From contig DVGI01000033.1 in the NCBI GenBank assembly GCA_018712805.1, positions 124,001 through 188,000 of the forward strand: 64,000 bases of DNA. The letters are read 5' to 3'. The notes below the pieces were generated by a model. The model was not told the origin of the DNA, ran no database searches, and saw only the letters and a list, made by a program, of their open reading frames with translations. Origin of the DNA: Candidatus Fimenecus excrementavium. Its GTDB lineage: Bacteria > Bacillota > Clostridia > Oscillospirales > Acutalibacteraceae. The position numbers and the translations under genes are program-made. Shown in pieces: positions 1 through 64,000 of this stretch (the stretch's first letter is position 1; each line of letters begins with the position of its first letter).

Positions 1-279
1 CTCAATGACAACGTCGGGTGTGCTAAGGCCCCACTGCGGGCGAGCAGACGGCGAGTTTTCGACCATAATCGCAATCGGGCGGTTGCCGAGCGCCTCCACT
101 TTGAAATCCGATTCGCCGGTCAAGGGGTTCGTGGGCGCCGCCGCCGCAGTTTGCGACGTTTCGGGCGCAGTGTCGGTTTCATATTCCGGCGTTTCTTTGC
201 CGCAGGCAGAAAAAGCGGTGACCAAAAGCGCAAGACTTATTGCCGCCGCCGTAATTTTTGTGAAAAAAGTTTTGTTCAT
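1..279 (-). CDS. DUF3048 (YerB-like) lipoprotein, N-terminal part
   Basis: The first 93 codons of a secreted lipoprotein; the rest lies beyond the window edge. The ATG at 279 follows an AGAGGA ribosome site. Residues 1-25 form a signal peptide ending in a lipobox (TAFSAC), so the protein should be anchored outside the membrane by its Cys. A Thr/Ala/Pro-rich linker follows, then NPLTG and RPIAIMVENSPSARPQWGLS, the typical start of the DUF3048 domain seen in Bacillus YerB. The function of that family is not established. It has its own promoter just upstream and lies downstream of the EF-G-like gene, separated by a terminator. Confidence 0.8.
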   Translation of the reverse strand, partial: MNKTFFTKITAAAISLALLVTAFSACGKETPEYETDTAPETSQTAAAAPTNPLTGESDFKVEALGNRPIAIMVENSPSARPQWGLSTPDVVIE

Positions 280-496
280 GGTTTCGTCCTCTTTTTAAAC
301 GCTTGTGTTTTTTGCCAGTCCCCCGAACAAAGCCTTGTCCGGGGGCATTGACTTTTTCCCTCGCGCAACGGTGTTCTTCCCGCCCGGACCGCTATTCCCG
401 GCTCTTTGCAGGATAAGAACAAAAAGCGCATAAAACAAAACGCGTGCGTTTTTTGGATGCACAACCGCAAAACACACGGCGTTTCTTTGTGATTTT

Positions 497-524
497 ATTT
501 TACCACAACTGACATTTTTTTCAA
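497..524 (-). promoter_or_regulatory. Promoter of the DUF3048 lipoprotein gene
   Basis: On the minus strand a -35 of TTGAAA (519-524) and a -10 of TAAAAT (497-502) are separated by 16 bases. It sits just past the terminator of the EF-G-like gene. The 5' leader of more than 200 bases contains a strong hairpin at 320-345 (11-bp stem with one G-U pair, 4-base loop) that has no U-tract after it on this strand; its role is unknown. Confidence 0.5.
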
Positions 525-540
525 GGACTTTCAAGGAATT

Positions 541-581
541 TACAAAAAATATGGGAGCGAATACAAAATCCGCTCCCATAT
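541..581 (-). terminator. Rho-independent terminator after the EF-G-like gene
   Basis: A perfect 11-bp stem (ATATGGGAGCG at 549-559 against CGCTCCCATAT at 571-581) with an 11-base loop is followed on the minus strand by a run of six T. It lies 25 bases past the stop codon at 606. Confidence 0.85.
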
Positions 582-605
582 CTTGTGTATTCTGCCAAAT
601 CGGAA

Positions 606-2678
606 TTACTCGTCTTTTTCGGCGGCGCGTGCGGCGATTACCTTGTCGGCAACGTCTTTCGGCGCCTGTTCATAGCGCGCAAACGCAAATGTGTAACTGC
701 CTCTGCCGGCGGTCACGGAACGAAGCACGGTGGAGAAATCGCCCATTTCCGCCATCGGCACTTCGGCGACCAATTCCTGCATTTTTGGCTCTTCCGCGGG
801 GCCCATGCCGAGCACTCTGCCGCGGCGTTTGGTGATGTCGCCCATAATATCGCCGAGGTTGTCGTCGGGCATCACGGCGGTGAGCGTGCCGATCGGCTCT
901 AAAATCGCAACGTCGGCTTTCGGCATTGCGTTTTTAAAAGCCAGCGACGCGGCGGTCTTGAACGCCATTTCGGAGGAGTCCACCGGGTGATAAGAGCCGT
1001 CATACAACGTGGCTTTCACGCCGACCATCGGGTATCCTGCGGCAAAGCCTTTTTCCACACATTCGCGCAAGCCCTTTTCAACCGCGGGGAAGAAGTTTTT
1101 GGGGACGGAGCCGCCGACAACCGCGGTTTCAAACACCAAATCGTCGCTGTCGAACGGTTCAAACTTAATAAATACGTCGCCGAACTGGCCGTGTCCGCCG
1201 GACTGCTTTTTGTGGCGGCCCTGCGCTTCGACGGTCTTGCGAATCGTCTCACGGTAAGCGACCTTCGGCACTTCCAAAGCGACTTCGACGCCGAATTTAT
1301 TGCGCAGTTTCGAGACAATCACGTCCAAATGCTGTTCGCCGAGACCCGAAACCACCTGTTCGCGGGTTTCCGTGTTGTTGGTATATTGAATGGTGGGGTC
1401 TTCTTCCATCAAGCGCTGCAAGCCCGCGGCGACTTTTTCTTCTTCGCCTTTTTTGGCAACTTTGACCGCCATCGAAAGGCAGGGCGCGGGGAAGTCAACA
1501 CCTTTGAGTTTCAAAATGGTTTTGCTGTCGCAAAGCGTGTCGCCGGTTTTCACGTTGGCAAGCTTCGTCAAAACGCCGATGTCACCGGCGATAATCTCTT
1601 TGGCTTCTTCCTGTTTCGCGCCGCGCACGGTGATGATTTTACCGATTTTCTCGTTTTCGCCGGTGCGCGGGTTGTAAGCGACGGAATCGGCACAAAGCTT
1701 GCCGGAAACCACTTTAAAGAACGACATTTTCCCGACGAACGGGTCCACAACCGTTTTAAAGCAGACGGCCGCAAGCGGACCCGCTTCGTTACACGGCAGG
1801 ATATTCACTTCGCCGTTTTCATATTCCGCGTCTTCACCGGCATAGCCGTAAGCGCCGGGTGCGGACCACGCAAGCCCGTAAAGGAGCTGGTCGACCGCCG
1901 CGCAGGTAAGGCCGGAAACCGCATAGACAGGATAAATGGAACCGTCAAAAATACCGATGCAAAGGCCTTTGAGGATTTCGTCTTTGGTGAACGCCTCGCC
2001 CTCAAAGAATTTTTCCATCAGCGCGTCGTCGGTTGTGGCGACCGCTTCCATAAACGCGGAGGTCATTTCTTCAATTACCGGGTCATCGGGCATATCGACT
2101 TTGGTCGCTTTGCCCGCTTCGTCATAAGAGAACGCCATGCCGGTCATTAAGTTGACATAGCATTTGACTATGTTCCCCTCCATATAGGGAATAATCGTCG
2201 GGCAGAGCTTGTTGCCGTAAACTTCTTTTAAAGCTTCAAAGGTCTTGTAAAAACTTCTGTGGTCGGAATCGGTTTTGGTAATCGCAAAAAATTTCGCCGC
2301 GCCGCGTTTTTCGGCGGCTTTAAACGCCTTTTGCGTGCCGACGTCGACGCCGGAGCCCGCGGAAGTCACAATTAAAACCGCTTCCGCCGCGCGGACCGCT
2401 TCGGCAACGCCGCCCTCAAAGTCGAAAAGACCGGGCGCGTCGATTATGTTGAGTTTCGTATTATCCCATTCAATCGCCGCCATCGCGGAGGAGACGGAGG
2501 ATTTACGGCGTTTTTCTTCGGGGTCAAAGTCTAAAACCGTGTTGCCGTCGGCAACGCGACCCAAGCGATCGGTCGCGCCGGACACATAGAGCATCGCCTC
2601 GCAAAGCGTGGTCTTGCCCTTACCGCCGTGACCGACGACCGCAATGTTGCGTATATTGTTCGAGGTATAAGCTTTCAT
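606..2678 (-). CDS. Elongation factor G-like translational GTPase
   Basis: A 690-residue GTPase with the full EF-G domain order. The P-loop GHGGKGKTT is near residue 15, followed by DAPG (G3) and TKTD (G4) in place of the canonical DTPG and NKMD. This altered G3/G4 pattern is typical of the EF-G-like paralogue family (often called FusA2 or EF-G-II) rather than the housekeeping fusA product. Domains II-V follow, including GGHGQFGDV in domain IV. It probably acts on the ribosome, but the role of this paralogue is not established. The start at 2678 was chosen because GGGAGGC lies 7 bases upstream. It is monocistronic, with a promoter and terminator of its own. Confidence 0.88.
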   Translation of the reverse strand: MKAYTSNNIRNIAVVGHGGKGKTTLCEAMLYVSGATDRLGRVADGNTVLDFDPEEKRRKSSVSSAMAAIEWDNTKLNIIDAPGLFDFEGGVAEAVRAAEAVLIVTSAGSGVDVGTQKAFKAAEKRGAAKFFAITKTDSDHRSFYKTFEALKEVYGNKLCPTIIPYMEGNIVKCYVNLMTGMAFSYDEAGKATKVDMPDDPVIEEMTSAFMEAVATTDDALMEKFFEGEAFTKDEILKGLCIGIFDGSIYPVYAVSGLTCAAVDQLLYGLAWSAPGAYGYAGEDAEYENGEVNILPCNEAGPLAAVCFKTVVDPFVGKMSFFKVVSGKLCADSVAYNPRTGENEKIGKIITVRGAKQEEAKEIIAGDIGVLTKLANVKTGDTLCDSKTILKLKGVDFPAPCLSMAVKVAKKGEEEKVAAGLQRLMEEDPTIQYTNNTETREQVVSGLGEQHLDVIVSKLRNKFGVEVALEVPKVAYRETIRKTVEAQGRHKKQSGGHGQFGDVFIKFEPFDSDDLVFETAVVGGSVPKNFFPAVEKGLRECVEKGFAAGYPMVGVKATLYDGSYHPVDSSEMAFKTAASLAFKNAMPKADVAILEPIGTLTAVMPDDNLGDIMGDITKRRGRVLGMGPAEEPKMQELVAEVPMAEMGDFSTVLRSVTAGRGSYTFAFARYEQAPKDVADKVIAARAAEKDE

Positions 2679-2756
2679 ACAGTTGCCTCCCAAAAAGTGT
2701 TTACTGCCTTTGATTCTTTATTAAAAAAAGGATATCATTTTAGCCAGCATGGGAAA

Positions 2757-2785
2757 ATTGTAGCATATATGCCTAAAAATATCAA
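2757..2785 (-). promoter_or_regulatory. Promoter of the EF-G-like gene
   Basis: On the minus strand, TTGATA (2780-2785) and TACAAT (2757-2762) are spaced by 17 bases, about 80 bases before the start codon at 2678. Confidence 0.65.
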
Positions 2786-2825
2786 TAATAATTTTTAAAA
2801 TTTATCTATCGTTTACAAATACGGC

Positions 2826-2856
2826 AAGGCGCATGCCGGCAAGGTGCGCCTTTTTG
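2826..2856 (+). terminator. Terminator-like hairpin with no gene before it
   Basis: AAGGCGCA (2826-2833) pairs with TGCGCCTT (2845-2852) around an 11-base loop, and the next bases are TTT. No plus-strand gene precedes it; it stands between two divergent promoters. It could end a short unannotated transcript or insulate the murL promoter. Confidence 0.45.
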
Positions 2857-2918
2857 CGATTGCGGAACAATCGGAAACGAAATTCCGGCAGGGAAGCCTA
2901 TATTTTTATGCGGTTTTC

Positions 2919-2947
2919 TTGCTTTTTCCATAGAAAAACCGTATAAT
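2919..2947 (+). promoter_or_regulatory. Promoter of the murL-murD-ubl operon
   Basis: TTGCTT (2919-2924), a 17-base spacer, then a consensus TATAAT (2942-2947), 28 bases before the murL start. Predicted transcription start is near 2954, giving a very short leader. Confidence 0.75.
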
Positions 2948-2974
2948 ATATTGATACTGATTCGGAGGGATAGC

Positions 2975-4354
2975 ATGCCGCAAAAGGATTTTGACACAGT
3001 GCGCAAAACCTATCAGACATTTTGCTATAACGGATATTCCATTATAAAAGAAAAAGACGGTGTCCGTCTGTCGTTCGATTTTTCGATTGACGGGCTTTGT
3101 TCATTTCGCCCCGAAACGGTGGTTTACACCGACAACTTGCAGGTTTTAAACGCGCCGGACGCGCCCGCGGCAAAGGCGATTGTGTTTTGCCTCGGCATGG
3201 TGGAGCTTATCAGCTATTGGAAAGCCGCCTGCCCGCCGCGCGTGCTCATAAAATGCGGGTATCTGAGCGAACAGGACATTGCCTGGTGGAAAAAGCTTTA
3301 TTTCGGCGGGCTTTCGGAATTTTTCTATCGAAACGGCATTGCGGCAGACGAAAACACCTTTATGGAAATTGTCTGCGCCGAAGAAAAGCCCGAAGAACAG
3401 CCTTTTGCTTTTCAAAGCGCGGGGCTTAATCTCATTCCGGTGGGCGGCGGCAAAGACAGCTGTGTCACCACCGAGCTTTTGCGCCGCTTTCACGACAAAA
3501 ACCGCTTTTTCACCGTCAACGACCAGCCCGCGCGCACCGATACCGTGCTCGCCGGCGGCTACACGGAAAACGAAATCGTCAGAACGCACCGCACAATTGA
3601 CCCGATGCTTCTGGAACTCAACCGGCAGGGCTTTTTCAACGGGCACACGCCGTTTTCGGCGATTGTGGCGTTCCTTTCCTATTACTGCGCGTATCTCATC
3701 GGTGCCGAAAACATTGTGCTTTCCAACGAATCGAGCGCAAATGAGTCGAACATTTCCGGGACCGAAGTCAACCACCAGTATTCGAAATCCTTTGCGTTTG
3801 AGCAGGATTTTGCCGACTACTGTGTGCGCAACTTGATTCCCGACATTCATTATTTCAGTCTTTTGCGCCCGTTTTCGGAACTGCAAATCGCAAAACAGTT
3901 TGCGGCGTTCGGGCAATATCACGAATCGTTCCGCAGCTGTAACCGCGGCAGCAAGCAAAACATTTGGTGCGCGAAATGCGCGAAATGCCTTTTTGTGTTT
4001 TCGATTTTGTCGCCGTTTATGCCGTATGACAAGCTTTGCAGGTTATTCGGCAGCGATATGTTAAACGACGCGACATTGCTTTCGGATTTTGACGGACTTG
4101 TAGGTTTCAGCCCCGTCAAGCCGTTTGAGTGCGTCGGCACGGTGGACGAAATTGTGTTCGCCTTACAATGCACCGCGCAGAAATTTCTGCAAACCGGCCG
4201 CCCGCTTCCTGTTTTGCTTGCCCATTTTGTCGATCGCGCGGGCGCAACCCCGCAAGGCGACCTTTTAAAAGCCTATAACGACGAAAACCATGTGCCGGCG
4301 GCGTTCCTGCCTGCGGTCAAGGAGATGTATGCGTATGTATCCGCCGATTGTTGA
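2975..4354 (+). CDS. murL: MurL: UDP-MurNAc-L-Ala-L-Glu epimerase
   Basis: A 459-residue cytoplasmic protein. Its best landmark is a PP-loop-like ATP site, IPVGGGKDS, near residues 153-161, and further on the dense cysteine motif CAKCAKC near residues 332-338. This combination matches MurL, first shown in Xanthomonas, which uses ATP to invert the terminal L-Glu of UDP-MurNAc-L-Ala-L-Glu to D-Glu. The gene directly after it is a MurD-type ligase, which is the neighbour expected for MurL (MurD2 adds L-Glu, MurL epimerises it). The ATG at 2975 is preceded by GGAGGG with 5 bases between. The family call is from memory of the motif and the context; the chemistry here is inferred. Confidence 0.75.
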   Translation: MPQKDFDTVRKTYQTFCYNGYSIIKEKDGVRLSFDFSIDGLCSFRPETVVYTDNLQVLNAPDAPAAKAIVFCLGMVELISYWKAACPPRVLIKCGYLSEQDIAWWKKLYFGGLSEFFYRNGIAADENTFMEIVCAEEKPEEQPFAFQSAGLNLIPVGGGKDSCVTTELLRRFHDKNRFFTVNDQPARTDTVLAGGYTENEIVRTHRTIDPMLLELNRQGFFNGHTPFSAIVAFLSYYCAYLIGAENIVLSNESSANESNISGTEVNHQYSKSFAFEQDFADYCVRNLIPDIHYFSLLRPFSELQIAKQFAAFGQYHESFRSCNRGSKQNIWCAKCAKCLFVFSILSPFMPYDKLCRLFGSDMLNDATLLSDFDGLVGFSPVKPFECVGTVDEIVFALQCTAQKFLQTGRPLPVLLAHFVDRAGATPQGDLLKAYNDENHVPAAFLPAVKEMYAYVSADC

Positions 4355-5648
4355 CTATTTAAAAGATAAATCCGTTCTGCTCGTCGGTTTCGGGCGCGAG
4401 GGGCAGTCGTCTTATCAATATATTCGAAGCCACTTGCCCGAAAAAAAACTCACGATTGCCGACAAAAATCCGCTTTCGGTAGATGACCCGCTGGTCACGC
4501 TGATTTGCGGGGACAATTATTTAGACACCGTCAACCAATATGACGTCGTGCTCAAAAGCCCCGGCATTTCGTTTAAAACAGTCGAAATCGAACCCGGCAC
4601 GGAAGTGACCTGCCAGGTGGATTTGTTTTTGCGCTTTGCCCCCTGCCGCAAAGTCGGCGTGACCGGCTCGAAAGGCAAGACGACGACCTCCACGCTTACT
4701 TACGAAATGCTCAAAGCCGCAAACAAAGATTGCAGACTGATAGGCAACATCGGCGTGCCTGTCTTTTCGTCGCTGGAGGGGCTCACGAAAGACACCATTG
4801 CGGTAATCGAAATGTCGTCGCACCAGCTGGAATTCACCCACACGTCGCCCGAAGTCGCCGTGCTCACGAACCTTTACGAAGAACATTTGGAGCATTACAA
4901 AGGCGGTTTCAAAGGCTACGCGGCGGCAAAATTCCACATTGCCCAATACCAAAAGCCGGACGACCTGTTCCTTTACAACGCGACGCAGGGTTTCCCCGAA
5001 ATTATGGATTTTTCAGCGGTGCACTCGAAAAAAGTCGGCATTTCCGCCGACGCGCCCCTGCCGTTTGAAATTCAAAACGAGCACCTCGCCGGCATTCACA
5101 ACCGGCAGGACGTTTTGTTCGCCATGGCGGCGGCAAAGCATTTCGGTGCAACCGACAAAGACTGTGAACAGGCGGTGCACAATTACAAAGGCATTGAACA
5201 CCGCATGGAAAAGGTCGGCACATTTCGCGGGATTACCTTTTATAACGACTGTATCGCGACCATTCCGCACGCGGTGCTGTGCGCGGTGGACGCGCTGAAA
5301 ACGGTCGACACGCTGATTGTCGGCGGCAAAGACCGGGGGCTTCATTACGGCTATTTCGAAAAGGCGCTGGAAAAGTCCGATATTACCAATATCATCGGCA
5401 CGCCCGACACCGGCATTTCCATTGTGCGCGCCATGAAAAAGGCGGGCACGTCCAAAAACGCGGTAGAAGCCCGCGACCTCCCGGAAGCCGTACGCCTTGC
5501 CTACAAACTGACGGCGAAGGGCAAAATCTGCCTGCTGTCGCCGGCGGCGTCAAGCTACAACGTCTATAAAAACTTTGAAGAAAAAGGCAAACACTATAAA
5601 GCGTTGGTGCGTGAATACGGTGCGGAAAGTTCGGAGGACAAGAAATGA
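4335..5648 (+). CDS. murD: MurD-type Mur ligase, probably L-Glu adding (MurD2)
   Basis: A Mur ligase of about 437 residues that extends UDP-MurNAc-L-Ala by one glutamate in the cytoplasm. The N-terminal Rossmann-like part begins [13 protein letters not shown]. The ATP loop [11 protein letters not shown], then IGNIGVP and EMSSHQLE, are standard MurD motifs, and the C-terminal domain is complete. The gene overlaps the end of murL by 20 bases. Two starts are possible after AAGGAG (4319-4324): 4335 (10-base spacing) and 4329 (4-base spacing). Because it is coupled to murL it is more likely the L-Glu-specific MurD2 type than ordinary D-Glu ligase. That specificity is inferred from context, not from a visible residue. 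Confidence 0.85.
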
Positions 5649-6364
5649 AAAAAATTGTAACCGCTGTTTTGGTTGTATCACTTCTGTTTCTTTGCAGTTT
5701 GCAGGCGTTCGCCATGCAGATTTTTATATTGACGCCGGAGCACAAGCATATTACTTTGGAAGTGGAGCCGACCGACCGCACCGAAGATGTGCGCGCAAAA
5801 ATCGAAGATAAAACCGGCATTCCGCCGGAACATCAAATTCTGAAGTGGAACGGTATTGAGCTGGAAGACGGCAACACCTTGCAGGATTACAGCATTATAA
5901 AAGATTCCACCTTGATCTTGACCCGCATCGACCGAATCTACCAATACGAAACCCCGCCGGCTTCCAGAACCATTCCCGTGCAAACCATGGTTTCCGACGC
6001 GGACGCTTCGTTCACCCTGACGTTCCCGGCGGAAATCTCAATTCCGTGGGGCACCGAAACGCCGATTTCCGCCAATTATTCGGTGGAAACCACCCTCCTT
6101 TTGGGCACGCATTTGCGCGTGACGGTCGCAAAGTCGAGCGCAGACGCACTGCTTACGAACGACGAAATGCAAGCTGCGGGATTTAGCGGTATTCCGTTTT
6201 CCGAGATTCAAAACGCGACCGTCGACTACCCCACCGCCACGAACGGCACGGTGGCTTCTTCGGGCGTGACGTTCACGATTTCCAAAGACGCGTGGAAAGC
6301 GGTGCCGATTGAAGAGTACTGCTCGACGATTACCTATTCCGCCGAAATCGTGCCGGACGCATAA
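5645..6364 (+). CDS. Exported ubiquitin-like protein with C-terminal extension
   Basis: A 239-residue secreted protein. Residues 1-23 are a signal peptide ending LQAFA, and cleavage there leaves a mature protein that starts MQIF, exactly like eukaryotic ubiquitin. Residues 24-95 align without gaps to ubiquitin 1-72, with 42 identities by my count, including ITLEVEP, AKI-DK-GIPP and LEDG-TL-DY. Lysines equivalent to K11, K29, K33 and K63 are kept. K6, K27 and K48 are not, and the Leu8/Ile44/Val70 patch has become Pro/Lys/Thr. There is no C-terminal Gly-Gly; the chain continues into about 140 residues that look like an unidentified beta-sandwich. GGAGG sits 7 bases upstream. The start overlaps the murD stop as ATGA, so the gene is translationally coupled to cell-wall synthesis genes. 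Function unknown. Confidence 0.9.
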
Positions 6365-6365
6365 C

Positions 6366-7265
6366 TTACATAATCGAACAAAGCACCAAAAGTTCCTCCA
6401 CGGCGGCATATAACGCCTCAAAATTCGCCGTGATCGGTTCGTGCGGCAGGTCGCGCACAGCGATTTCGAACGCAGGTTTCCCGGTGCTTTCGGCAAACCA
6501 CTCGGGGAAACACCCGCGCTTTATGTAGTCTTCTTTGCGCGCTAAGGTGTAATCCCCGGCGGCAGCCAAAATTTTCGCCATCATCGGCGCGTCCTTTTGC
6601 GCTTCAGTCGAGTCTCCGGCCGCCCAAAACACGCGTCCGCCGAACCCGTTGAGCAGCACCGCGTGCTGAAACTGCGCACGATTACAAAGCCTTGCAACGG
6701 CTTGCGTTTCCGCTTCGCTTTCGGGTGCGGGACCGGCGTAAGCCACCGGCGACGGGCGGTTGACGGAGCGTTCTGTATTCGGCAAAACCGAGACATGGCG
6801 GAAATTGAAGTTATGGGTAATATCGACCCCGCGGGCGTTGGCGCACCAGGTGCTGTAATCTTCGACGCCGGCGCGTTTGACAAGCCCCGCGTAACAGCCC
6901 GCGCCCAAAGCGCCGTACCGGCGGATTTCATAGGCGTCGGGGTTTACGCAAGGCACCACGGTGATTTTCCGCCCGCGCAACGTGTTTCGGAATTTCACCG
7001 CGCGCAATGGCACATCGTTTTGAAGGCTTTTGCAAAGCCGCTCAAAAAAGCGATATAAAAGCAAGGGCTGAACGCTGTCTTTTCCGGAAAGGCCCGCTAA
7101 AAGCAGGACGTGCTCCTCGCCTTTTCCGACCGACAGCGAAAAAATCCCGTGTTTCGTGACACTTCTGCCGAGCACGGCGGTTTCTGCAAAGGGATATTGC
7201 GCCGCGAGCGACGCGAAAAGCTTTTGCGACAGCGCAAACGTAAACGGCGCATATTGCACAAGCAC
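6366..7265 (-). CDS. M14-family carboxypeptidase homologue lacking zinc ligands
   Basis: About 299 residues with the M14 fold of the gamma-D-glutamyl-diaminopimelate peptidase type. The scaffold motifs are present: VNPDAYE, NARGVDITHNF, and PESEAETQAV. The metal site is not. The usual HGxE is LSGKDS (His to Ser, Glu to Asp), and the usual LHSQGEEIYW is LNGFGGRVFW (second His to Asn). The late catalytic Glu (FEIAV) remains. It is therefore probably a non-catalytic binding protein, perhaps for peptidoglycan peptides. There is no signal peptide. The GTG at 7265 was chosen because AGAAGG lies 8 bases upstream; a TTG at 7271 is possible. It converges on the ubiquitin-like gene with one base between the stop codons. 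Confidence 0.75.
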   Translation of the reverse strand: MLVQYAPFTFALSQKLFASLAAQYPFAETAVLGRSVTKHGIFSLSVGKGEEHVLLLAGLSGKDSVQPLLLYRFFERLCKSLQNDVPLRAVKFRNTLRGRKITVVPCVNPDAYEIRRYGALGAGCYAGLVKRAGVEDYSTWCANARGVDITHNFNFRHVSVLPNTERSVNRPSPVAYAGPAPESEAETQAVARLCNRAQFQHAVLLNGFGGRVFWAAGDSTEAQKDAPMMAKILAAAGDYTLARKEDYIKRGCFPEWFAESTGKPAFEIAVRDLPHEPITANFEALYAAVEELLVLCSIM

Positions 7266-7295
7266 AGGCAAGACCTTCTTTCTGCAATCTATCTT

Positions 7296-7320
7296 CGGGA
7301 CAAGCGTTCAGATTGTCCCG
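7296..7320. promoter_or_regulatory. Inverted repeat between divergent genes
   Basis: CGGGACAA and TTGTCCCG form perfect 8-bp arms around 9 bases, in the 92-base gap between the M14 homologue and the Nudix gene. No U-tract follows on either strand, so an operator is more likely than a terminator. Confidence 0.35.
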
Positions 7321-7357
7321 TTCACAGTAACTATATGCAAAGGAGTGCGGTTTTAGA

Positions 7358-7906
7358 ATGGATTTAACCGAAAAACCGATTGCACAGCAGTACATTTTCA
7401 AAGGCAAAATCATCAATCTTCGCGTGGACGACGCACTTCTTCCGAACGGAAAACGCGCCAAGCGCGAGGTCGTTGAGCACCCCGGCGGGGTTTGCATTGC
7501 GGCGCTGACCGAGAAAAACGAGCTTTTGTTTGTCGAACAGTTCCGCTACCCCTATTCCGAAGTTGTTTTGGAATTGCCGGCGGGCAAACTCGAATACGGC
7601 GAAGACCCGTTTGAAGCCGGCAAGCGCGAATTGCAGGAGGAAACCGGTGCTATTGCGCAAGAATACCTGTCGCTCGGCAAGCTTTACCCCACGCCCGGCT
7701 ACTGCGGCGAGATTATCCATATGTATCTCGCGAAAGGCTTGACTTTTTCCAATCAAAATTTGGACGACGACGAATTTTTACAGGTGCGCAAAATCCCGCT
7801 TGAAGAAGCGTTCGAAATGGTGATGCGCAACGAAATTTATGACAGCAAAACCCAGGTCGGTATTGTAAAGACCTATTATCACATAAAGCGAGGCATCGAA
7901 AAATGA
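7358..7906 (+). CDS. Nudix hydrolase, ADP-ribose pyrophosphatase type
   Basis: A 182-residue Nudix enzyme that probably cleaves ADP-ribose or a related nucleoside diphosphate sugar to AMP and a sugar phosphate in the cytoplasm. The Nudix box is complete in GX5EX7REUXEEXGU spacing, from GKLEYGE to RELQEETGA (residues about 81-103). The N-terminal KGKIINLRVDDALLPNG and the HPGGVCI beta strand are typical of the NudF/YqkG subgroup. It starts a three-gene run with maf and a patatin gene, overlapping maf by 4 bases. An AAAGGAG site lies 12 bases before the ATG, longer than usual. Confidence 0.88.
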   Translation: MDLTEKPIAQQYIFKGKIINLRVDDALLPNGKRAKREVVEHPGGVCIAALTEKNELLFVEQFRYPYSEVVLELPAGKLEYGEDPFEAGKRELQEETGAIAQEYLSLGKLYPTPGYCGEIIHMYLAKGLTFSNQNLDDDEFLQVRKIPLEEAFEMVMRNEIYDSKTQVGIVKTYYHIKRGIEK

Positions 7907-8454
7907 CACTTGTATTGGCTTCTAACTCGCCGCGGCGCGCGCAGCTCCTTTTTGACGCGGGCTACACCTTTGTGCGCCGGGCTTCCGACATCAACGAGTC
8001 CTTACCCGCGGGGCTTCCGCCGGAACAGGCGGTCGAACTGCTCGCCAAGCGCAAAGGCGAGGCGGTCGGGCGGCGCGTGGACGAAGTGCTTCTTTCCGCC
8101 GACACCGTGGTTTCTTTGGACGGGCACATTTTAGGCAAGCCCACCGACGCCGAGGACGCCTGCCGGATGCTGCACCTGCTTTCGGGCAAAACCCATGAGG
8201 TTTACACCGGCGTTTACATTCAGGGCGCAAAAGAAAATTTCCTGTTCCACGAGAAAACCGAAGTGACCTTTTTCGAACTCACCGACGAAGAAATTGAAGC
8301 CTATGTGCGCACGGGCGAGCCGATGGACAAAGCCGGCGCTTACGGCATTCAGGGCAAGGGCGCGCTGTTCGTCGAGCGCATCAACGGCGACTATTTAAAC
8401 GTGGTCGGTCTGCCGCTTGCCAAAACCGTGAAATATCTCAAAGAGGTGTTATAA
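7903..8454 (+). CDS. maf: Maf nucleoside triphosphate pyrophosphatase
   Basis: A 183-residue Maf/YhdE-type enzyme that removes pyrophosphate from dTTP, UTP or modified NTPs, linked in Bacillus to septum control and nucleotide-pool cleaning. It begins LVLASNSPRRAQLL, the family signature, and carries SADTVV and DKAGAYGIQGKGA. The ATG overlaps the Nudix stop codon (ATGA), and the TAA is followed at once by the ATG of the patatin gene, so all three are translationally linked. Two nucleotide-cleaning enzymes in tandem suggest a shared housekeeping role. Confidence 0.92.
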   Translation: MTLVLASNSPRRAQLLFDAGYTFVRRASDINESLPAGLPPEQAVELLAKRKGEAVGRRVDEVLLSADTVVSLDGHILGKPTDAEDACRMLHLLSGKTHEVYTGVYIQGAKENFLFHEKTEVTFFELTDEEIEAYVRTGEPMDKAGAYGIQGKGALFVERINGDYLNVVGLPLAKTVKYLKEVL

Positions 8455-9309
8455 ATGAAAACCGGTTTGGTCTTAGAGGGCGGCGGCATGCGCGGAATTT
8501 ACACCGTCGGCGTGCTGGACGTGCTTTTAGACAACAACATCCATTTTGACTATGTCATCGGCGTTTCTGCCGGCGCGGGCAACGGCGCTTCTTACATTTC
8601 CGGTCAGCGCGGCCGCGGCTTTCGCGTGGACACACAATATGTCCACGACAAGCGCTATATCGGCATTGACCCGATTTTGCACAACAAGTCCGTTTTCGGG
8701 TTGGACTTTATTTACGACACAATCCCCCAGGAACTCGACCCCTTTGATTACGACGCGTTTTTCGCCGACAAAAGCGAATTTGTCACCGTTGTGACCGACG
8801 CTGAAACCGGCAAGGCGGTCTATTTCGGCAAAGACAAAATCCACGGCAAGGATTTCACCGTTTTGAAAGCTTCGGCGGCGCTGCCGATGTTTACCCCGCC
8901 GGTGGAGTTTGAGGGGCGGAAATATTTTGACGGCGGCGTGGCGGATTCCATTCCGGTCCAGCACGCGCTCGACGACGGTTGCGACCGGCTGTTGATTGTG
9001 CGGACAAGACCGCGCGACTATGTGAAAAAGCCGGAGCGTATGCGCGCCGCTTACACGCGGATTTTAAAAGACTATCCGAACATGATTGCCGCGCTCGACA
9101 ACCGCTATATCGTCTATAACGAGTCTTTGGCGCTTTGCGACCGCCTTCAAAAAGAGGGACGCGCGGTGGTGATTGCGCCGGAATACGCTTTGCCGATTGA
9201 CAAATTCGGCACAGACAAAGAAAAATTGGAGCACTGCTATTACGAAGGCATGCGCGACTGCAAACACGCGCTCGAAAACATTGAAGCGCTGCTTTCCGAC
9301 AAAGCGTAA
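8455..9309 (+). CDS. Patatin-like phospholipase
   Basis: A 284-residue patatin-family acyl hydrolase. The oxyanion motif LEGGGMRG is at residues 7-14, the nucleophile elbow GVSAG follows near residue 37, and the catalytic Asp is in FDGGV near residue 160, so the Ser-Asp dyad is intact. It lacks a signal peptide and would act on lipids from the cytoplasmic side; its substrate cannot be read from the sequence. The layout resembles the YjjU-type patatins. The gene starts directly after the maf stop and is closed by a strong terminator. Confidence 0.85.
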   Translation: MKTGLVLEGGGMRGIYTVGVLDVLLDNNIHFDYVIGVSAGAGNGASYISGQRGRGFRVDTQYVHDKRYIGIDPILHNKSVFGLDFIYDTIPQELDPFDYDAFFADKSEFVTVVTDAETGKAVYFGKDKIHGKDFTVLKASAALPMFTPPVEFEGRKYFDGGVADSIPVQHALDDGCDRLLIVRTRPRDYVKKPERMRAAYTRILKDYPNMIAALDNRYIVYNESLALCDRLQKEGRAVVIAPEYALPIDKFGTDKEKLEHCYYEGMRDCKHALENIEALLSDKA

Positions 9310-9335
9310 TTTCAAATCTGTATTTTAAAAAAACG

Positions 9336-9372
9336 GACAGCCTGCAAAAAAGCGGGCTGTCTTTTGTTTTTC
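9336..9372 (+). terminator. Terminator of the Nudix-maf-patatin operon
   Basis: GACAGCCTGC (9336-9345) pairs with GCGGGCTGTC (9352-9361), one G-U pair, loop of six A, then TTTTGTTTTT. Confidence 0.9.
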
Positions 9373-9380
9373 AACATTTG

Positions 9381-9409
9381 TTTACTTTTTCCCCGGTTTG
9401 TAGTATACT
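9381..9409 (+). promoter_or_regulatory. Promoter of the GDPD-walJ-rlmH genes
   Basis: TTTACT (9381-9386), 17 bases, TATACT (9404-9409), located 37 bases before the GDPD start and directly after the previous operon's terminator. Confidence 0.65.
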
Positions 9410-9445
9410 ATTGGTCGGAAAAATTTTGTTTCGGGAGGTCATTTT

Positions 9446-10333
9446 ATGGGAAATGCAATGCAAAAAATCGCCATGGCCGGCGTTGCGGCGGTCGCCTCCA
9501 CCGCAATCGGTGGTATCGTTTATCGGCACATGCGTTATAAAAGAATCCCGCCGAAGCCTTTACAGGATTTTCAAAGACTCGTGCCGCAAGCGCCCGAGGG
9601 CGTTCACCTGACCGCGCACCGCGGGCTTTCCGCGCAATATCCCGAAAACACCAAAGAAGCTTTCGTGGCCGGCGGCAAAGCCGGATTTTACGCGCTGGAG
9701 TGCGACACCCATTGCACAACCGACGGCGTTTGGGTGGTGCTTCACGACGGGCAGATTAAAACCATGTTCGAAGGCTCCGGCGACGTGAAAGACTATTCTT
9801 ACCCCGAAATGTTAAAAAAGAAAATGATTAACGGCGCGAACATCGACAAATACCCCGAAGCGCACATCTGCACGTTGCAGGAATATATTGACGTTTGCAA
9901 AACCTACGGCTGCCGGCCGATGATTGAAATTAAGGACCCGCGCACCGAAAAAATGCAGGATTTGTATGGCCTTCTCAAAAAGAACGACATTTTACAAAGC
10001 TGCATTTTGATTTCGTTCCACCTTTCCGACCTGCGCGCGATGCGCAAAATTGACGAGAATTTGGAAATGTGGTATTTGGTCAACTACATTACGAACAAAG
10101 TGATTCGGGAAGCCAAAAAAGCCAATTTGGGCGTGGCGTTTTGTGCGCAATACAACGCCTTGCGCCCCGAATACATCAAAAAAGTGTTGGATAACGGGCT
10201 GACCGCCGCCTGTTGGACGGTGGACGACAAAGACCTGCTTTTGAAAATGCTTGACTGCGGTGTGCGTTACATCACGACCAATTCCATTTTACCGAGCGCC
10301 GCGGCGCTCGCCCAAGCGCAAAGAACCAATTGA
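9446..10333 (+). CDS. Glycerophosphodiester phosphodiesterase
   Basis: A 295-residue GDPD enzyme, expected to split glycerophosphodiesters from phospholipid or teichoic acid breakdown into glycerol-3-phosphate and an alcohol. A hydrophobic stretch at residues 8-27 likely anchors it in the membrane. The catalytic set is intact: AHRGLSAQYPENT (about 52-64), ECDTH, VLHDG and MIEIKD. The TIM-barrel ends with ACWTVDD and YITTNS. GGGAGGT lies 6 bases before the ATG. It is followed 16 bases later by walJ. Confidence 0.9.
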   Translation: MGNAMQKIAMAGVAAVASTAIGGIVYRHMRYKRIPPKPLQDFQRLVPQAPEGVHLTAHRGLSAQYPENTKEAFVAGGKAGFYALECDTHCTTDGVWVVLHDGQIKTMFEGSGDVKDYSYPEMLKKKMINGANIDKYPEAHICTLQEYIDVCKTYGCRPMIEIKDPRTEKMQDLYGLLKKNDILQSCILISFHLSDLRAMRKIDENLEMWYLVNYITNKVIREAKKANLGVAFCAQYNALRPEYIKKVLDNGLTAACWTVDDKDLLLKMLDCGVRYITTNSILPSAAALAQAQRTN

Positions 10334-10349
10334 CCCGGAGATTTTTTAG

Positions 10350-11144
10350 ATGATTAAGTTTTGCCCCCTGTTTTCTTCCAGCAAAGGAAATTCCATTTAT
10401 ATCGGCACGCCGAACGGCGGCGTATTGATTGACGCGGGAAAAAGCTGCCGCCAAATCGAAACCGCGCTTAACAACATCGGTGTTTCGCCCGACAGCATTC
10501 GCGCGATTTTCGTCACGCACGAACATTCCGACCACGTAAGCGGCTTGCGGGTGTTCGCCGGCAAGCACCACCCGCGCGTGTACGCGACCGGCGGCACGCT
10601 TTGCGCATTAGACGAAATGGGTATTTTAGACGGGCGCTTTGATGCATTCGCCTTAGGTCCCGACGGCGCGGAGGTCTGTTCGCTGTTTGTAAAGCCCTTT
10701 AAAACCTCGCACGACAGCCGCGAAAGCTGCGGCTATGTGCTCCACGACGAATCCGGCGAGCGCATCGCCGTTGCGACCGACCTCGGCGTGATGACCGACG
10801 CCGTGCGTGACGCGGTTTCCGGCTGTGAAACGGTTTTAATGGAATCCAACCACGATGTGCGGATGCTCGAAAACAACCCGCAATATCCTTATCCTTTGAA
10901 AAAGCGCATTTTGGGCGCCGGGGGGCACCTTTCCAACGAAGCTTGCGCCGAAGCCGTGTGCGATTTTGTGAAGCACGGCACAAAGCGTGTGTTTTTAGGC
11001 CATTTGAGCGAACAAAACAACCTGCCGGCGCTCGCCTACCGCGTGACGGCGGACGAGCTGCAAAACGCAGGCGCCGAACCGGGCGCGGACTTTACCTTGT
11101 GCGTGGCAAAGCCGATTTGGGACGAAAGGGCGTTTTTGTTTTGA
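10350..11144 (+). CDS. walJ: WalJ/YycJ-type MBL-fold metallohydrolase
   Basis: A 264-residue metallo-beta-lactamase-fold protein. The metal motif THEHSDH is at about residues 52-58, preceded by VLIDAGKS and followed by ATDLG and GHLSEQNN. In Bacillus the homologue YycJ/WalJ sits at the end of the wal two-component locus, next to rlmH, and is thought to be a nuclease involved in DNA repair and coordination of cell division. Here too rlmH follows directly, but no walRK genes are present in this stretch. The stop overlaps the rlmH TTG start. Confidence 0.85.
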   Translation: MIKFCPLFSSSKGNSIYIGTPNGGVLIDAGKSCRQIETALNNIGVSPDSIRAIFVTHEHSDHVSGLRVFAGKHHPRVYATGGTLCALDEMGILDGRFDAFALGPDGAEVCSLFVKPFKTSHDSRESCGYVLHDESGERIAVATDLGVMTDAVRDAVSGCETVLMESNHDVRMLENNPQYPYPLKKRILGAGGHLSNEACAEAVCDFVKHGTKRVFLGHLSEQNNLPALAYRVTADELQNAGAEPGADFTLCVAKPIWDERAFLF

Positions 11145-11623
11145 TTTCTGTGACGGTGCTTGCCCTCGGCAAGCTGAAAGAACCTTATATGCGCCAATTT
11201 TGTGCGGAATATGAAAAGCGCTTGTCCGCCTTTTGCAAGCTGAACTTGGTGGAACTTACCCCCGTTCGCCTGCCGGACAATCCTTCGAAAAGCGAAATTG
11301 CCGCTGCGCTCAAAAAAGAAGCGGTGCTTCTGCGCGCGAAAATCCCGCAGGGGGCTTATGTGCTTTCGATGTGCATTGAGGGAAAGCAAATGAGCAGTCC
11401 GGAATTTAGTCAAAAATTAACTTCTCTGGCAATCAGCGGCAGCAGCCATGTGGTTTTCATTCTCGGCAGCTCTTTCGGGCTGGACGACGAGATAAAAAAA
11501 CTTTCCGACTGTCGGTTTTCGATGTCGGAAATGACGTTTCCCCACCAAATGGCGCGCGTGATGCTTTTAGAACAGCTTTACCGCGCATTTCAAATTGCAA
11601 ACGGCGGCAAATACCACAAATAG
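11141..11623 (+). CDS. rlmH: RlmH 23S rRNA pseudouridine-1915 methyltransferase
   Basis: A 160-residue SPOUT-class methyltransferase, a normal length for RlmH. It methylates N3 of pseudouridine 1915 in helix 69 of 23S rRNA on the assembled ribosome. Visible signatures are ALGKLKEPYM at the N-terminus, FILGSSFGL for the SAM knot, and the C-terminal MTFPHQMARVMLLEQLYRA. The TTG start at 11141 matches the family N-terminus and overlaps the walJ stop in a TTGA arrangement. The stop TAG is followed immediately by a copy of the dispersed repeat. Confidence 0.92.
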   Translation: MISVTVLALGKLKEPYMRQFCAEYEKRLSAFCKLNLVELTPVRLPDNPSKSEIAAALKKEAVLLRAKIPQGAYVLSMCIEGKQMSSPEFSQKLTSLAISGSSHVVFILGSSFGLDDEIKKLSDCRFSMSEMTFPHQMARVMLLEQLYRAFQIANGGKYHK

Positions 11624-11656
11624 GTGCCGCCGGGCACACCGACTTCGAGCAGGTAG
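11624..11656 (+). repeat. Repeat module P, copy 1
   Basis: GTGCCGCCGGGCAC (a 5-bp stem with GCCG loop) followed by a conserved tail ending CGAGCAGGTAG. The same module occurs at 46834 and 47268, and inverted at 50730. This copy abuts the rlmH stop codon with no gap. Confidence 0.75.
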
Positions 11657-11717
11657 TCCGATATTATTTTTTATAATTTTGCCCGGTATCATCTTTGCAG
11701 CCATATTTTCCCCAACT

Positions 11718-11832
11718 GGCGCGTGCCGACGCGCGGCGAATCGAGACTTTCACTTGGCACTAAAAACAACCGTGTCCTCCCGACATCGACTTTGTTATAA
11801 CTTTGCGGGCGAGGGTGGAACCTCGCCCCTAC
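11718..11832 (+). repeat. Repeat modules D and B, copy 1
   Basis: A hairpin (GCGCGT against a near-complement at 11719-11736) leads into a roughly 70-base conserved segment containing TCCTCCCGACATCGAC, which recurs at 46734 and 49793. It ends in a B hairpin, GGGCGAGG (11807-11814) with CCTCGCCC (11821-11828), loop GTGGAA, then CTAC. Confidence 0.75.
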
Positions 11833-11859
11833 AACAGCAAATGCACCAATATTTAAAGT

Positions 11860-12052
11860 TTCGTTCACCTTTTCAAAGGTGGTGGAATCCAAAGGCAAAG
11901 CCTTTGGTCGCCCTGCGCACAGGGCGAAATTCTTTCCCTGTAAAAAAGCGCAGGAGGGGAGACAAAACAGTCCGGCGGACTGTTTTGTCGTGGGGAACCC
12001 TCGCCGGGGGTTCCCCGGCGCGTGCCAACGCGCGGTGAATTCGCGCAGGTAG
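11860..12052 (+). repeat. Repeat module A, copy 1 (chain of hairpins)
   Basis: About 190 bases made almost wholly of consecutive perfect inverted repeats: 11866-11881, 11889-11907 (8-bp stem), 11909-11926 (7-bp stem), 11961-11989 (13-bp stem), 11992-12016 (9-bp stem) and 12018-12033. Copies 2 (12156) and 3 (47105) have the same stems in the same order. It has no credible reading frame of its own. Confidence 0.85.
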
Positions 12053-12069
12053 TGTGATAGTATTTTTAC

Positions 12070-12132
12070 ATTTTTTGCCCGGTATCCTCTTCAATGCAAT
12101 CATTCGGGCGAGGGTGGAACCTCGCTCTTACA
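12070..12132 (+). repeat. Repeat module B, copy 2
   Basis: A segment with TGCCCGGTATC followed by the hairpin GGGCGAGG (12106-12113) with CCTCGCTC (12120-12127). One arm position has decayed relative to copies 1 and 3. Confidence 0.65.
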
Positions 12133-12155
12133 ACGGTAAATCCACCAACATTTAA

Positions 12156-12352
12156 AGTTTCGTCCACCTTTTCAAAGGTGGTGGAATCCAAAGGCAAAGC
12201 CTTTGGTCGCCCTGCGCACAGGGCGAAATTCTTTCCCTGTAAAAAGCGCAGGAAGGGAGACAAAACAGTCCGGCGGACTGTTTTGACGTGGGGAACCCTC
12301 GCCGGGGGTTCCCCGGCGCGTGCCAACGCGTGGTGAATTCACGCAGACAGTG
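12156..12352 (+). repeat. Repeat module A, copy 2
   Basis: Nearly identical to the copy at 11860. The last small stem has changed from CGCG/CGCG to CGTG/CACG, a paired change that keeps it folded. Confidence 0.85.
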
Positions 12353-12369
12353 CACACAAGGCGAAAGTT

Positions 12370-12482
12370 CCTTTGCCCGGTATCCTCTTCGATGCAATCA
12401 TTCGGGCGAGGGTGGAACCTCGCCCCTACAAAAATATTGTTCGTTTTGTACACCGTAGGGACAGCCCTTGCGCCTGTCCGGC
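12370..12482 (+). repeat. Repeat modules B (copy 3) and C (copy 1)
   Basis: The TGCCCGGTATC segment, the B hairpin (GGGCGAGG at 12404-12411 with CCTCGCCC at 12418-12425, then CTAC), and a C hairpin GGACAG (12459-12464) with CTGTCC (12474-12479) introduced by GTAG. C recurs near 46990 and 49922. The whole interval 11624-12523 holds no supportable gene. Confidence 0.7.
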
Positions 12483-12523
12483 AAAAAATTCCGCGGTGTA
12501 AAGCAAAATTTTTACATATAAGC

Positions 12524-12565
12524 ACACAAAAACGCCCCGGTTTAAAACCGGAGCGTTTCTTTTTA
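12524..12565 (-). terminator. Terminator of the aroE/K-aroQ genes
   Basis: A 14-bp near-perfect palindrome (12530-12558, one G-U pair on the minus strand) flanked by TTTTTGTG on the minus strand and CTTTTTATA on the plus strand. It probably works in both directions and so also separates the repeat block from aroQ. Confidence 0.75.
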
Positions 12566-12608
12566 TATTGCAATAGTTAAATTTTGTCTATTTTGTTTTT
12601 TGCTGTAA

Positions 12609-13037
12609 TTACCGCGCCGCCAAATATTCGAGCGCTTTTTTATAGCCGTCAAAGCCGAGGCCGATAAAATGCGCTTCGCACGCCTGCCCGGCGTAGGAAA
12701 TCTGGCGGAACGCTTCGCGGGTGCTGATATCGGAAATGTGGACTTCAACCGCGGGGATTGCCACCGCCTTGAGCGCATCCAAAATGGCAACGCTTGTGTG
12801 GGTGTAAGCCGCGGGGTTAATCACAATTCCGTCAAACTGACCGTAGGCCGCCTGAATTTCATCAACGATGTCGCCCTCGTGGTTCGACTGGAAGCACTCC
12901 ACCTGACAGTCGAGTTCTTCCGCCCACTCGCCTATCAGGGCAAGCAGCACCTCATAGGTCTGGGCGCCGTAGATTTCCGGCTCGCGAATGCCCAGCATAT
13001 TGATATTCGGCCCGTTGATTACCAAAATATTTTTCAT
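12609..13037 (-). CDS. aroQ: Type II 3-dehydroquinate dehydratase
   Basis: A 142-residue type II dehydroquinase catalysing the third step of the shikimate pathway, 3-dehydroquinate to 3-dehydroshikimate, as a cytoplasmic dodecamer. It begins ILVINGPNINMLGIREPEIYG, with the catalytic Tyr in IYG, and has QSNHEGDIVD, INPAAYTHTS (substrate loop) and EVHISDISTRE. Its ATG overlaps the stop of the aroE-aroK gene by 4 bases, so two or three successive shikimate steps are translationally linked. Confidence 0.95.
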   Translation of the reverse strand: MKNILVINGPNINMLGIREPEIYGAQTYEVLLALIGEWAEELDCQVECFQSNHEGDIVDEIQAAYGQFDGIVINPAAYTHTSVAILDALKAVAIPAVEVHISDISTREAFRQISYAGQACEAHFIGLGFDGYKKALEYLAAR

Positions 13038-14254
13038 TGCAATTCCTCCAAAATCCGGCGAACGACAGCTTGCACGCTGCCGTCGGCGGCTATTTCCTTG
13101 TCACAAACGCTGCGGTACAGCGGCAGGCGCACTTCGTACATTTCAGAAAGCGCGGTCGCCTTAGAAAGCGGGCGCCCTTCGACCGGTAGTGCGGAAACGT
13201 CGCGGTTTATAAAGAACACGATGCTGTTTTGCCGCAAAATATCGGCGTTTTCAGGGACGGTGACCGCCCCGCCGCCGGTGGCGATAACCGTGCCGCTTTG
13301 CTTGCAAAGGCTTTCTAACACCTCGGTTTCCTTTTGCCGGAACACCGCTTCGCCGCACGCTTCAATCCACGCTTCGGCGCTTTTGCCGGTGCGTTTTAAA
13401 ATTTCCTCATCCGCGTCAAAAAACGGGCGGTTTAATTGCTCCGCGAGCGCTTTCCCGACGGTGGTTTTGCCGCAGCCGGGCATGCCGACCAGTACAATAT
13501 TTTGCATTTCGGTCGAAAGTTTTTTGAAAATGCGGTCGGTTTCGCTGTCGGGAATGTCGTGCCCCAAAAACAGCTCCGCGGCGCGCTTCCCCTGCGCGAC
13601 GAGCATCAAAAGCCCGGAATATGCCGGAATACCCAGTCGCTCGGCGTCTAAAATCAGCTTGGTCTTCTGCGGGTTATAGACAATGTCCAACACGCCGGAA
13701 AGATTCGGAAATTCCGAAAGCGACAGCGGCGCTTTTAAGTTGTTCGGGTACATGCCCACAGGGGTTGTATTGACAATCAAATCCGCGTCGGCGTGGCGGG
13801 AAAGATTTTGATAATTGTTTTCGCCGCTTCTTGAAATGAACACGACTTCACGCGCGCCGAGGTCGGAAAGCACGGCGGAAATCGGCAGCGACGCGCCGCC
13901 CGTGCCGAGCACCAGCGCTTTTTTGCCTTTTACCTGAAATCCGCTTTTTTGGACAAGGCACAAAAAGCCGTCGTAATCGGTATTGTCGCCGTAAAGGCCG
14001 CCGTCTTCTTTGACGATAATCGTATTGACCGCGCCGATGCGCTTGGCGTTGTCGGAAATGCCGGAAAGATAGGGGAGCACGTCTTTTTTATAGGGAATGG
14101 TCACGTTGATTCCGCCGAATTCCCGTTTTTTCAAAAACGCTTCGAGGTCTTGGGGCTCGACTTCAAACAGCCGATATTCGTAATCGCCCAAAAGGGCGTG
14201 AATTTGCGGGGAATAGCTGTGCCTTAAGGTTCTGCCGAGCAAACCATATACCAT
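13034..14254 (-). CDS. Fused shikimate dehydrogenase-shikimate kinase (AroE-AroK)
   Basis: A 406-residue bifunctional enzyme. Residues 1 to about 245 are AroE: SYSPQIH, the substrate site GINVTIPYK, the NADP loop LGTGGAS and NTTPVGMYP. Residues about 250-406 are AroK: the P-loop GMPGCGKTT, FDADEEI and ATGGGAV, with a lid Arg in VEGRPLS. It would convert dehydroshikimate to shikimate and then to shikimate-3-phosphate. Because aroQ follows with a 4-base overlap, three steps are made from two adjacent genes. The ATG has AGGTGA four bases upstream. The AroE half is shorter than free-standing AroE at its C-terminus. Confidence 0.93.
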   Translation of the reverse strand: MVYGLLGRTLRHSYSPQIHALLGDYEYRLFEVEPQDLEAFLKKREFGGINVTIPYKKDVLPYLSGISDNAKRIGAVNTIIVKEDGGLYGDNTDYDGFLCLVQKSGFQVKGKKALVLGTGGASLPISAVLSDLGAREVVFISRSGENNYQNLSRHADADLIVNTTPVGMYPNNLKAPLSLSEFPNLSGVLDIVYNPQKTKLILDAERLGIPAYSGLLMLVAQGKRAAELFLGHDIPDSETDRIFKKLSTEMQNIVLVGMPGCGKTTVGKALAEQLNRPFFDADEEILKRTGKSAEAWIEACGEAVFRQKETEVLESLCKQSGTVIATGGGAVTVPENADILRQNSIVFFINRDVSALPVEGRPLSKATALSEMYEVRLPLYRSVCDKEIAADGSVQAVVRRILEELQ

Positions 14255-14292
14255 AGTGTCACCTGTTTACAATAAAATACACAGTAAAAAAG

Positions 14293-14330
14293 AAACTGCT
14301 TTTGTATGATACCACAAAAGCAGTTTTTTT
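14293..14330 (-). terminator. Terminator after dnaJ
   Basis: AAACTGCTTTTGT (14293-14305) pairs with ACAAAAGCAGTTT (14314-14326) around 8 bases. On the minus strand a TTTCTTTTTT tract follows, 12 bases past the dnaJ stop; on the plus strand seven T follow. Confidence 0.85.
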
Positions 14331-14338
14331 CCAATGGG

Positions 14339-15502
14339 TTATCGTTTCTTTTTGCCGAAAAAGCCTTTTTTGTCGTCGGCGTTGCCGAGATGTGCTGTTT
14401 CGTTGCCGAGCGCCTCGTCAAGTTCACGCAGAAGCTGTTTCTGTCTGTCGTTGAGGTTACGCGGCACGTCGACAATCACGCGCACCAACTCATCGCCGCG
14501 CCCGCGGTTGTTAAGGCTTTGAATACCTTTGCCTTTGAGTTTAAACACATCGCCGGACTGCGTGCCTGCCGGGACATTGTATTGCACTTTGCCGTCAAGC
14601 GTCGGCACCTGTAACGCGCAGCCGAGCGCCGCCGCGGCAAAGCTAATATGCATTTCAACCCAGACGTTATAGCCGTCGCGCTCGAAAATCGGGTGCGGAC
14701 GGACGTTGATTGCCACGCGGAGATCACCCGCAGGGCCGCCGTTTACGCCTTTATTGCCCTGCCCGCGCGCGTTGATAATCTGACGGTCGTCGATACCGGC
14801 CGGGATTTTCACCGTAATTTTCACCGGCTTGCGCACACGACCCGCGCCGTGACATTTCTTACAGGGATTTTCGATAATCGTGCCTCTGCCGCCGCAGCGG
14901 GAGCACGCTTTTTGCGTTTGAATCACGCCGAACGGCGTTCTCTGTTGGGAAGTGACCTGACCGCGGCCGTTGCATTCAGGACAGGTTTTCGGAGAAGAGC
15001 CCGGCGCAGCGCCGCTGCCGTGGCACTCGTCGCAGACTTCAATCCGGCTGAACTGCACTTCGCGTTCGCAGCCTTTCGCCGCCTCTTCAAAAGAGATGGT
15101 CACGCTTGTCTGCGTGTCGCTGCCGCGCTGGGGGGCGTTGGGATTGCTGCTGCCGCCGCCGAACCCGCCGAATCCGCCGCCGAAAATATTGCTGAAAATA
15201 TCGCCGAGGTCAAAATCAAAGCCCTGCCCGTTAAAGCCGCCGCCGTAACCGGCGCCACCCGCCCCGTAGTTCGGGTCCACGCCCGCGTGGCCGAAGCGGT
15301 CATATTTCGCCTTTTTCTCCGCGTCGGACAAAACCTCATACGCTTCGTTCGCCTCTTTGAATTTCTCTTCCGCTTCCTTGTCCCCGGGGTTTAAGTCGGG
15401 GTGATATTTCTTGGCGAGCTTGCGGTAGGCTTTTTTGATTTCATCCTCCGACGCATTTTTATCGACGCCGAGGACTTCATAATAATCTCGTTTGTCTGCC
15501 AT
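14339..15502 (-). CDS. dnaJ: Chaperone DnaJ (Hsp40)
   Basis: A full-length 387-residue co-chaperone that delivers unfolded clients to DnaK and stimulates its ATPase. The J-domain (1-70) has the HPD motif in [11 protein letters not shown] Gly/Phe-rich linker spans about 75-115. Four zinc-finger repeats CxxCxGxG follow from CDECHGSG to CKKCHGAG, then the C-terminal substrate domain. Last gene of the HrcA-controlled operon, 71 bases after dnaK. Confidence 0.97.
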
Positions 15503-15528
15503 ATAAGTACTCCCTTATACCGGGTTGC

Positions 15529-15554
15529 GGCAGAGCCCCGCGAGGGACTCTGCC
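15529..15554 (-). promoter_or_regulatory. Hairpin between dnaK and dnaJ
   Basis: An 11-bp stem (one G-U pair) with a 4-base loop in the intercistronic gap. There is no U-tract, so it is more likely an RNA processing or stability element than a terminator. Confidence 0.5.
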
Positions 15555-15573
15555 GGAAAACTGAAACCTTGGT

Positions 15574-17433
15574 TTATTTGTTGCCGTCTTCCACGTCGGT
15601 GTAGTCGGCTTCATAATAGCCGTCGTCACCTTTCGTGCCACCTTGGGCACCGCCCTGCGGGCCTGCCTGTGCGCCGCCCTGCTGTGCGCCTGCCTGTGCG
15701 GCGGCCGCTTTATACATTTCTTCGGCAACCTTGTTGAACTTTTCGGTCAAAGCGTCTTTCTTCGCCTTGATGTCGTCCATGTTATCGCCTTTGAGCGCTT
15801 CTTTCAAAGCGTCAATCTTGCTCTGAATCTCGGTCTTGTCGGCTTCGGCAATCTTATCGCCGTTGTCTTTCAAGATCTTCTCGCACTGGTAAACCATCTG
15901 GTCCGCTTCGTTGCGGGTGTCGATGTTTTCCTTGCGTTTCTTGTCTTCCGCCGCATACTGTTCGGCTTCTTTGACCGCCTTATCCACGTCTTCTTTCGAC
16001 ATATTGGTCGAAGAGGTGATGGAAATGGACTGTTCTTTCTGGGTGCCGAGGTCTTTTGCGGAAACGTGCACGATGCCGTTCGCGTCGATGTCGAAGGTTA
16101 CTTCAATCTGCGGCACACCGCGGGGTGCGGGCATAATGCCGTCGAGGTGGAACACACCGAGGGTCTTGTTGTCTTTTGCGAATTCACGCTCGCCTTGCAG
16201 GACGTGGACTTCCACGGAAGTCTGGTTGTCTGCCGCGGTGGAGAAGATTTGGCTCTTCTTCGTCGGGATTGTGGTATTTCTTTCGATAATCTTCGTGGAA
16301 ACGCCGCCCATGGTTTCAATACCCAAAGACAGGGGCGTAACATCCAAAAGCAGGATGCCTTCGACGTCGCCGCCGAGGACGCCGCCCTGAATGGCCGCGC
16401 CGACTGCTACGCATTCATCGGGGTTGATGCCTTTGAAGGGTTCAAGACCGGTGAAGTTCTTAATGGCTTCCTGAACAGCGGGGATTCTCGAAGAACCGCC
16501 GACCATCAAAACTTTGTTGATTTCGGAGGTTTTAAGGCCGGAATCCTGCAAAGCCTGACGTACCGGGCCCATGGTCGCTTCGACCAAGTCCGCGGTCATT
16601 TCGTTGAATTTCGCACGGGTTAAAGTGGTTTCCAAGTGTTTCGGGCCGGTGGCGTCCGCCGTGATGAACGGCAGAGAAATCGTCGAAGTGGTCACGCCGG
16701 AAAGCTCGATTTTCGCTTTTTCAGCCGCTTCTTTGAGTCTCTGCATCGCCATTCTGTCGTTGCGAAGGTCAATGCCCTGTTCTTTCTTAAATTCGTCAGC
16801 CAGCCAGTCGATGATTCTCTGGTCGAAGTCATCGCCGCCCAAGCGGTTGTTACCGGCGGTTGCCAAAACTTCCTGAACGCCGTCGCCCATTTCGATAATG
16901 GAGACATCGAACGTGCCGCCGCCGAGGTCGTAAACCATGACTTTTTGGTCGTCTTCTTTATCAATGCCGTAAGCCAGCGCTGCCGCCGTCGGCTCGTTGA
17001 TGATACGTTTGACGTCGAGACCCGCGATACGGCCCGCGTCTTTGGTCGCCTGACGCTGTGCGTCGGTGAAGTAAGCGGGAACGGTGATGACCGCTTCGGT
17101 CACCTTGCCGCCGAGGTAGCTTTCCGCGTCGCTTTTCAGCTTTTGCAGAATCATTGCGGAAATTTCCTGCGGGGTGTAAGTTTTGTCGCCGATGGTGACT
17201 TTGTAATCCGAACCCATGTGGCGTTTAATCGAAGAAACGGTGCGCTCGGGGTTGGTGATGGCCTGGCGTTTTGCGACCTGACCGACCATACGCTCGCCGT
17301 CTTTGGAGAACGCGACAACGGACGGGGTGGTTCTTGCGCCTTCGGCGTTCGCAATAACGACGGGCTCGCCGCCTTCGATAACCGCAACGCAGGAGTTTGT
17401 TGTACCTAAATCAATACCGATAACTTTTGCCAT
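15574..17433 (-). CDS. dnaK: Chaperone DnaK (Hsp70)
   Basis: A 619-residue Hsp70 that folds proteins through cycles of ATP binding and hydrolysis with DnaJ and GrpE. The nucleotide-binding domain starts [14 protein letters not shown] and contains [12 protein letters not shown] and [10 protein letters not shown]. The linker [14 protein letters not shown] leads to the substrate-binding domain. The tail is rich in Ala, Gly and Gln, ending in an acidic stretch. The ATG at 17433 was taken because GGAGGAA lies 7 bases before it. Confidence 0.98.
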
Positions 17434-17475
17434 AATAAATTCCTCCAAACTGATTTCAGTATGTTTTCTTTTTGG

Positions 17476-18009
17476 TTAATTGACGACCTTAACGACCGCC
17501 GGGCGCAAAATCTTGTCGCCCAATTTATAGCCTTTGGAGAAGACTTCGGAAATCGCATTTTCCGGCTCGCCCTCTTCTTCGGTGTGCATCACGGCGGAGT
17601 GCAGATTCGGGTCAAAGGTGTCGCCTTTTTCACCGAAGCTTTCTACGCCGAGTTTTGTGAGAATATCCTGGAACTGTTTAAAAATCATGTCGATGCCTTT
17701 TTGGTAATCCTCCGGCGCGGCGTCGCGGTTGCCCGCCGCACGCTCGAAGTTGTCAAGCACCGGCAAAATTTCGGAAAGCACAGACGCTTTGCTGTCGGCG
17801 TAAGCCTGTTCCTTTTCGCGCACGGAGCGCTTGCGGTAGTTGTCGTATTCGGCAAGCGTGCGCAGGAACTTGTCGTTGGCGTCTTTCAGGTTGTTTTCAA
17901 GTTCTTGTAACTTCTGCTCGGTTTCGGTAACTTCCGCAGCCGCAGTTTCGGCGGTTTCTTCTTCGGGGGTTACCGTTTCGGGCTTCTTTTTCGGTTCTTG
18001 TTTTGCCAT
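17476..18009 (-). CDS. grpE: Nucleotide exchange factor GrpE
   Basis: A 177-residue GrpE that releases ADP from DnaK. An acidic, Lys/Glu-rich N-terminus leads into a long coiled coil (about 35-85), then the conserved LPVLDNFERA and the C-terminal beta domain with YKLGDKILRPAVVKV. The ATG at 18009 is preceded by GGAGGAATAGAGGT. It lies between hrcA (4-base gap) and dnaK (42-base gap). Confidence 0.96.
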   Translation of the reverse strand: MAKQEPKKKPETVTPEEETAETAAAEVTETEQKLQELENNLKDANDKFLRTLAEYDNYRKRSVREKEQAYADSKASVLSEILPVLDNFERAAGNRDAAPEDYQKGIDMIFKQFQDILTKLGVESFGEKGDTFDPNLHSAVMHTEEEGEPENAISEVFSKGYKLGDKILRPAVVKVVN

Positions 18010-18013
18010 ACCT

Positions 18014-19054
18014 CTATTCCTCCACATTGTCGGAAAGAATCTTCCCGACGACTTCTGTTAAATATCGGATACTCGGAATCAGCCGCGCGTAGTCGATGCG
18101 GGTGGGACCGATAAGCCCCAGCGCCCCGCTTTCGTGCCCCGCGATAGCATATTTTCCGAAAATCATGCTGGAATTTTGCAGTTCCCGAAATAAGTTTTCC
18201 TTGCCGATTAAGATATTCGGCTCGCCGGCTTTTTCGTTTTGCGTGTGCCCGGAGAAAATCTGACTTAACGGGCCCGCGCGGCGCAGGAACTCAATCAATT
18301 CGTAAGCGTTTTGTTCAAATTCTTTATAGTGCAGTAAATTGTTCTGCCCTTCTAAAAGCATTTCCGTGCGCTCGGTCATTTCCGCAAGGTCGGCAAGCGC
18401 GACCAAAAGCGGCGTCATCACGAGGGATTTTTCCCCGAGCGAAACGGCAAGCGTTTGGATTTTCGCGATGTTCATCGCGGCCGCCGGTTTGCCGATGAAA
18501 TTGGCGTTGACAATGTTGTAAAAGCTTTCCGCCAAATCCAAGGTGATTTCGCTGATCGTTTTGCAGACGCGGCTTTTTAAAATGCCGGAGGACGTCAGCA
18601 TCACGATAAGCGCTGTGCGCGTACCGATCGGTACCAATTCCACGCGGCGCACAACCGCGGTTTCGTCGGTGGGCGTGGTGGAAACTGCCGCGCAGCCGGT
18701 CATTTCCGCAAGCACATTGCCCGCGGTTTCGAGCACCTTTTTCGCGTCGCCCGCCGCACCTTGCAGTTTTTGGTCAATCAGGCGTTTTTCCTGCTGCGGC
18801 AATTCAAACTGCCCCATCAAATGGTCCACGTAATAGCGATAGCCCTCACTCGACGGCACGCGCCCTGCGGAGGTGTGCGGCTGTTCGAGGTAGCCCATCG
18901 CGACCAAGTCCGCCATTTCGTTTCGGATTGTGGCGGAGGACACCGGGATGTCTAAAGCGTCAACCAGCGCTTTCGAGCCGACCGGCTCGCCGGTGGCGAT
19001 ATAGCGTTCGACAATGGCCGCAAGCAGTTTCTTTTTGCGTTCGGTCATTTCCAT
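18014..19054 (-). CDS. hrcA: Heat-inducible repressor HrcA
   Basis: A 346-residue repressor that binds CIRCE elements and blocks class I heat-shock genes until GroEL becomes limiting. The winged-helix N-terminus (to about residue 75) has VSSATIRNEMADL and HTSAGRVPSSEGYRYYVDHL, both strongly conserved in HrcA. The regulatory half includes FGKYAIAGHESGALGLIGP. It is the first gene of the operon it controls, with a CIRCE directly upstream. A second in-frame ATG two codons in is also possible. Confidence 0.97.
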   Translation of the reverse strand: MEMTERKKKLLAAIVERYIATGEPVGSKALVDALDIPVSSATIRNEMADLVAMGYLEQPHTSAGRVPSSEGYRYYVDHLMGQFELPQQEKRLIDQKLQGAAGDAKKVLETAGNVLAEMTGCAAVSTTPTDETAVVRRVELVPIGTRTALIVMLTSSGILKSRVCKTISEITLDLAESFYNIVNANFIGKPAAAMNIAKIQTLAVSLGEKSLVMTPLLVALADLAEMTERTEMLLEGQNNLLHYKEFEQNAYELIEFLRRAGPLSQIFSGHTQNEKAGEPNILIGKENLFRELQNSSMIFGKYAIAGHESGALGLIGPTRIDYARLIPSIRYLTEVVGKILSDNVEE

Positions 19055-19084
19055 TTTGCATCCGCCACCTTTCTTTTAGCACTG

Positions 19085-19111
19085 TTAGCACTCTTTGTGT
19101 TCGAGTGCTAA
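19085..19111. promoter_or_regulatory. CIRCE operator (HrcA binding site)
   Basis: A perfect CIRCE: TTAGCACTC (19085-19093), 9 bases, GAGTGCTAA (19103-19111). An extra near-identical half-site, TTAGCACTG, abuts it at 19076-19084 in the same orientation. It lies between the promoter and the hrcA start. Confidence 0.97.
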
Positions 19112-19122
19112 TTACAATTTAT

Positions 19123-19151
19123 ACTATACAATTAGGTTGCCGATTTGTCAA
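19123..19151 (-). promoter_or_regulatory. Promoter of the hrcA-grpE-dnaK-dnaJ operon
   Basis: On the minus strand, consensus TTGACA (19146-19151) and TATAGT (19123-19128) with a 17-base spacer, placing the CIRCE at the transcription start. This is the standard sigma-A heat-shock arrangement in Gram-positives. Confidence 0.88.
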
Positions 19152-19225
19152 CAATTTATTTGTAAACAATTTGTTAAAACGGCAATTTTTTTCAAAAATT
19201 TTTGCCCCTATCTAAAATTCCTATC

Positions 19226-19253
19226 TTGCAGCTCGTGAAGAACATGCTATACT
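19226..19253 (+). promoter_or_regulatory. Promoter of the short-chain dehydrogenase gene
   Basis: TTGCAG (19226-19231) and TATACT (19248-19253) spaced by 16 bases, 64 bases before the gene. Confidence 0.5.
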
Positions 19254-19317
19254 ATTTTATATTCTTAAATGTCTGTTGCATTTTTCAGCGTTTCGCGTTT
19301 AGACGGGAGTGATAATT

Positions 19318-20127
19318 TTGAAAAACCGATACGGAAAAGAAGTACTGGTCACGGGGGCGGGCAGCGGTTTAGGACTTGCCTGCGCCGAAGCGTTTGCCGC
19401 TTCGGGCTGTCACGTGGTCGGCGTTTCGAGAAGCTGTAAGGAAGAAACGCGCAAAGTCGGCGCGGGCAGCATCGACACGATGAAAATGGACGTAAACGAC
19501 GACGAAAGCATCCGCCGGGTGGTGGGAACCATGCCGCGGGTGGATATTGTGGTGCACTGCGCGGGGTTCGGGATTGCCGGCGCCGCCGAGGACACGCCGA
19601 TTGAGCTTGCGCGCGCCCAAATGGAGACCAACTATTTCGGGGTACTTCGCGTCAACGCCAGGGTGCTTCCCAAAATGCGGGCGCAGAAAAGCGGACTTGT
19701 ACTTTTGATAAGCTCGGTCGCCGGGCGCATCGGCATTCCGTTCCAGTCGCATTATTCGTCGAGCAAATTCGCGCTCGAGGCCTATTGCGAAGCGCTGCGC
19801 ATGGAGTGCGCGCCGTTCGGGATTCGCGCTTCGCTCATTGAGCCGGGCGACACGCGCACGGGCTTTACCGGCGCGCGCAGCAAGGCGTTGGACGAACGCT
19901 CGCCGTATTACGAGGTTTGCCGCCGTTCGGTTGCGCGCATGGAGCACGACGAGCAAAACGGCAAGCCGCCCGAAAGCGTTTCGAAAGTCGCGCTGAAACT
20001 CGCCGCGCGGAAAAATCCGCCGGTGCGCGTTGCCGTCGGCTTAGAATACAAAGCGCTTCTATTTTTTAAACGCCTTTTGCCGGACAAATTGGCGGAATGG
20101 ATTTTAACCGCGATGTACGCAAAATAA
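19318..20127 (+). CDS. Short-chain dehydrogenase/reductase (SDR)
   Basis: A 269-residue classical SDR. The NAD(P) loop TGAGSGLG is at about residues 10-17, and the catalytic triad is ISS...YSSSK near residues 140-155. The C-terminal part resembles the retinol- or steroid-dehydrogenase-like branch of bacterial SDRs. The substrate is unknown. The TTG at 19318 was chosen because GGGAG lies 8 bases before it; the GTG at 19309 would overlap that ribosome site. It is a single gene between the heat-shock operon and a PadR locus. Confidence 0.8.
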   Translation: MKNRYGKEVLVTGAGSGLGLACAEAFAASGCHVVGVSRSCKEETRKVGAGSIDTMKMDVNDDESIRRVVGTMPRVDIVVHCAGFGIAGAAEDTPIELARAQMETNYFGVLRVNARVLPKMRAQKSGLVLLISSVAGRIGIPFQSHYSSSKFALEAYCEALRMECAPFGIRASLIEPGDTRTGFTGARSKALDERSPYYEVCRRSVARMEHDEQNGKPPESVSKVALKLAARKNPPVRVAVGLEYKALLFFKRLLPDKLAEWILTAMYAK

Positions 20128-20159
20128 ATCTAAAAATATAATAAAAATCAAAAACCCTC

Positions 20160-20208
20160 TTGCAAAAACTTCAATACTATGGTAACATATGCATAGATAA
20201 CATAGGTA
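20160..20208 (+). promoter_or_regulatory. Promoter and probable PadR operator
   Basis: TTGCAA (20160-20165), 17 bases, TAACAT (20183-20188). An imperfect inverted repeat with CTATG and CATAG half-sites spans about 20173-20208 and covers the -10 and start site, as expected for autoregulation by PadR. Confidence 0.5.
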
Positions 20209-20223
20209 TTGGAGGCGAACGAC

Positions 20224-20550
20224 ATGGCAAAAAACGACCTTTTGCACGGCAGTACCGGCCTTTTGGTGATGGCGCTGCTCTCGCGCGAGGACATGTACGG
20301 CTATCAAATCATCAAGGAAATGAAAGCCCGCAGTGAAGACCGCTTCGCATTGCAGGAGGGTTCTTTATACCCTGTTCTGCACACGCTCGAAGCGCAAAAA
20401 CTTGTGGCCTCTTACGAGGGCGAGGCGAGCGGCGCGCGCAAGCGGCGCTATTACCGCCTGACCGAAAAAGGGCGCAGAGAACTTGCGGCACGCAAGGCGG
20501 ATTTTCTCGACTTTACCTCTGCGGCTCGGCGGATTTTGGAATTCGCTTAA
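20224..20550 (+). CDS. PadR-family transcriptional regulator
   Basis: A 108-residue PadR repressor. The winged-helix region has LLVMALLSREDMYGYQI, LQEGSLYPVLHTLEAQKLV and the wing GARKRRYYRLTEKGR; a short dimerisation helix closes it. PadR proteins of this small class usually repress an adjacent membrane-stress operon and themselves. The ATG at 20224 has GGAGGC 8 bases upstream. Two HAAS-type membrane proteins follow 19 bases later, a common partnership in Firmicutes. Confidence 0.9.
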   Translation: MAKNDLLHGSTGLLVMALLSREDMYGYQIIKEMKARSEDRFALQEGSLYPVLHTLEAQKLVASYEGEASGARKRRYYRLTEKGRRELAARKADFLDFTSAARRILEFA

Positions 20551-20569
20551 CGCTTAGGGGGGTGCAGGT

Positions 20570-21481
20570 ATGGTATACGTAAGCTTTGAACAGTTTTTGG
20601 AAGAAGCGGCGTTTATCCCCGGCAGGCGATTGCGAAAACGCATTCGCAAAGAGCTCGGCGACCATATGGAGGATATGCTCGCCGACAAAATCGAGGCGGG
20701 CACAGACGAGAAAGAAGCGAAAAAGCAGGTGCTTTCGGAAATGGGCGACCCGGCCGTTTTGCGCAAGGCTTTTATCCGCGCGCACATTGCTGAAATCCGC
20801 GTAACAAGACTTGGGATTCTTTTGTCTCTTGCGGTTTTATGCTTTTGCGCCTTATTTCTTGTTCCGCCGGTCTATGACGAGCTGCGCACCTATCACAGCT
20901 CGATGTCCGTTGAAGAAGCGGAACAGTATTTGGCAGAGCAAACCGGCGAAGCCTTTACCTTTTTGGGAGAAGTCGATTACGAAGGCCGGATTTACCGCTT
21001 TTACCTTCCCGAAAAGCCCTCGCCGTATTATCGGCGCTTGATTTACTTTTCTTCGATTCGCTTTTTCGGTAAAAATATTCCCGACCGTTTTTTCGCCTTT
21101 TCGGAGTACCGGCAAAGCAACGCCAGCCCCATCGTTTTTAATTTTTTCTTGCAAGAACATAACGCCGCCTATTCCGCCGGCATCGCGCCCTGGCAAAAAA
21201 CGCCGGAGGAAAGGGACCTGCCTTGCAGCTACGCCTATATTTTCACCTATGCATCCAACGCCGCCTGTTTTCAGCCCATGTTTCTCACAAACGGGCAGCA
21301 CAGCATCACCGGCAAAGACGAGCTGACTGCGGGCGCAAAGATTCCGATAAAAGACACGCCCTGCATCATTCGCGTGGACGCGCCGGAAGACATGTATTTG
21401 TTCTGCACGGAATATTATGATGCACACGGCAACGCCGTGGAACCCGCAGCCGCATCCGGCGATTCTGCGGTCACAAATTGA
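20570..21481 (+). CDS. HAAS-domain (permease-prefix-like) membrane protein 1
   Basis: A 303-residue protein. Residues 1-75 are an amphipathic helical domain (IPGRRLRKRIRKELGDHMED, then KKQVLSEMGDP) of the HAAS/DUF1700 kind that accompanies PadR regulators. One transmembrane helix is at about 80-103. The remaining 200 residues, probably extracytoplasmic, match no family I know. The next gene is a paralogue; the first 105 residues of the two are nearly identical while the outer domains have diverged. The ribosome site is GGGGGGTG, 6-7 bases before the ATG. Confidence 0.7.
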   Translation: MVYVSFEQFLEEAAFIPGRRLRKRIRKELGDHMEDMLADKIEAGTDEKEAKKQVLSEMGDPAVLRKAFIRAHIAEIRVTRLGILLSLAVLCFCALFLVPPVYDELRTYHSSMSVEEAEQYLAEQTGEAFTFLGEVDYEGRIYRFYLPEKPSPYYRRLIYFSSIRFFGKNIPDRFFAFSEYRQSNASPIVFNFFLQEHNAAYSAGIAPWQKTPEERDLPCSYAYIFTYASNAACFQPMFLTNGQHSITGKDELTAGAKIPIKDTPCIIRVDAPEDMYLFCTEYYDAHGNAVEPAAASGDSAVTN

Positions 21482-21512
21482 GGCTTGCGCAACTCTCGGG
21501 GAGGTGAATCGT

Positions 21513-22427
21513 ATGGCGTGCGAAAACTTTGAACAGTTTTTAAAAGCGGCTGCGGCATATATCCCCGGCAGACGGCTGCGAAAACGCATTCGCAAAGAGC
21601 TTGGCGACCATATGGAAGATATGCTCGCCGACAAAATCGAGACGGGCATAAGTGAAAAAGAAGCGAAAAAGCAGGTGCTCTTAGAAATGGGCGATCCGGC
21701 GGTTTTGCGCAAGGCTTTTATCCGCGCGCACATTGCCGAAATCCGCGTAACAAGACTCGGTATTCTTTTGACGCTTGCGGTTTTGTCCTTTTGCGCTTTG
21801 TTTTTTATTCCGCCTGTTTTTCAGGAGTTGGAAACATATTCTACCGCAAGCACGCTCGAAGAAGCCGAGCAAAACCTTGCCGCCCTTTACGCGGACGGCG
21901 CGCCGATTACCTTTGTCGGGGAAGCGACTTACGACGGCAGGCGCTATCGCTTTTACACGCCGGAAACGGACAACGGAGAACTGCAGCACGTCCTGTACTT
22001 TTCCTCCATTCGCTTTTTCGGGAAAGCCGTTCCCGACCGGTTTGCGAACTACCGGGCGCAACTGCAGGACGGGAATACCCCTATCCCCATAAATCTGTTC
22101 CAGCAGGAATTTAACGGCTATTTCACAGGCGGGTTTGCCCCGTGGCGCATCGACAGAGAAACCTCCGCGTTGCCGCAAAGCGAAGTTTACGTTTTTCTCC
22201 GAAAAACCGATACGGCCTATTTGCAAATGTCTTTCTTTCAAGGAAAGCTGGGCGACACATTTTCGATCGAGAAATCCACCGAAAGCGGGTTCATTCCGGT
22301 GCCCGAAGCGCCGTGTATCGTACAGGTGGATATGCCGAGCGGGAAAATCGGCTGGAACTGGCGGTATTACGACAAAGAGAAAAACGAGATAGAGTTAGAA
22401 AGCGCCTCGGTGTTCGGTTCTTATTAA
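21513..22427 (+). CDS. HAAS-domain (permease-prefix-like) membrane protein 2
   Basis: A 304-residue tandem paralogue of the preceding gene. The HAAS-like N-terminus and transmembrane helix repeat almost letter for letter; the outer domain keeps landmarks such as YFSSIRFFGK and APW but differs elsewhere. GGGGAGGTGA lies 4-5 bases before the ATG at 21513. With PadR it probably forms one operon. The local identity at DNA level (about 20609-20826 against 21558-21776) suggests a fairly recent duplication or ongoing conversion. Confidence 0.7.
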   Translation: MACENFEQFLKAAAAYIPGRRLRKRIRKELGDHMEDMLADKIETGISEKEAKKQVLLEMGDPAVLRKAFIRAHIAEIRVTRLGILLTLAVLSFCALFFIPPVFQELETYSTASTLEEAEQNLAALYADGAPITFVGEATYDGRRYRFYTPETDNGELQHVLYFSSIRFFGKAVPDRFANYRAQLQDGNTPIPINLFQQEFNGYFTGGFAPWRIDRETSALPQSEVYVFLRKTDTAYLQMSFFQGKLGDTFSIEKSTESGFIPVPEAPCIVQVDMPSGKIGWNWRYYDKEKNEIELESASVFGSY

Positions 22428-22433
22428 AAAGGC

Positions 22434-22463
22434 TTGACTTTTTTGTCGGTTTGGGGGTACAAT
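22434..22463 (+). promoter_or_regulatory. Promoter of thrS
   Basis: TTGACT (22434-22439), 18 bases, TACAAT (22458-22463), just after the stop of the preceding gene. Transcription should start near 22470. Confidence 0.7.
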
Positions 22464-22469
22464 AACTTT

Positions 22470-22735
22470 CAAAGCAGAATAGAAAGCAAAACGATGACGG
22501 AGAATGACGGTTTTCAAAAAGCTTTTCAAGAGAGTCCGCGCCGCCGGCTGTAAGCGCAGGCAAAGCCGAAAACCCGAGACCCCTCCCGAGTGTGCGCCGA
22601 GAAAGAAACCGTAAGGCGCGCCGTTACGCCGCGTTAAGGCGAAATTAAGCCGGGCGTTTTTACGCCAATTTGGGTGGAACCGTGGAATGGAAGCATTTCA
22701 TCCCTTTTTTCAGGGGTGAAATGCTTTTTTGCTTT
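22470..22735 (+). promoter_or_regulatory. T-box riboswitch for threonine, controlling thrS
   Basis: A leader that senses uncharged tRNA-Thr. The T-box sequence TGGGTGGAACCGTGG is at 22671-22685. The terminator stem AAGCATTTCATCCC (22691-22704) pairs with 22713-22726, followed by six T. In Stem I, GGTTTTC (about 22533) pairs with GAAAACC (about 22568-22574). The internal loop beneath it carries ACC at 22579-22581, a Thr codon in the expected specifier position. Uncharged tRNA-Thr should favour the antiterminator and allow thrS expression. Confidence 0.93.
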
Positions 22736-22781
22736 TTGTTTTGCATTTTCCAAAAATGAAATGATACGGAGGCATCTTAAA

Positions 22782-24695
22782 ATGATTCAAATTACTTTAA
22801 AAGGCGGAACCGTCAAAGAATATGAAAATCCGGTTTCCGCCGCAGACGTGGCAAAAGACATCGGCATGGGGCTTTACAAAGCTGCCTGCGTCGCCAAAAT
22901 CAACGGGGAAGTGTGCGACTTGCGCACGATGATTTCCGATAACTGCGAACTGGAAATCCTCACCTTTGACGACGAGGACGGCAAAAAGACGTTCCGCCAC
23001 ACCGCTTCCCACATTTTGGCACAGGCGGTCAAACGCCTCTACCCCGAAACGAAGCTCGCAATCGGTCCGGCGATTAAAGACGGCTTCTATTATGATTTCG
23101 ACTCGGAAACGGTGTTCACGCCCGAAGTGCTCGAAAAAATTGAAGCGGAAATGAAAAAGATTGTCAAAGAGGATTTGGCAATTGAAAATTTTGAGCTGCC
23201 GCCCGAAGAAGCGATTGCGCTGATGAAAGACAAAGGCGAGACTTACAAAGTTGAGCTTATTGAAGAGCACGCCGGAAAAGGCGAGCCGATTTCGTTTTAT
23301 AAACAGGGCGAATTCACCGAGCTTTGCGAGGGCCCGCACCTGATGAAAACCGGCGCGGTCAAGGCGTTTAAGCTGACCTCCTGCACCGGCGCTTACTGGC
23401 GCGGCGACGAAAAGAACAAAATGTTACAGCGCATTTACGCAACCGCGTTCCCGAAACAAAGCGCGCTTGACGAATATCTCGAGATGGTCGAAGAAGCGAA
23501 AAAGCGCGACCACAGAAAATTAGGCCGCGACCTAAAGCTGTTTGCGCTGATGGATGAGGGCCCGGGCTTCCCGTTCTTTTTACCCAAGGGCATGATTCTT
23601 AAAAACACGCTGATTGACTATTGGCGCGAAATCCACACGCGTGAGGGCTATGTCGAAATTTCCACCCCGATGATGCTCAACCGCCAGCTTTGGGAGACGT
23701 CCGGTCACTGGGACCACTACAAAGAAAATATGTATACCACCGTCATTGACGACACCGACTTTGCGATTAAGCCGATGAACTGCCCGGGCGGTATGCTGGT
23801 TTATAAATCGGAAATTCACTCCTACCGCGACCTGCCGATTCGCATGGGCGAGCTGGGACTTGTGCACCGCCACGAAAAATCCGGCGCGCTCCACGGGCTG
23901 ATGCGTGTGCGCTGCTTTACCCAAGACGACGCGCATATCTTCATGACCCCGGAACAGATTACCGACGAAATCAAAGGCGTTGTGCGCTTGATTGACGAGG
24001 TTTACAAGCTGTTCGGCTTTAAATATCACGTTGAGCTGTCCACGCGTCCCGAGGATTCGATGGGCAGCGACGAAGATTGGGAAATGGCAACCGCGGGGCT
24101 TCAGAAAGCGTTGGACGAGTTACAGCTTCCCTATGTGGTCAACGAGGGCGACGGCGCGTTCTACGGCCCGAAAATCGACTTCCATTTGGAAGATTCGCTC
24201 GGGCGCACCTGGCAGTGCGGCACCATTCAGCTCGACTTCCAGCTGCCGCAGCGCTTTGAAGCGGAATATGTCGGCGCGGACGGCGAGAAACACCGCCCGA
24301 TTATGATTCACCGCGTGGTGTTCGGCTCGATTGAACGCTTCATCGGCATTTTGATTGAACATTTCGCCGGTGCATTCCCGCTTTGGCTCGCACCCGAACA
24401 GGCGGTTATTCTGCCGATTGCGGACCGTCACCACGAAAAAGCCTATGCCATCCGCGACCGTCTTCGTGAAAAAGGCATCCGCGTTTCCGTCGACGACCGC
24501 TCCGAAAAGATCGGTTACAAAATTCGTGAAGCACAGCTGCAGAAAATCCCGTATATGCTGGTGCTCGGCGACAAGGAAGCCGAAAACGACAGCGTTTCGG
24601 TTCGTTACCGCACCAAAGGCGACATCGGCACCATGACCGTAGACGAGCTTTGCGCACGCATGCTGCACGAAATCGAGACCAAAGCCAAAGACTAA
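22782..24695 (+). CDS. thrS: Threonyl-tRNA synthetase
   Basis: A full-length 637-residue class II synthetase charging tRNA-Thr. The TGS domain covers 1-60, the editing domain has HTASHILAQAV (HxxxH), and the catalytic core shows MNCPGG (zinc Cys), HRHEKSGALHGLMRVR (motif 2) and HRVVFGSIERFIG (motif 3). The anticodon-binding domain begins near PEQAVILPIADRH. The ATG at 22782 was chosen because GGAGGC is 8 bases upstream and the protein then starts MIQITLKGG as in the family. Expression is set by the T-box before it. Confidence 0.98.
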   Translation: MIQITLKGGTVKEYENPVSAADVAKDIGMGLYKAACVAKINGEVCDLRTMISDNCELEILTFDDEDGKKTFRHTASHILAQAVKRLYPETKLAIGPAIKDGFYYDFDSETVFTPEVLEKIEAEMKKIVKEDLAIENFELPPEEAIALMKDKGETYKVELIEEHAGKGEPISFYKQGEFTELCEGPHLMKTGAVKAFKLTSCTGAYWRGDEKNKMLQRIYATAFPKQSALDEYLEMVEEAKKRDHRKLGRDLKLFALMDEGPGFPFFLPKGMILKNTLIDYWREIHTREGYVEISTPMMLNRQLWETSGHWDHYKENMYTTVIDDTDFAIKPMNCPGGMLVYKSEIHSYRDLPIRMGELGLVHRHEKSGALHGLMRVRCFTQDDAHIFMTPEQITDEIKGVVRLIDEVYKLFGFKYHVELSTRPEDSMGSDEDWEMATAGLQKALDELQLPYVVNEGDGAFYGPKIDFHLEDSLGRTWQCGTIQLDFQLPQRFEAEYVGADGEKHRPIMIHRVVFGSIERFIGILIEHFAGAFPLWLAPEQAVILPIADRHHEKAYAIRDRLREKGIRVSVDDRSEKIGYKIREAQLQKIPYMLVLGDKEAENDSVSVRYRTKGDIGTMTVDELCARMLHEIETKAKD

Positions 24696-24708
24696 GGAGT
24701 GTGTGAAA

Positions 24709-26316
24709 ATGGCGAAATCTCCTTTGACGGTCACCGTCATTACCGACACCCATTATTACGCGAAAAGCAACGGTGTGGAAGGCGCCGCCTATGACGCCGC
24801 GAACACCAAAAGCCAGCTTTTGCTTAAAGACGCCGCCGAGCTTTTGGACGCGGCGTTCCGCCAGATTAAAGCGGACAAGCGCACCGACATCGTTCTGCTT
24901 TCCGGCGACACGACTTCCAACGGCGACTATGATTCCCACAAGGAATTTATTGAAATGCTCCGCGACCTGAAAGCCTCGGGCAAGCGCGTTTATGTGTTGA
25001 CCGCGACGCACGATTATCAGGACGACGGGCAGACAAACGCCTATTCCGGCGACGAGAAAATCAAAATCCCCGCGGCGAAACGTGAAGAGCTTTTTGAAAT
25101 GTACCGTGAGTTCGGTCCCGACGAAGCGATTTCCGTCCACCGTGACAGTATGTCTTACGTTGTCCAGTTACAAGACGGCTACCGGCTGTTCGCGATTAAC
25201 GACGACCGCAATCTCCGGGGCAAAAGCGGCATTTCCGACGACTGCTATCAGTGGCTTTCGGAACAGGCGGAAGATGCGCGCAAAAACGGGCAGTTTATCC
25301 TCGCGATGACGCACCACCCGCTGATTGCGCCCTCGCCCATTTACGCGCTCATCGGCAAAAACGATATGCACGGCGACTTTGACGTCCGCCGCAAGCAATA
25401 TGCCGACTTGGGGCTTCAGTTTATGCTCACCGGCCACACGCACATTCACCACATTGACAAAATCCAAAGCGACCGCGGCAACACGCTTTACACCATTGCG
25501 ACCGCCGCGACGGTGGGCTATCCCGCGCCGATTCGCACGGTGGTTGTCGACGAGGCCGCCGGCATTGTTTCCACCACCACCGACCTGATTACCGAAAAGG
25601 TGAACTGCAAGTTAGACAACAACAATTTGCAGGAACACCTGAAAAATCAGATGATCGGCATGGTGCGCGACCTCGTAAAAGCCGCGGGCGGCGATATACA
25701 TAAATTTGCCGACATGGTCACGGCGATGAGCATCAAGAAAAAGGTCATTTACAAATACGGCTGGCTGATTCGCCCGTTCGCGAAAGCGCTCAACAAGCTG
25801 ACCATCGGCAAAGTCGCGAAATGGACCAAAAAAGAAACCGGCTTAAAGCCCGAAGATTACGCCGACATCAAAGACAAGAGCGTTGTGGATTTCATCGCCG
25901 ACATGGCGCTGAACCTTTACGCCGGCGAAAACCTCTATGAGCCGGAAGACGCGGAATACAAAATCACGATGGGGCTTTTGAGCATTTTTGACTCGATTTT
26001 CGCCGCGCTGCACATTTCCGTGCGCAAGCTGTTAAAGGTTTCGGACTCGCTTTGCGATTTCGTTGAACCGCTTTTGCACAACAGCGGCATTCCCGCATAT
26101 AACGCGGTTTTGCCGATTATGCCCTATTACGCCGAAGGCGAACAGGGCCCGGCAGAAAAAGAACCCGAAAAGCCCGTGTACCCCAAGAGCAAAAAAGGCG
26201 TTCCGATTGTCATTTTGTTGATTCTCGGCGTCATTATCCTGCTGATTCCGATTCTTTTGGTGCTCGGTATAGGCTTTATCGTCAACCAAATCCGCTACGG
26301 CAGATTTATGAAATAA
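24709..26316 (+). CDS. Metallophosphoesterase with C-terminal membrane anchor
   Basis: A 535-residue calcineurin-like phosphoesterase. The metal-binding series is complete: TDTHYY (residues about 12-17), GDTTSNGD, a THD in place of the usual GNH(D/E), THHPL and GHTHIHH. About 190 further residues of unknown fold follow, then a Lys/Pro linker and a very hydrophobic helix at about 500-525 that ends in a short basic tail. It is probably held in the membrane by its C-terminus, with the catalytic domain cytoplasmic since no signal peptide is present. The gene begins 13 bases after thrS, and AAGGAG serves it. Substrate unknown. Confidence 0.8.
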   Translation: MAKSPLTVTVITDTHYYAKSNGVEGAAYDAANTKSQLLLKDAAELLDAAFRQIKADKRTDIVLLSGDTTSNGDYDSHKEFIEMLRDLKASGKRVYVLTATHDYQDDGQTNAYSGDEKIKIPAAKREELFEMYREFGPDEAISVHRDSMSYVVQLQDGYRLFAINDDRNLRGKSGISDDCYQWLSEQAEDARKNGQFILAMTHHPLIAPSPIYALIGKNDMHGDFDVRRKQYADLGLQFMLTGHTHIHHIDKIQSDRGNTLYTIATAATVGYPAPIRTVVVDEAAGIVSTTTDLITEKVNCKLDNNNLQEHLKNQMIGMVRDLVKAAGGDIHKFADMVTAMSIKKKVIYKYGWLIRPFAKALNKLTIGKVAKWTKKETGLKPEDYADIKDKSVVDFIADMALNLYAGENLYEPEDAEYKITMGLLSIFDSIFAALHISVRKLLKVSDSLCDFVEPLLHNSGIPAYNAVLPIMPYYAEGEQGPAEKEPEKPVYPKSKKGVPIVILLILGVIILLIPILLVLGIGFIVNQIRYGRFMK

Positions 26317-26329
26317 CAGAAAAAACAAA

Positions 26330-26365
26330 AAACGCGCTGCAGCAAAAGTTGCGGCGCGTTTTTCT
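26330..26365. terminator. Bidirectional terminator between convergent genes
   Basis: AACGCGCTGCA pairs with TGCGGCGCGTT (26331-26350, one G-U pair). T-tracts follow on both strands. It serves the phosphoesterase gene and the GH16 gene. Confidence 0.85.
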
Positions 26366-26380
26366 TATGTAAAAATCAAA

Positions 26381-27325
26381 TTATGCTTTTTCGCGGTAAA
26401 CCTTGACATAGTCCACCAAAAAATCATAGGCTTTGGTTTTGTCGTTGTCCTCCGGCGTTCCTGCCCAGTTTACGGTCAGCTCGCCGTCTGCGTTGCGCTC
26501 CTGCCCCGGCAAAGGCTTTTCATCTTCCACAATTCCAGCGACTTCACAGGAAAGCAGCAAATAAGCGGGCACATTGCAGACTGTGTCTAAAGCGTCTTTT
26601 GTATGCCAGGTTTCATACCCGTCCACATAAAAAGTGTAACCGGTTTCGTCCCATTTCAAGCCAAAGGTGTGGAACTCGTCATAGAGATTTTCCACCTCAA
26701 TATAATCAGAGCCTATGGAAGCGAGTTCCTCCCCGTAGCCGTCCACATGAATGGCGTGGGAAATCACATTCTGATGCTCTTTCCAATACATAAACGGCGA
26801 CTCGAAAATGTCGATTTCTGCGCCGTCCTCTCCGGTGCCGAACACATCGTCTTTAAAATCGCCGACCGGCATCAGCCAAAACGCCGCCCAGTTGCCATAG
26901 GTTGCCGGAACTTTACACCGTGCTTCGAAATAGCCGCCCGTCTGCGAAAATCCCGTGCACGCCGGTTGGCCGTTCTCCGCTTCTCTTGGGGAGCTTTCGA
27001 TGCCGCCGGTGTACCAGCCGGCGCCGAATTTCCCGTTTTCTCGGTATTCGGTACGGATTACCAGATTGCCGTTTTCAACCAAAACGGCATCGTCCACCCA
27101 CCAGCCGCCGCGGCGCACGCCCTCTTCGCTGTAAGCGTAGTGCCATGTATTGCGGTCGAGCGAATCCCCGTTAAAATCCTCCGAAAAGGTCAGTTCCCAG
27201 TTGTCGTCGGGCGCAAAGGCATTGTCGGGTGTTTTTTCGATCTCCCGAATCTTTTTTCCGCCGCAGCTGCACAGCAACAAAACCAGCAAAAGGCAAATCG
27301 AACCACACATTATCTTTTTCAGCAT
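26381..27325 (-). CDS. GH16-family beta-glucanase-like lipoprotein
   Basis: A 314-residue secreted glycoside hydrolase. The signal peptide ends in a lipobox (LLLCSC, Cys near 20), so the enzyme is surface-anchored. The GH16 fold shows WELTFSEDFNGDSLD at the start and the catalytic motif EIDIFE near residue 165, with both glutamates present; WHTYG is replaced by FHTFGLKW. Family members cut beta-1,3 or beta-1,3/1,4 glucans, agar or related polymers; the exact substrate cannot be read here. GGGAGAG precedes the ATG. It is monocistronic. Confidence 0.88.
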   Translation of the reverse strand: MLKKIMCGSICLLLVLLLCSCGGKKIREIEKTPDNAFAPDDNWELTFSEDFNGDSLDRNTWHYAYSEEGVRRGGWWVDDAVLVENGNLVIRTEYRENGKFGAGWYTGGIESSPREAENGQPACTGFSQTGGYFEARCKVPATYGNWAAFWLMPVGDFKDDVFGTGEDGAEIDIFESPFMYWKEHQNVISHAIHVDGYGEELASIGSDYIEVENLYDEFHTFGLKWDETGYTFYVDGYETWHTKDALDTVCNVPAYLLLSCEVAGIVEDEKPLPGQERNADGELTVNWAGTPEDNDKTKAYDFLVDYVKVYREKA

Positions 27326-27355
27326 TTTTCTCTCCCTTTCAAAAAAGCACCGTTC

Positions 27356-28966
27356 TTATCTGTCCCACTTTTCGCAAAGCGCCAAAATCTGGTCGGCGAA
27401 TTTTGCCAAATCCTTGTTCGCGCCGCCCTCGTTGTGTTTGATAACGGTCATTAAGCGGTTTCCCGCCTGCAACAGCCGGGCAAACACCGGGCTTTGTGCA
27501 AAGCCGGATTTCGACGCGGGCTGCGGCTGCTTTTTGATGCGCTCGCGCGTGCCCTCTTTGACAATGCAGTTTTGTGTCAGATCATATTCTTCGCCGTTAA
27601 ACGGCGCGTGGGCTTCGAGTTTCAGCTCGTCGCGCAGCCTTGCGGCGAACACTTCGCAAACCGAATCTTCGCCGTGGTTGACGAACACATGTTTCGGCGC
27701 CGGGTCAAAGCTTTTCACCCAGCGGATTAAGCCCTCGTTGTCGGCGTGACCGCTGATGCCGGCGAGTTGGGCGATTTCGGCATTGACCTGCACCTTTTCG
27801 CCGAACAGCTTGACTTCACGCTCGCCTTCGACAATCGCGCGGCCGAGTGTGCCGACCGCCTGATAGCCGACGAACAGGATGGTGCTTTCCGCACGCCAAA
27901 GGTTATGTTTGAGGTGGTGCCGAATTCGCCCCGCTTCGCACATGCCGCTTGCGGAAATGATGATTTTCGGCGTTTCGTCGGTGTTGATAAGCTTCGAATC
28001 GTCGCTCGTAATCGACAACCGCAAGCCGTCAAAAGCAATCGGATTGACGCCGCTTTCAATTAACGCGCGTGCTTCGTCGTCAAAGTCTGACATACTTTTA
28101 TTAAAAACATTGGTCGCTTCCACCGCGAGGGGGCTGTCGACATAAACCGGGAAATCGTCGTGCCCTTTGATAAGCCCTTCCGCCTTGATTTTCCGCAGGA
28201 AATACAAAAGCTCCTGCGTCCGGCCGACGGCAAACGACGGAATCACCAAATTGCCGCCGCGGTCGAGCGTGCGCTGAATGAGGGGCACAAGCTGTTCAAT
28301 ATAATCAATCCGCTCGCCGTGGCTTCGGTCGCCGTAGGTGCTTTCCATCACAACGAAATCCGCTTCGTGCAAATATTGCGGGTTGCGGATAATCGGCTGG
28401 TTTGTGTTGCCGATGTCGCCGGAAAACACGATTTTCTTTGTTTCGCCGTTTTCGGTGACGGTCAGTTCCGCGCTCGCCGAGCCGAGCAGATGCCCCGCGT
28501 CGACAAAGCGCACCCGAATGCCCTCGAACAAGGTTTGCGGCGCGTTATATTCACAGGGGACAAACTGCTTCATCGCGTTTTGCGCGTCCTCCACCGTGTA
28601 AAGCGGCACGGTCGGTTCTTTGCCCGAACGCTTCGCTTTGCGGTTGCGCCACTCGGCTTCAAACTCCTGAATGTGGGCGGAGTCCTGTAACATAATCGAG
28701 CAAAGCCGCGCGGAGGCGACTGTAGAATAAATCCACCCTTCAAAGCCGTTCGCGGTGAGCAGCGGCAGTTTGCCGGAATGGTCAATGTGCGCGTGGGTCA
28801 GCACCACGCAGTCGATTTCCCCGGGCGTTACGGGCAAATTGGCGTTTTGATAAGTGTCGGGACCTTGTTCAAGCCCGCAGTCAATCAAAATCCGTTTGCC
28901 GCACGCCTCCAAAAGCGTACAGCTGCCGGTCACTTCGTGGGCAGCGCCTAAAAAAGTCAGTTTCAC
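27356..28966 (-). CDS. Beta-CASP MBL-fold ribonuclease (CPSF-like)
   Basis: A 536-residue metallo-beta-lactamase/beta-CASP protein of the kind that processes RNA. The first motif is THAHIDHSGKLP near residue 55, followed by SGDIGN, the beta-CASP segment with SFAVGRTQELL, ISASGMCEAGRIRHHL and the C-terminal SGHADNEGL. It resembles YSH1/CPSF-type bacterial nucleases more than RNase J. The GTG at 28966 was selected because it begins VKLTFLGAAHEVTGSC as in the family and has GGGAGGT 8 bases before it. RNA is the likely target by family, not shown here. Confidence 0.87.
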   Translation of the reverse strand: MKLTFLGAAHEVTGSCTLLEACGKRILIDCGLEQGPDTYQNANLPVTPGEIDCVVLTHAHIDHSGKLPLLTANGFEGWIYSTVASARLCSIMLQDSAHIQEFEAEWRNRKAKRSGKEPTVPLYTVEDAQNAMKQFVPCEYNAPQTLFEGIRVRFVDAGHLLGSASAELTVTENGETKKIVFSGDIGNTNQPIIRNPQYLHEADFVVMESTYGDRSHGERIDYIEQLVPLIQRTLDRGGNLVIPSFAVGRTQELLYFLRKIKAEGLIKGHDDFPVYVDSPLAVEATNVFNKSMSDFDDEARALIESGVNPIAFDGLRLSITSDDSKLINTDETPKIIISASGMCEAGRIRHHLKHNLWRAESTILFVGYQAVGTLGRAIVEGEREVKLFGEKVQVNAEIAQLAGISGHADNEGLIRWVKSFDPAPKHVFVNHGEDSVCEVFAARLRDELKLEAHAPFNGEEYDLTQNCIVKEGTRERIKKQPQPASKSGFAQSPVFARLLQAGNRLMTVIKHNEGGANKDLAKFADQILALCEKWDR

Positions 28967-29012
28967 GCGAAAACCTCCCCGCGCCTTTCGGCCTTTTCTT
29001 TCATCATAGCAT

Positions 29013-29048
29013 AAAACCCGCCGGGCGACAACCGCCCGACGGGTTTTT
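29013..29048 (-). terminator. Terminator after the FGGY kinase gene
   Basis: Two stacked stems (AAAACCCG with CGGGTTTT; CGGGCG with CGCCCG) separated by one mismatch, then TTTTAT on the minus strand, 28 bases after the stop codon. Confidence 0.7.
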
Positions 29049-29075
29049 CTCTGAAAATCTTTTTCTGCATTCGCG

Positions 29076-30695
29076 TTATTTGTCTGCGTTGAGAATGGCG
29101 AAGTTTTCTTTGTTCGCTTTATACAGATTTTTATAAACGCGGAAGTTGCGGTCATAAATCGCCTTATATTCCGGGCGCGGATAGAACGTCTTTGCCGCAG
29201 GAATCAGGCGTTTGGCTTCGCCGAGGTCGTGAATGAGCCCCGTGCCGACCGCGACGGTTGCCGCCGCGCCGACCGCACCGATGTTCTGGGGGCTGTCGAC
29301 CGTTTCAATGGTCTTGCCGGTGCAGTCCGCCAAAATCTGGCAGGTGACGTCGTTTAACGCGCCGCCGCCGACAAAACGAATCACGTTGGAGGTCTTAACC
29401 TTGTTCTGTTCGGTTTCAAGCATCCAGCGCAGGTGGAAGCAGACGCCCTCGACAACCGCACGAATCATTTCGGATTTGCCGGTTTCTAAGCTTATGTTGA
29501 AGAACATACCGCGGGCGTTCGGGTCCTCGAACGGGCAGCGGTTGCCGTGCAGCCACGGGGTAAAGACCACGCCGCCGGCCCCTGCGGGAACGGTGTCCAC
29601 GACCGCCATCATGTAATCATACAAATTGGTGTAAACGGTCTCGCGGTCTTCGCGGTGATGCTTTAAGTCATGGCTCTTGTCGAGATAAATGTCGATTTCG
29701 TCAAGCGCTAAGTGGTCTTTCACCCACTCGACGCACTTTGCCGCGGTTTCCAGTTCCGCGAAATAGTTGAAGTGGCCTTCCCACGCGCCGACCGTTGCGG
29801 CAATCATGGCACTTGTGTCCACCACGCTCTTGTCCACGACGGTGGAAACCCAGCCGGAGGTGCCGGAATAAATGTGGGTGTCGCCGAAGTCCACGGAACC
29901 CGCGCCGACGCCTATGAGCGAAGCGTCGCCGCCGCCGCCGAATACAGCCGTTCCGGGCTCCAAGCCGAGTTCTTTCGCTTCTTTGTCACGGAGCTTGCCG
30001 ACACGGTCCGTGCAGCGGACGATTTTCGGCAGGTGCTTTTCTTGGACGCCGTAAAGCTTGCACATTTCCGAGCTCCAGCCCTCTTTACCCTTGCGGATAT
30101 CATAAAGCAAGGTGGCGAAAGCGGAGTCCTGGGTCATGACAAATTCGCCGGTCATCCGGCAAATGAGATATTCCTTGACGTCGAGCCATTTATATGCTTT
30201 TGCAAAAACTTCCGGCTCGTGGGCTTCCACCCATTTGTATTTCCAAACCGGGTCTTTCACCGAGCAGGCGACCGCGCCGGTAATCTGCAGCGCGCGCAGA
30301 AGCTTCGGAATGTTGGCACCGGCAATCTGCGGGCCGTAGGCAATGCCTTTTTTCAGTTCTTCGCGTGCGCGCTGGTCCATATAGCTCATCGCGCGGCGCA
30401 CGGCGTTGCCGTCCTTGTCCACCAGCACCAGGCCCTGCATTTGCGAGCAGAACGAAATACCGCCGATGTCTTTTTTGTCGATTTTCGACTTTTTCATGAC
30501 GGCGTTGGTGCTTTTAATCATCGCGTCCCACCACTCGTCCGGGTCCTGCTCCGCGCCGCCGCCGGGCAACACATACAGGTTGTACCCTTCGCTTGCGGCC
30601 GCAAGCAGTTCGATTTTATCCGTGATGGCGAACAAACAGGTTTTGACGCCCGTTGTGCCGACATCATAGGAAATCGTGTAAGTCGGATTGACCAT
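29076..30695 (-). CDS. FGGY-family carbohydrate kinase
   Basis: A 539-residue sugar kinase of the FGGY family (xylulokinase/ribulokinase/glycerol kinase relatives). The ATP-binding start is SYDVGTTGVKTCLF, the substrate region has QMQGLVLVD and SYMDQRA, and the C-terminal FGGY region includes FVGGGALNDVTCQILAD. It would phosphorylate a polyol or ketose in the cytoplasm; which one is not visible. It lies 28 bases after a TetR regulator and is read with it. Divergently, an aminotransferase and a class II aldolase follow, suggesting one catabolic unit. Confidence 0.88.
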   Translation of the reverse strand: MVNPTYTISYDVGTTGVKTCLFAITDKIELLAAASEGYNLYVLPGGGAEQDPDEWWDAMIKSTNAVMKKSKIDKKDIGGISFCSQMQGLVLVDKDGNAVRRAMSYMDQRAREELKKGIAYGPQIAGANIPKLLRALQITGAVACSVKDPVWKYKWVEAHEPEVFAKAYKWLDVKEYLICRMTGEFVMTQDSAFATLLYDIRKGKEGWSSEMCKLYGVQEKHLPKIVRCTDRVGKLRDKEAKELGLEPGTAVFGGGGDASLIGVGAGSVDFGDTHIYSGTSGWVSTVVDKSVVDTSAMIAATVGAWEGHFNYFAELETAAKCVEWVKDHLALDEIDIYLDKSHDLKHHREDRETVYTNLYDYMMAVVDTVPAGAGGVVFTPWLHGNRCPFEDPNARGMFFNISLETGKSEMIRAVVEGVCFHLRWMLETEQNKVKTSNVIRFVGGGALNDVTCQILADCTGKTIETVDSPQNIGAVGAAATVAVGTGLIHDLGEAKRLIPAAKTFYPRPEYKAIYDRNFRVYKNLYKANKENFAILNADK

Positions 30696-30723
30696 ATTAG
30701 AAAACCTCCCACATGAAACAGAA

Positions 30724-31377
30724 TTACTTTTTCAGCGCCGATTTGACAAATTTCAAACACTGTTCCACCACAAAGTCGTCGCGTTCGGTGATGTCATTGC
30801 CGGCATATATGCGAAAACGCTCTTTGTAATAGTCGCAGGCGTAAGAAAATTGCAGCGACATAAAAATATTATCCAGCAAAAACGCAGCGAACGCTGAATC
30901 GATATCCGGCCGAACGTCGCCGGTCTTTTTGCCCTCTTCAATCGCAATCCGGTAAATGCGCGCGGTCATCGCTTCCATTTCATAGGCGAACTGCGACGCG
31001 AAACGCGGGTTGTTCTCTGCGGTCATGCCGTTGTAAAGCTTAATAAGCGTAGCGTTCTCTTTCGAGGAACGCTGAATCTCGCGGATAATGCGCTCCACTT
31101 TGACGAGCACGTCTTCTTCACTGACCGCCAAAACATTCAAAAGCTCTTCCATGCTTTGAATGCTGTATTGAATCGTCGTCAGAAACAAATCCTGCTTATT
31201 CTCAAAATATTTGTAAAGAGAGCCGACGCTCACGCCCGCCTTTTTGGCAATGGTGCTCATATTCGCGTTTTCAAAGCCTTTAAATGCAAACTCTTTGGTC
31301 GCCGTGTCGAGAATCCGCACGCGCTTTTCCGGGGAAATATTATCAAAGGTGGGCTTATGGTGCTTTTGCAGGTCCAT
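30724..31377 (-). CDS. TetR/AcrR-family regulator
   Basis: A 217-residue repressor. The N-terminal helix-turn-helix is in IAKKAGVSVGSLYKYFENKQDLF (residues about 43-65). The larger C-terminal domain, presumably ligand-binding, has no familiar signature. It precedes the FGGY kinase in one transcript and is divergent from the aminotransferase gene, whose promoter carries palindromes that could be its operators. It probably controls both directions. Confidence 0.87.
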   Translation of the reverse strand: MDLQKHHKPTFDNISPEKRVRILDTATKEFAFKGFENANMSTIAKKAGVSVGSLYKYFENKQDLFLTTIQYSIQSMEELLNVLAVSEEDVLVKVERIIREIQRSSKENATLIKLYNGMTAENNPRFASQFAYEMEAMTARIYRIAIEEGKKTGDVRPDIDSAFAAFLLDNIFMSLQFSYACDYYKERFRIYAGNDITERDDFVVEQCLKFVKSALKK

Positions 31378-31417
31378 GTCTTCATCCTCTTTGCCTAATC
31401 ATATACCAATACAATTT

Positions 31418-31447
31418 ATAATAACACATTCACCCTAAAATGTTCAA
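31418..31447 (-). promoter_or_regulatory. Promoter of the tetR-FGGY kinase transcript
   Basis: On the minus strand TTGAAC (31442-31447) and TATTAT (31418-31423) with 18 bases between. The spacer contains GTGAAT, the half-site seen in the palindrome on the other side of the gap. The AT-rich interval 31448-31620 shows no gene. Confidence 0.45.
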
Positions 31448-31620
31448 GAAAAATTTTCGTTTTCCTGCGGTTTTTCGGGGAAAAACGGTTTCTTTCGCGT
31501 GAAAATTCCGCACATGGTTTTTGCAATATTCCCTGCACAAAATAGATAGTTTTTATCTACATTCAACACGATTTTTGCAAAAATAGTTAATAATTAACTA
31601 CATCAGAAAAAACATTTTCA

Positions 31621-31696
31621 ATTTTCGCAGAATTCACGAAAATATAGGTTGACACAAGTTTATTTTATGGTATAATGCAAGTGAATAGGAATTCAC
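31621..31696 (+). promoter_or_regulatory. Promoter and operator palindromes of the aminotransferase operon
   Basis: TTGACA (31649-31654), 16 bases, TATAAT (31671-31676). A palindrome ATTTTCG-N9-CGAAAAT (31621-31643) lies just upstream of the -35, and a second, GTGAAT-N4-ATTCAC (31681-31696), sits at the start site. The second is the better operator candidate for the TetR regulator. Confidence 0.7.
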
Positions 31697-31738
31697 TGCT
31701 GTATGGGGATTCCAAATAAAAGAGTTGGAGGATTTACA

Positions 31739-33226
31739 ATGGACACCAGATTTGCAATTGCCGAGTACCATGACGCTGCGGCAATCAACAAAGAGCTTGA
31801 CGAACTGATTGCAAAACCGATCTATTCCATCAAGCCGGACGTGCTGAAAAAGTACGAAGACGAATACTATGGCAAGAAATGTGTAAAATCCAAGGAAATG
31901 ATTGACAAAGCCAAGGAGGTTATCCCCGGCGGCGTACAGCACAACCTTGCGTTTAACTATCCCTTCCCGCTGGTATTCACAAAGGCAGACGGCGCTTATC
32001 TTTATGATATCGACGGCAACAAATATTTCGACTTCCTGCAGGCAGGCGGCCCGACCGTTCTCGGTTCCAACCCGAAGGTTGTCCGTGAACAGGTTATCGA
32101 CCTTTTGAACACCTGCGGCCCCTCCACCGGTCTTTTCCACGAGTTTGAATACAAACTGGCGAAAAAGATTGCCGACAGCGTGGAAACCGTTGATTTGTTC
32201 CGTATGCAGGGCTCCGGTACAGAAGCTTGCATGACCGCTGTTCGTGTGGCGCGTCTTGCGACCAAGAAAAAGAACATTTTGAAAATGGGCGGCGCTTATC
32301 ACGGCTGGTCCGATCAGCTCGGCTACGGCATCCGTGTTCCCGGCTCCAAATTCACCCAGGCAAGCGGCGTTCCGCTTTACCTCTTCAAACATACACAGGA
32401 ATTCTTCCCGGGCGACCTCGAAGACCTCGAAAGAAAACTTTGGCTCAACCAGTTCCGCGGCGGCACCGCAGCGGTCTTCATTGAGCCGGTCGGTCCCGAA
32501 AGCGGTACCACGCCGGTTTCCTATGACTTCAACAAAGGCGTTGAAAGACTTTGCCGCAAATACGGCGCATTGCTCGTCTTCGACGAAGTTGTTACCGGCT
32601 TCCGCATCGGCATGGCAGGTGCGCAGGGCTTCTTCGGCGTATCTCCCGACCTGACCATCTTCGGCAAGGTCATCGCCGGCGGCTATCCGGGCGCAGGCGG
32701 CCTCGGCGGTAAGAAAGAATACATGAAATACCTCGGCGCAGGTTTGGATGCGACCGGCGAAAAGATCAAAAAGGCGTTCACCGGCGGTACAATGACTGCG
32801 AACCCGCTGTCCTGCTGCGCCGGTTACTACACCTTGGAAGAAATCGACAAGACCAACGCCTGCCAGAAGGCCGGTCAGATGGGCGACCGTCTTACCAACG
32901 GTCTTAAAGAACTCATCAAGAAACACGGTCTTCCGTTCGTGGCTTGGAACGAAGGCTCCATCTGCCACCTCGAAACCGTTGGTACGATGCACTATTCCAT
33001 CAACTGGAAGAAACCGTGGACCATTCCGGGCGTTCTCGATGCAACTTCTATCCGCAAGAAAGAAATGCAGCACATGGGCTGCGCTTACATGGCGGAAGGT
33101 CTCGTAACCCTTGCCGGCAGCCGTCTTTACACTTCTGCGGCTTATACGCCGAAGATGATCGATCAGGCGCTTGCCTGCTTCGACAAGGTGTTCGACAACG
33201 TCGGTTTGATTCCGGAAAAGAAATAA
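31739..33226 (+). CDS. Class III (GSA-AM-like) PLP aminotransferase
   Basis: A 495-residue PLP enzyme related to glutamate-1-semialdehyde aminomutase. Recognisable parts are IPGGVQHN, the cofactor-phosphate segment GSGTEACMTAVRVAR, GGAYHGW, the cofactor Asp in LLVFDEVVTGFRI, and the Lys loop TIFGKVIAGGYPGAG. It is longer than HemL and has an extra 40-residue N-terminal stretch, and its neighbours are sugar-type genes, so haem synthesis is unlikely. It probably transaminates a sugar- or aldehyde-derived carbonyl. TTGGAGGA lies 7 bases before the ATG at 31739. A hairpin separates it from the aldolase gene. Confidence 0.82.
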   Translation: MDTRFAIAEYHDAAAINKELDELIAKPIYSIKPDVLKKYEDEYYGKKCVKSKEMIDKAKEVIPGGVQHNLAFNYPFPLVFTKADGAYLYDIDGNKYFDFLQAGGPTVLGSNPKVVREQVIDLLNTCGPSTGLFHEFEYKLAKKIADSVETVDLFRMQGSGTEACMTAVRVARLATKKKNILKMGGAYHGWSDQLGYGIRVPGSKFTQASGVPLYLFKHTQEFFPGDLEDLERKLWLNQFRGGTAAVFIEPVGPESGTTPVSYDFNKGVERLCRKYGALLVFDEVVTGFRIGMAGAQGFFGVSPDLTIFGKVIAGGYPGAGGLGGKKEYMKYLGAGLDATGEKIKKAFTGGTMTANPLSCCAGYYTLEEIDKTNACQKAGQMGDRLTNGLKELIKKHGLPFVAWNEGSICHLETVGTMHYSINWKKPWTIPGVLDATSIRKKEMQHMGCAYMAEGLVTLAGSRLYTSAAYTPKMIDQALACFDKVFDNVGLIPEKK

Positions 33227-33244
33227 GTTTCAAACAACCGGCTT

Positions 33245-33278
33245 CGGGGGCGGGCGGAGAACGCTCCGCCCCCGTTTG
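33245..33278 (+). terminator. GC-rich hairpin between aminotransferase and aldolase genes
   Basis: A very stable stem (GCGGAG with CTCCGC extended by CGGGG with CCCCG) followed only by TTT. It may reduce rather than stop read-through into the aldolase gene. Confidence 0.55.
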
Positions 33279-33301
33279 CGTTTGGACGAGAGGAGAAAAT
33301 T

Positions 33302-34525
33302 ATGGACATTCAGGCAGCAAAAGAGCTTGTCATTAAAGCGGGCAAAGAAGTTGTCGCTTCCGGCTTAATCGCCAGAACCTGGGGCAATATTTCCTGCCGT
33401 GTCAGCGACACGCAATTTGTCATTACCCCCTCGGGCAGACCGTATGAGGGCTTGACCCCCGAAGAAATCGTTTTGGTCAACATCGCCGACCTTTCCTATG
33501 ACGGCGACGTGAAACCCTCCTCGGAAAAAGGCATTCACGCAGAAGCTTATAAACTTCGTCCCGAAGTAAACTTTGTCATTCACACCCATCAGATGCAGGC
33601 TTCCGTAATCAGCACGCTCGGCTTCGACATCAACTCGGTCGACGCAAAAAGCGCGGAAGTCATCGGCGACAATGTGCCGCTGGCGTCTTACGGCCTGCCG
33701 GGCACCGGCAAACTGCGCGAGGGCGTGGTTGCCGCGATTAAAAGAAGCGACTCCAAAGCAGTCATCATGGCGCACCACGGTGCGCTTTGCATGGGCGAAA
33801 GCTATGAAGATGCGTTTGCGGTTGCCGCAGAACTTGAAAAAGTCTGCGCCGCGTTCATTTGCCGCAAATACGGCGAACTGACCGGCACCATCGCTTCTAA
33901 CCTCGAAACCGTTTACGATTTCGTCGCACACAGATTTGAAAACAAAAAATTTGCCGCAGCGCCCCGGTTTGAAGCTTGCAACAGCGCGCGTGACGGCAGT
34001 GTGTTCAACATTTCTGCGGTAAACGGCAACGGCGAAGTTTCCCGCATCGACATTAAGACCGGCGACCTGGTCGCGGGCGACAATTACCCGGCTTCGGCGG
34101 AACTGCACAGAGCGATTTACAAAAAGCGCAAGGATGTAAATTACATCGTTCACAACCAGAGCCCCGAAGTTATGGCGGTTTCCAAGACCACAAAGGTTAT
34201 GAAACCGCTGCTGGACGACTTGGCGCAGCTCGTCGGTGTTACCGTGAAAAACGCGGCTTTCAACCCCAACAGCACGCTGAAATCCTCCAAGAAAGTGGTT
34301 CGCGCGCTCAAAGGCCGCAACGGTGTTTTGCTTGCGAACAACGGCGCGCTTTGCGTCGCGGGCAGCGAATATGACGCCACCGCGGTGGAAATGGTTATGG
34401 AAAAGGGCTGTAAAGCGGAAGTCGGCAAGAAATTGTTCGGCACCGGCAAGCCCATTAACCCGATTGAAACCCGCCTGATGCGTTTTGTTTACCTGCAGAA
34501 ATATTCCAAGCAGGCAAAGAAATAA
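33302..34525 (+). CDS. Double-domain class II aldolase/adducin protein
   Basis: A 407-residue protein made of two class II aldolase (fuculose/ribulose-phosphate aldolase-like) domains. Domain 1 (1-205) is complete: GNISCR, TPSGRPYE, the catalytic Glu in SEKGIHAEAY, and zinc histidines in VIHTHQ (about 94, 96) and HHG (about 158). Domain 2 (about 210-407) has the same order of elements, but VHNQ (about 284) and NNG (about 346) replace the metal histidines, so it should not bind zinc. The first domain would cleave a ketose phosphate or a 3-hydroxy acid. Ribosome site AGAGGAG. Confidence 0.8.
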   Translation: MDIQAAKELVIKAGKEVVASGLIARTWGNISCRVSDTQFVITPSGRPYEGLTPEEIVLVNIADLSYDGDVKPSSEKGIHAEAYKLRPEVNFVIHTHQMQASVISTLGFDINSVDAKSAEVIGDNVPLASYGLPGTGKLREGVVAAIKRSDSKAVIMAHHGALCMGESYEDAFAVAAELEKVCAAFICRKYGELTGTIASNLETVYDFVAHRFENKKFAAAPRFEACNSARDGSVFNISAVNGNGEVSRIDIKTGDLVAGDNYPASAELHRAIYKKRKDVNYIVHNQSPEVMAVSKTTKVMKPLLDDLAQLVGVTVKNAAFNPNSTLKSSKKVVRALKGRNGVLLANNGALCVAGSEYDATAVEMVMEKGCKAEVGKKLFGTGKPINPIETRLMRFVYLQKYSKQAKK

Positions 34526-34546
34526 GGTTTCTAAAAAACACAAGAC

Positions 34547-34582
34547 ACAGCCTCTGTTCTTTTGAACAGGGGCTGTTTTTTT
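34547..34582 (+). terminator. Terminator of the aminotransferase-aldolase operon
   Basis: ACAGCCTCTGTTC (34547-34559) pairs with GAACAGGGGCTGT (34564-34576), one G-U pair, then seven T. Confidence 0.93.
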
Positions 34583-34647
34583 GCCTTTTCGAATGGAAAA
34601 CGCGGTGCGGAACATAATAAAAGCAGAAATGCCGATTTAACGCGCTT

Positions 34648-34691
34648 TTAACAAGAACCGTCTTTCAGCTTTTACAGACGTTCTGTATGAT
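34648..34691 (+). promoter_or_regulatory. Promoter of the pst-pho operon with candidate Pho boxes
   Basis: A -10 of TATGAT (34686-34691) has only a weak -35 (TTTCAG, 34663-34668), as expected when an activator is needed. TTAACA (34648-34653) and TTTACA (34671-34676) resemble the TTAACA-type half-boxes of Gram-positive PhoP and are two helical turns apart. The operon encodes the matching two-component system. Confidence 0.45.
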
Positions 34692-34724
34692 GAACCCGTA
34701 TTCCAAAAGAAAAAGGAGTTTATT

Positions 34725-35594
34725 ATGAAGAAAACAATCGCACTTATCCTTTCGGCTGTCTGCCTGCTCACCCTGTTTGCGGGCTGCGGCGCGAACAAAG
34801 GCTTTGACCCCACAAACGAAATCAGCGTGATTACCCGCGAAGAAGGTTCGGGCACGCGCGGCGCATTTGTAGAACTGTTCGGGATTGAAGAGGAAGACGA
34901 GAACGGCGAAAAGGTGGACAAAACCGTGATGACCGCCGACACGCAGACAAGCACCGGCGTGGTGCTGACAAGCGTTGCAAGTAATATCAACGCGATCGGC
35001 TACATTTCCTTAGGCTCGCTTAACGACACGGTAAAAGCCTTGCAAATTGACGGCGTAGCGCCGAGCATCGCCGCCGTAAAGGACGGCACCTATAAAATTT
35101 CGCGTCCGTTTAATATCGCTACGAAAGCCGATCTTTCCGAAGCCGGCAAAGATTTTAAAGCGTTTATTTTGTCACAAGAGGGGCAGAAAGTGATTGAAGA
35201 CGCGGGCTATATTGCTGCTGTCGAAAACGCCCCGGCGTTTGCGGGCGGCAATGTTTCGGGCACGGTCACGGTTTCCGGCTCGTCGTCGGTCACCCCGGTT
35301 ATGGAAAAACTCAAAGAAGCGTATGCGGCAAAGAACCCGAACGTTACGGTGGAAATCAACATGAGCGACTCGACCACCGGCATGACGGACGCGGCGAACG
35401 GCAACTGCGACATCGGCATGGCAAGCCGCGAGCTCAAAGACAGCGAAACCGCAAAAGGGCTGGAAGCAACGGTCATCGCGCTTGACGGGATTGCGGTGAT
35501 CGTCAACTCCGAAAACACCTTAACCTCGCTGACGCCGGAACAGGTAAAAGCCATTTACACAGGTTCAGCGACCACATGGGACGCGGTGCAGTAA
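34725..35594 (+). CDS. pstS: Phosphate-binding lipoprotein PstS, circularly permuted
   Basis: A 289-residue phosphate receptor, anchored by Cys21 (LFAGC lipobox). The domain order is reversed. Residues about 33-165 hold VITREEGSGTRGAF, then NAIGYISLGSLNDTVKAL, SRPFNI and FILSQEGQKVIEDAGYI, which normally end PstS. Residues about 178-289 hold VTVSGSSSVTPVMEKL, CDIGMASRELKDSE, IALDGIAVIVN and the final AIYTGSATTWDAVQ, which normally begin it. The two junctions match the point where an ordinary PstS would continue. All phosphate-contact loops (SGSSS, REEGSGTR) are present, so it is probably functional. AAAGGAG precedes the ATG. Confidence 0.88.
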   Translation: MKKTIALILSAVCLLTLFAGCGANKGFDPTNEISVITREEGSGTRGAFVELFGIEEEDENGEKVDKTVMTADTQTSTGVVLTSVASNINAIGYISLGSLNDTVKALQIDGVAPSIAAVKDGTYKISRPFNIATKADLSEAGKDFKAFILSQEGQKVIEDAGYIAAVENAPAFAGGNVSGTVTVSGSSSVTPVMEKLKEAYAAKNPNVTVEINMSDSTTGMTDAANGNCDIGMASRELKDSETAKGLEATVIALDGIAVIVNSENTLTSLTPEQVKAIYTGSATTWDAVQ

Positions 35595-35656
35595 ACCAAT
35601 CGAATTTCGCAAGGCGGGTGCTTTTCGCCCGCCTTTGCCTGTAACGGAGAAAAACT

Positions 35657-36511
35657 ATGGCAAATCGAATCAAAGAAACCCTTATGCGCTTTGTGTTTTT
35701 CCTGTCCGCCGGGATTTCCGTTCTGGCGGTTTTACTCATTTGCGTATTTTTGTTTGCGAACGGCGTGCCTGCCATTCGGGAAATCGGGGTTTCGGAATTT
35801 TTGCTCGGCAAAATCTGGAAGCCGTCCAACAACCTTTACGGCATTTTTCCGATGATTGTCGGCAGTTTATATGTCACCGCGGGCGCCATTTTGGTCGGCG
35901 TGCCGACCGGCGTTTTGACCGCGGTATTTTTGGCGCGGTTCTGCCCGAAAAAGGCCTATAAAATTTTAAAACCCGCCGTTGACCTGCTCGCCGGAATTCC
36001 CTCGGTTGTCTACGGTTTTTTCGGGCTTATGGTGATTGTGCCGTTCGTGCGCAACACCTTCGGCGGGAGCGGCACAAGCTGGCTTGCGGCAAGCTTGGTG
36101 CTCGGCATTATGATTTTGCCGACGGTTATCGGCGTTTCCGAAGCCGCAATCCGCGCCGTACCCGACAGCTACTATGAAGGCAGTCTCGCTTTGGGCGCCA
36201 CGCACGAGCGAAGCGTTTTTCGCGCAGTATTGCCCGCGGCGAAATCGGGGATTTTGTCGTCGGTCATTCTCGGCGTAGGGCGCGCGATTGGCGAAACGAT
36301 GGCGGTGATTATGGTCGCCGGCAACCAGGCGGTTTTGCCCTCGTCGCTTACCAAAGGACTTCGCACGCTGACCGCCAATATCGTTTTGGAAATGGGCTAC
36401 GCCGCCGACCTCCACCGCGAAGCGCTGATTGCCACGGCGGTGGTACTGTTTGTCTTTATTTTGCTGATTAACCTGTCCTTTTCCGCGGTGAAACGGAGGT
36501 CGAAAGTATGA
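35657..36511 (+). CDS. pstC: Phosphate ABC transporter permease PstC
   Basis: A 284-residue inner-membrane permease with six predicted helices. The conserved cytoplasmic loop that contacts PstB is in EAAIRAVPDSYYEGSLALGA (about 160-180). It pairs with PstA to form the phosphate channel. It ends in an ATGA overlap with pstA. Confidence 0.95.
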   Translation: MANRIKETLMRFVFFLSAGISVLAVLLICVFLFANGVPAIREIGVSEFLLGKIWKPSNNLYGIFPMIVGSLYVTAGAILVGVPTGVLTAVFLARFCPKKAYKILKPAVDLLAGIPSVVYGFFGLMVIVPFVRNTFGGSGTSWLAASLVLGIMILPTVIGVSEAAIRAVPDSYYEGSLALGATHERSVFRAVLPAAKSGILSSVILGVGRAIGETMAVIMVAGNQAVLPSSLTKGLRTLTANIVLEMGYAADLHREALIATAVVLFVFILLINLSFSAVKRRSKV

Positions 36512-37377
36512 AAAATTTGCCTTGTGACCAAAAGGAACTGCGGCGAAACAAACGAAACGCTCTCTTACTTCGCGCCGCCGTATATGCAGCCGCGGGGCTT
36601 ACCGTCGCGGTGCTTTGCGGTATTTTGCTTTATATCCTTATTAAAGGCGTCGGGCACTTGTCGCCGGAGCTGTTCGCGCTTCAGTACAATTCCGAAAACT
36701 GCTCGGTTCTGCCGGCGCTTGTAAACACGCTGACCGTGACGTTTCTCGCGCTGTTGATTGCCGTGCCGCTCGGCGTGTTTTCCGCGGTGTATCTCGTGGA
36801 ATACGCGAAAAAAGGCAACCGCTTCGTGTCGCTTGTCCGCATCACCGCCGAAACGCTTTCCGGCATTCCCTCGATTGTCTACGGCCTGTTCGGCTACCTT
36901 TTGTTTGTCACCACGCTCAATTTCGGCTACTCCCTGCTTTCCGGCGCGCTGACGCTGTCGATTATGATTTTGCCGGTCACGATGCGCACGACCGAAGAAG
37001 CGCTTTTGAGCGTGCCGGACGCCTACCGCGAGGGCTCGTTCGGGCTCGGCGCCGGAAAACTGCGGACCGTGTTTCACGTCGTTTTGCCGAGCGCGGTCCC
37101 GGGCATTTTGGCGGGCGTGATTCTCGCCACCGGGCGCATTGTGGGCGAGACCGCCGCGCTGATTTTCACAACCGGCACCGTCGCGCAGATTCCCGACAGC
37201 ATCATGGGCTCGGGGCGCACGCTCGCCGTGCATCTTTATGCACTTTGGAACGAGGGGTTAAACACCGACAAGGCTTACGCCACGGCGGTGGTGCTGCTGG
37301 TCATTGTGGCGGCAATCAACACGCTTTCGGCGTTCGTCGCCAAAAAAATCACGAAAGGGAAAACCGATGGAAGATAA
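36508..37377 (+). CDS. pstA: Phosphate ABC transporter permease PstA
   Basis: A 289-residue permease, second half of the phosphate channel. The coupling loop [23 protein letters not shown] and the [11 protein letters not shown] segment are typical. The start overlaps pstC by 4 bases and the end overlaps pstB by 11 bases, so the transporter subunits are made in step. Confidence 0.95.
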
Positions 37378-38122
37378 AACAAAATTCGACATAAAAAACC
37401 TAAATCTGTTTTACGGCGATTTTCAGGCGCTGAAAAACATTTCCCTGCGCATTCCGGCGCAGGAAATCACCGCGTTCATAGGTCCTTCGGGCTGTGGGAA
37501 ATCCACCCTCCTCAAAACGCTCAACCGCATGAATGATTTGGTCGAGGGCTGCCGGACGGACGGCGAGATTCTGTTAGACGGCGAGGACATTCGCAAAACG
37601 GACCCGAATCTGCTGCGGCGGCGCGTGGGCATGGTCTTTCAAAAGCCAAATCCGTTTCCGATGAGCGTTTATGACAACATCGCCTACGGTCCGCGGACGC
37701 ACGGCGTGAAATCCAAGGCGAAATTAGATGAAATCGTGGAACGCTCGCTTCGCGATGCGGCGATTTTTGACGAGGTCAAAGACCGGTTGAAAAAATCGGC
37801 GCTCGGGCTTTCCGGCGGTCAGCAGCAGCGCCTTTGCATTGCGCGTGCGCTCGCGGTCGAGCCGGAAGTGCTGTTGATGGACGAGCCGACAAGCGCATTA
37901 GACCCCATTTCCACCAGCAAAATCGAAGAACTCGCGCTTTCGCTCAAAGAGAAATACACAATCGTCATCGTCACCCACAACATGCAGCAGGCGACGCGCA
38001 TTTCCGACCGCACGGCATTTTTCTTGTTGGGCGAAGTCGTAGAGTTTGACCAAACAGAAACCTTGTTTTCCAATCCGCACGACAAACGGACGGAAGATTA
38101 CATCACCGGGAGGTTCGGCTAA
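37367..38122 (+). CDS. pstB: Phosphate ABC transporter ATPase PstB
   Basis: A 251-residue ATPase driving phosphate uptake. The Walker A is GPSGCGKST, the Q-loop lies in [15 protein letters not shown], the signature is [15 protein letters not shown], and Walker B is [12 protein letters not shown], followed by the switch His in VTHNMQQA. The ATG at 37367 lies inside the end of pstA. Its stop TAA shares a base with the phoU ATG. Confidence 0.97.
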
Positions 38123-38766
38123 TGCGCACAAGATTTGATATGGAGTTAGATAATCTCAACAGCGACATGATTGCGATGGGCGCGCTTTGTGAAAATGCGA
38201 TTTCAGAAGCGATGAAATCCCTGTTTACAGCGGACAAAACCGCGGCACAGCACACCATCGAGGAGGACCGCGAAATCGACCGAAAAGAAAAGGACATTGA
38301 AGCGCTTTGCCTGCGCCTTTTGCTCCAACAGCAGCCGGTGGCGCGGGATTTGCGCGTCATTTCTTCGGCGCTGAAAATGATTACCGACATGGAACGCATC
38401 GGCGACCAGGCGGCGGACATCGCGGAGCTCATTCGCCATATGCATTTGACCCCGGTCAGCCGCCAAAACAAGCACCTTTCAAAAATGGCGGACGCGGCCA
38501 AAAAAATGGTGACCGAAAGCATTGACGCGTTTGTCAAAAAAGACGCTGCGTTAGCAACGAAAGTGCTCGCCGACGACGACCTTGTGGACAGCTTGTTTTT
38601 AAAGCTTCGGCATGATATAATTGAAATGATCGCCGCCGACCCGGGCTGCGGGGAAGAGGCGGTGGACGTTCTGATGATTGCCAAATATCTGGAACGCATC
38701 GGCGACCACGCGACCAACATTGCCGAGTGGGTTTTGTTTTCCATAACCGGCACACACGAACTGTAA
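38122..38766 (+). CDS. phoU: Phosphate signalling regulator PhoU
   Basis: A 214-residue all-helical protein with two PhoU repeats, each with its ERIGDQAADIAEL or ERIGDHATNIAEW metal-binding motif. It links transporter state to the sensor kinase and keeps the Pho regulon off when phosphate is plentiful. The start overlaps pstB by one base. Confidence 0.96.
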   Translation: MRTRFDMELDNLNSDMIAMGALCENAISEAMKSLFTADKTAAQHTIEEDREIDRKEKDIEALCLRLLLQQQPVARDLRVISSALKMITDMERIGDQAADIAELIRHMHLTPVSRQNKHLSKMADAAKKMVTESIDAFVKKDAALATKVLADDDLVDSLFLKLRHDIIEMIAADPGCGEEAVDVLMIAKYLERIGDHATNIAEWVLFSITGTHEL

Positions 38767-38783
38767 GAAAGGAGCCGCGCACG

Positions 38784-39464
38784 ATGATTTATTACGCTGA
38801 GGACGACCAAAGCATCCGCGAGCTTGTGGTTTACACGTTAAAAAGCACCGGGTTTTCCGCCTGCGGCGTGGAAAACGGCGAAGCGCTGTTTGCCGCGATT
38901 CAAAAAGAAAAGCCGGAGCTTATTCTCCTCGACATTATGCTCCCCGGCGAAGACGGACTTTCGATTCTTAAAAAGCTTCGGGAAAACCCCGAAACCAAAT
39001 CCGTTCCCGTGATTATGGTCACCGCGAAAGGCTCGGAATATGACAAAGTGAAAGGGCTTGACTGCGGCGCGGACGATTACATCACCAAGCCGTTCGGCAT
39101 GATGGAAACCGTTTCGCGCATCAAGGCAGTTTTGCGCCGCACGGGAAAACCGAAAGCGCAAGACGTTTACACCTATAAAACCATTTGTCTAAACAGCCGA
39201 AGCCACGTTGTCACTGTAAACGGCGCAACGGTCGAGCTCACGTTTAAAGAATTTGAATTGTTAAAATATCTTTTGCAAAACGAAGGCACTGTTTTAACGC
39301 GCGATATGCTGCTCGAAAAAATCTGGGGCTATGATTTTGACGGCGAAACGCGCACGGCCGACGTGCACATCCGCACCCTGCGCGCCAAACTGGGCGACGC
39401 CGGGCAATACATCGAAACCGTCCGCGGCGTCGGCTACCGGATTGGCGGTGCACAAAATGACTAA
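38784..39464 (+). CDS. phoB: PhoB/PhoP-type response regulator
   Basis: A 226-residue OmpR-family regulator. The receiver domain has the acidic pocket YYAEDD, the phospho-accepting Asp in LILLDIMLPGEDG (about 51) and the Lys in DYITKPFG. The winged-helix domain has ELTFKEFELLKYLLQN and the recognition segment RTADVHIRTLRAKL. It should activate the pst operon and other genes under phosphate shortage. AAGGAGCC lies upstream of the ATG at 38784, and the end overlaps the kinase gene by 8 bases. Confidence 0.93.
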   Translation: MIYYAEDDQSIRELVVYTLKSTGFSACGVENGEALFAAIQKEKPELILLDIMLPGEDGLSILKKLRENPETKSVPVIMVTAKGSEYDKVKGLDCGADDYITKPFGMMETVSRIKAVLRRTGKPKAQDVYTYKTICLNSRSHVVTVNGATVELTFKEFELLKYLLQNEGTVLTRDMLLEKIWGYDFDGETRTADVHIRTLRAKLGDAGQYIETVRGVGYRIGGAQND

Positions 39465-41133
39465 ACGGGTTTTTCAAAGCATATTTCTTTGTGCGGCGGT
39501 CACGCTTATCCTGACCGCCGTTTTTACAACGCTGTTTCAATACCGCACCGCGCGTGAAAATTTGCAGACGCAAATCGAAGAAGAAGCGACCTATATTTCC
39601 GAAGCGTTCGACACGGTGGAAAGCGGCGCGCGCGCCTCTTTGTTTGACCGCATCGGCAAAATCAGCCAAAACCGGATTACCTGGATTTCCGAAAACGGCG
39701 AAGTGCTTTATGACAACCGCGCCGACGCGGACAACATGGACAATCACCTGTCCCGCCCCGAGGTTTCCGAAGCCGCAAGCGACGGGGCGGGTGAAAGCGA
39801 GCGGGATTCCGCCACGCGCAAAACCGAAACTTTATATTACGCTCTGCGCCTTTCCGACGGAAGCCTTTTGCGTATCGCCGCCGAAAGCGCAAGCCTTTGG
39901 GGCGTTCTGGCAAGCACTTACAGCCCGCTTTTGCTGATTGCCGCCGTGGTGCTTTTGCTCGCGGGGTTTATCGCCTTTGTGTTAACGCGCGCCATTGTCC
40001 GCCCGTTTAACACGCTCGATTTAAAACATCCGCTTGAAAACAAAACTTACGACGAGCTTTCCCCCCTGCTTCGCCGGCTCGACAAACAAAACCAGGAAAG
40101 CCACGAGCAGGTGCGCCTGCTCACCGCACGGCAGGAGGAGTTTGATTTGATTACCTCCGGTATGCAGGAAGGGCTTGTCATTTTTTCTAAAGACGGCACG
40201 GTCCTTTCCGCCAACGCCGCCGCCCGCGCGATTTTGTCCGGCGAAACCGGCGGCTCTTATTTACAGCTTTGCCGTGAAAAGCACTATCTTTCCGTGGTGG
40301 AAAGCGCGCTTGCGGGAAAAGCCAAAACCAAAAAAATGAAACAGGGCGGGCGCGTGTACACGCTCACGGCGACGCCGGTGCAAAACTCGCTTGCGGGGAA
40401 CGCGGCGGTCTTGTTCATTGTGGATATTACCGACAGCGAGCTTTCCGAAAAAATGCGGCGGGAGTTTTCCGCCAACGTTTCCCACGAGCTGAAAACGCCT
40501 TTAACTTCGATTTTGGGCTATGCGGAAATCATCGGCAACGGGCTTGCTGAGGAATCGGATATTCCGAAATTCGCCGACCGCATTCACAAAGAGGCCGCGC
40601 GGCTTTTGACGCTGATTGAAGACATTATCAAGCTTTCCCAGCTTGACGAAGACGAACTGCGGGCGGAGTTTGTGCCGGTGAAACTTTCCGAACTTTGTCA
40701 AAGTGTGTTGCAGGAGCTTTCGCAAAAAGCGGAAAAAGCGGGCGTCACCTTGCATTTTTCCGGCGACGAACAAACCGTCAGCGGCTTTGAGCCGTCGCTT
40801 TATGAAATGATTTATAACCTTTGCGACAACGCGATTGCCTACAATAAGCCGGGCGGGCGCGTAAATGTTTCGTTAGAGAAAACGCCCGAAAATAAAATCC
40901 GGCTTTCCGTTCGCGACACCGGCATCGGCATTGCCGAAGAACACTTAGGGCGCGTGTTTGAGCGGTTTTACCGCGTGGACAAAAGCCATTCCAAAGAAAC
41001 CGGCGGCACGGGGCTCGGCCTTTCGATTGTCAAGCACGCCGCGCTGATGCACGACGCGGAACTGTCGATTGAAAGCACGCCGCAGGTCGGCACAACCGTT
41101 CAAATCTTATTTAAGCCTTTGAAAACGAACTGA
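39457..41133 (+). CDS. phoR: PhoR-type sensor histidine kinase
   Basis: A 558-residue membrane kinase. One helix is at about 9-30, an extracytoplasmic sensor of about 115 residues follows, then a second helix near 155-180, a linker, and a PAS-like region (about 230-320). The HisKA domain has FSANVSHELKTPLTS with the phospho-His, and the ATPase domain has the N, G1 (DTGIGIAEEHLGRVFERFYR) and G2 (GGTGLGLSIVKHA) boxes. It is coupled to phoB. Its layout and position at the end of a pst-phoU operon make phosphate the likely signal. Confidence 0.92.
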   Translation: MTKRVFQSIFLCAAVTLILTAVFTTLFQYRTARENLQTQIEEEATYISEAFDTVESGARASLFDRIGKISQNRITWISENGEVLYDNRADADNMDNHLSRPEVSEAASDGAGESERDSATRKTETLYYALRLSDGSLLRIAAESASLWGVLASTYSPLLLIAAVVLLLAGFIAFVLTRAIVRPFNTLDLKHPLENKTYDELSPLLRRLDKQNQESHEQVRLLTARQEEFDLITSGMQEGLVIFSKDGTVLSANAAARAILSGETGGSYLQLCREKHYLSVVESALAGKAKTKKMKQGGRVYTLTATPVQNSLAGNAAVLFIVDITDSELSEKMRREFSANVSHELKTPLTSILGYAEIIGNGLAEESDIPKFADRIHKEAARLLTLIEDIIKLSQLDEDELRAEFVPVKLSELCQSVLQELSQKAEKAGVTLHFSGDEQTVSGFEPSLYEMIYNLCDNAIAYNKPGGRVNVSLEKTPENKIRLSVRDTGIGIAEEHLGRVFERFYRVDKSHSKETGGTGLGLSIVKHAALMHDAELSIESTPQVGTTVQILFKPLKTN

Positions 41134-41184
41134 ACACCGGAAATAAATTCTAAGGGATTTTTCGTCGCATTCGCTTGGCGGCGG

Positions 41185-41213
41185 TTGACAAGTTGCGCTT
41201 GCAAAGCTATACT
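41185..41213 (+). promoter_or_regulatory. Promoter of the L,D-transpeptidase gene
   Basis: A consensus TTGACA (41185-41190), 17 bases, TATACT (41208-41213), 43 bases before the start codon. No terminator was seen after phoR, so read-through is also possible. Confidence 0.85.
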
Positions 41214-41256
41214 ATTGGCAAAAAGAATATATCCTGTCGAAAAAAGGAATGTGCTT

Positions 41257-42258
41257 ATGGAATTTACATCCAATTACAAAAAGAGAGAACCGGCGCGCCG
41301 CCGTCCGAGACGGAAACGCCCGCCGCTCGACAAAAAAATTATTATTATTTTAGTAGCCGTGCTCGTCGCCGTCATCTGTGTTGTGACAGGCCTAGCGGTA
41401 AGACATCACCGGCAAACACAGGCGGCAAGTGCCCCCGTGGCGCAAACACAGGCGCCGACCGAAGCGCCTACCGAAGCGCCGACCGCCGCGCCCACCGAAG
41501 CGCCGGAAACCACGCAAAGCGCGGGCGAAGTCACCATTACCGACTACAAAGCGACCATGTATTCCACAACCGTGACGCTGAACGTTCGAAGCGAGCCGTC
41601 GCAAGAGGGCACAAAACTCGGCATGGTCGGGCAGGACACGCCCCTTTCCGTCACCGGCAAATGCTCGAACGGGTGGTATCGCATTGATTATAACGGCGGC
41701 GTGGGCTATGTTTCAGGCGACTATGTGACTGTTGCGCCCGGTCAGAGCGAAAAATCTGACGCACCTTATCTTTTAAAGGTCAACCGCAAGCAAAATATTG
41801 TAATTGCCTACGCGAAAGATGACAACGGCGATTACACCAAGCCCTATAAAGCCATGGTCTGCTCGGTAGGTTTGGACGGCGCTACGCCGACCGGCACTTA
41901 CACGACCAGCGACAAATACACCTGGCGCTTGCTTTCGGGCAACGTATACGGGCAATACGCCACGCGCATCACGGGGCACATTTTGTTCCACTCGGTGCCG
42001 TATTTCACCCAGTCGAAGAGCGACCTCGAATATGATGAATACAACAAGCTCGGTCAGCCCGCTTCGCTCGGCTGTATCCGGCTTTCTGTCGCGGACGCGA
42101 AATGGATTTATGACAACTGCCCGAAAGGCACGACCGTAACCATTTACGACAGCGACCAGAAAGAGCCGCTCGCAAAACCCACGCCCATTCACATCGACAC
42201 AAACGACAGCCGCCGTGTTTGGGACCCCACCGACCCCGACAGCAACAATCCGTGGTAA
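41257..42258 (+). CDS. Membrane-anchored L,D-transpeptidase with SH3 domain
   Basis: A 333-residue cell-wall enzyme. A very basic cytoplasmic N-terminus precedes one helix at about 27-49. A Thr/Pro/Ala linker with repeated TEAP units (about 65-90) spans the wall, then an SH3b domain (about 105-165, LNVRSEPS to GYVSGDYV), then the YkuD catalytic domain with HILFHSVPYF and SLGCIRLS carrying the nucleophilic Cys. It makes 3-3 peptide crosslinks or attaches proteins to peptidoglycan. AAAGGA lies 8 bases before the ATG. Confidence 0.9.
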   Translation: MEFTSNYKKREPARRRPRRKRPPLDKKIIIILVAVLVAVICVVTGLAVRHHRQTQAASAPVAQTQAPTEAPTEAPTAAPTEAPETTQSAGEVTITDYKATMYSTTVTLNVRSEPSQEGTKLGMVGQDTPLSVTGKCSNGWYRIDYNGGVGYVSGDYVTVAPGQSEKSDAPYLLKVNRKQNIVIAYAKDDNGDYTKPYKAMVCSVGLDGATPTGTYTTSDKYTWRLLSGNVYGQYATRITGHILFHSVPYFTQSKSDLEYDEYNKLGQPASLGCIRLSVADAKWIYDNCPKGTTVTIYDSDQKEPLAKPTPIHIDTNDSRRVWDPTDPDSNNPW

Positions 42259-42276
42259 AATAAATTTGAAACCATA

Positions 42277-42315
42277 AAAAAAGCAGAGTACATTTTGTAC
42301 TCTGCTTTTTGTTTG
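42277..42315. terminator. Bidirectional terminator
   Basis: AAAAAGCAGAGTAC pairs perfectly with GTACTCTGCTTTTT (42297-42310) around ATTTT, with T-tracts on both strands. It serves the transpeptidase gene and the convergent DUF2238-like gene. Confidence 0.92.
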
Positions 42316-42338
42316 CGTTGTTTTTCCGCTTTCTCCTG

Positions 42339-43010
42339 TTATACTTTCCCTGCCGGGACTTTTTCACTTTCCGGCGTTTCGTCTTTTCCCGCCGGTAGCG
42401 TTTCCCCTTTGAAAAAGCTGTGTATGCGGTCTTTCGTAAAGAATTTCCGGCTTTCAAACAGTTTATGTAACTGGAAGCACACCCCGCCGAGATACCCGGC
42501 GACAATATCGCCCATTGTGTCGGTGTTGCCGTGCTGCACGCCCATGTGCATAACGCAGTCGGTCAAGAATTCAATGATTTCCCAAAAGCCGGCGCAGGCA
42601 AACGAAAACAACCCCGCAAACAAAATTACAACAAACGGCTCCGGGTAAAGGCTCAGCCGCCCGAACAGCCAACGCACAAGATAAACGCCGATATAGCCGA
42701 GAATTAAACCGCTGATGAAATGCACCACGCGGTCATAGCCGGGAAAGCGGTCGTAAAATTTGAGAATTGAGCCTGCCGCCGCGCAAACGGTAAGCAAATT
42801 TGCCATCAGATAAGCCCCCACGGGGAAACGGCACAAAAAGATTGCCAACGCCAAAATAGCGAGCGCCATGCCGACCTTGTCAAACAGTTCGGTCTGCGGC
42901 GGTGCAAAAACGGAAAACAAAATAATGACCGCCAGCGCGCCGAGCGAAACGGCAAGCCTTCGCAGCGCCTCCACCTTGTTGCCCTTCCACTCCGAAAGCG
43001 TTACTTTCAT
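42339..43010 (-). CDS. DUF2238 (YjdF-like) integral membrane protein
   Basis: A 223-residue protein with about six hydrophobic helices. Conserved polar residues sit between helices: YDRVVHFISG, FWEIIEFLTDC and DTMGDIVAGYLGG, the pattern of the DUF2238/YjdF family, whose function is unknown. The C-terminal 30 residues are charged. It lies 34 bases after a DUF308 gene and is probably co-transcribed with it under a divergent TetR regulator. Confidence 0.72.
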   Translation of the reverse strand: MKVTLSEWKGNKVEALRRLAVSLGALAVIILFSVFAPPQTELFDKVGMALAILALAIFLCRFPVGAYLMANLLTVCAAAGSILKFYDRFPGYDRVVHFISGLILGYIGVYLVRWLFGRLSLYPEPFVVILFAGLFSFACAGFWEIIEFLTDCVMHMGVQHGNTDTMGDIVAGYLGGVCFQLHKLFESRKFFTKDRIHSFFKGETLPAGKDETPESEKVPAGKV

Positions 43011-43044
43011 ATATCGTCATCCTTTTTCGAACTTTTAAAAATTC

Positions 43045-43587
43045 TTATTTTTCTCTTTGGTTTAACAGCAACGTTACCGCGTCCGTTACGGCCGCCGCAA
43101 CCAAGAGCGCCCCGGCAAGGCTCCAAAGCACGGTTGTGGAAGCAAAGGGGTTCCAGAGCATCAAAGCGCCGCACACGATTGAAAGCAGGGCGCTGAGCGC
43201 AGGCCACACCCATTTTTTGATTTTCCAGCGGAACAAATCCGCCGCGAGCTGAATTTTCACAAGTCCCGAAAAACCAATCGCAATGCCGTAAAGTACTGTG
43301 AGAATCGGGAATGTCAGCAAAAGCCAGTCTGCGCCGAACACAAAAAGCGCGCCGATGCCGATAAGCAGCAGCCCTTTGACCAGCGGCTGCCGGAAAAATG
43401 CCTCTTCCGGGGAAAGGCGAAAATACTGCACAATTTGCACCACACCCAAGAGCATCAGAAGAACGCCGCCCACGACAAAAATCCCGGTCGCGAATCCGGC
43501 GGGGTCAATCCAAAGCAAAATCCCCACAATCAGCTCCAAAACACAAAGCAAAATTCTTGCGGCAACAAACTCTTTCGGCCACTTCAT
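43045..43587 (-). CDS. DUF308 (HdeD-like) membrane protein
   Basis: A 180-residue protein of six short hydrophobic helices with the repeated glycine-rich pattern of DUF308 (HdeD relatives), for example GILLWIDPAGFATGIFVVGG and CGALMLWNPFAS. HdeD-type proteins are linked to acid stress, but this one is not characterised. The ATG at 43587 follows CGGAGG. The promoter lies in the palindrome-rich gap shared with the TetR gene. Confidence 0.75.
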   Translation of the reverse strand: MKWPKEFVAARILLCVLELIVGILLWIDPAGFATGIFVVGGVLLMLLGVVQIVQYFRLSPEEAFFRQPLVKGLLLIGIGALFVFGADWLLLTFPILTVLYGIAIGFSGLVKIQLAADLFRWKIKKWVWPALSALLSIVCGALMLWNPFASTTVLWSLAGALLVAAAVTDAVTLLLNQREK

Positions 43588-43652
43588 GCTGAAAAACCTC
43601 CGTTTCCTGCGCCGCAAAGGCCTTGACACCTGCGGCGGTATGTACTATGCTT

Positions 43653-43742
43653 ATTATAATGCAACATTTGTTGTGCTTGCAACAGTCAGTTGCTTTAGAT
43701 TTGTCGCAAGCGCAACAGTCCCGGCAATTTTGTTGCGAAAAA
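43653..43742 (-). promoter_or_regulatory. DUF308 promoter with clustered GCAAC/GTTGC palindromes
   Basis: On the minus strand TTGCAA (43677-43682) and TATAAT (43653-43658) are 18 bases apart. Palindromes CAACA-TT-TGTTG (43662-43673) and GCAAC-AGTCA-GTTGC (43679-43693) overlap them, and two more GCAAC-type pairs reach to about 43736. They are probable operators for the neighbouring TetR protein. Confidence 0.55.
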
Positions 43743-43763
43743 CGAACTATTAAGGTGAATCCT

Positions 43764-44327
43764 ATGGAAAAAGTCAATCAGCGCGTCGCGCTCACCAAAC
43801 GTTTGATTCAGGAAGCGTTGCTGCGACTGCTTAAAAAAACACCGCTTGCAAAAGTCAGCGTGTGCGCTTTGTGCGAAGAGGCGCAAATCAACCGCACCAC
43901 CTTTTACCGTCACTATGAAACCCCCGACGATGTGCTTTCGGAAATCGCCGCCGACGCGGTGCAGCAGTTTTCCCGCACGACCGCCCCGGCGCAGGGTGTA
44001 CCGAATGAAAAACAGTTCCTTTTGAAAATGTGCGAATTTTTACAGGCAAACGCGCCGCTTTTGCGGATTCTTGCGCAGAGCAATGCCGACAAGCCGTTTG
44101 CCGCCGAAATGTACCGCGTGCTGTCCGCCGGCGTTTTGGGCAAGAAAACCGTGCTTTACCGCGGCAAGCCGGTGGACGAAGCCACCCTGTCGCTTATCAA
44201 CAGCTATTTTTCCGCCGGGATTTTTGCGTTGGTGCGCCTTTGGATTTTAGAGGAGGTGCCCAAAACACCCGCCGAAATCGCCGATTTGATTTACAGCTCG
44301 TTTTATCACAATTTCGCCCTGCAATAA
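43764..44327 (+). CDS. TetR/AcrR-family regulator
   Basis: A 187-residue regulator. It has the helix-turn-helix VSVCALCEEAQINRTTFYRHY at about 32-52, followed by a helical effector domain of the TetR_C type often seen in dihydroxyacetone-kinase-like regulators. It is divergent from the DUF308 and DUF2238 genes and probably represses them and itself through the GCAAC palindromes. AAGGTGA lies 5 bases before the ATG. Confidence 0.85.
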   Translation: MEKVNQRVALTKRLIQEALLRLLKKTPLAKVSVCALCEEAQINRTTFYRHYETPDDVLSEIAADAVQQFSRTTAPAQGVPNEKQFLLKMCEFLQANAPLLRILAQSNADKPFAAEMYRVLSAGVLGKKTVLYRGKPVDEATLSLINSYFSAGIFALVRLWILEEVPKTPAEIADLIYSSFYHNFALQ

Positions 44328-44359
44328 AATTTTGCGCAGATTTTCCCGCGGCATACAAA

Positions 44360-44402
44360 ACGCCCCGTATTCCGAAGTACGAAATACGAGGCGTCTTTTT
44401 TT
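44360..44402 (+). terminator. Terminator after the TetR gene
   Basis: ACGCCCCGTATT pairs with AATACGAGGCGT (44360-44394, one wobble) around 11 bases, then CTTTTTTT. Confidence 0.88.
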
Positions 44403-44407
44403 GTTTG

Positions 44408-44527
44408 TTACTTATTTACCCGGTTCCAAAACCGGCGGACGAACAGCTCGCGCGAAGCATACAGCACCGCCGCGGTCAGCACATAAAACGACACCACCCA
44501 CAGCATGTATTCGCGTTTTTTCATCAT
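44408..44527 (-). CDS. Small single-helix membrane protein, 39 residues
   Basis: A short gene starting MMKKREYMLWVVSFYVLTAA. One membrane helix (about residues 8-25) is followed by a basic tail. GGGGAG lies 8-9 bases before the double ATG, which supports real translation. It follows the HD-hydrolase gene by 29 bases on the same strand. No family recognised. Confidence 0.5.
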   Translation of the reverse strand: MMKKREYMLWVVSFYVLTAAVLYASRELFVRRFWNRVNK

Positions 44528-44556
44528 TTCTGTTTCTCCCCTTTGCTTTGCGGCAA

Positions 44557-45060
44557 TTATCCCTCCAAATGCGACAGCCGGCAAAGGGTTTTTCCGGCTT
44601 CGGTGCGGAAAATTTTATCATAGACCGTTTGAATCGCGTCCTTATTTAACGCGTCCTCATAAGCGTTCACCAAAAAGTCCGCTTCGACGAGAATTTGATA
44701 ATCGACCCCGTCGATATTTTGATAGGTGTGGTGGTGCGCGACCAAATAGCAAATGCGGTCAATGTCCGCCTTTTCAAACTGCATTTCTTCGAGCATTTCC
44801 CGCGCGTAGGCAGGGCCAACCTTTTCTTGCAGCTTGCCGTCGCACGCGCCGTATTGCTTTTCCGCCGGACGAATCCCGATGTCGTGCACCAGCGCGGCGC
44901 ATTCGGTGATAAACTGCGTGTGCGCGTCCAGCTTTTCCATGTGCCCGATTAACTGTGCAAAACGGTGCACCTTCATGAAGTGCTGAATGCGTTTTGCGTC
45001 GCCTTTGTTAAACCGCATCATGTTTTGTTCCAGCAAATCGATTTGTTCTGTTTGATTCAT
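44557..45060 (-). CDS. HD-domain phosphohydrolase
   Basis: A 167-residue HD-superfamily protein. Metal ligands are seen as HRFAQLIGH, ALVHDIGI (the HD pair) and VAHHHTYQN, with a later conserved Asp in LVEADFLVN. Small HD proteins of this type act on nucleotides or phosphates; the substrate here is unknown. The ATG at 45060 has CGGAGGCG 5-6 bases upstream. It is 37 bases downstream of rlmD. Confidence 0.82.
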   Translation of the reverse strand: MNQTEQIDLLEQNMMRFNKGDAKRIQHFMKVHRFAQLIGHMEKLDAHTQFITECAALVHDIGIRPAEKQYGACDGKLQEKVGPAYAREMLEEMQFEKADIDRICYLVAHHHTYQNIDGVDYQILVEADFLVNAYEDALNKDAIQTVYDKIFRTEAGKTLCRLSHLEG

Positions 45061-45097
45061 AAAACGCCTCCGGATTTCTGCGTTTTTCATTTTATTT

Positions 45098-46468
45098 TCA
45101 GCCGTTTTCCGCTTCGTTTCGAGAAAACAAGCACACCGACTCGACATGCACCGTGCGGGGGAACAAATCGGCGGCGCAGAGTTTCTCGGGCGGGTAGCCG
45201 AGCTCTGCTAAAATCGCGGCGTCGCGGGCGAGCGTGGCGCTGTCGCACGAGACATAAACGATTTTTCGGGGGTTCATTTCGGCGACGGAGCGAAGCACGT
45301 CTTCGGTGCAGCCTTTGCGCGGCGGGTCTAAAATGACAACGTCCGGGCAAACGCCGTCTTCCCGGAAGCGTTTTGCCGCGTCAGACGCGTCGCCGCAGAA
45401 AAATTCCGCGTTTTCGATGCCGTTTCGGCGGGCGTTTTCGCGCGCATCTTCCACCGCCTGCGGCACGATTTCCGCGCCGATGATTTTTTTCGCCTGTTTC
45501 GCCATCGAAAGCCCGATGGTTCCCGTGCCGCAGTAAAGGTCGAGCACGGTTTCCGAGCCGTCCAATTCGGCAAATTCCGCGGCTTTTCTGTAAAGTCGTT
45601 CGGCCATATCGTGATTGACCTGATAAAACGACTGTGCGGAAAGCCGCACCTGAACGCCGCAAAGCTCGTCGGTAATATAAGACTGCCCCCACAGAAGCGT
45701 GCAGGCGTCCCCTAAAATGACATTGGTTTTTTCCGTATTGTGATTGCACAAAATGCTTTTTATATTCTGGTTTTCGGCGCGCAAAAATTCCACCAAGCGC
45801 TCGGCTTCGGGGAGCGTTTCGCCGTTAATGACCACGCAGACCATAATTTCCCCGGTGGCGTAAGCTTTGCGCAAATACAAATGGCGCACAAGCCCTTTTC
45901 CGCTTTCCGAATCATAAACGGAAACGCCGGTTTCCTCTAAAAACGCGCGGAATGCCGCTACGATTCCGGCAAATTCCGCCGGCTGTAACAGACAGTCCGC
46001 ACAGTCAATCACGCGGTGCGTGCGCGGCGAGAAAAAGCCGATTTGAATTGCGCCGTTTTCTTTTGCGACCGGGTATTGCGCCTTGTTGCGGTAGCGTAAA
46101 GGACTTTCGGGCGTGAGAATTTCCGTGCAGGGCAGGGGCAAATGCGCCAGGCGCTTAAAATTTTCCTCGACCCTTTGGCGTTTTTCGCGCGCCTCCGCTT
46201 CATAGCGCATATTGCGCCACGCGCACCCGCCGCAGCGCGGGAACACCGAGCAGTCCGGCGCAACACGGTCAGGCGAGGGCTCTAAAATCTGAACAATCTT
46301 TCCGACGGCGTAAGTCTTTTTTGCCTTAATGATATGCACCGAAAGCCGGTCGCCGGGCACCGAACCCGCGACGAACACCGCGAAGCCGTCCAAATGCCCG
46401 ACCCCGCTGCCGGTTGCGGTCAGCGATTCAATTGTCAGTTCGATTTCCTGATTTTTAACGATTGGCAT
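45098..46468 (-). CDS. rlmD: 23S rRNA (uracil-5-)-methyltransferase, RlmD/RumA type
   Basis: A 456-residue RNA methyltransferase that makes 5-methyluridine in 23S rRNA. An N-terminal TRAM domain (about 1-60) precedes iron-sulfur cysteines (CSVFPRCGGCAW and a fourth in DCADC). The SAM site is VLDLYCGTGTIGL, the catalytic Asp/Pro region is VILDPPRKGC, and the nucleophile lies in VSCDSATLARD. Which uridine is modified (1939 or 747 type, or both as in Gram-positive RlmCD) cannot be told. GGAGAAAG precedes the ATG. Confidence 0.9.
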   Translation of the reverse strand: MPIVKNQEIELTIESLTATGSGVGHLDGFAVFVAGSVPGDRLSVHIIKAKKTYAVGKIVQILEPSPDRVAPDCSVFPRCGGCAWRNMRYEAEAREKRQRVEENFKRLAHLPLPCTEILTPESPLRYRNKAQYPVAKENGAIQIGFFSPRTHRVIDCADCLLQPAEFAGIVAAFRAFLEETGVSVYDSESGKGLVRHLYLRKAYATGEIMVCVVINGETLPEAERLVEFLRAENQNIKSILCNHNTEKTNVILGDACTLLWGQSYITDELCGVQVRLSAQSFYQVNHDMAERLYRKAAEFAELDGSETVLDLYCGTGTIGLSMAKQAKKIIGAEIVPQAVEDARENARRNGIENAEFFCGDASDAAKRFREDGVCPDVVILDPPRKGCTEDVLRSVAEMNPRKIVYVSCDSATLARDAAILAELGYPPEKLCAADLFPRTVHVESVCLFSRNEAENG

Positions 46469-46649
46469 TTTCTTTCTCCGTTTCGGCGCGGCGCCGTTTT
46501 GCAAGTTTGATTTTTCTACGCAGAAGAAGCGCCAGCGCGCACAAAAGCAGCGCGCCCGTCACAAGGACTGCGCCGAGTTCCAACCGCCGCTGCGCTTCGG
46601 TCAGTTCCACATTTTCCGAGAAAAACTGAAATACCGCGAAAAAATCCAT
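46455..46649 (-). CDS. Small membrane protein, 64 residues
   Basis: A 64-residue protein. An N-terminal segment with several Phe and Glu leads to a single strong helix (about 27-45), then a Lys/Arg-rich tail. A GGAG site precedes the ATG at 46649. The end overlaps the rlmD start by 14 bases, so the two are translationally coupled. No family recognised. Confidence 0.55.
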   Translation of the reverse strand: MDFFAVFQFFSENVELTEAQRRLELGAVLVTGALLLCALALLLRRKIKLAKRRRAETEKENANR

Positions 46650-46707
46650 AAGCTTCTCCGTTTTATGACTTTATTGTGGTTATTGTATCATAATTTTCAA
46701 AAAATGA

Positions 46708-46827
46708 AAAGCCGGTGCGGGCTGCCGCACGGCAAATCGCGGCTTTTACTTGGCAATAAAAACAGCCTTGTCCTCCCGACATCGACTTGGATAAAATCTT
46801 GTAGGGGCGGGTCTCTGTGCCCGCCCG
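46708..46827 (+). repeat. Repeat modules D and B, copy 2
   Basis: A GC hairpin (46711-46733) is followed by the conserved D segment with TCCTCCCGACATCGAC, then GTAG and an inverted-orientation B hairpin, GGGCGGG (46805-46811) with CCCGCCC (46820-46826), loop containing CTCTGT. Confidence 0.75.
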
Positions 46828-46833
46828 TTTTTT

Positions 46834-46945
46834 GTGCCGCCGGGCACACCGAATTCGAGCAGGTAGTTGGTGCGTGCCTTTTCTTTCATATCCCGGTATC
46901 AGCTTTGGCAAAATCCTGCGGGCGGCGGTGGAACGCCGCCCCTAC
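46834..46945 (+). repeat. Repeat modules P and B, copy 2 of P
   Basis: GTGCCGCCGGGCAC, its conserved tail, the CCCGGTATC segment, and the B hairpin GGGCGGCG (46920-46927) with CGCCGCCC (46934-46941), then CTAC. About 90 bases of it are repeated nearly exactly from 47268. Confidence 0.8.
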
Positions 46946-46987
46946 ATTGTGAAAAGCGGTTTTCGCAATGCATCGACCCCGCGAAAG

Positions 46988-47018
46988 CCGTAGGGACAGC
47001 CCTTGCGGCTGTCCGTTA
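46988..47018 (+). repeat. Repeat module C, copy 2
   Basis: GTAGGGACAGCCCTTGCGGC followed by the closing arm TGTCC: stem GGACAG with a near-complement, as at 12456 and 49922. Confidence 0.65.
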
Positions 47019-47104
47019 TATGTGTGCCGATGTAATTCTATTTTCATTTTTAACTACGACATCGACTTTGCAAAAATTGTAAAAAATAAATTATAACAAC
47101 ATTT

Positions 47105-47267
47105 AACGTTTCGCCCGCCTTTTTAAAGGCGGTGGAATCCAAAGGTGAAACCTTTGGTCGCTCCGCGCACGGAGCGAAATTCCTTTCCGTCACAAAAGCG
47201 CAGGAGGGGGCAAAAATATTCCGGTGGAATGTTTTTGCGTGGGGAACCCTCGCCGGGGGTTCCCCGG
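47105..47267 (+). repeat. Repeat module A, copy 3 (covarying)
   Basis: The same chain of hairpins as the copies at 11860 and 12156, diverged in sequence but not in pairing. For example CACC/GGTG has become CGCC/GGCG, GGC/GCC has become GGT/ACC, and CGCCCTG/CAGGGCG has become CGCTCCG/CGGAGCG. Confidence 0.85.
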
Positions 47268-47440
47268 TGCCGCCGGGCACACCGAATTCGAGCAGGCAGT
47301 TGGTGCGTGCCTTTTCTTTCTTATCCCGGTATCAGCTTTGGCAAAATCCTGCGGGCGGCGGTGGAATTCTCCGAATTCAGGCACCCTTTTGTCTGCTACG
47401 CAGACATTTCCCCTGTAAGGGGAATCACACCGCCCCTACG
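47268..47440 (+). repeat. Repeat modules P and B, interrupted copy
   Basis: P and its tail match the copy at 46834. The B hairpin then opens (GGGCGGCGGTGGAA) but about 55 foreign bases with two small hairpins intervene before its closing CCGCCC and CTAC at about 47430-47440. Together with the modules before it, the interval 46650-47664 holds no supportable gene. Confidence 0.75.
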
Positions 47441-47664
47441 GATTGAAAAACCTTTCGGTCGGGCGGAAAAGAAAAAATCCTTGCAACCTACCTGCCCGTA
47501 TTTGCAGTGCGGCAGCCCGCACCGCGTGCTAAATCTTTCTATCACACTCAAAGTCCCAAAAAGCGGACTTTGGAAGCGCTTTTCGTTTGCAAATTTTGCC
47601 GGAAACTGTACCATTATTTTCAGAAAACCGAACATTTGTTCTTTTCCGGAAAAGAGAGGTGCTT

Positions 47665-47919
47665 ATGACATTATTGGAGTTATCGCGGGAATACTTAAAA
47701 GAGGAGGAAAAGCTCACCAAGCAAATCAACGCTTTTCTGCCGGTTGCGAAAACCCTTTCCGGCGAACAGCGGCACGAGGCCTACCGGCGGCTCGCCTGCC
47801 TTTATGAAATGCGGCGCGACGTGCGCATGACCGCCAAACTGCTTGCGGGGTATTATGAAAACAAGGCGGTCAAGCGGGCATATCACAAAAATGGACAATA
47901 TTTTTTCCTGAACCGGTAG
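47665..47919 (+). CDS. Small helical protein of unknown function
   Basis: An 84-residue soluble protein, almost entirely helical and strongly charged, with a Lys/Arg-rich C-terminus and no signal or membrane segment. AGAGAGGT lies 4-5 bases before the ATG. It stands alone between the repeat block and the IscU-like operon. No family recognised. Confidence 0.6.
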   Translation: MTLLELSREYLKEEEKLTKQINAFLPVAKTLSGEQRHEAYRRLACLYEMRRDVRMTAKLLAGYYENKAVKRAYHKNGQYFFLNR

Positions 47920-47938
47920 CATATTGTCAAAATGTCTA

Positions 47939-47967
47939 TTGATAAATATCTGTCAAGCCTGTATAAT
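47939..47967 (+). promoter_or_regulatory. Promoter of the IscU-like/GGGtGRT operon
   Basis: TTGATA (47939-47944), 17 bases, consensus TATAAT (47962-47967), 37 bases before the start codon. Confidence 0.75.
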
Positions 47968-48003
47968 AAAGGCAGTATGGTTCAGAAAGGAGTTACAAAA
48001 AAC

Positions 48004-48699
48004 ATGATTAACTATTCCCAAGAAGTTGAAAAAATGTGTTGCGTAGCCAAAGGGCCGCATCACGGGCCCGCGCCCATTCCCGAAGAAGGAAAATGGGTTA
48101 AAGCCTATGACATCAAAGACATTTCCGGCTTTTCACACGGTGTGGGCTGGTGTGCACCGCAGCAGGGTACCTGCAAGCTGACCCTCAATGTCAAAAACGG
48201 CATTGTCGAAGAAGCTTTGGTTGAAACCATCGGCTGCTCCGGCATGACGCACTCCGCCGCTATGGCTGCGGAAATCCTGCCCGGCAAGACCTTGCTTGAA
48301 TGCCTGAACACCGACCTTGTGTGCGACGCAATCAACGTGGCCATGCGCGAAATCTTCCTCCAGTTCGTTTACGGCAGAACCCAGTCCGCGTTCTCCGAAG
48401 ACGGTCTTGTGGTCGGCGCGGCGCTCGAAGACCTCGGCAAGGGGCTTCGTTCCCAGGTCGGCACCATGTTCTCCACCAACAAAAAAGGTGTTCGTTACAT
48501 GGAAATGGCCGAAGGCTATGTCACCAAGATGGCGCTTGACGAAAACGACGAAGTCATCGGCTATGAGTTCATCAAAGTCGGCAAGATGCTCGAAGACATC
48601 CGTCACGGTGTTTCCCCGGAAGAAGCACTCAAGAAGAATACCGGCACTTACGGTCGTTTTGCAAACGCTGCAAAATATATCGATCCGCGTGAAGAATAA
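48004..48699 (+). CDS. IscU/NifU-like iron-sulfur scaffold-type protein
   Basis: A 231-residue protein whose central part resembles the NifU/IscU scaffold: CKLTLNVKNGIVEEA, then ETIGCSGMTHSAAMAAEILPGK and LLECL. Cysteines that could hold a cluster occur at KMCC, GWCAPQQGTC, GCSG and LEC. It is longer than IscU, with extra segments at both ends, and no cysteine desulfurase is nearby, so general cluster assembly is uncertain. It is always worth reading with its partner, the GGGtGRT gene 14 bases downstream. AAAGGAG is 11 bases before the ATG. Confidence 0.78.
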   Translation: MINYSQEVEKMCCVAKGPHHGPAPIPEEGKWVKAYDIKDISGFSHGVGWCAPQQGTCKLTLNVKNGIVEEALVETIGCSGMTHSAAMAAEILPGKTLLECLNTDLVCDAINVAMREIFLQFVYGRTQSAFSEDGLVVGAALEDLGKGLRSQVGTMFSTNKKGVRYMEMAEGYVTKMALDENDEVIGYEFIKVGKMLEDIRHGVSPEEALKKNTGTYGRFANAAKYIDPREE

Positions 48700-48713
48700 G
48701 GAGGTGCAGAACA

Positions 48714-49721
48714 ATGGCGAATGATGTTATGTTTGAAGGTAAAGAAAGAAGAATGGCAAAAATCGAGAAATGCTTAGCCGAAGCCGGCATTGCAAGTCTC
48801 GAAGAAGCAAAAGCCCTTTGCACCGAAAAGGGTATCGACGTTGAAGCGATTGTGAAAGGCGTTCAGCCGATCGCGTTCGACAACGCGGTTTGGGCTTACA
48901 CCCTCGGCGTTGCGCTCGCAATTAAAGCAGGTGTCAAGACCGCTTGCGACGCGGCTGCTACCATCGGCAAAGGCTTGCAGGCGTTCTGCGTGCCCGGTTC
49001 CGTTGCGGAACAGAGAAACGTCGGTCTCGGCCACGGCAACCTCGGCGCAATGCTTTTGAATGAAAATACCAAGTGCTTCGCGTTCTTGGCCGGTCACGAA
49101 TCCTTTGCTGCGGCAGAGGGCGCAATCGGTATTGCGAAGACGGCGAACAAAGTCCGCAAAGAGCCCCTGCGCGTTATTTTGAACGGCTTGGGCAAAGATG
49201 CCGCAATGATTATTTCCAGAATCAACGGCTTCACTTATGTGAAAACGGACTATGATTTCTACACCGGCGAGCTGAAAGTCGTCAGCGAGACCGCTTATTC
49301 CGACGGTGAGCGCGCGGCTGTCAAATGCTACGGTGCAAACGATGTTTTGGAAGGCGTCGCCATCATGAAGAAAGAGGGCGTCGACGTTTCCATTACCGGT
49401 AACTCCACCAACCCCACCCGCTTCCAGCATCTAGTTGCAGGCACCTATAAGAAATGGGCGAACGAAAACGGCGTTAAATACTTCTCCGTTGCTTCCGGCG
49501 GCGGCACAGGCCGTACCCTTCACCCCGACAACGTCGCGGCAGGCCCGGCTTCTTACGGCTTGACGGACTCCATGGGCAGAATGCACGGCGACGCACAGTT
49601 CGCCGGTTCTTCCTCGGTTCCGGCGCACGTCGAAATGATGGGCCTTATCGGCGCGGGCAACAACCCGATGGTCGGTATGACCGTTGCTTGTGCAGTTGCT
49701 GTGGAAGAAGCTATGAAATAA
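48714..49721 (+). CDS. GGGtGRT family protein
   Basis: A 335-residue cytoplasmic protein named for its motif, seen here as ASGGGTGRTLHPDN near residue 262. Other conserved blocks are VPGSVAEQRNVGLGHGNLGA, FLAGHESFAAAEGAIG and SVPAHVEMMGLIGAGNNPM. The family is found in anaerobic bacteria next to an IscU-like gene, as here, and has no assigned function that I know. The many Gly loops suggest nucleotide or cofactor binding. AGGAGGTG precedes the ATG. Strong ribosome sites and optimal-looking codons suggest high expression. Confidence 0.85.
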   Translation: MANDVMFEGKERRMAKIEKCLAEAGIASLEEAKALCTEKGIDVEAIVKGVQPIAFDNAVWAYTLGVALAIKAGVKTACDAAATIGKGLQAFCVPGSVAEQRNVGLGHGNLGAMLLNENTKCFAFLAGHESFAAAEGAIGIAKTANKVRKEPLRVILNGLGKDAAMIISRINGFTYVKTDYDFYTGELKVVSETAYSDGERAAVKCYGANDVLEGVAIMKKEGVDVSITGNSTNPTRFQHLVAGTYKKWANENGVKYFSVASGGGTGRTLHPDNVAAGPASYGLTDSMGRMHGDAQFAGSSSVPAHVEMMGLIGAGNNPMVGMTVACAVAVEEAMK

Positions 49722-49744
49722 TCTCGGTTTCCGAGGATAAAAAG

Positions 49745-49777
49745 AAAGGCAGTTCCGTTTGGGACTGCCTTTTTTGT
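49745..49777 (+). terminator. Terminator of the IscU-like/GGGtGRT operon
   Basis: AAAGGCAGTTCC pairs with GGGACTGCCTTT (49745-49772, one wobble) around GTTT, then TTTTT. Confidence 0.92.
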
Positions 49778-49888
49778 GCGCGCCGGCGCACAGCGAATCG
49801 CGGCTTTTACCTTGCAAAAAAAACAGCCTTGTCCTCCCGACATCGGCTTGGATAAAATCATGTAGGGGCGGCGTTCCATCGCCGCCCG
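49778..49888 (+). repeat. Repeat modules D and B, copy 3
   Basis: A hairpin GTGCGC/GCGCAC (49776-49791), the D segment with TCCTCCCGACATCGGC, and an inverted-orientation B hairpin GGGCGGCG (49866-49873) with CGCCGCCC (49880-49887), loop TTCCAT, preceded by GTAG. Confidence 0.75.
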
Positions 49889-49919
49889 TTATTTTTGCAA
49901 ATTTTTTCGTTTTTGCATA

Positions 49920-50013
49920 TCGTAGGGACCGCCCTTGCGGCTGTCCGACAAATTTTGCGCGCAGCCAATGCATTGATAAATAAGCACGGGCGGGCACAGA
50001 GGCCCGCCCCTAC
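49920..50013 (+). repeat. Repeat modules C (copy 3) and B
   Basis: C begins with GTAGGGACC at 49922. A B hairpin follows at 49988-50009, GGGCGGGC with GCCCGCCC, loop ACAGAG, then CTAC. The interval 49778-50070 contains no gene. Confidence 0.7.
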
Positions 50014-50070
50014 ATTTTCATATCTGTTTTTAACTTTCCGTTTGCTATCAGGTCAATACATTTTCAGTTT

Positions 50071-50532
50071 TTACAAGTCAACCTCGCGCGATTCGCTTCG
50101 AATCGCATAAGATTGGCTGGTGCCGTCCGCATGCGCAATCGAAAATTCAGAAACGACATAGAGTTCACAGGTTTTAAGTTCTTCTGCCGTCAGGTTTATT
50201 TTTTTCGTTTCTTTCAGTTCGCCGCCGGGTTGGAGCGTATAAGAGCCGGCAGGGATATCCTGCGCCTCTCTTTCTCCGTTGATATACAGCACGTTCCAAC
50301 AGGTCGGGTTGCCGGTGATTTCATAAGCCTTTTCAGAATTGTTGCGCAAAACAGTTTCGATTTCCAGCTGATAGCCGCCGTCTTGCAGTTCTTGCACGGA
50401 AATATCACGGATTTCCGACGTGAATACATCTTCCGAAGGGAAGGGGTCTTCCGCTTTCGCCGCATCACAGCCGACGAACACCCCACCAATCAATACACAT
50501 AAAAGCAAAATCGGGAATGCCTTTTTCCACAT
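50071..50532 (-). CDS. Small secreted lipoprotein of unknown function
   Basis: A 153-residue lipoprotein. The signal peptide ends FVGC (Cys near 22). The remaining part, with NNSEKAYEITGNPTCWNVLY and a TLQPGGELKETKKINL strand, looks like an immunoglobulin-like beta fold as in other small Firmicutes lipoproteins. AAGGAGGT lies 9 bases before the ATG at 50532. Repeat modules lie on both sides of it. No family recognised. Confidence 0.65.
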   Translation of the reverse strand: MWKKAFPILLLCVLIGGVFVGCDAAKAEDPFPSEDVFTSEIRDISVQELQDGGYQLEIETVLRNNSEKAYEITGNPTCWNVLYINGEREAQDIPAGSYTLQPGGELKETKKINLTAEELKTCELYVVSEFSIAHADGTSQSYAIRSESREVDL

Positions 50533-50620
50533 GATAATCAACCTCCTTAGCGCCATTATACAATCCCGCCGCCGGGGTGTCAACCTATAAGTCTTGCCGC
50601 GTCCGACACACACAAAAAAC

Positions 50621-50646
50621 GGGCGGGGATGGAACCCCGCCCCTAC
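50621..50646 (+). repeat. Repeat module B
   Basis: GGGCGGGG (50621-50628) with CCCCGCCC (50635-50642), loop ATGGAA, then CTAC. A fully paired variant of the arms seen elsewhere. The rest of 50533-50729 shows nothing recognisable. Confidence 0.7.
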
Positions 50647-50729
50647 ATGATTTACCACTTTTTAACAACCCGTACAAAGCTGCTTCCGGGTTAGGGAAGT
50701 AAAGGCAACAATCTCGCTGCCTGCGCGCA

Positions 50730-50750
50730 TTCGGTGTGCCCGGCGGCACC
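50730..50750 (-). repeat. Repeat module P, inverted copy
   Basis: The reverse complement of the P module (GTGCCGCCGGGCAC plus its CACCGAA tail). As at rlmH, it abuts the stop codon of a gene, here the Dabb gene ending at 50751. Confidence 0.7.
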
Positions 50751-51053
50751 TTACATGCCGTGAATGTCAACGGCGGCGCGGCCGCAGGTCACTTTTGCCA
50801 CATAGGCGGCGACCTTTTGGTGCTCCGGGTGATTTTTATAAGCGTCAAGCGCCTGTTCGTTCAAAACACGCACCACAAGCATCGCGTCAAAGTTGCGGTC
50901 ACAGACGACTTCATTTTTGAAAAATTCAATGGACTGCAAAACGGGGACCTTGGTAATCAGGCTTTCGAGCCCCTCTTTGACGATTTCAATATTCTCCGCC
51001 TTGGTTTTCCCCTCGGCGTCGCAAAACTTCCACATAACGGTATGAATCAGCAT
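50751..51053 (-). CDS. Dabb (stress-responsive A/B barrel) protein
   Basis: A 100-residue dimeric alpha/beta-barrel protein of the Dabb family. It starts MLIHTVMWKF, has the FEKNEV-like strand FFKNEVVCDRNFDAMLVV and the helix YKNHPEHQKVAAYV, all typical. Functions in the family vary (some are enzymes, some stress-related), so none is assigned. It lies 21 bases after the prepilin peptidase gene and is the last gene of the pilus-related run. Confidence 0.85.
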   Translation of the reverse strand: MLIHTVMWKFCDAEGKTKAENIEIVKEGLESLITKVPVLQSIEFFKNEVVCDRNFDAMLVVRVLNEQALDAYKNHPEHQKVAAYVAKVTCGRAAVDIHGM

Positions 51054-51074
51054 AAAGCATGCTCCTTTCTTTTT

Positions 51075-51893
51075 TCAGCTCCAAAGGCCGATATACCAGT
51101 TTAACAGCGGGTCGGCAAAATACAGCGAAAGCACAATCCCCGTGGCGAGGTGGGGGCCGAAGGGCACCTGTTTTTTCATTTCGCTTTTTTTCAGCGACTT
51201 GGTCACGCCGAGATATAAAACGCCGATGACCGCGCCGAACATCAGCGCCACAAGCACGTTGCGCCAACCGAGCAAAAAGCCCGCCGCCGCCATCAGCTTA
51301 ATGTCGCCGCCGCCCATGCCGCCTTTATAGACAAGGTCTAAAATCAAAAGCAGGGCGCTGACGAGGAAAAAGCCGACCACGCGCGAGACCAGCTCCTGCC
51401 AGACGAAGCCGTGGTCCAGAAGCTGTTGAATATAAACCAACACGCCGCCGACAAGCACCGTGACCCACATCGAATCGGGAATGATTTGATGTTTCCAGTC
51501 GATAAAAAACACAACAATCAGCGCGGAGCTCGCCACGCAATAGCCCAACAGTGCGAGAGAAAGTTCGGCGTTGCACAGGAAAACATAAGCCAGAACCCAC
51601 AAAACCGCGTTTAACGACTCGACAACCGGGTAAATCGGCGAAATTTTCGCTTTGCAGTAGCGGCATTTTCCGCCGAGGAAAATCCAGCTGAACAGCGGAA
51701 ACAAATCATACCACTTGAGCGGGTGTTTGCATTTCGGGCAAAAGGACGAGCCTTTCGCGAAATTCAGCCCCAGCGGCAGGCGATAAATCAGCACATTTAA
51801 AAAGCTGCCAAACACCGTGCCGAACAGGAACACAAATACCCCGATTAAAATTTTCAGCCCCAAAAGATAGGCTTCCACATTGTATTCCGGCAC
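51075..51893 (-). CDS. pilD: Prepilin peptidase/N-methyltransferase (PilD/GspO type)
   Basis: A 272-residue membrane aspartic protease that cuts the leader of type IV prepilins and methylates the new N-terminus. Domain 1 has two CxxC pairs (CPKC and CRYC) bracketing the zinc/methylase loop. The protease aspartates are in FIDWKHQIIPD and GGMGGGDIKLM (GxGD motif). About eight helices are predicted. The GTG at 51893 was chosen because AAAGGGGTGG precedes it. The gene follows the pilins it would process. Confidence 0.93.
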   Translation of the reverse strand: MPEYNVEAYLLGLKILIGVFVFLFGTVFGSFLNVLIYRLPLGLNFAKGSSFCPKCKHPLKWYDLFPLFSWIFLGGKCRYCKAKISPIYPVVESLNAVLWVLAYVFLCNAELSLALLGYCVASSALIVVFFIDWKHQIIPDSMWVTVLVGGVLVYIQQLLDHGFVWQELVSRVVGFFLVSALLLILDLVYKGGMGGGDIKLMAAAGFLLGWRNVLVALMFGAVIGVLYLGVTKSLKKSEMKKQVPFGPHLATGIVLSLYFADPLLNWYIGLWS

Positions 51894-51989
51894 AAAACCA
51901 CCCCTTTGCAACCGGCAAACATTTGCCGTATAGTTTTATTTTAGCATATTCTGAAAAAAAGAAAAGGGCTTTGTGAAAATTTCTGACAG

Positions 51990-52027
51990 ACAAAAAACAA
52001 AGGGCAAAGCGTTTGCTTTGCCCTTTG
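51990..52027 (-). terminator. Terminator after the major pilin gene
   Basis: CAAAGGGCAAAGC (51998-52010) pairs perfectly with 52015-52027 around GTTT. On the minus strand six T follow. It separates the pilin transcript from pilD. Confidence 0.93.
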
Positions 52028-52044
52028 CAAATGTGTTTTATTGA

Positions 52045-52446
52045 TTATTCGTCAACGTGACCTTCTGCATCGCAGTTAACAGTAATGTTGCGTGCGCCGG
52101 TCGTTGCATTCGGTGCTGAAACGGTGATAGTATATTCACCGCCAGCCGGGCAAACGGGCAATGTGCCGCCTTCAAACATCGCAAGGAAGGCAGTATTTTC
52201 AGTTAAATCAGTGCCTTCGATATCCGCCCACGGAATCTGTGCGCCGCCAGCACCGCCGGTCATCTGATAGGTGGTGACCATGGACTGAATGGTACGTCTG
52301 TTGTCCGCGCAGGTTTTCTTTTCTGCGTTGTCGGTAACTGCGCCGTAAATCGGAATCGCAACCGCAACAAGAATACCCATGATGACAACAACGATCATCA
52401 ATTCAACGAGGGTAAAGCCCTTTTTGTTCTTAAGCATCTTTCTCAT
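52045..52446 (-). CDS. Type IV pilin, likely major subunit
   Basis: A 133-residue prepilin. The short basic leader MRKMLKNKKG is cut before Phe11 in FTLVELMIVVVIMGILVAVA, with Glu at mature position 5. The globular part has two Cys pairs (KKTCADN and VCPAGG, then VNCDAEG) and ends in an acidic tail. It has a consensus-like promoter of its own and a strong terminator, features expected of the most abundant subunit. AGGGGAG lies before the ATG. Confidence 0.9.
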   Translation of the reverse strand: MRKMLKNKKGFTLVELMIVVVIMGILVAVAIPIYGAVTDNAEKKTCADNRRTIQSMVTTYQMTGGAGGAQIPWADIEGTDLTENTAFLAMFEGGTLPVCPAGGEYTITVSAPNATTGARNITVNCDAEGHVDE

Positions 52447-52537
52447 TAAGATCTCCCCTTAAAAAATTTGTGTTTTTATATTATGGGTGGGTCCCCAAAA
52501 TATCGGTGAAAATGTTGTATTTTTGCTTTGTGCTGTT

Positions 52538-52566
52538 ATTATATACCAAAAAATTCAATTCGTAAA
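52538..52566 (-). promoter_or_regulatory. Promoter of the major pilin gene
   Basis: On the minus strand TTTACG (52561-52566), 17 bases, TATAAT (52538-52543), giving a leader of about 85 bases. Just upstream an A/T-only palindrome (52569-52604) could end transcription from the preceding pilin gene. Confidence 0.65.
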
Positions 52567-52627
52567 GAGTTTTTTGTAAAAAAATAGCAATTTTTTACAA
52601 AAATTTACTTAAAAGCGGTAAAAGGTC

Positions 52628-53053
52628 TTACGCATCGCTCTTTCCGCCGTGCTCCGAGCAGGTAACGGTAACCGTTCTCCCGCCGGAATCGTTGTTGTAA
52701 GAAATGGTGTAATGGCAATTTTCCGAGGGGCACTCGGGAAAGGTTCCGCCCTCAAAACAAGCGAGGAACGCGGGCGGTAATTTCGCCTCAGCGTCCGCCT
52801 GGCTTTCCACCGTAACCGGGTTGCCGAGCGGCGCGATGTCGTTCAAAGTGTCGTTGCCGGCCGTCATTAAATATTGCACCGCCGCTTTTTCAATGATTTC
52901 GCAGTTGGAATGGCAGGTTTGGCGTTCCGCGCGATTGGTCAGCCCCGCGTAAATCGGGATTGCAACCGCGACCAAAATCCCCATAATCACGACGACAATC
53001 ATCAATTCAACTAACGTAAACCCCTGTTCGGAACGCAGCAATTTGCGTTTCAC
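52628..53053 (-). CDS. Type IV pilin-like protein
   Basis: A 141-residue prepilin close to the next pilin in its first 40 residues: leader ending SEQG, then FTLVELMIVVVIMGILVAVA. The globular part differs but keeps the FEGGTFPECPSE block and paired cysteines, so the two are paralogues. The GTG at 53053 gives the usual short basic leader and has GGGGAAAG upstream. It may be a second subunit or a minor pilin. Confidence 0.85.
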   Translation of the reverse strand: MKRKLLRSEQGFTLVELMIVVVIMGILVAVAIPIYAGLTNRAERQTCHSNCEIIEKAAVQYLMTAGNDTLNDIAPLGNPVTVESQADAEAKLPPAFLACFEGGTFPECPSENCHYTISYNNDSGGRTVTVTCSEHGGKSDA

Positions 53054-53183
53054 TAATATCTTTCCCCTAATATGAGATGGTTTCGGTTCTAAAACGTGAA
53101 CTTTCCGTACCTCAATGTTACAACAAGTCGAACAAAAAGTCAAGAAGAATTTTTGAAAAAAGAATTATACAGTTTTTCTCCCG

Positions 53184-54311
53184 TTAATCTGCGATAAACA
53201 AGGCCACAACGGAAGCCGGAATCAAAACCAGCTTGCCGAGTGTTTTCACAGCGGGATTTTCTTCGGCGGCCGCAACAAGCGCAGGCGACCACTCGTTATA
53301 ATACTTATCAATAATTTGATTGCCCAAATCGGTTTTGGCAAGGACATTGTCGCGGAAATCACGCAGCGCGCCTTTTACCTGCCAGCCAATCGGGGAATCC
53401 GCCATAACCAGGTTGCTGAAGCAAAGCCCCGCGCCCTGGACGTTCAAATCCGCGCCGTTGGTGTTTTGCGACTCTAAGAAAGACTGCGCCGAGACATAGC
53501 GCAAAATATTCGCGGATTTGGTCGCGTAAGGGTAAAGCGAGGTGCTGACCGGGCACTCCAGGTCGGGGTCATCCCAACCGGCAATGCCGATGCCGCTCGC
53601 CGCCACGCGGCACGGTGTGCCGCCCTCATAATTGACGCGCTGGTTTTGCATCATGTTATTCATCGTAAACGAAGTGGTCAACGTGTAATTGCCGCCTATG
53701 GACTCCGGCGTGGAAATGGTCACGTCGACCGTCGTCGGCAAATAGGCGTCTTCGCCGCCGCCGTAAGAATACGGCACGGTTGTGTTGCCCTCGGCGTCGG
53801 TTGTCGCTTCGCCGCGGAAAACCTCCTGCGGGACGACAGAGACGCTGAATTTAATGTCCAACGGGACTTCTTCGTCTATTAAGTATTCGGTCAAATTAAC
53901 CGGCGTTTTGCCCTCGCCGCGTTCCAAAACATAAATCACGTCGCCAAGCTCCGGGTCGGACGCCGGCTGGGAATAAATATAGGCGTAAGTGTCGTTACCC
54001 GTGCTCGGGACGCCCTGCATATCGGTCGGGTCTTCATAATCCGCGACCGGCTGCTCGGTTTCGGTGTAGAACAGGGAAATGCTTGCGGAATTGCTCAAAG
54101 ACTCGTTTTGCAGGCGGAAAAACTGCATGACCTGCTGCGCGGCGTTTTGCGTCCGCCAGCGCGCCTGCACAATACTGTAGCTTTGCAGGAAAGAATGCGC
54201 CAGCTGAATGGTTAACCCTGTAACCATCGCCATTAGGGCAATCGTCACCAAAAGTTCCACCAGCGTGATGCCCTGTTTGCTTTTCAGTTTGTTTTTCAGT
54301 TTGGCAAGCAC
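53184..54311 (-). CDS. Prepilin-like protein with CFI-box-like C-terminal domain
   Basis: A 375-residue prepilin of the PilW/GspJ size class. The leader ends KSKQG before ITLVELLVTIALMAMVTGLT, Glu at mature position 5. The middle is a beta-rich domain. The last 90 residues contain LCFSNLVMADSPIGW, LRDFRDNVLAK, YYNEWSP and a closing hydrophobic stretch, a pattern that resembles the CFI-box C-terminal domain of some exported proteins. I know of no function for that domain. It lies between the giant prepilin and the small pilins in the same run. Confidence 0.75.
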   Translation of the reverse strand: MLAKLKNKLKSKQGITLVELLVTIALMAMVTGLTIQLAHSFLQSYSIVQARWRTQNAAQQVMQFFRLQNESLSNSASISLFYTETEQPVADYEDPTDMQGVPSTGNDTYAYIYSQPASDPELGDVIYVLERGEGKTPVNLTEYLIDEEVPLDIKFSVSVVPQEVFRGEATTDAEGNTTVPYSYGGGEDAYLPTTVDVTISTPESIGGNYTLTTSFTMNNMMQNQRVNYEGGTPCRVAASGIGIAGWDDPDLECPVSTSLYPYATKSANILRYVSAQSFLESQNTNGADLNVQGAGLCFSNLVMADSPIGWQVKGALRDFRDNVLAKTDLGNQIIDKYYNEWSPALVAAAEENPAVKTLGKLVLIPASVVALFIAD

Positions 54312-54388
54312 CCTGTACGCCTCCCTTAGCTTTCACAAGCTGTGCCGCCGCAAAGCGGCACAGCACACGTTTTCTTAAAATTTCAAAA

Positions 54389-57300
54389 TCAATCGTTTCG
54401 GCTCGCAACCGCATTGACGCCGTCAATGTTTAAAAGCTGATAGCCGCCGTTGCCGGTATTGTACCACGCCTGGGTGTAGCCGACCCCGCCCGGGTCGGAA
54501 AGCTTCCAGCCTTTTTCGGTGCCGCACGGCTCTAACGGGTCAATGGCATAGAACACCACAGCGCGTTCGTCGCCGGTGATATAGTCATATTCGCCGTTGT
54601 CGTTATCGTCGATATAACCGACCGCATACCACATGCCGTTGGTGTAGGTGATTTGCTGAATATTGCAGTTTTCTTTTTCGCTGATTTGAACCGCTTTCCA
54701 AACATAGTTGCAGTTTCCGGCAATCGGGCCGCGGTCCTGACCGCCGCTTTGGTCATACCAAGTGCGCACGCACACCCAGGAACCTGAGTCGCGGCTGAAC
54801 GGCGCTTTCACGACAGCGGCGTTGCGGCAGTAATCCACCTTGCCGTCGGTTTTCGGGTTTGCAAGCCCCTGAACGCCGACTGCCACCCAAGTATCGTTGG
54901 CAAAGGTGACGTCTTCCACCGTATCGAGCGGAGAAATGAAGCCGAGCGTTGAAGTCATGCCGAGCTGGGAACTGCATTTATCCCAATATGTATTTTCATC
55001 GTCGGCGTTGTCTTTGTTCTGCCACGCGGTCATTTCGTCGGGCGTCAACGGGATGTCATACGATTCATCCCAACCGATGGCGTTGGAATACCGGCAAACC
55101 ATTTTACGCGTACCGGTTTCGGCGTTGATTTCGTTGGCACGTTTCAGCCAGTTGTAGGACTGGAACTCGGCGGTGATGCTTTCGTCGTTGTTTGCGTCTG
55201 CATTGCCGTCTTCCAGCGCTTCCAAGTCGAGATACCAGCTCATGAGCGTACCGTCGCTCGCGCCCCACATCGCTTCGGGGGACTCGTTCCAAGTCGTGCC
55301 CCAGGCAACCGAGGTCAGGCGTTTGTCATACAGAATATGACCCATCAAATAAGAATATTTGTCGCGGGAGTCGTCCGGGTTATAAACACCGCCGTAGGTG
55401 GAATAGAACAGCGGATGATAAGCGTCACGCCAATAGCCGGCGCTGACCGCTTCGGTCAAAATGTTCTTCACCGCGCCCCAGTCGTTCTGACGTTTGCGCC
55501 AATAGTCAACGGAAGTATAGAACTCGTTAAAGACATTGCTCTCTTTCTGTAAGGTAAAGCCGGTAAACGTCTCGCTGAACGGCGCGCCGCCCGCTTCGCC
55601 CGCGCGCAGATACACAACGCCGTTGTTCATTACGGTAGGCACGGAAATATGTTTGGTGCTCTGATTCTCATACAGCAGCCCGCCGACATAATAGCCGACC
55701 GCGATGGAAAAATAGCCGCCGTTGCCGTCGTAATCTTCGTAATACATCGAATCCGCGTCGGAAATCGTCACGCTGTCATCAAAGCCCCACTCGTAAACGC
55801 CGTCGGTTTCATGGCGGTTCGAGGAGACATCGTATTTGTTGAACATCAGCTGGTTTTTGGAAATTGCGTATGGCTCGGACAGATAAGCGATTGTAATCTT
55901 TGTTTCGTTCTGGTTTTGAATTTCTGCCTGATGATCTCCCGGGTTCAGCGGATAAACACGTTTGCCGTAGTCGTAGGCAAGCGTATCCACAGCGTTAAAC
56001 GTCACTTCCAGCGCGCGGCTGTCTTCGTAGTTTTTCGGGGAGCAGACGCCCGAAAGCGCATAATCCGAAGCAGAAGCGTCGGTATAATGCCAAACATAAC
56101 CCCACATATTGCGCCGGCGCATGATACCCCATTCCCTTTTACCGCCGTTGAACATCTTACCGGCGTTGGTGAAGTATTTTGCCGCGTTTGCCGAATCGTC
56201 GGTAAACGCAATACCCAACGTGGCGCGCCATTCGCCGTAGTTGTAATCAGAGTGGTCCGCAACACCGAGCGTAGGCGTCCAAAGGTCCATCACGGCGGGA
56301 ATCTGACCGGCGTAAAGCGTGTAGCTCTCGGTCGGATAGCCTTCTGACGAAGAATACGCCTTGGTCATTTTAATCGGCGTGACGGAAGTTAAGGTGATAT
56401 AGTTATCTGTATGATCGTCCAACTGATAATAATCCCCGTAGGAAATCATATCGTTTGCCGACACTTTGGTTGTGCCGTCTTTATAGTTGAATGTATAGCG
56501 CCGTAAAATCAGGTTACCGGGGTAAGTGTTGTCATAATAATTGCCGCGGAGCGTGCCGTAAAGGTACGCCGTCAGCCATTTGGAATTGTCGCTGTTGACA
56601 TATTCGTTATAAGGCTGGTTACCATCAATTCGACCGTATTCGTCTTTGGCCTGCGCCCACAAAAGATTGCCGGCGGTGTAAACGTCGATTTGATAATCCT
56701 GCAGCGCGTTAATGGTGAACGCGGTTTGCGTATACAGCTTGTTGAAAATCGTATACTTCAAGCCGGTTGTATCCGGGTTTAAGCTGATGCCGGTGACGGA
56801 GCTGTCGTTGACGTCCGGATTGCCGGGGTCTTTGATATAGACAAAGCTCGAATCGACCGTTGTGCTGTACATCCGTTCGTTGGTTTCGGTCTGCTGCCCG
56901 TTGTTATAATAGTAGTTGTGCGCGACTGTGTAGTCGCCGCCCCAGCCGTAGTTGCCCGTTACGGGGTTACGCCAGAAGCGCCGGATTTGCCCGTTGTCGC
57001 CGCACATGACGTAATAGCCGTATTCGTTCGTGCCGCCGTTGCCGTCGTCGCCCTCGCCGGGTTCGACCCATTCCACGTCATTCATAGCGGCATTCAGCGT
57101 AATCGGGGTAGAAATCTTGCCGAGCGGGTCGCGGCTGTTCATCACCTTACGCACGATTTCGAGGTGGCCGTCTTCATCCGGCTCGCCGCTGGTGACGTAA
57201 TAGTAATAGTTGCCGTCCTGCGCGTCTTCACCGACCATGATAACTGTCGGCGCGTCGATTTCGACCGTGAGCGAATACACACGGTATTCAATCGTCAGCG

Positions 57301-57961
57301 GCGAAGTTTCAAAGCAGATGACCTGGTTGTCGCCCTTCAGTGTCAAATAGGCAATCGAAGCGTTGTCACGGTCGATTTCAATTTGGCAATAGGGGTTCGA
57401 ATCGTTGTAAACCCCGCTGACCATTTGGCGGTTGCCGCTGGAATCGGTGTAATAAATTTTAAAGTCGTTTACGGTTGAAAACCGGAAACCGGACGCATAC
57501 AGCGTAATCGTCTTGGTTAAAAAGTCATCTGCGACATGGGTCGGATAGCAAACCATTTTCGCCGTAACCGAGTCGCAAATGAAGGTGCTCAAGCCGTTGC
57601 CGCCGATTGCGGGATTGGAAAGCAGAGAAGCACCGTCGATGCTTTGCAAAGAGGAGGAGTTTGCCATAATCGACTCGGATTTCACGGTCATTTGCAGCGG
57701 TACATCTTCGGTCGAAACCTCATAATCGCCGTTCGCGCCGCTGTTGCCGATCAGTCGTTCGACAAGACCGACCGCTTTGTAGTTGGCGCTGGTGCGCTCG
57801 CCGATGGTAAACAAATTGCGCATCGTCGTTTGCGCCAAAGGCAAAAAGCACATAATCGCAATGGTGAGAACCGCCAAAGCGACCAGCATCTCTACAAGCG
57901 TCATGCCGCGTTTCTCGCCCAATTTTCGTTGTAATGCTGCTTGTGTAATCGTCTTGCGCAC
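54389..57961 (-). CDS. Giant prepilin-like protein, 1190 residues
   Basis: The largest gene in the window. The N-terminus is a regular class III signal: leader ending GEKRG, then MTLVEMLVALAVLTIAIMCF with Glu at mature position 5. About 1145 residues of extracellular domain follow, rich in Tyr, Trp, Asn and Asp, with repeated short patterns such as TFANDTWVAVG and ITYTNGMWYAVG near the end that suggest beta-propeller-like blades. Ordinary pilins carry 100-350 residues here. It is plausibly a tip adhesin assembled with the pilus. The GTG start has AAAGGAG 7 bases upstream. Confidence 0.8.
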   Translation of the reverse strand: MRKTITQAALQRKLGEKRGMTLVEMLVALAVLTIAIMCFLPLAQTTMRNLFTIGERTSANYKAVGLVERLIGNSGANGDYEVSTEDVPLQMTVKSESIMANSSSLQSIDGASLLSNPAIGGNGLSTFICDSVTAKMVCYPTHVADDFLTKTITLYASGFRFSTVNDFKIYYTDSSGNRQMVSGVYNDSNPYCQIEIDRDNASIAYLTLKGDNQVICFETSPLTIEYRVYSLTVEIDAPTVIMVGEDAQDGNYYYYVTSGEPDEDGHLEIVRKVMNSRDPLGKISTPITLNAAMNDVEWVEPGEGDDGNGGTNEYGYYVMCGDNGQIRRFWRNPVTGNYGWGGDYTVAHNYYYNNGQQTETNERMYSTTVDSSFVYIKDPGNPDVNDSSVTGISLNPDTTGLKYTIFNKLYTQTAFTINALQDYQIDVYTAGNLLWAQAKDEYGRIDGNQPYNEYVNSDNSKWLTAYLYGTLRGNYYDNTYPGNLILRRYTFNYKDGTTKVSANDMISYGDYYQLDDHTDNYITLTSVTPIKMTKAYSSSEGYPTESYTLYAGQIPAVMDLWTPTLGVADHSDYNYGEWRATLGIAFTDDSANAAKYFTNAGKMFNGGKREWGIMRRRNMWGYVWHYTDASASDYALSGVCSPKNYEDSRALEVTFNAVDTLAYDYGKRVYPLNPGDHQAEIQNQNETKITIAYLSEPYAISKNQLMFNKYDVSSNRHETDGVYEWGFDDSVTISDADSMYYEDYDGNGGYFSIAVGYYVGGLLYENQSTKHISVPTVMNNGVVYLRAGEAGGAPFSETFTGFTLQKESNVFNEFYTSVDYWRKRQNDWGAVKNILTEAVSAGYWRDAYHPLFYSTYGGVYNPDDSRDKYSYLMGHILYDKRLTSVAWGTTWNESPEAMWGASDGTLMSWYLDLEALEDGNADANNDESITAEFQSYNWLKRANEINAETGTRKMVCRYSNAIGWDESYDIPLTPDEMTAWQNKDNADDENTYWDKCSSQLGMTSTLGFISPLDTVEDVTFANDTWVAVGVQGLANPKTDGKVDYCRNAAVVKAPFSRDSGSWVCVRTWYDQSGGQDRGPIAGNCNYVWKAVQISEKENCNIQQITYTNGMWYAVGYIDDNDNGEYDYITGDERAVVFYAIDPLEPCGTEKGWKLSDPGGVGYTQAWYNTGNGGYQLLNIDGVNAVASRND

Positions 57962-57979
57962 GAGCCTGCTCCTTTCTCT

Positions 57980-59512
57980 TTATTCCCAAATGATATATGC
58001 CGCGTCGCCGGCGCTCGGCAAAACCGTATCCGCAACCGTGTCATAGCGGTTGTCATCAATGCTTATCAGACGCATACTCGGCGTTTGATAGCCGTTTTTG
58101 TAATTGGAATACACCTCGTCGGTTTCGCTGTAATAGAATTCTCGTGTTCTTTCAAACTGCGTAAGCACCGTCGAAGAATAATTGCCCTCTTCGAGCGCGG
58201 TATCTAAGAAATATTTGACCAAATCAATGCCGTAAGGCTGGCCGTTGATTTCAAAATCGCCGTCAAAATAGCAAATATCCCCGGCGGAGAAAACTTTATA
58301 TTTCCGCGTGGAGTTGCGGGAAATGAAATTGACGTAAACATCGCCGCCGAAGAAAATCTGCCCGCATTCGCCGAGCCCGCCCGGATCATCATGATCTGTC
58401 GGCATCGGGTCTGTCACCGTGGACGCCACCGAAGAAGGCGTACCGATAACCACCGTGCCCAGACGGTAATTTCGGGCGATTTTCGCGGCAAGGCCGGTAA
58501 TCCAACTGGTAAAGCCGTTGGCGTTGTTGGTGCCGGGGTCGTAAACATACATGTTGATATCACCGTCCACAACAATTTGGTTGCCGCGCAAATAAAGCAT
58601 ATTGAATTGCTTGGACATCGGTTCAACGTTAACGTCCGATTCGACGAACAAGTTGCCGAGCGACACAAAACCGCCCATATGGTCCGCCGCTTCCGACGTG
58701 AAGCGAATGTCCTCAGACGCCGCAGGCTTTGTAATCACCATATTGCCGGAGGTGCAGCCGAGATACAGCGGCTGATTTTTTACACGCCCGGCGGAATAAC
58801 TGCCGAAAATGCCGGGGAAGCGGTTAATCAATGTATCGATAAGACCGCAGTCCACCGAAACCGTGGTTTCCACAATAATCGACGTGTCGTCGCTTTGCGC
58901 CGTGTTCAGACTGATTTCACCGTCCGGTTTCACCCAGCCTTTGCCGGTAATATCCACCAGCGGAACAATATAGGCTTTTTTCGTCGCCGCCATCGTGCCG
59001 CTGTACCCCACAGAGGTAAAGCGTTTGATATATTCGATTTTGGTCTGCGTCCCGCCTTGGCCGTCCGGCATTTCATAGGATTTCTGGTCGTTGGTAATGG
59101 TCACGCGGTAATAACCGACATACTCATCGGAAATCGGCGCAGGCTCCTCGCCGTTGCCGCCGTCCACATAGGTTTGCCCGTCAGACAGCAAATAGACCCA
59201 GTTGGTGGTAATCGTTTCATCGGTATCGGGGTTGCCGTCATCTGTCGCCTGGTCAATGAAGTCGCGCAGCGCTTCTTCGGAGTTGTACTGGAGCATCGCG
59301 TCCTGATACATGAACACCGACGCCTCAATGCCGGAACGCGCCAAATATTCTGCTTTCTGCCGCGCCGTGCCGAATTCCAACACTTTCAGCGACTGCATGG
59401 TATAGACGTACATAGCGGTTCCGAGAATCGACATGACGACCAGCAAAACCATAACCATAGACAGCGCCGCGCCTTGGTTGTTTTTCAGCTGTTCTCGAAT
59501 TTGTGCACGCAT
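57980..59512 (-). CDS. PilX/GspK-like minor pilin
   Basis: A 510-residue protein with a PilX-type N-terminus: leader to NNQG, then AALSMVMVLLVVMSILGTAM, without Glu at position 5, as is normal for the tip-most GspK/PilX class. RQKAEYLARSGIEAS is the typical following helix. The large outer domain is beta-rich (GNLFVESDVNVEP, GDINMYVYD). It may initiate pilus assembly together with the giant prepilin 18 bases downstream. The ATG at 59512 has GGAGGC 8 bases before it. Confidence 0.82.
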   Translation of the reverse strand: MRAQIREQLKNNQGAALSMVMVLLVVMSILGTAMYVYTMQSLKVLEFGTARQKAEYLARSGIEASVFMYQDAMLQYNSEEALRDFIDQATDDGNPDTDETITTNWVYLLSDGQTYVDGGNGEEPAPISDEYVGYYRVTITNDQKSYEMPDGQGGTQTKIEYIKRFTSVGYSGTMAATKKAYIVPLVDITGKGWVKPDGEISLNTAQSDDTSIIVETTVSVDCGLIDTLINRFPGIFGSYSAGRVKNQPLYLGCTSGNMVITKPAASEDIRFTSEAADHMGGFVSLGNLFVESDVNVEPMSKQFNMLYLRGNQIVVDGDINMYVYDPGTNNANGFTSWITGLAAKIARNYRLGTVVIGTPSSVASTVTDPMPTDHDDPGGLGECGQIFFGGDVYVNFISRNSTRKYKVFSAGDICYFDGDFEINGQPYGIDLVKYFLDTALEEGNYSSTVLTQFERTREFYYSETDEVYSNYKNGYQTPSMRLISIDDNRYDTVADTVLPSAGDAAYIIWE

Positions 59513-59557
59513 CGGAATCGCCTCCAAAAATCTTTCTTCCCCTTGTGCTTCGCCTTT

Positions 59558-61243
59558 TTAAACAATAACGCGAAGCAGCTCTTCAATGGACGTCTTACCC
59601 TCCATCACTTTATAAATGCCTTCGTTTTTCAGGGTGAACATGCCCTGCTCTATGGCAAGTTTTTTAATTTGCGCGCCGTTCGCGCGGTCCAAAATCAGTT
59701 TTTTCATTTCTTCGGTAACCGTCAGGAACTCAAACACCGCTTCACGGCCTTTATAGCCCGTGTTGTTGCAAGTGAGACACCCTTTCGGCTTATAGACCTT
59801 ATAAACCTCCTGCGGGTATTCTTCCACCGGGAAGTCCGGCAGGATTTTTAGCATTTCCTCTCGCGTGAGCGTATATTCCTCTTTGCATTTCGGACAAAGC
59901 TTACGCACAAGTCTTTGCGCCAGAACGCCGACCAAAGACGAAGCCGTTAAGAACGGCTCCACGCCCATTTCTTCGAGTCGCGTAACGGCGCCCGCCGCGT
60001 CGTTGGTGTGCAGGGTGGACAAAACCATATGACCTGTCAGCGCCGCTTCGACGGCGATTTTTGCAGTCTCGCCGTCACGAATTTCACCGACCATCACGAT
60101 GTCGGGGTCGGAACGGAGCACGGAACGGAGCGCTGCGGCAAAGGTCATGCCGGCGCGGTTATTCATTTGCACTTGGTTAATACCGGCCATTCGACGTTCG
60201 ACCGGGTCTTCCAGCGTGATGACGTTTTTTTCCAGCGTGCTGATTTCGGCAAGCGTCGCGTAAAGCGTGGTGGATTTACCGCTTCCGGTAGGGCCCGTAA
60301 CCAGCACGAAGCCGTAGGGCATGTGAATCGCTTTGTCAAACCGCGGGAACTGCCGTTTGGAGAAGTTGATGTCTTTAATCGAAACATTGCCTTTGTTGCG
60401 CTCTAAAAGACGCATAACAATCTTTTCACCGTAAACGGTGGGCATGGTCGCAATACGAACGTCCAGCGTTTTGTCTTCATAGCGAACGGTGGCGCGTCCG
60501 TCTTGCGGAACACGTTTTTCGGCGATGTCCATACCGCCGAGAACTTTGACACGCGAAACGACAGACGGGAAGATTTTAATCGGGTTTTGCATGACTTCCT
60601 GCAAAACGCCGTCGATACGGAAACGGACGCGCAGATTTTTTTCGAGCGCCTCAATATGGACGTCGGACGCGCCGCTTTTAATCGCGTTGTTGATAATCTG
60701 ATTGACGAGCTGTACCGCCGGCTTGTCGTCGAGCGTGAGCTCTTCGGTTTCTTCCACTGCCTCGGTCTGGTCGTCGTCATCATAATTTTCCACCGAGGAG
60801 TTCATGTTGGCGAAGTTTTCAATCGCCGCCGCAAGCTCCATATCCGCAACGACCAACGGGCAAATTTCAAGCCCGGTCATCAAATGCAGGTTATCGATGG
60901 TGATAATGTCGTTCGGGTTTTTCATGGCGACATACAAGGTTTTGTCCTCTTGATAGAGCGGCAAAACGTTGTTGCGCAACGCCATTTCGGGTGTAATCAG
61001 GTTCGCGGCCGCAACATTGACGCCGATTTCGTTAATCGACACATACCGATAGCCGCTTTTCTGCGCCATTGTGCGCGCAATGTCATCTTCAGTGCAGTAG
61101 CCGAGCTGTGTCAAAATACTGCCGATGAGCGCTTTGCTGGTTTTTTGAATTTCCAGCGCTTCCTGCGCCTGCGCCTCTGTTATGATACCGGCGTCAACAA
61201 GCCTCGAACAAATACTGCCCGGAAATAACACTGCGTTTGCCAT
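59558..61243 (-). CDS. pilB: Type IV pilus assembly ATPase PilB
   Basis: A 561-residue GspE/PilB hexameric ATPase powering pilus extension from the cytoplasm. The N-terminal MshE-like domain (about 1-150) is followed by the catalytic core: Walker A GPTGSGKSTTLYATL, Asp box DPVERRMAGINQVQ, Walker B VGEIRDGETAKIA, His box STLHTNDA, and the zinc tetracysteine CPKC...CLTC. No PilT retraction ATPase is visible in this stretch. Confidence 0.95.
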   Translation of the reverse strand: MANAVLFPGSICSRLVDAGIITEAQAQEALEIQKTSKALIGSILTQLGYCTEDDIARTMAQKSGYRYVSINEIGVNVAAANLITPEMALRNNVLPLYQEDKTLYVAMKNPNDIITIDNLHLMTGLEICPLVVADMELAAAIENFANMNSSVENYDDDDQTEAVEETEELTLDDKPAVQLVNQIINNAIKSGASDVHIEALEKNLRVRFRIDGVLQEVMQNPIKIFPSVVSRVKVLGGMDIAEKRVPQDGRATVRYEDKTLDVRIATMPTVYGEKIVMRLLERNKGNVSIKDINFSKRQFPRFDKAIHMPYGFVLVTGPTGSGKSTTLYATLAEISTLEKNVITLEDPVERRMAGINQVQMNNRAGMTFAAALRSVLRSDPDIVMVGEIRDGETAKIAVEAALTGHMVLSTLHTNDAAGAVTRLEEMGVEPFLTASSLVGVLAQRLVRKLCPKCKEEYTLTREEMLKILPDFPVEEYPQEVYKVYKPKGCLTCNNTGYKGREAVFEFLTVTEEMKKLILDRANGAQIKKLAIEQGMFTLKNEGIYKVMEGKTSIEELLRVIV

Positions 61244-61272
61244 GAAAATCGATCTCCCTGTAAGTCAAAAAG

Positions 61273-61887
61273 TCATTTCTTAGAAAATTTCATAATCGTA
61301 ATCTGCGCTTCTTTTAAGCCGCCCTGCGTCATCGGCATCATGTGAATCCCATCGATACGCATCAGTTCTTCATCTGTCACAATGCTTTCACAAAGCTTCA
61401 TAATGTCGGTGTAAGTCCCGCGCACGCTGATTTGGACCTGCATTTGATTGACAAGCCCGTTGGAAGAAGAGGCGGCCGCTTTGCTGTTTTTGTCGTCCGC
61501 GCTTTCACTGCCGAACGTCAAATCGGTTAAAACGCAGTTCATGCTTTCCACGCGGGTTTCCATCTCAATCATAATCTGCTGCTGATCCATTTTTTCCGGG
61601 ATCATCGCGTCATACGCGTCGCGCTGCGCCTCATATTCTTCGCTGCGCGCCTGCAGTGCTTTTAAGTTAGCAATGGAAAGCTGGTTTTCTTCATACGTTT
61701 TCATTTCCTGCTTAATATCCGCGTTGGTTTCGTCAATGCTGCGCGAGCCCACCACAATCAGCGCGATAAGACCGACGCAGGCAATGACCATCAAAACCGC
61801 AAATACGCGGATATCCTCTAAAAAGTTCTTCCCCTTAGATGCCCCGGAAGAAGAAGTATTGCTTTTTACATTGATACGAAATGCCAT
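61273..61887 (-). CDS. pilO: Type IV pilus alignment protein PilO
   Basis: A 204-residue bitopic protein: cytoplasmic N-terminus, one helix at about 30-48, a coiled coil (about 52-95), and a small ferredoxin-like outer domain with VQISVRGTYTDIMKLCESI. It pairs with PilN to join the ATPase platform to the outside. Gene order and fold identify it. Confidence 0.85.
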   Translation of the reverse strand: MAFRINVKSNTSSSGASKGKNFLEDIRVFAVLMVIACVGLIALIVVGSRSIDETNADIKQEMKTYEENQLSIANLKALQARSEEYEAQRDAYDAMIPEKMDQQQIMIEMETRVESMNCVLTDLTFGSESADDKNSKAAASSSNGLVNQMQVQISVRGTYTDIMKLCESIVTDEELMRIDGIHMMPMTQGGLKEAQITIMKFSKK

Positions 61888-61899
61888 TGCGCTTCCTCC

Positions 61900-62628
61900 T
61901 TACTCTTCCGTGGTTTCAGCGGCGGTTGTGCTTTCACCGGACGCACCGGTTGTCGAAGCTTTGGTGGTTACCATGGTGGTTTCGGTTTCGCCCTCGTCGT
62001 TGGTCACCGCTTCGCCGTCATCGTTTGTGACAACCTCATATTTCGGCGCTTCGGTCGGCACTTCGACCGCGTTCGACATGCTCAAAGCGATTGTGAAGTT
62101 AATCGCTTTGTTGCCTTCTTCGTCCACCTGACGCGTGACGCTGGTCAACTGGACCAGTTTCACGGTCTGCTGCATTTCTTCGGTTTCAAACAATGCTTTA
62201 TAATCGTTTAAGTCGCTGTAATCCATGCAGGTGCAGGTCAGCGTGCAGACGCCGGCGGTGAACCAGTTTTCCAAATTGATTTCGGAAATCTGAATGTAGT
62301 CGGGGGTCTGGTTTGCAATCATCGTTAAAAACTCCACCGCTTCCGGGTCCTGCGGGGAAACGCTTTCGACCATTTGCTTCGCCGCCTGCAAATCATTAAA
62401 TATGGTTTGATATTGCTGGAGCGCGGGGAACTGCTGCTGCAGTTGTTTGTTTTGTTGTTCTAAGCTTTTAAGCTTGCTGTTGAGGATTTGTTCTTTTGCA
62501 AACACCCCGCCGAGCACAATGGCAAGACAAAGCAGCACAATCAGCGCAACTTTCGCAAGCAAATTTTTCTTTTGTTGTTCTGCAAGCCGCTTCCGGTAAG
62601 AAGCAGGCAACAAACTGACTTTTAACAC
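61900..62628 (-). CDS. pilN: Type IV pilus assembly protein PilN with acidic Thr-rich tail
   Basis: A 242-residue bitopic protein. The N-terminus has the conserved VSLLPASYR that binds PilM, then a helix at about 24-44, a Gln-rich coiled coil, and a compact outer domain. The last 50 residues or so are a low-complexity tail of Thr, Glu, Ala and Ser, not usual for PilN and reminiscent of a wall-spanning linker. It starts 3 bases after pilM ends. Confidence 0.85.
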   Translation of the reverse strand: MLKVSLLPASYRKRLAEQQKKNLLAKVALIVLLCLAIVLGGVFAKEQILNSKLKSLEQQNKQLQQQFPALQQYQTIFNDLQAAKQMVESVSPQDPEAVEFLTMIANQTPDYIQISEINLENWFTAGVCTLTCTCMDYSDLNDYKALFETEEMQQTVKLVQLTSVTRQVDEEGNKAINFTIALSMSNAVEVPTEAPKYEVVTNDDGEAVTNDEGETETTMVTTKASTTGASGESTTAAETTEE

Positions 62629-62631
62629 GCT

Positions 62632-63612
62632 TTATCCCTCCAGTGCCTGCATGGCAAGGCCGATGCAACCGGCAAATTCTTTCACAACGAGCGGGTCGAG
62701 GCCTAAATTCATGCCTTCATAAAACCGCGGCGCTTCCACCGGGATGGTATAAATGGTCTCAGCAATCATTTTGGCGAGCTCGTCGGCTCTGCCCGCACCG
62801 GATACAAAATAAATGCTTTCAATCGGCTCTTCCATATTCTGCATCGCGTAATAGCTGACGGAAGAGGAAGTTTCGGAAGCCAACATGCTGCCGACCTCGG
62901 AAAGCACACTGTCGGAAATTGCACCGTTCGCTGTACTTTTGAAAAGTTCCTCGACGGCGTCCTGCGTACGGTCCGGAATCGCAATCGAACGCACCATGGA
63001 AATCTCATTGCCGCGAATAACCATAAAGTTCAGCATATCGTCGGTGAGATTCAAAAGAGCATATTTTTTATCGCCCGCAATCGGCGCTAATCCGCGGCAC
63101 AAAGACAAAACCGAAGAGTCAATGTCCAAGACCTGAAGCTTAGACGCATTCAGCAGGGTAATCAGTTGTTCCAGCATATTGCGGCGCGCGGCCACAAGCA
63201 GCACGTACACAACCGGCTGATCTTCGTCGTTGACCCCTTCGCCGGCGACCACATAGTCAATTTCCATTTCCTGCACCGGAATGGGAATGAACTCCTGCGC
63301 CTGTAAAAGCACCATGTTGCGCAGCTTGTCATCTGCAATCTTCGGAAAAGAGGCATAACGCATAATAACGTTTTCATTGTTGACACCGACGACAACATCC
63401 GACGACTTAAAGTTGCCGTTTTGCAACAGTTCTGCAAGCGCTGTGCTGAATGCATCCGCGTCACGGACAAAACCTTCTTCCACAACGCCGTCGCCGAGCG
63501 GGATTTTGCCGCAGGCGAGCACTTGGTAAACCCCGTTGACACGGGTAAGCTCTACCGCACGAATTTCCGTCGTGTCTGCCTCAAAACCGATTATACTTTT
63601 ATTTTTTGCCAT
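62632..63612 (-). CDS. pilM: Type IV pilus assembly protein PilM
   Basis: A 326-residue actin-like ATPase-fold protein on the cytoplasmic face that binds the PilN tail and couples it to PilB. Signs are IIGFEADTTEIRAVEL at the phosphate-1 loop, VVVGVNNENVIMR, LDIDSSVLSL, and SGAGRADELAK near the end. CAGGAGAC precedes the ATG. Confidence 0.92.
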   Translation of the reverse strand: MAKNKSIIGFEADTTEIRAVELTRVNGVYQVLACGKIPLGDGVVEEGFVRDADAFSTALAELLQNGNFKSSDVVVGVNNENVIMRYASFPKIADDKLRNMVLLQAQEFIPIPVQEMEIDYVVAGEGVNDEDQPVVYVLLVAARRNMLEQLITLLNASKLQVLDIDSSVLSLCRGLAPIAGDKKYALLNLTDDMLNFMVIRGNEISMVRSIAIPDRTQDAVEELFKSTANGAISDSVLSEVGSMLASETSSSVSYYAMQNMEEPIESIYFVSGAGRADELAKMIAETIYTIPVEAPRFYEGMNLGLDPLVVKEFAGCIGLAMQALEG

Positions 63613-63708
63613 AGTATCCGTCTCCTGTAATGGAGTTTTGAAACCTGCGTTTGCTCCCCCGTTTCAAAACTCGATATCTGATTTCGCGCCCGAAGCGCGC
63701 GAACGGGA
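63613..63708 (-). promoter_or_regulatory. Hairpins between pilC and pilM
   Basis: A perfect 12-bp inverted repeat (GAGTTTTGAAAC at 63633-63644 with 63661-63672) and a GC hairpin at about 63684-63703 fill the gap. There is no U-tract, so processing or stability control is more likely than termination. Confidence 0.45.
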
Positions 63709-64000
63709 TTATGAACCGACCGAAGTCGTTGCCGAGAAAATGGGCAGGTAAAGTGAAATCAGCATGCCGCCGACCAGCGCGCCGACAAAAATCAACGCAA
63801 TCGGCTCAATCATGGCACGCAGGTTTCGCGAGGTGACCTCAACGTCCTCTTCATAGAATTCCGCAACCTTATCCAAAAGCTCCGGCAAAGTACCGGCTTC
63901 TTCACCGATTGCAATCATACCGATAACCATCGGCGGGAAAAGCCCGCTTTTGTCTAACGACTCGGAAATTGCCTTACCTTCTTCAATATCGGAAATCGCG
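63709..64000 (-). CDS. pilC: Type IV pilus inner-membrane protein PilC, C-terminal part
   Basis: The last 96 codons of a GspF/PilC platform protein; the start lies outside the window. GKAISESLDKSGLFPPMVIGMI and GEEAGTLPELLDKVAEFYEEDVE are hallmark GspF segments, followed by the final membrane helix IALIFVGALVGGMLISLYLPIF. It organises the inner-membrane platform with PilM, PilN, PilO and PilB and is the first pilus gene visible in this operon. Confidence 0.93.
   Translation of the reverse strand, partial: AISDIEEGKAISESLDKSGLFPPMVIGMIAIGEEAGTLPELLDKVAEFYEEDVEVTSRNLRAMIEPIALIFVGALVGGMLISLYLPIFSATTSVGS

Follow-up and report, generated by a model that had tools for sequence, protein, structure and literature searches.

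A ubiquitin domain joined to a putative surface-subunit domain in a predicted exported protein encoded downstream of murD in Candidatus Fimenecus excrementavium

The window analysed here is a whole stretch of 64,000 nucleotides from Candidatus Fimenecus excrementavium (Clostridia; assembly GCA_018712805.1, contig DVGI01000033.1, positions 124,001 to 188,000). Features at the locus were assigned as follows (window coordinates).

2951..4354, plus strand: neighbouring gene for a MurL-like protein (UDP-MurNAc-L-Ala-L-Glu epimerase-like); NCBIfam NF041275, E 6.4e-82, 275 bits versus a cut-off of 700
4338..5648, plus strand: neighbouring gene murD (UDP-N-acetylmuramoyl-L-alanine--D-glutamate ligase family); NCBIfam TIGR01087, E 1.2e-81, above cut-off
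5645..5648, plus strand: ATGA, overlap of the gene start with the murD stop; from ORF coordinates
5645..6364, plus strand: whole gene, fusion of a predicted exported ubiquitin with a surface-subunit domain, 239 aa; from ORF, Pfam, alignment and same-site orthologues of four other congeners
5645..5713, plus strand: signal-peptide-like leader, residues 1-23, ending in AFA before Met24; hydrophobic core, A at -3/-1, cleavage predicted
5714..5926, plus strand: ubiquitin domain, residues 24-94 (ubiquitin 1-71); Pfam E 5.8e-15, 42 identities, model and Foldseek
5927..5953, plus strand: linker without Gly-Gly, residues 95-103; from ORF translation and ubiquitin alignment
5954..6361, plus strand: C-terminal domain (residues 104-239), assigned to the small exported subunit family by tree and best paralogue (E 3.3e-16, 38% identity); pattern YTVTIPA...IPWG
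6366..7271, minus strand: convergent neighbouring gene, M14 zinc carboxypeptidase-like; Pfam PF00246, E 1.7e-14

The open reading frame comprises 239 codons (5645-6364, plus strand; ATG at 5645, stop at 6362-6364), and the coordinates given in an earlier sequence-only reading were correct. The 4-base ATGA overlap suggests that translation of the fusion gene is coupled to that of murD. Upstream (2951-5648), a MurL-like epimerase gene adjoins murD in this Clostridia genome, the MurL model being that of Xanthomonadales; the genome may use a divergent MurL route of peptidoglycan synthesis, with 275 bits lying far under the cut-off of 700. Elsewhere in the window (approximately 11600-12580) and on a second contig (L092:2849-3337), overlapping ORFs with recurring peptide stretches were seen by eye in the translations, which suggests dispersed repeat elements common to two contigs of this genome.

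The sequence-only reading had aligned the protein to ubiquitin 1-72 without gaps and counted 42 identities. This count was exact, and all 42 fall within ubiquitin 1-70. Shuffling of the same residues 20,000 times gave a mean of 5.3 and a maximum of 16 identities. Residues 26-92 matched Pfam PF00240 (E 5.8e-15, 55.3 bits versus a cut-off of 25.4), and this was the single PF00240 match of the whole genome. In a phmmer search of the PDB, residues 24-93 matched ubiquitins; the best chain having one matched stretch only (5xy3_m) reached E 1.9e-24, and the single-ubiquitin chains among the matches listed ranged from approximately 7e-21 to 4e-19. Structure prediction, proposed earlier as a check, modelled residues 24-94 as a ubiquitin fold; with AlphaFold2 (7 sequences), block means of pLDDT across residues 21-90 were 88-95. 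Ubiquitin and its variants made up the best 50 Foldseek matches of the model of the ubiquitin part (E 2e-8 to 1.5e-7).

The leader, as read from the sequence, has a hydrophobic core and alanines at -3 and -1. Leader and alignment together support a secreted ubiquitin homologue whose mature N-terminus would lie in ubiquitin register (MQIF from Met24), as had been claimed. Alignment to ubiquitin also bore out the absence of the interaction patch (L8P, I44K, H68I, V70T) and of the C-terminal diglycine of a conjugating ubiquitin (Gly75-Gly76 lost). E2 enzymes (PF00179) had zero matches in the same genome, and 14 control genomes were equally silent. The ubiquitin part is under purifying selection, with a dN/dS of 0.24 in both G012-G020 and G019-G020, the sole pairs with usable dS (saturated or zero in all others). 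Its GC3 of 0.62, versus 0.66 for murD, gave no sign of recent import. An alignment of ubiquitins (A2) contained 11 invariant columns, which we take to be structural.

The extra C-terminal part, previously put at 140 residues, measured about 136-145 aa. When this domain was searched alone, 20 of 39 genus genomes (own included) matched at 4 to 11 places each, and a domain private to this protein was rejected on this count. Its paralogues in the same genome lie in a row at G000:C15:24558-27499 and comprise five small frames plus one terminus of a 1,782-aa frame (best E 3.3e-16, 38% identity). The fusion gene itself lies at murD on another contig (C18), outside this cluster with the large ORF (contig C15). 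The small cluster proteins consist of a leader and the domain and are mostly 147-183 aa long; they were named the YTVTIPA small exported subunit family in this analysis. Cluster ORFs from 15 congeners matched the C-terminal domain profile in 83 of 225 cases, and an A-x-A within residues 15-36 was present in 66 of these 83. Within locus L092 (G000:C15:17000-36000; approximately 8099-15444), a 365-aa protein whose tail is hydrophobic comes after the small exported proteins and the 1,782-aa exported protein.

Database searches with these proteins yielded little. No Pfam or NCBIfam family describes the small exported cluster proteins or matches the 1,782-aa protein, and a Pfam scan of 13 C-terminal domain family members gave none above cut-off (best DUF6805, E 0.0041, in 2 of 13). 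The only PDB match of the domain profile was the pilus protein CsuE (E 0.16, not significant), and the viral collection held no relatives of the domain. Models of the C-terminal domain had a pLDDT below 50 with and without an alignment. No anchor motif was seen in the window protein. The cluster was present in 6 of 6 genomes with the fusion or its remnant versus 14 of 33 others, these being related species and not independent. The cluster probably represents a surface system not described before, present in roughly half of the genus. Among the 91 sequences of a C-terminal domain tree, the five fusions of the genus formed one clade (UFBoot 100) nested among cluster subunits (82). Ubiquitin was therefore joined to a copy of a cluster subunit once in this genus.

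The ubiquitin domain was found in 5 of 39 genus genomes (own included), always directly downstream of murD. A search for the same two-domain protein in related Clostridia, as had been suggested, thus yielded four further congeners with an orthologue at this murD site. The description of the gene as part of a cell-wall operon was upheld as to the 4-base overlap with murD, but the murD site is an insertion site in one subclade, lost in the sister species. A conserved cell-wall operon member was rejected, because the gene stands downstream of murD only in carrier species. In the sister species (G003; closest by MurD, 93% identity), murD is followed immediately by the M14 gene, without a fusion. 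The gene is also missing in G007, G014, G016 and G031, and nearly all of it is removed in G446. There, a short frame after murD has a leader-like start that passes directly into the end of the C-terminal domain; this scar reflects an internal deletion that took out the ubiquitin. In a MurD tree (30 of the 39 genomes, midpoint root), the five carriers and the scar all fell into one subclade of 11 species, 6 of which have no gene or the scar only. Two carriers look irregular at the start: a run of A breaks the frame of G019 close to its beginning, and the leader of G025 lacks a preceding ATG. Decay of the gene in parts of the clade is possible, as is sequencing error.

For exported ubiquitins in other bacteria, a scan across 84,980 species genomes found seven such proteins at six loci. 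Within the class, 5 of 391 genomes (own included) passed the PF00240 cut-off; their six genes all encode a leader ahead of the ubiquitin. Within the phylum, 4 of 398 genomes passed (own included); one of them (G615) has a true exported ubiquitin, and two were not ubiquitin when read. Control genomes gave no matches in these scans. One further family was searched, and the single match among its 9 genomes was the one already known. Three plasmid records contained an exported ubiquitin (Ruminococcus albus 7 and two Pseudoalteromonas). Phage origin was rejected, since 50,697 phage records had no match for the window or the R. albus domain. The viral collection contained 13 loci, 7 with a leader-like start and 6 without (eukaryote-like or other, by eye). 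A role as a defence system was likewise rejected, with zero PADLOC matches for the three proteins tried. Weak PF00240 matches (L006, L007, L018, L019, L082, L083, L084) were read individually and judged not to be ubiquitin, including L082 and L083, which pass the cut-off.

Across the 22 exported ubiquitins compared, I44 was kept in 18 and H68 in 18, and Gly-Gly in 2 (L015/G217, L106). The loss of the I44 patch noted earlier is thus true of the window copy and not general. Several relatives have the full I44 patch and at least 90% identity to human ubiquitin. The residue just before ubiquitin Met1 was alanine in 21 of 21 tabulated proteins. Pseudoalteromonas L098 was left out of table and tree, L105, L107 and L109 were dropped as near copies, and L110 and L111 were not used. 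The parts following the ubiquitin were assigned as follows.

S-layer domains (SLH): L012, L091/G217, L096/G615
Autotransporter barrel: L101; L100 just below the Pfam cut-off
IPTL-CTERM: L104
YDG and MBG repeats with a visible PKTGD and hydrophobic tail (LPXTG-like): L011; sortase family E 0.0046, below cut-off

A Pfam anchor above cut-off was found in none of L008 (open at a contig end), L013, L097 and L100, and domain scans recognised nothing after the ubiquitin in L008, L013 and R. albus. The ubiquitin-autotransporter fusions (L101:1640-3085; L109:4890-6335, nearly identical; L100:4878-5819) lie on contigs of the viral collection. The exported ubiquitins with IPTL-CTERM (L104:2322-2768, L105:1985-2431, L107:1800-2246) are near-identical and lie on contigs of the viral collection, beside genes that look phage-like by eye. 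At L010:5971-7112 (same genes in G067:C46), two tandem exported ubiquitins with overlapping stop and start end in LRLRNY and LRLRGY instead of LRLRGG. A complete LRLRGG follows the N-terminal ubiquitin of an S-layer protein (L091:6409-8385, G217); going by this motif, deubiquitinases might release its ubiquitin.

A ubiquitin tree was calculated from 26 domains, with 70-odd sites and little power; L009 was truncated at ubiquitin residue 61, the point of a frame change. A clade (UFBoot 99) united the window with its four congeners, L008, L009, G114 and G615; shared changes included H12 (8 of 9) and Q57 (9 of 9). The window protein belongs to a Firmicutes lineage of exported ubiquitins. Its nearest known relatives are bacterial, so that the previous proposal of acquisition from a eukaryotic host may hold for the remote origin of the lineage. 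The window ubiquitin stood apart from its congeners in the tree (56 versus 75), but its C-terminal domain grouped with theirs (100), and one fusion with a fast-changing ubiquitin was therefore taken.

A second case was present on plasmid pRUMAL01 of R. albus 7. WP_013483628.1 (246 aa, annotated 'ubiquitin family protein') consists, like the window protein, of a leader, ubiquitin from Met1 and a YTVTIPA-family domain. Its gene lies among genes of small exported YTVTIPA-family proteins on this megaplasmid, not at a murD site. Its ubiquitin is 88% identical to human ubiquitin, keeps the I44 patch, unlike that of the window, and belongs to another lineage (with L011 and L012, UFBoot 91). Its C-terminal domain grouped with R. 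albus's own small exported subunits (UFBoot 100 and 99). Since both the ubiquitin lineage and the subunit are separate, the architecture has at least two origins. By eye, the R. albus locus and the cluster of the window genome seem to have in common a partner gene with an NPxxNPCYF motif.

We consider it probable that the gene encodes a two-domain exported protein in which a non-conjugating ubiquitin forms the mature N-terminus of a surface subunit and serves as a binding or spacer head. The protein would be exported by Sec and cleaved by signal peptidase I, leaving ubiquitin Met1 first. Through its C-terminal domain it would sit at the cell surface or join cluster products in an extracellular assembly, and the ubiquitin at the free N-terminus would act as a stable, non-conjugating protein-binding or spacer head. 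Conjugation or cleavage like that of cellular ubiquitin is impossible, because Gly-Gly is absent and the domain continues into the next. The module would be kept folded while its surface changes, which would fit such a head. That the fusion was made once in the genus and a second time, from a different ubiquitin, in R. albus speaks for selection to put ubiquitin on such subunits. The candidate partner might lie on the bacterium's own surface or be another microbe, a protist or a host protein. For the window species a redirected binding surface is favoured, since the usual I44 patch is gone.

The alternative nearest in weight to this display at the surface is an antibacterial action like that of BfUbb of Bacteroides fragilis, in which the protein would diffuse and harm related strains, with the C-terminal domain used for delivery or receptor binding. 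BfUbb is likewise exported, starts in register when mature and lacks the terminal glycine (PMC5705921, PMC3352274). Patchy presence among close relatives, down to absence in a sister with 93% identical MurD, is often seen in competition genes. BfUbb is single-domain, however, whereas the ubiquitin here and in its relatives is nearly always part of a larger protein, and the S-layer or outer-membrane anchors of several relatives fit a tethered head better than a diffusing toxin. We regard a diffusible toxin as unlikely. A ubiquitin part without any partner, retained after a chance fusion as a stable N-terminal cap and now being lost, would agree with the 6 of 11 subclade species that have no gene or the scar only and with the irregular starts in G019 and G025. 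It would also agree with the window copy being the fastest-changing and devoid of the I44 patch, and with the presumably structural nature of the invariant columns in A2. A dN/dS well under 1 in the ubiquitin part, the independent second fusion in R. albus and the recurrence on several anchor types speak against such a cap, which we hold to be improbable.

Little credence was given to a decoy or mimic function directed against the ubiquitin system of protists or a eukaryotic host. The full I44 patch and at least 90% identity to human ubiquitin in several relatives would suit this role, and secreted ubiquitin effectors of plant-parasitic nematodes are mentioned in one article (PMC5705921). The window copy, though, lacks L8, I44, H68, V70 and Gly-Gly, and nothing in the window points to injection into eukaryotic cells; no donor or host was identified. 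Eukaryotic contamination or chance similarity, the former already judged unlikely in the sequence-only reading, was rejected as having a negligible probability: the gene overlaps murD by 4 bases and recurs at the same site in four other genomes, and shuffled sequences gave at most 16 identities.

The preferred reading, a ubiquitin head displayed on a surface subunit, bears on a protein that is taken as a hallmark of eukaryotes and known as the tag protein of animals and plants. Described here are a clade-supported lineage of exported bacterial ubiquitins and two fusions, made independently, to a single class of surface subunit, beside which other exported ubiquitins sit on classical anchors. 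Their occurrence on quite different surface anchors suggests that bacteria reused ubiquitin repeatedly as an outward-facing module. Whether this amounts to repeated, independent capture for surface display, with ubiquitin exported at its own Met1 and welded to the anchor or subunit of each lineage, seems to us evenly balanced; the cases counted are subunit arrays (twice), S-layer proteins, LPXTG-like wall proteins, autotransporter barrels and IPTL-CTERM. Ubiquitin outside the cell would then be a recurrent recognition device and not the oddity of one Bacteroides strain. If the ubiquitin is indeed displayed, its binding targets outside cells become testable, as does whether bacterial competition or contact with protists or hosts drives the display. 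It would also show how the most conserved eukaryotic protein changes once free of the constraint of conjugation. R. albus 7, a named deposited genome, carries the sister case open to experiment.

A literature search that covered few subscription journals returned no article describing a bacterial surface protein with a fused ubiquitin, and the available excerpts of PMC1949818 and PMC11354881 contain no description of an exported, fused class of bacterial ubiquitins. BfUbb is described in two articles as a bacterial ubiquitin homologue that is exported and patchy among strains (PMC3352274, PMC5705921), with a mature start in ubiquitin register and without the terminal glycine (PMC5705921; PMC3352274). 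In the articles consulted it is the only bacterial ubiquitin studied, and it is the closest studied protein, a single domain that antagonises other strains. Like BfUbb as described there, the window protein has a predicted export leader, a putative mature start at ubiquitin Met1, no terminal diglycine and a patchy distribution. Unlike BfUbb as described there, it has a 136-aa second domain, is encoded by a gene that follows murD and lacks the I44 patch; the difference in architecture pointed out in the sequence-only reading is supported. The target of BfUbb in sensitive strains was reportedly described in later work. Eukaryotic ubiquitin has the same fold and 42 of 70 residues in common with the window domain, which in contrast lacks the diglycine and the I44 patch, is predicted to be exported and is fused. 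In the exported ubiquitins L012, L091/G217, L096/G615, L101 and L104, a leader likewise directly precedes ubiquitin Met1 at the mature N-terminus, and known C-terminal surface anchors stand where the window protein has its subunit domain.
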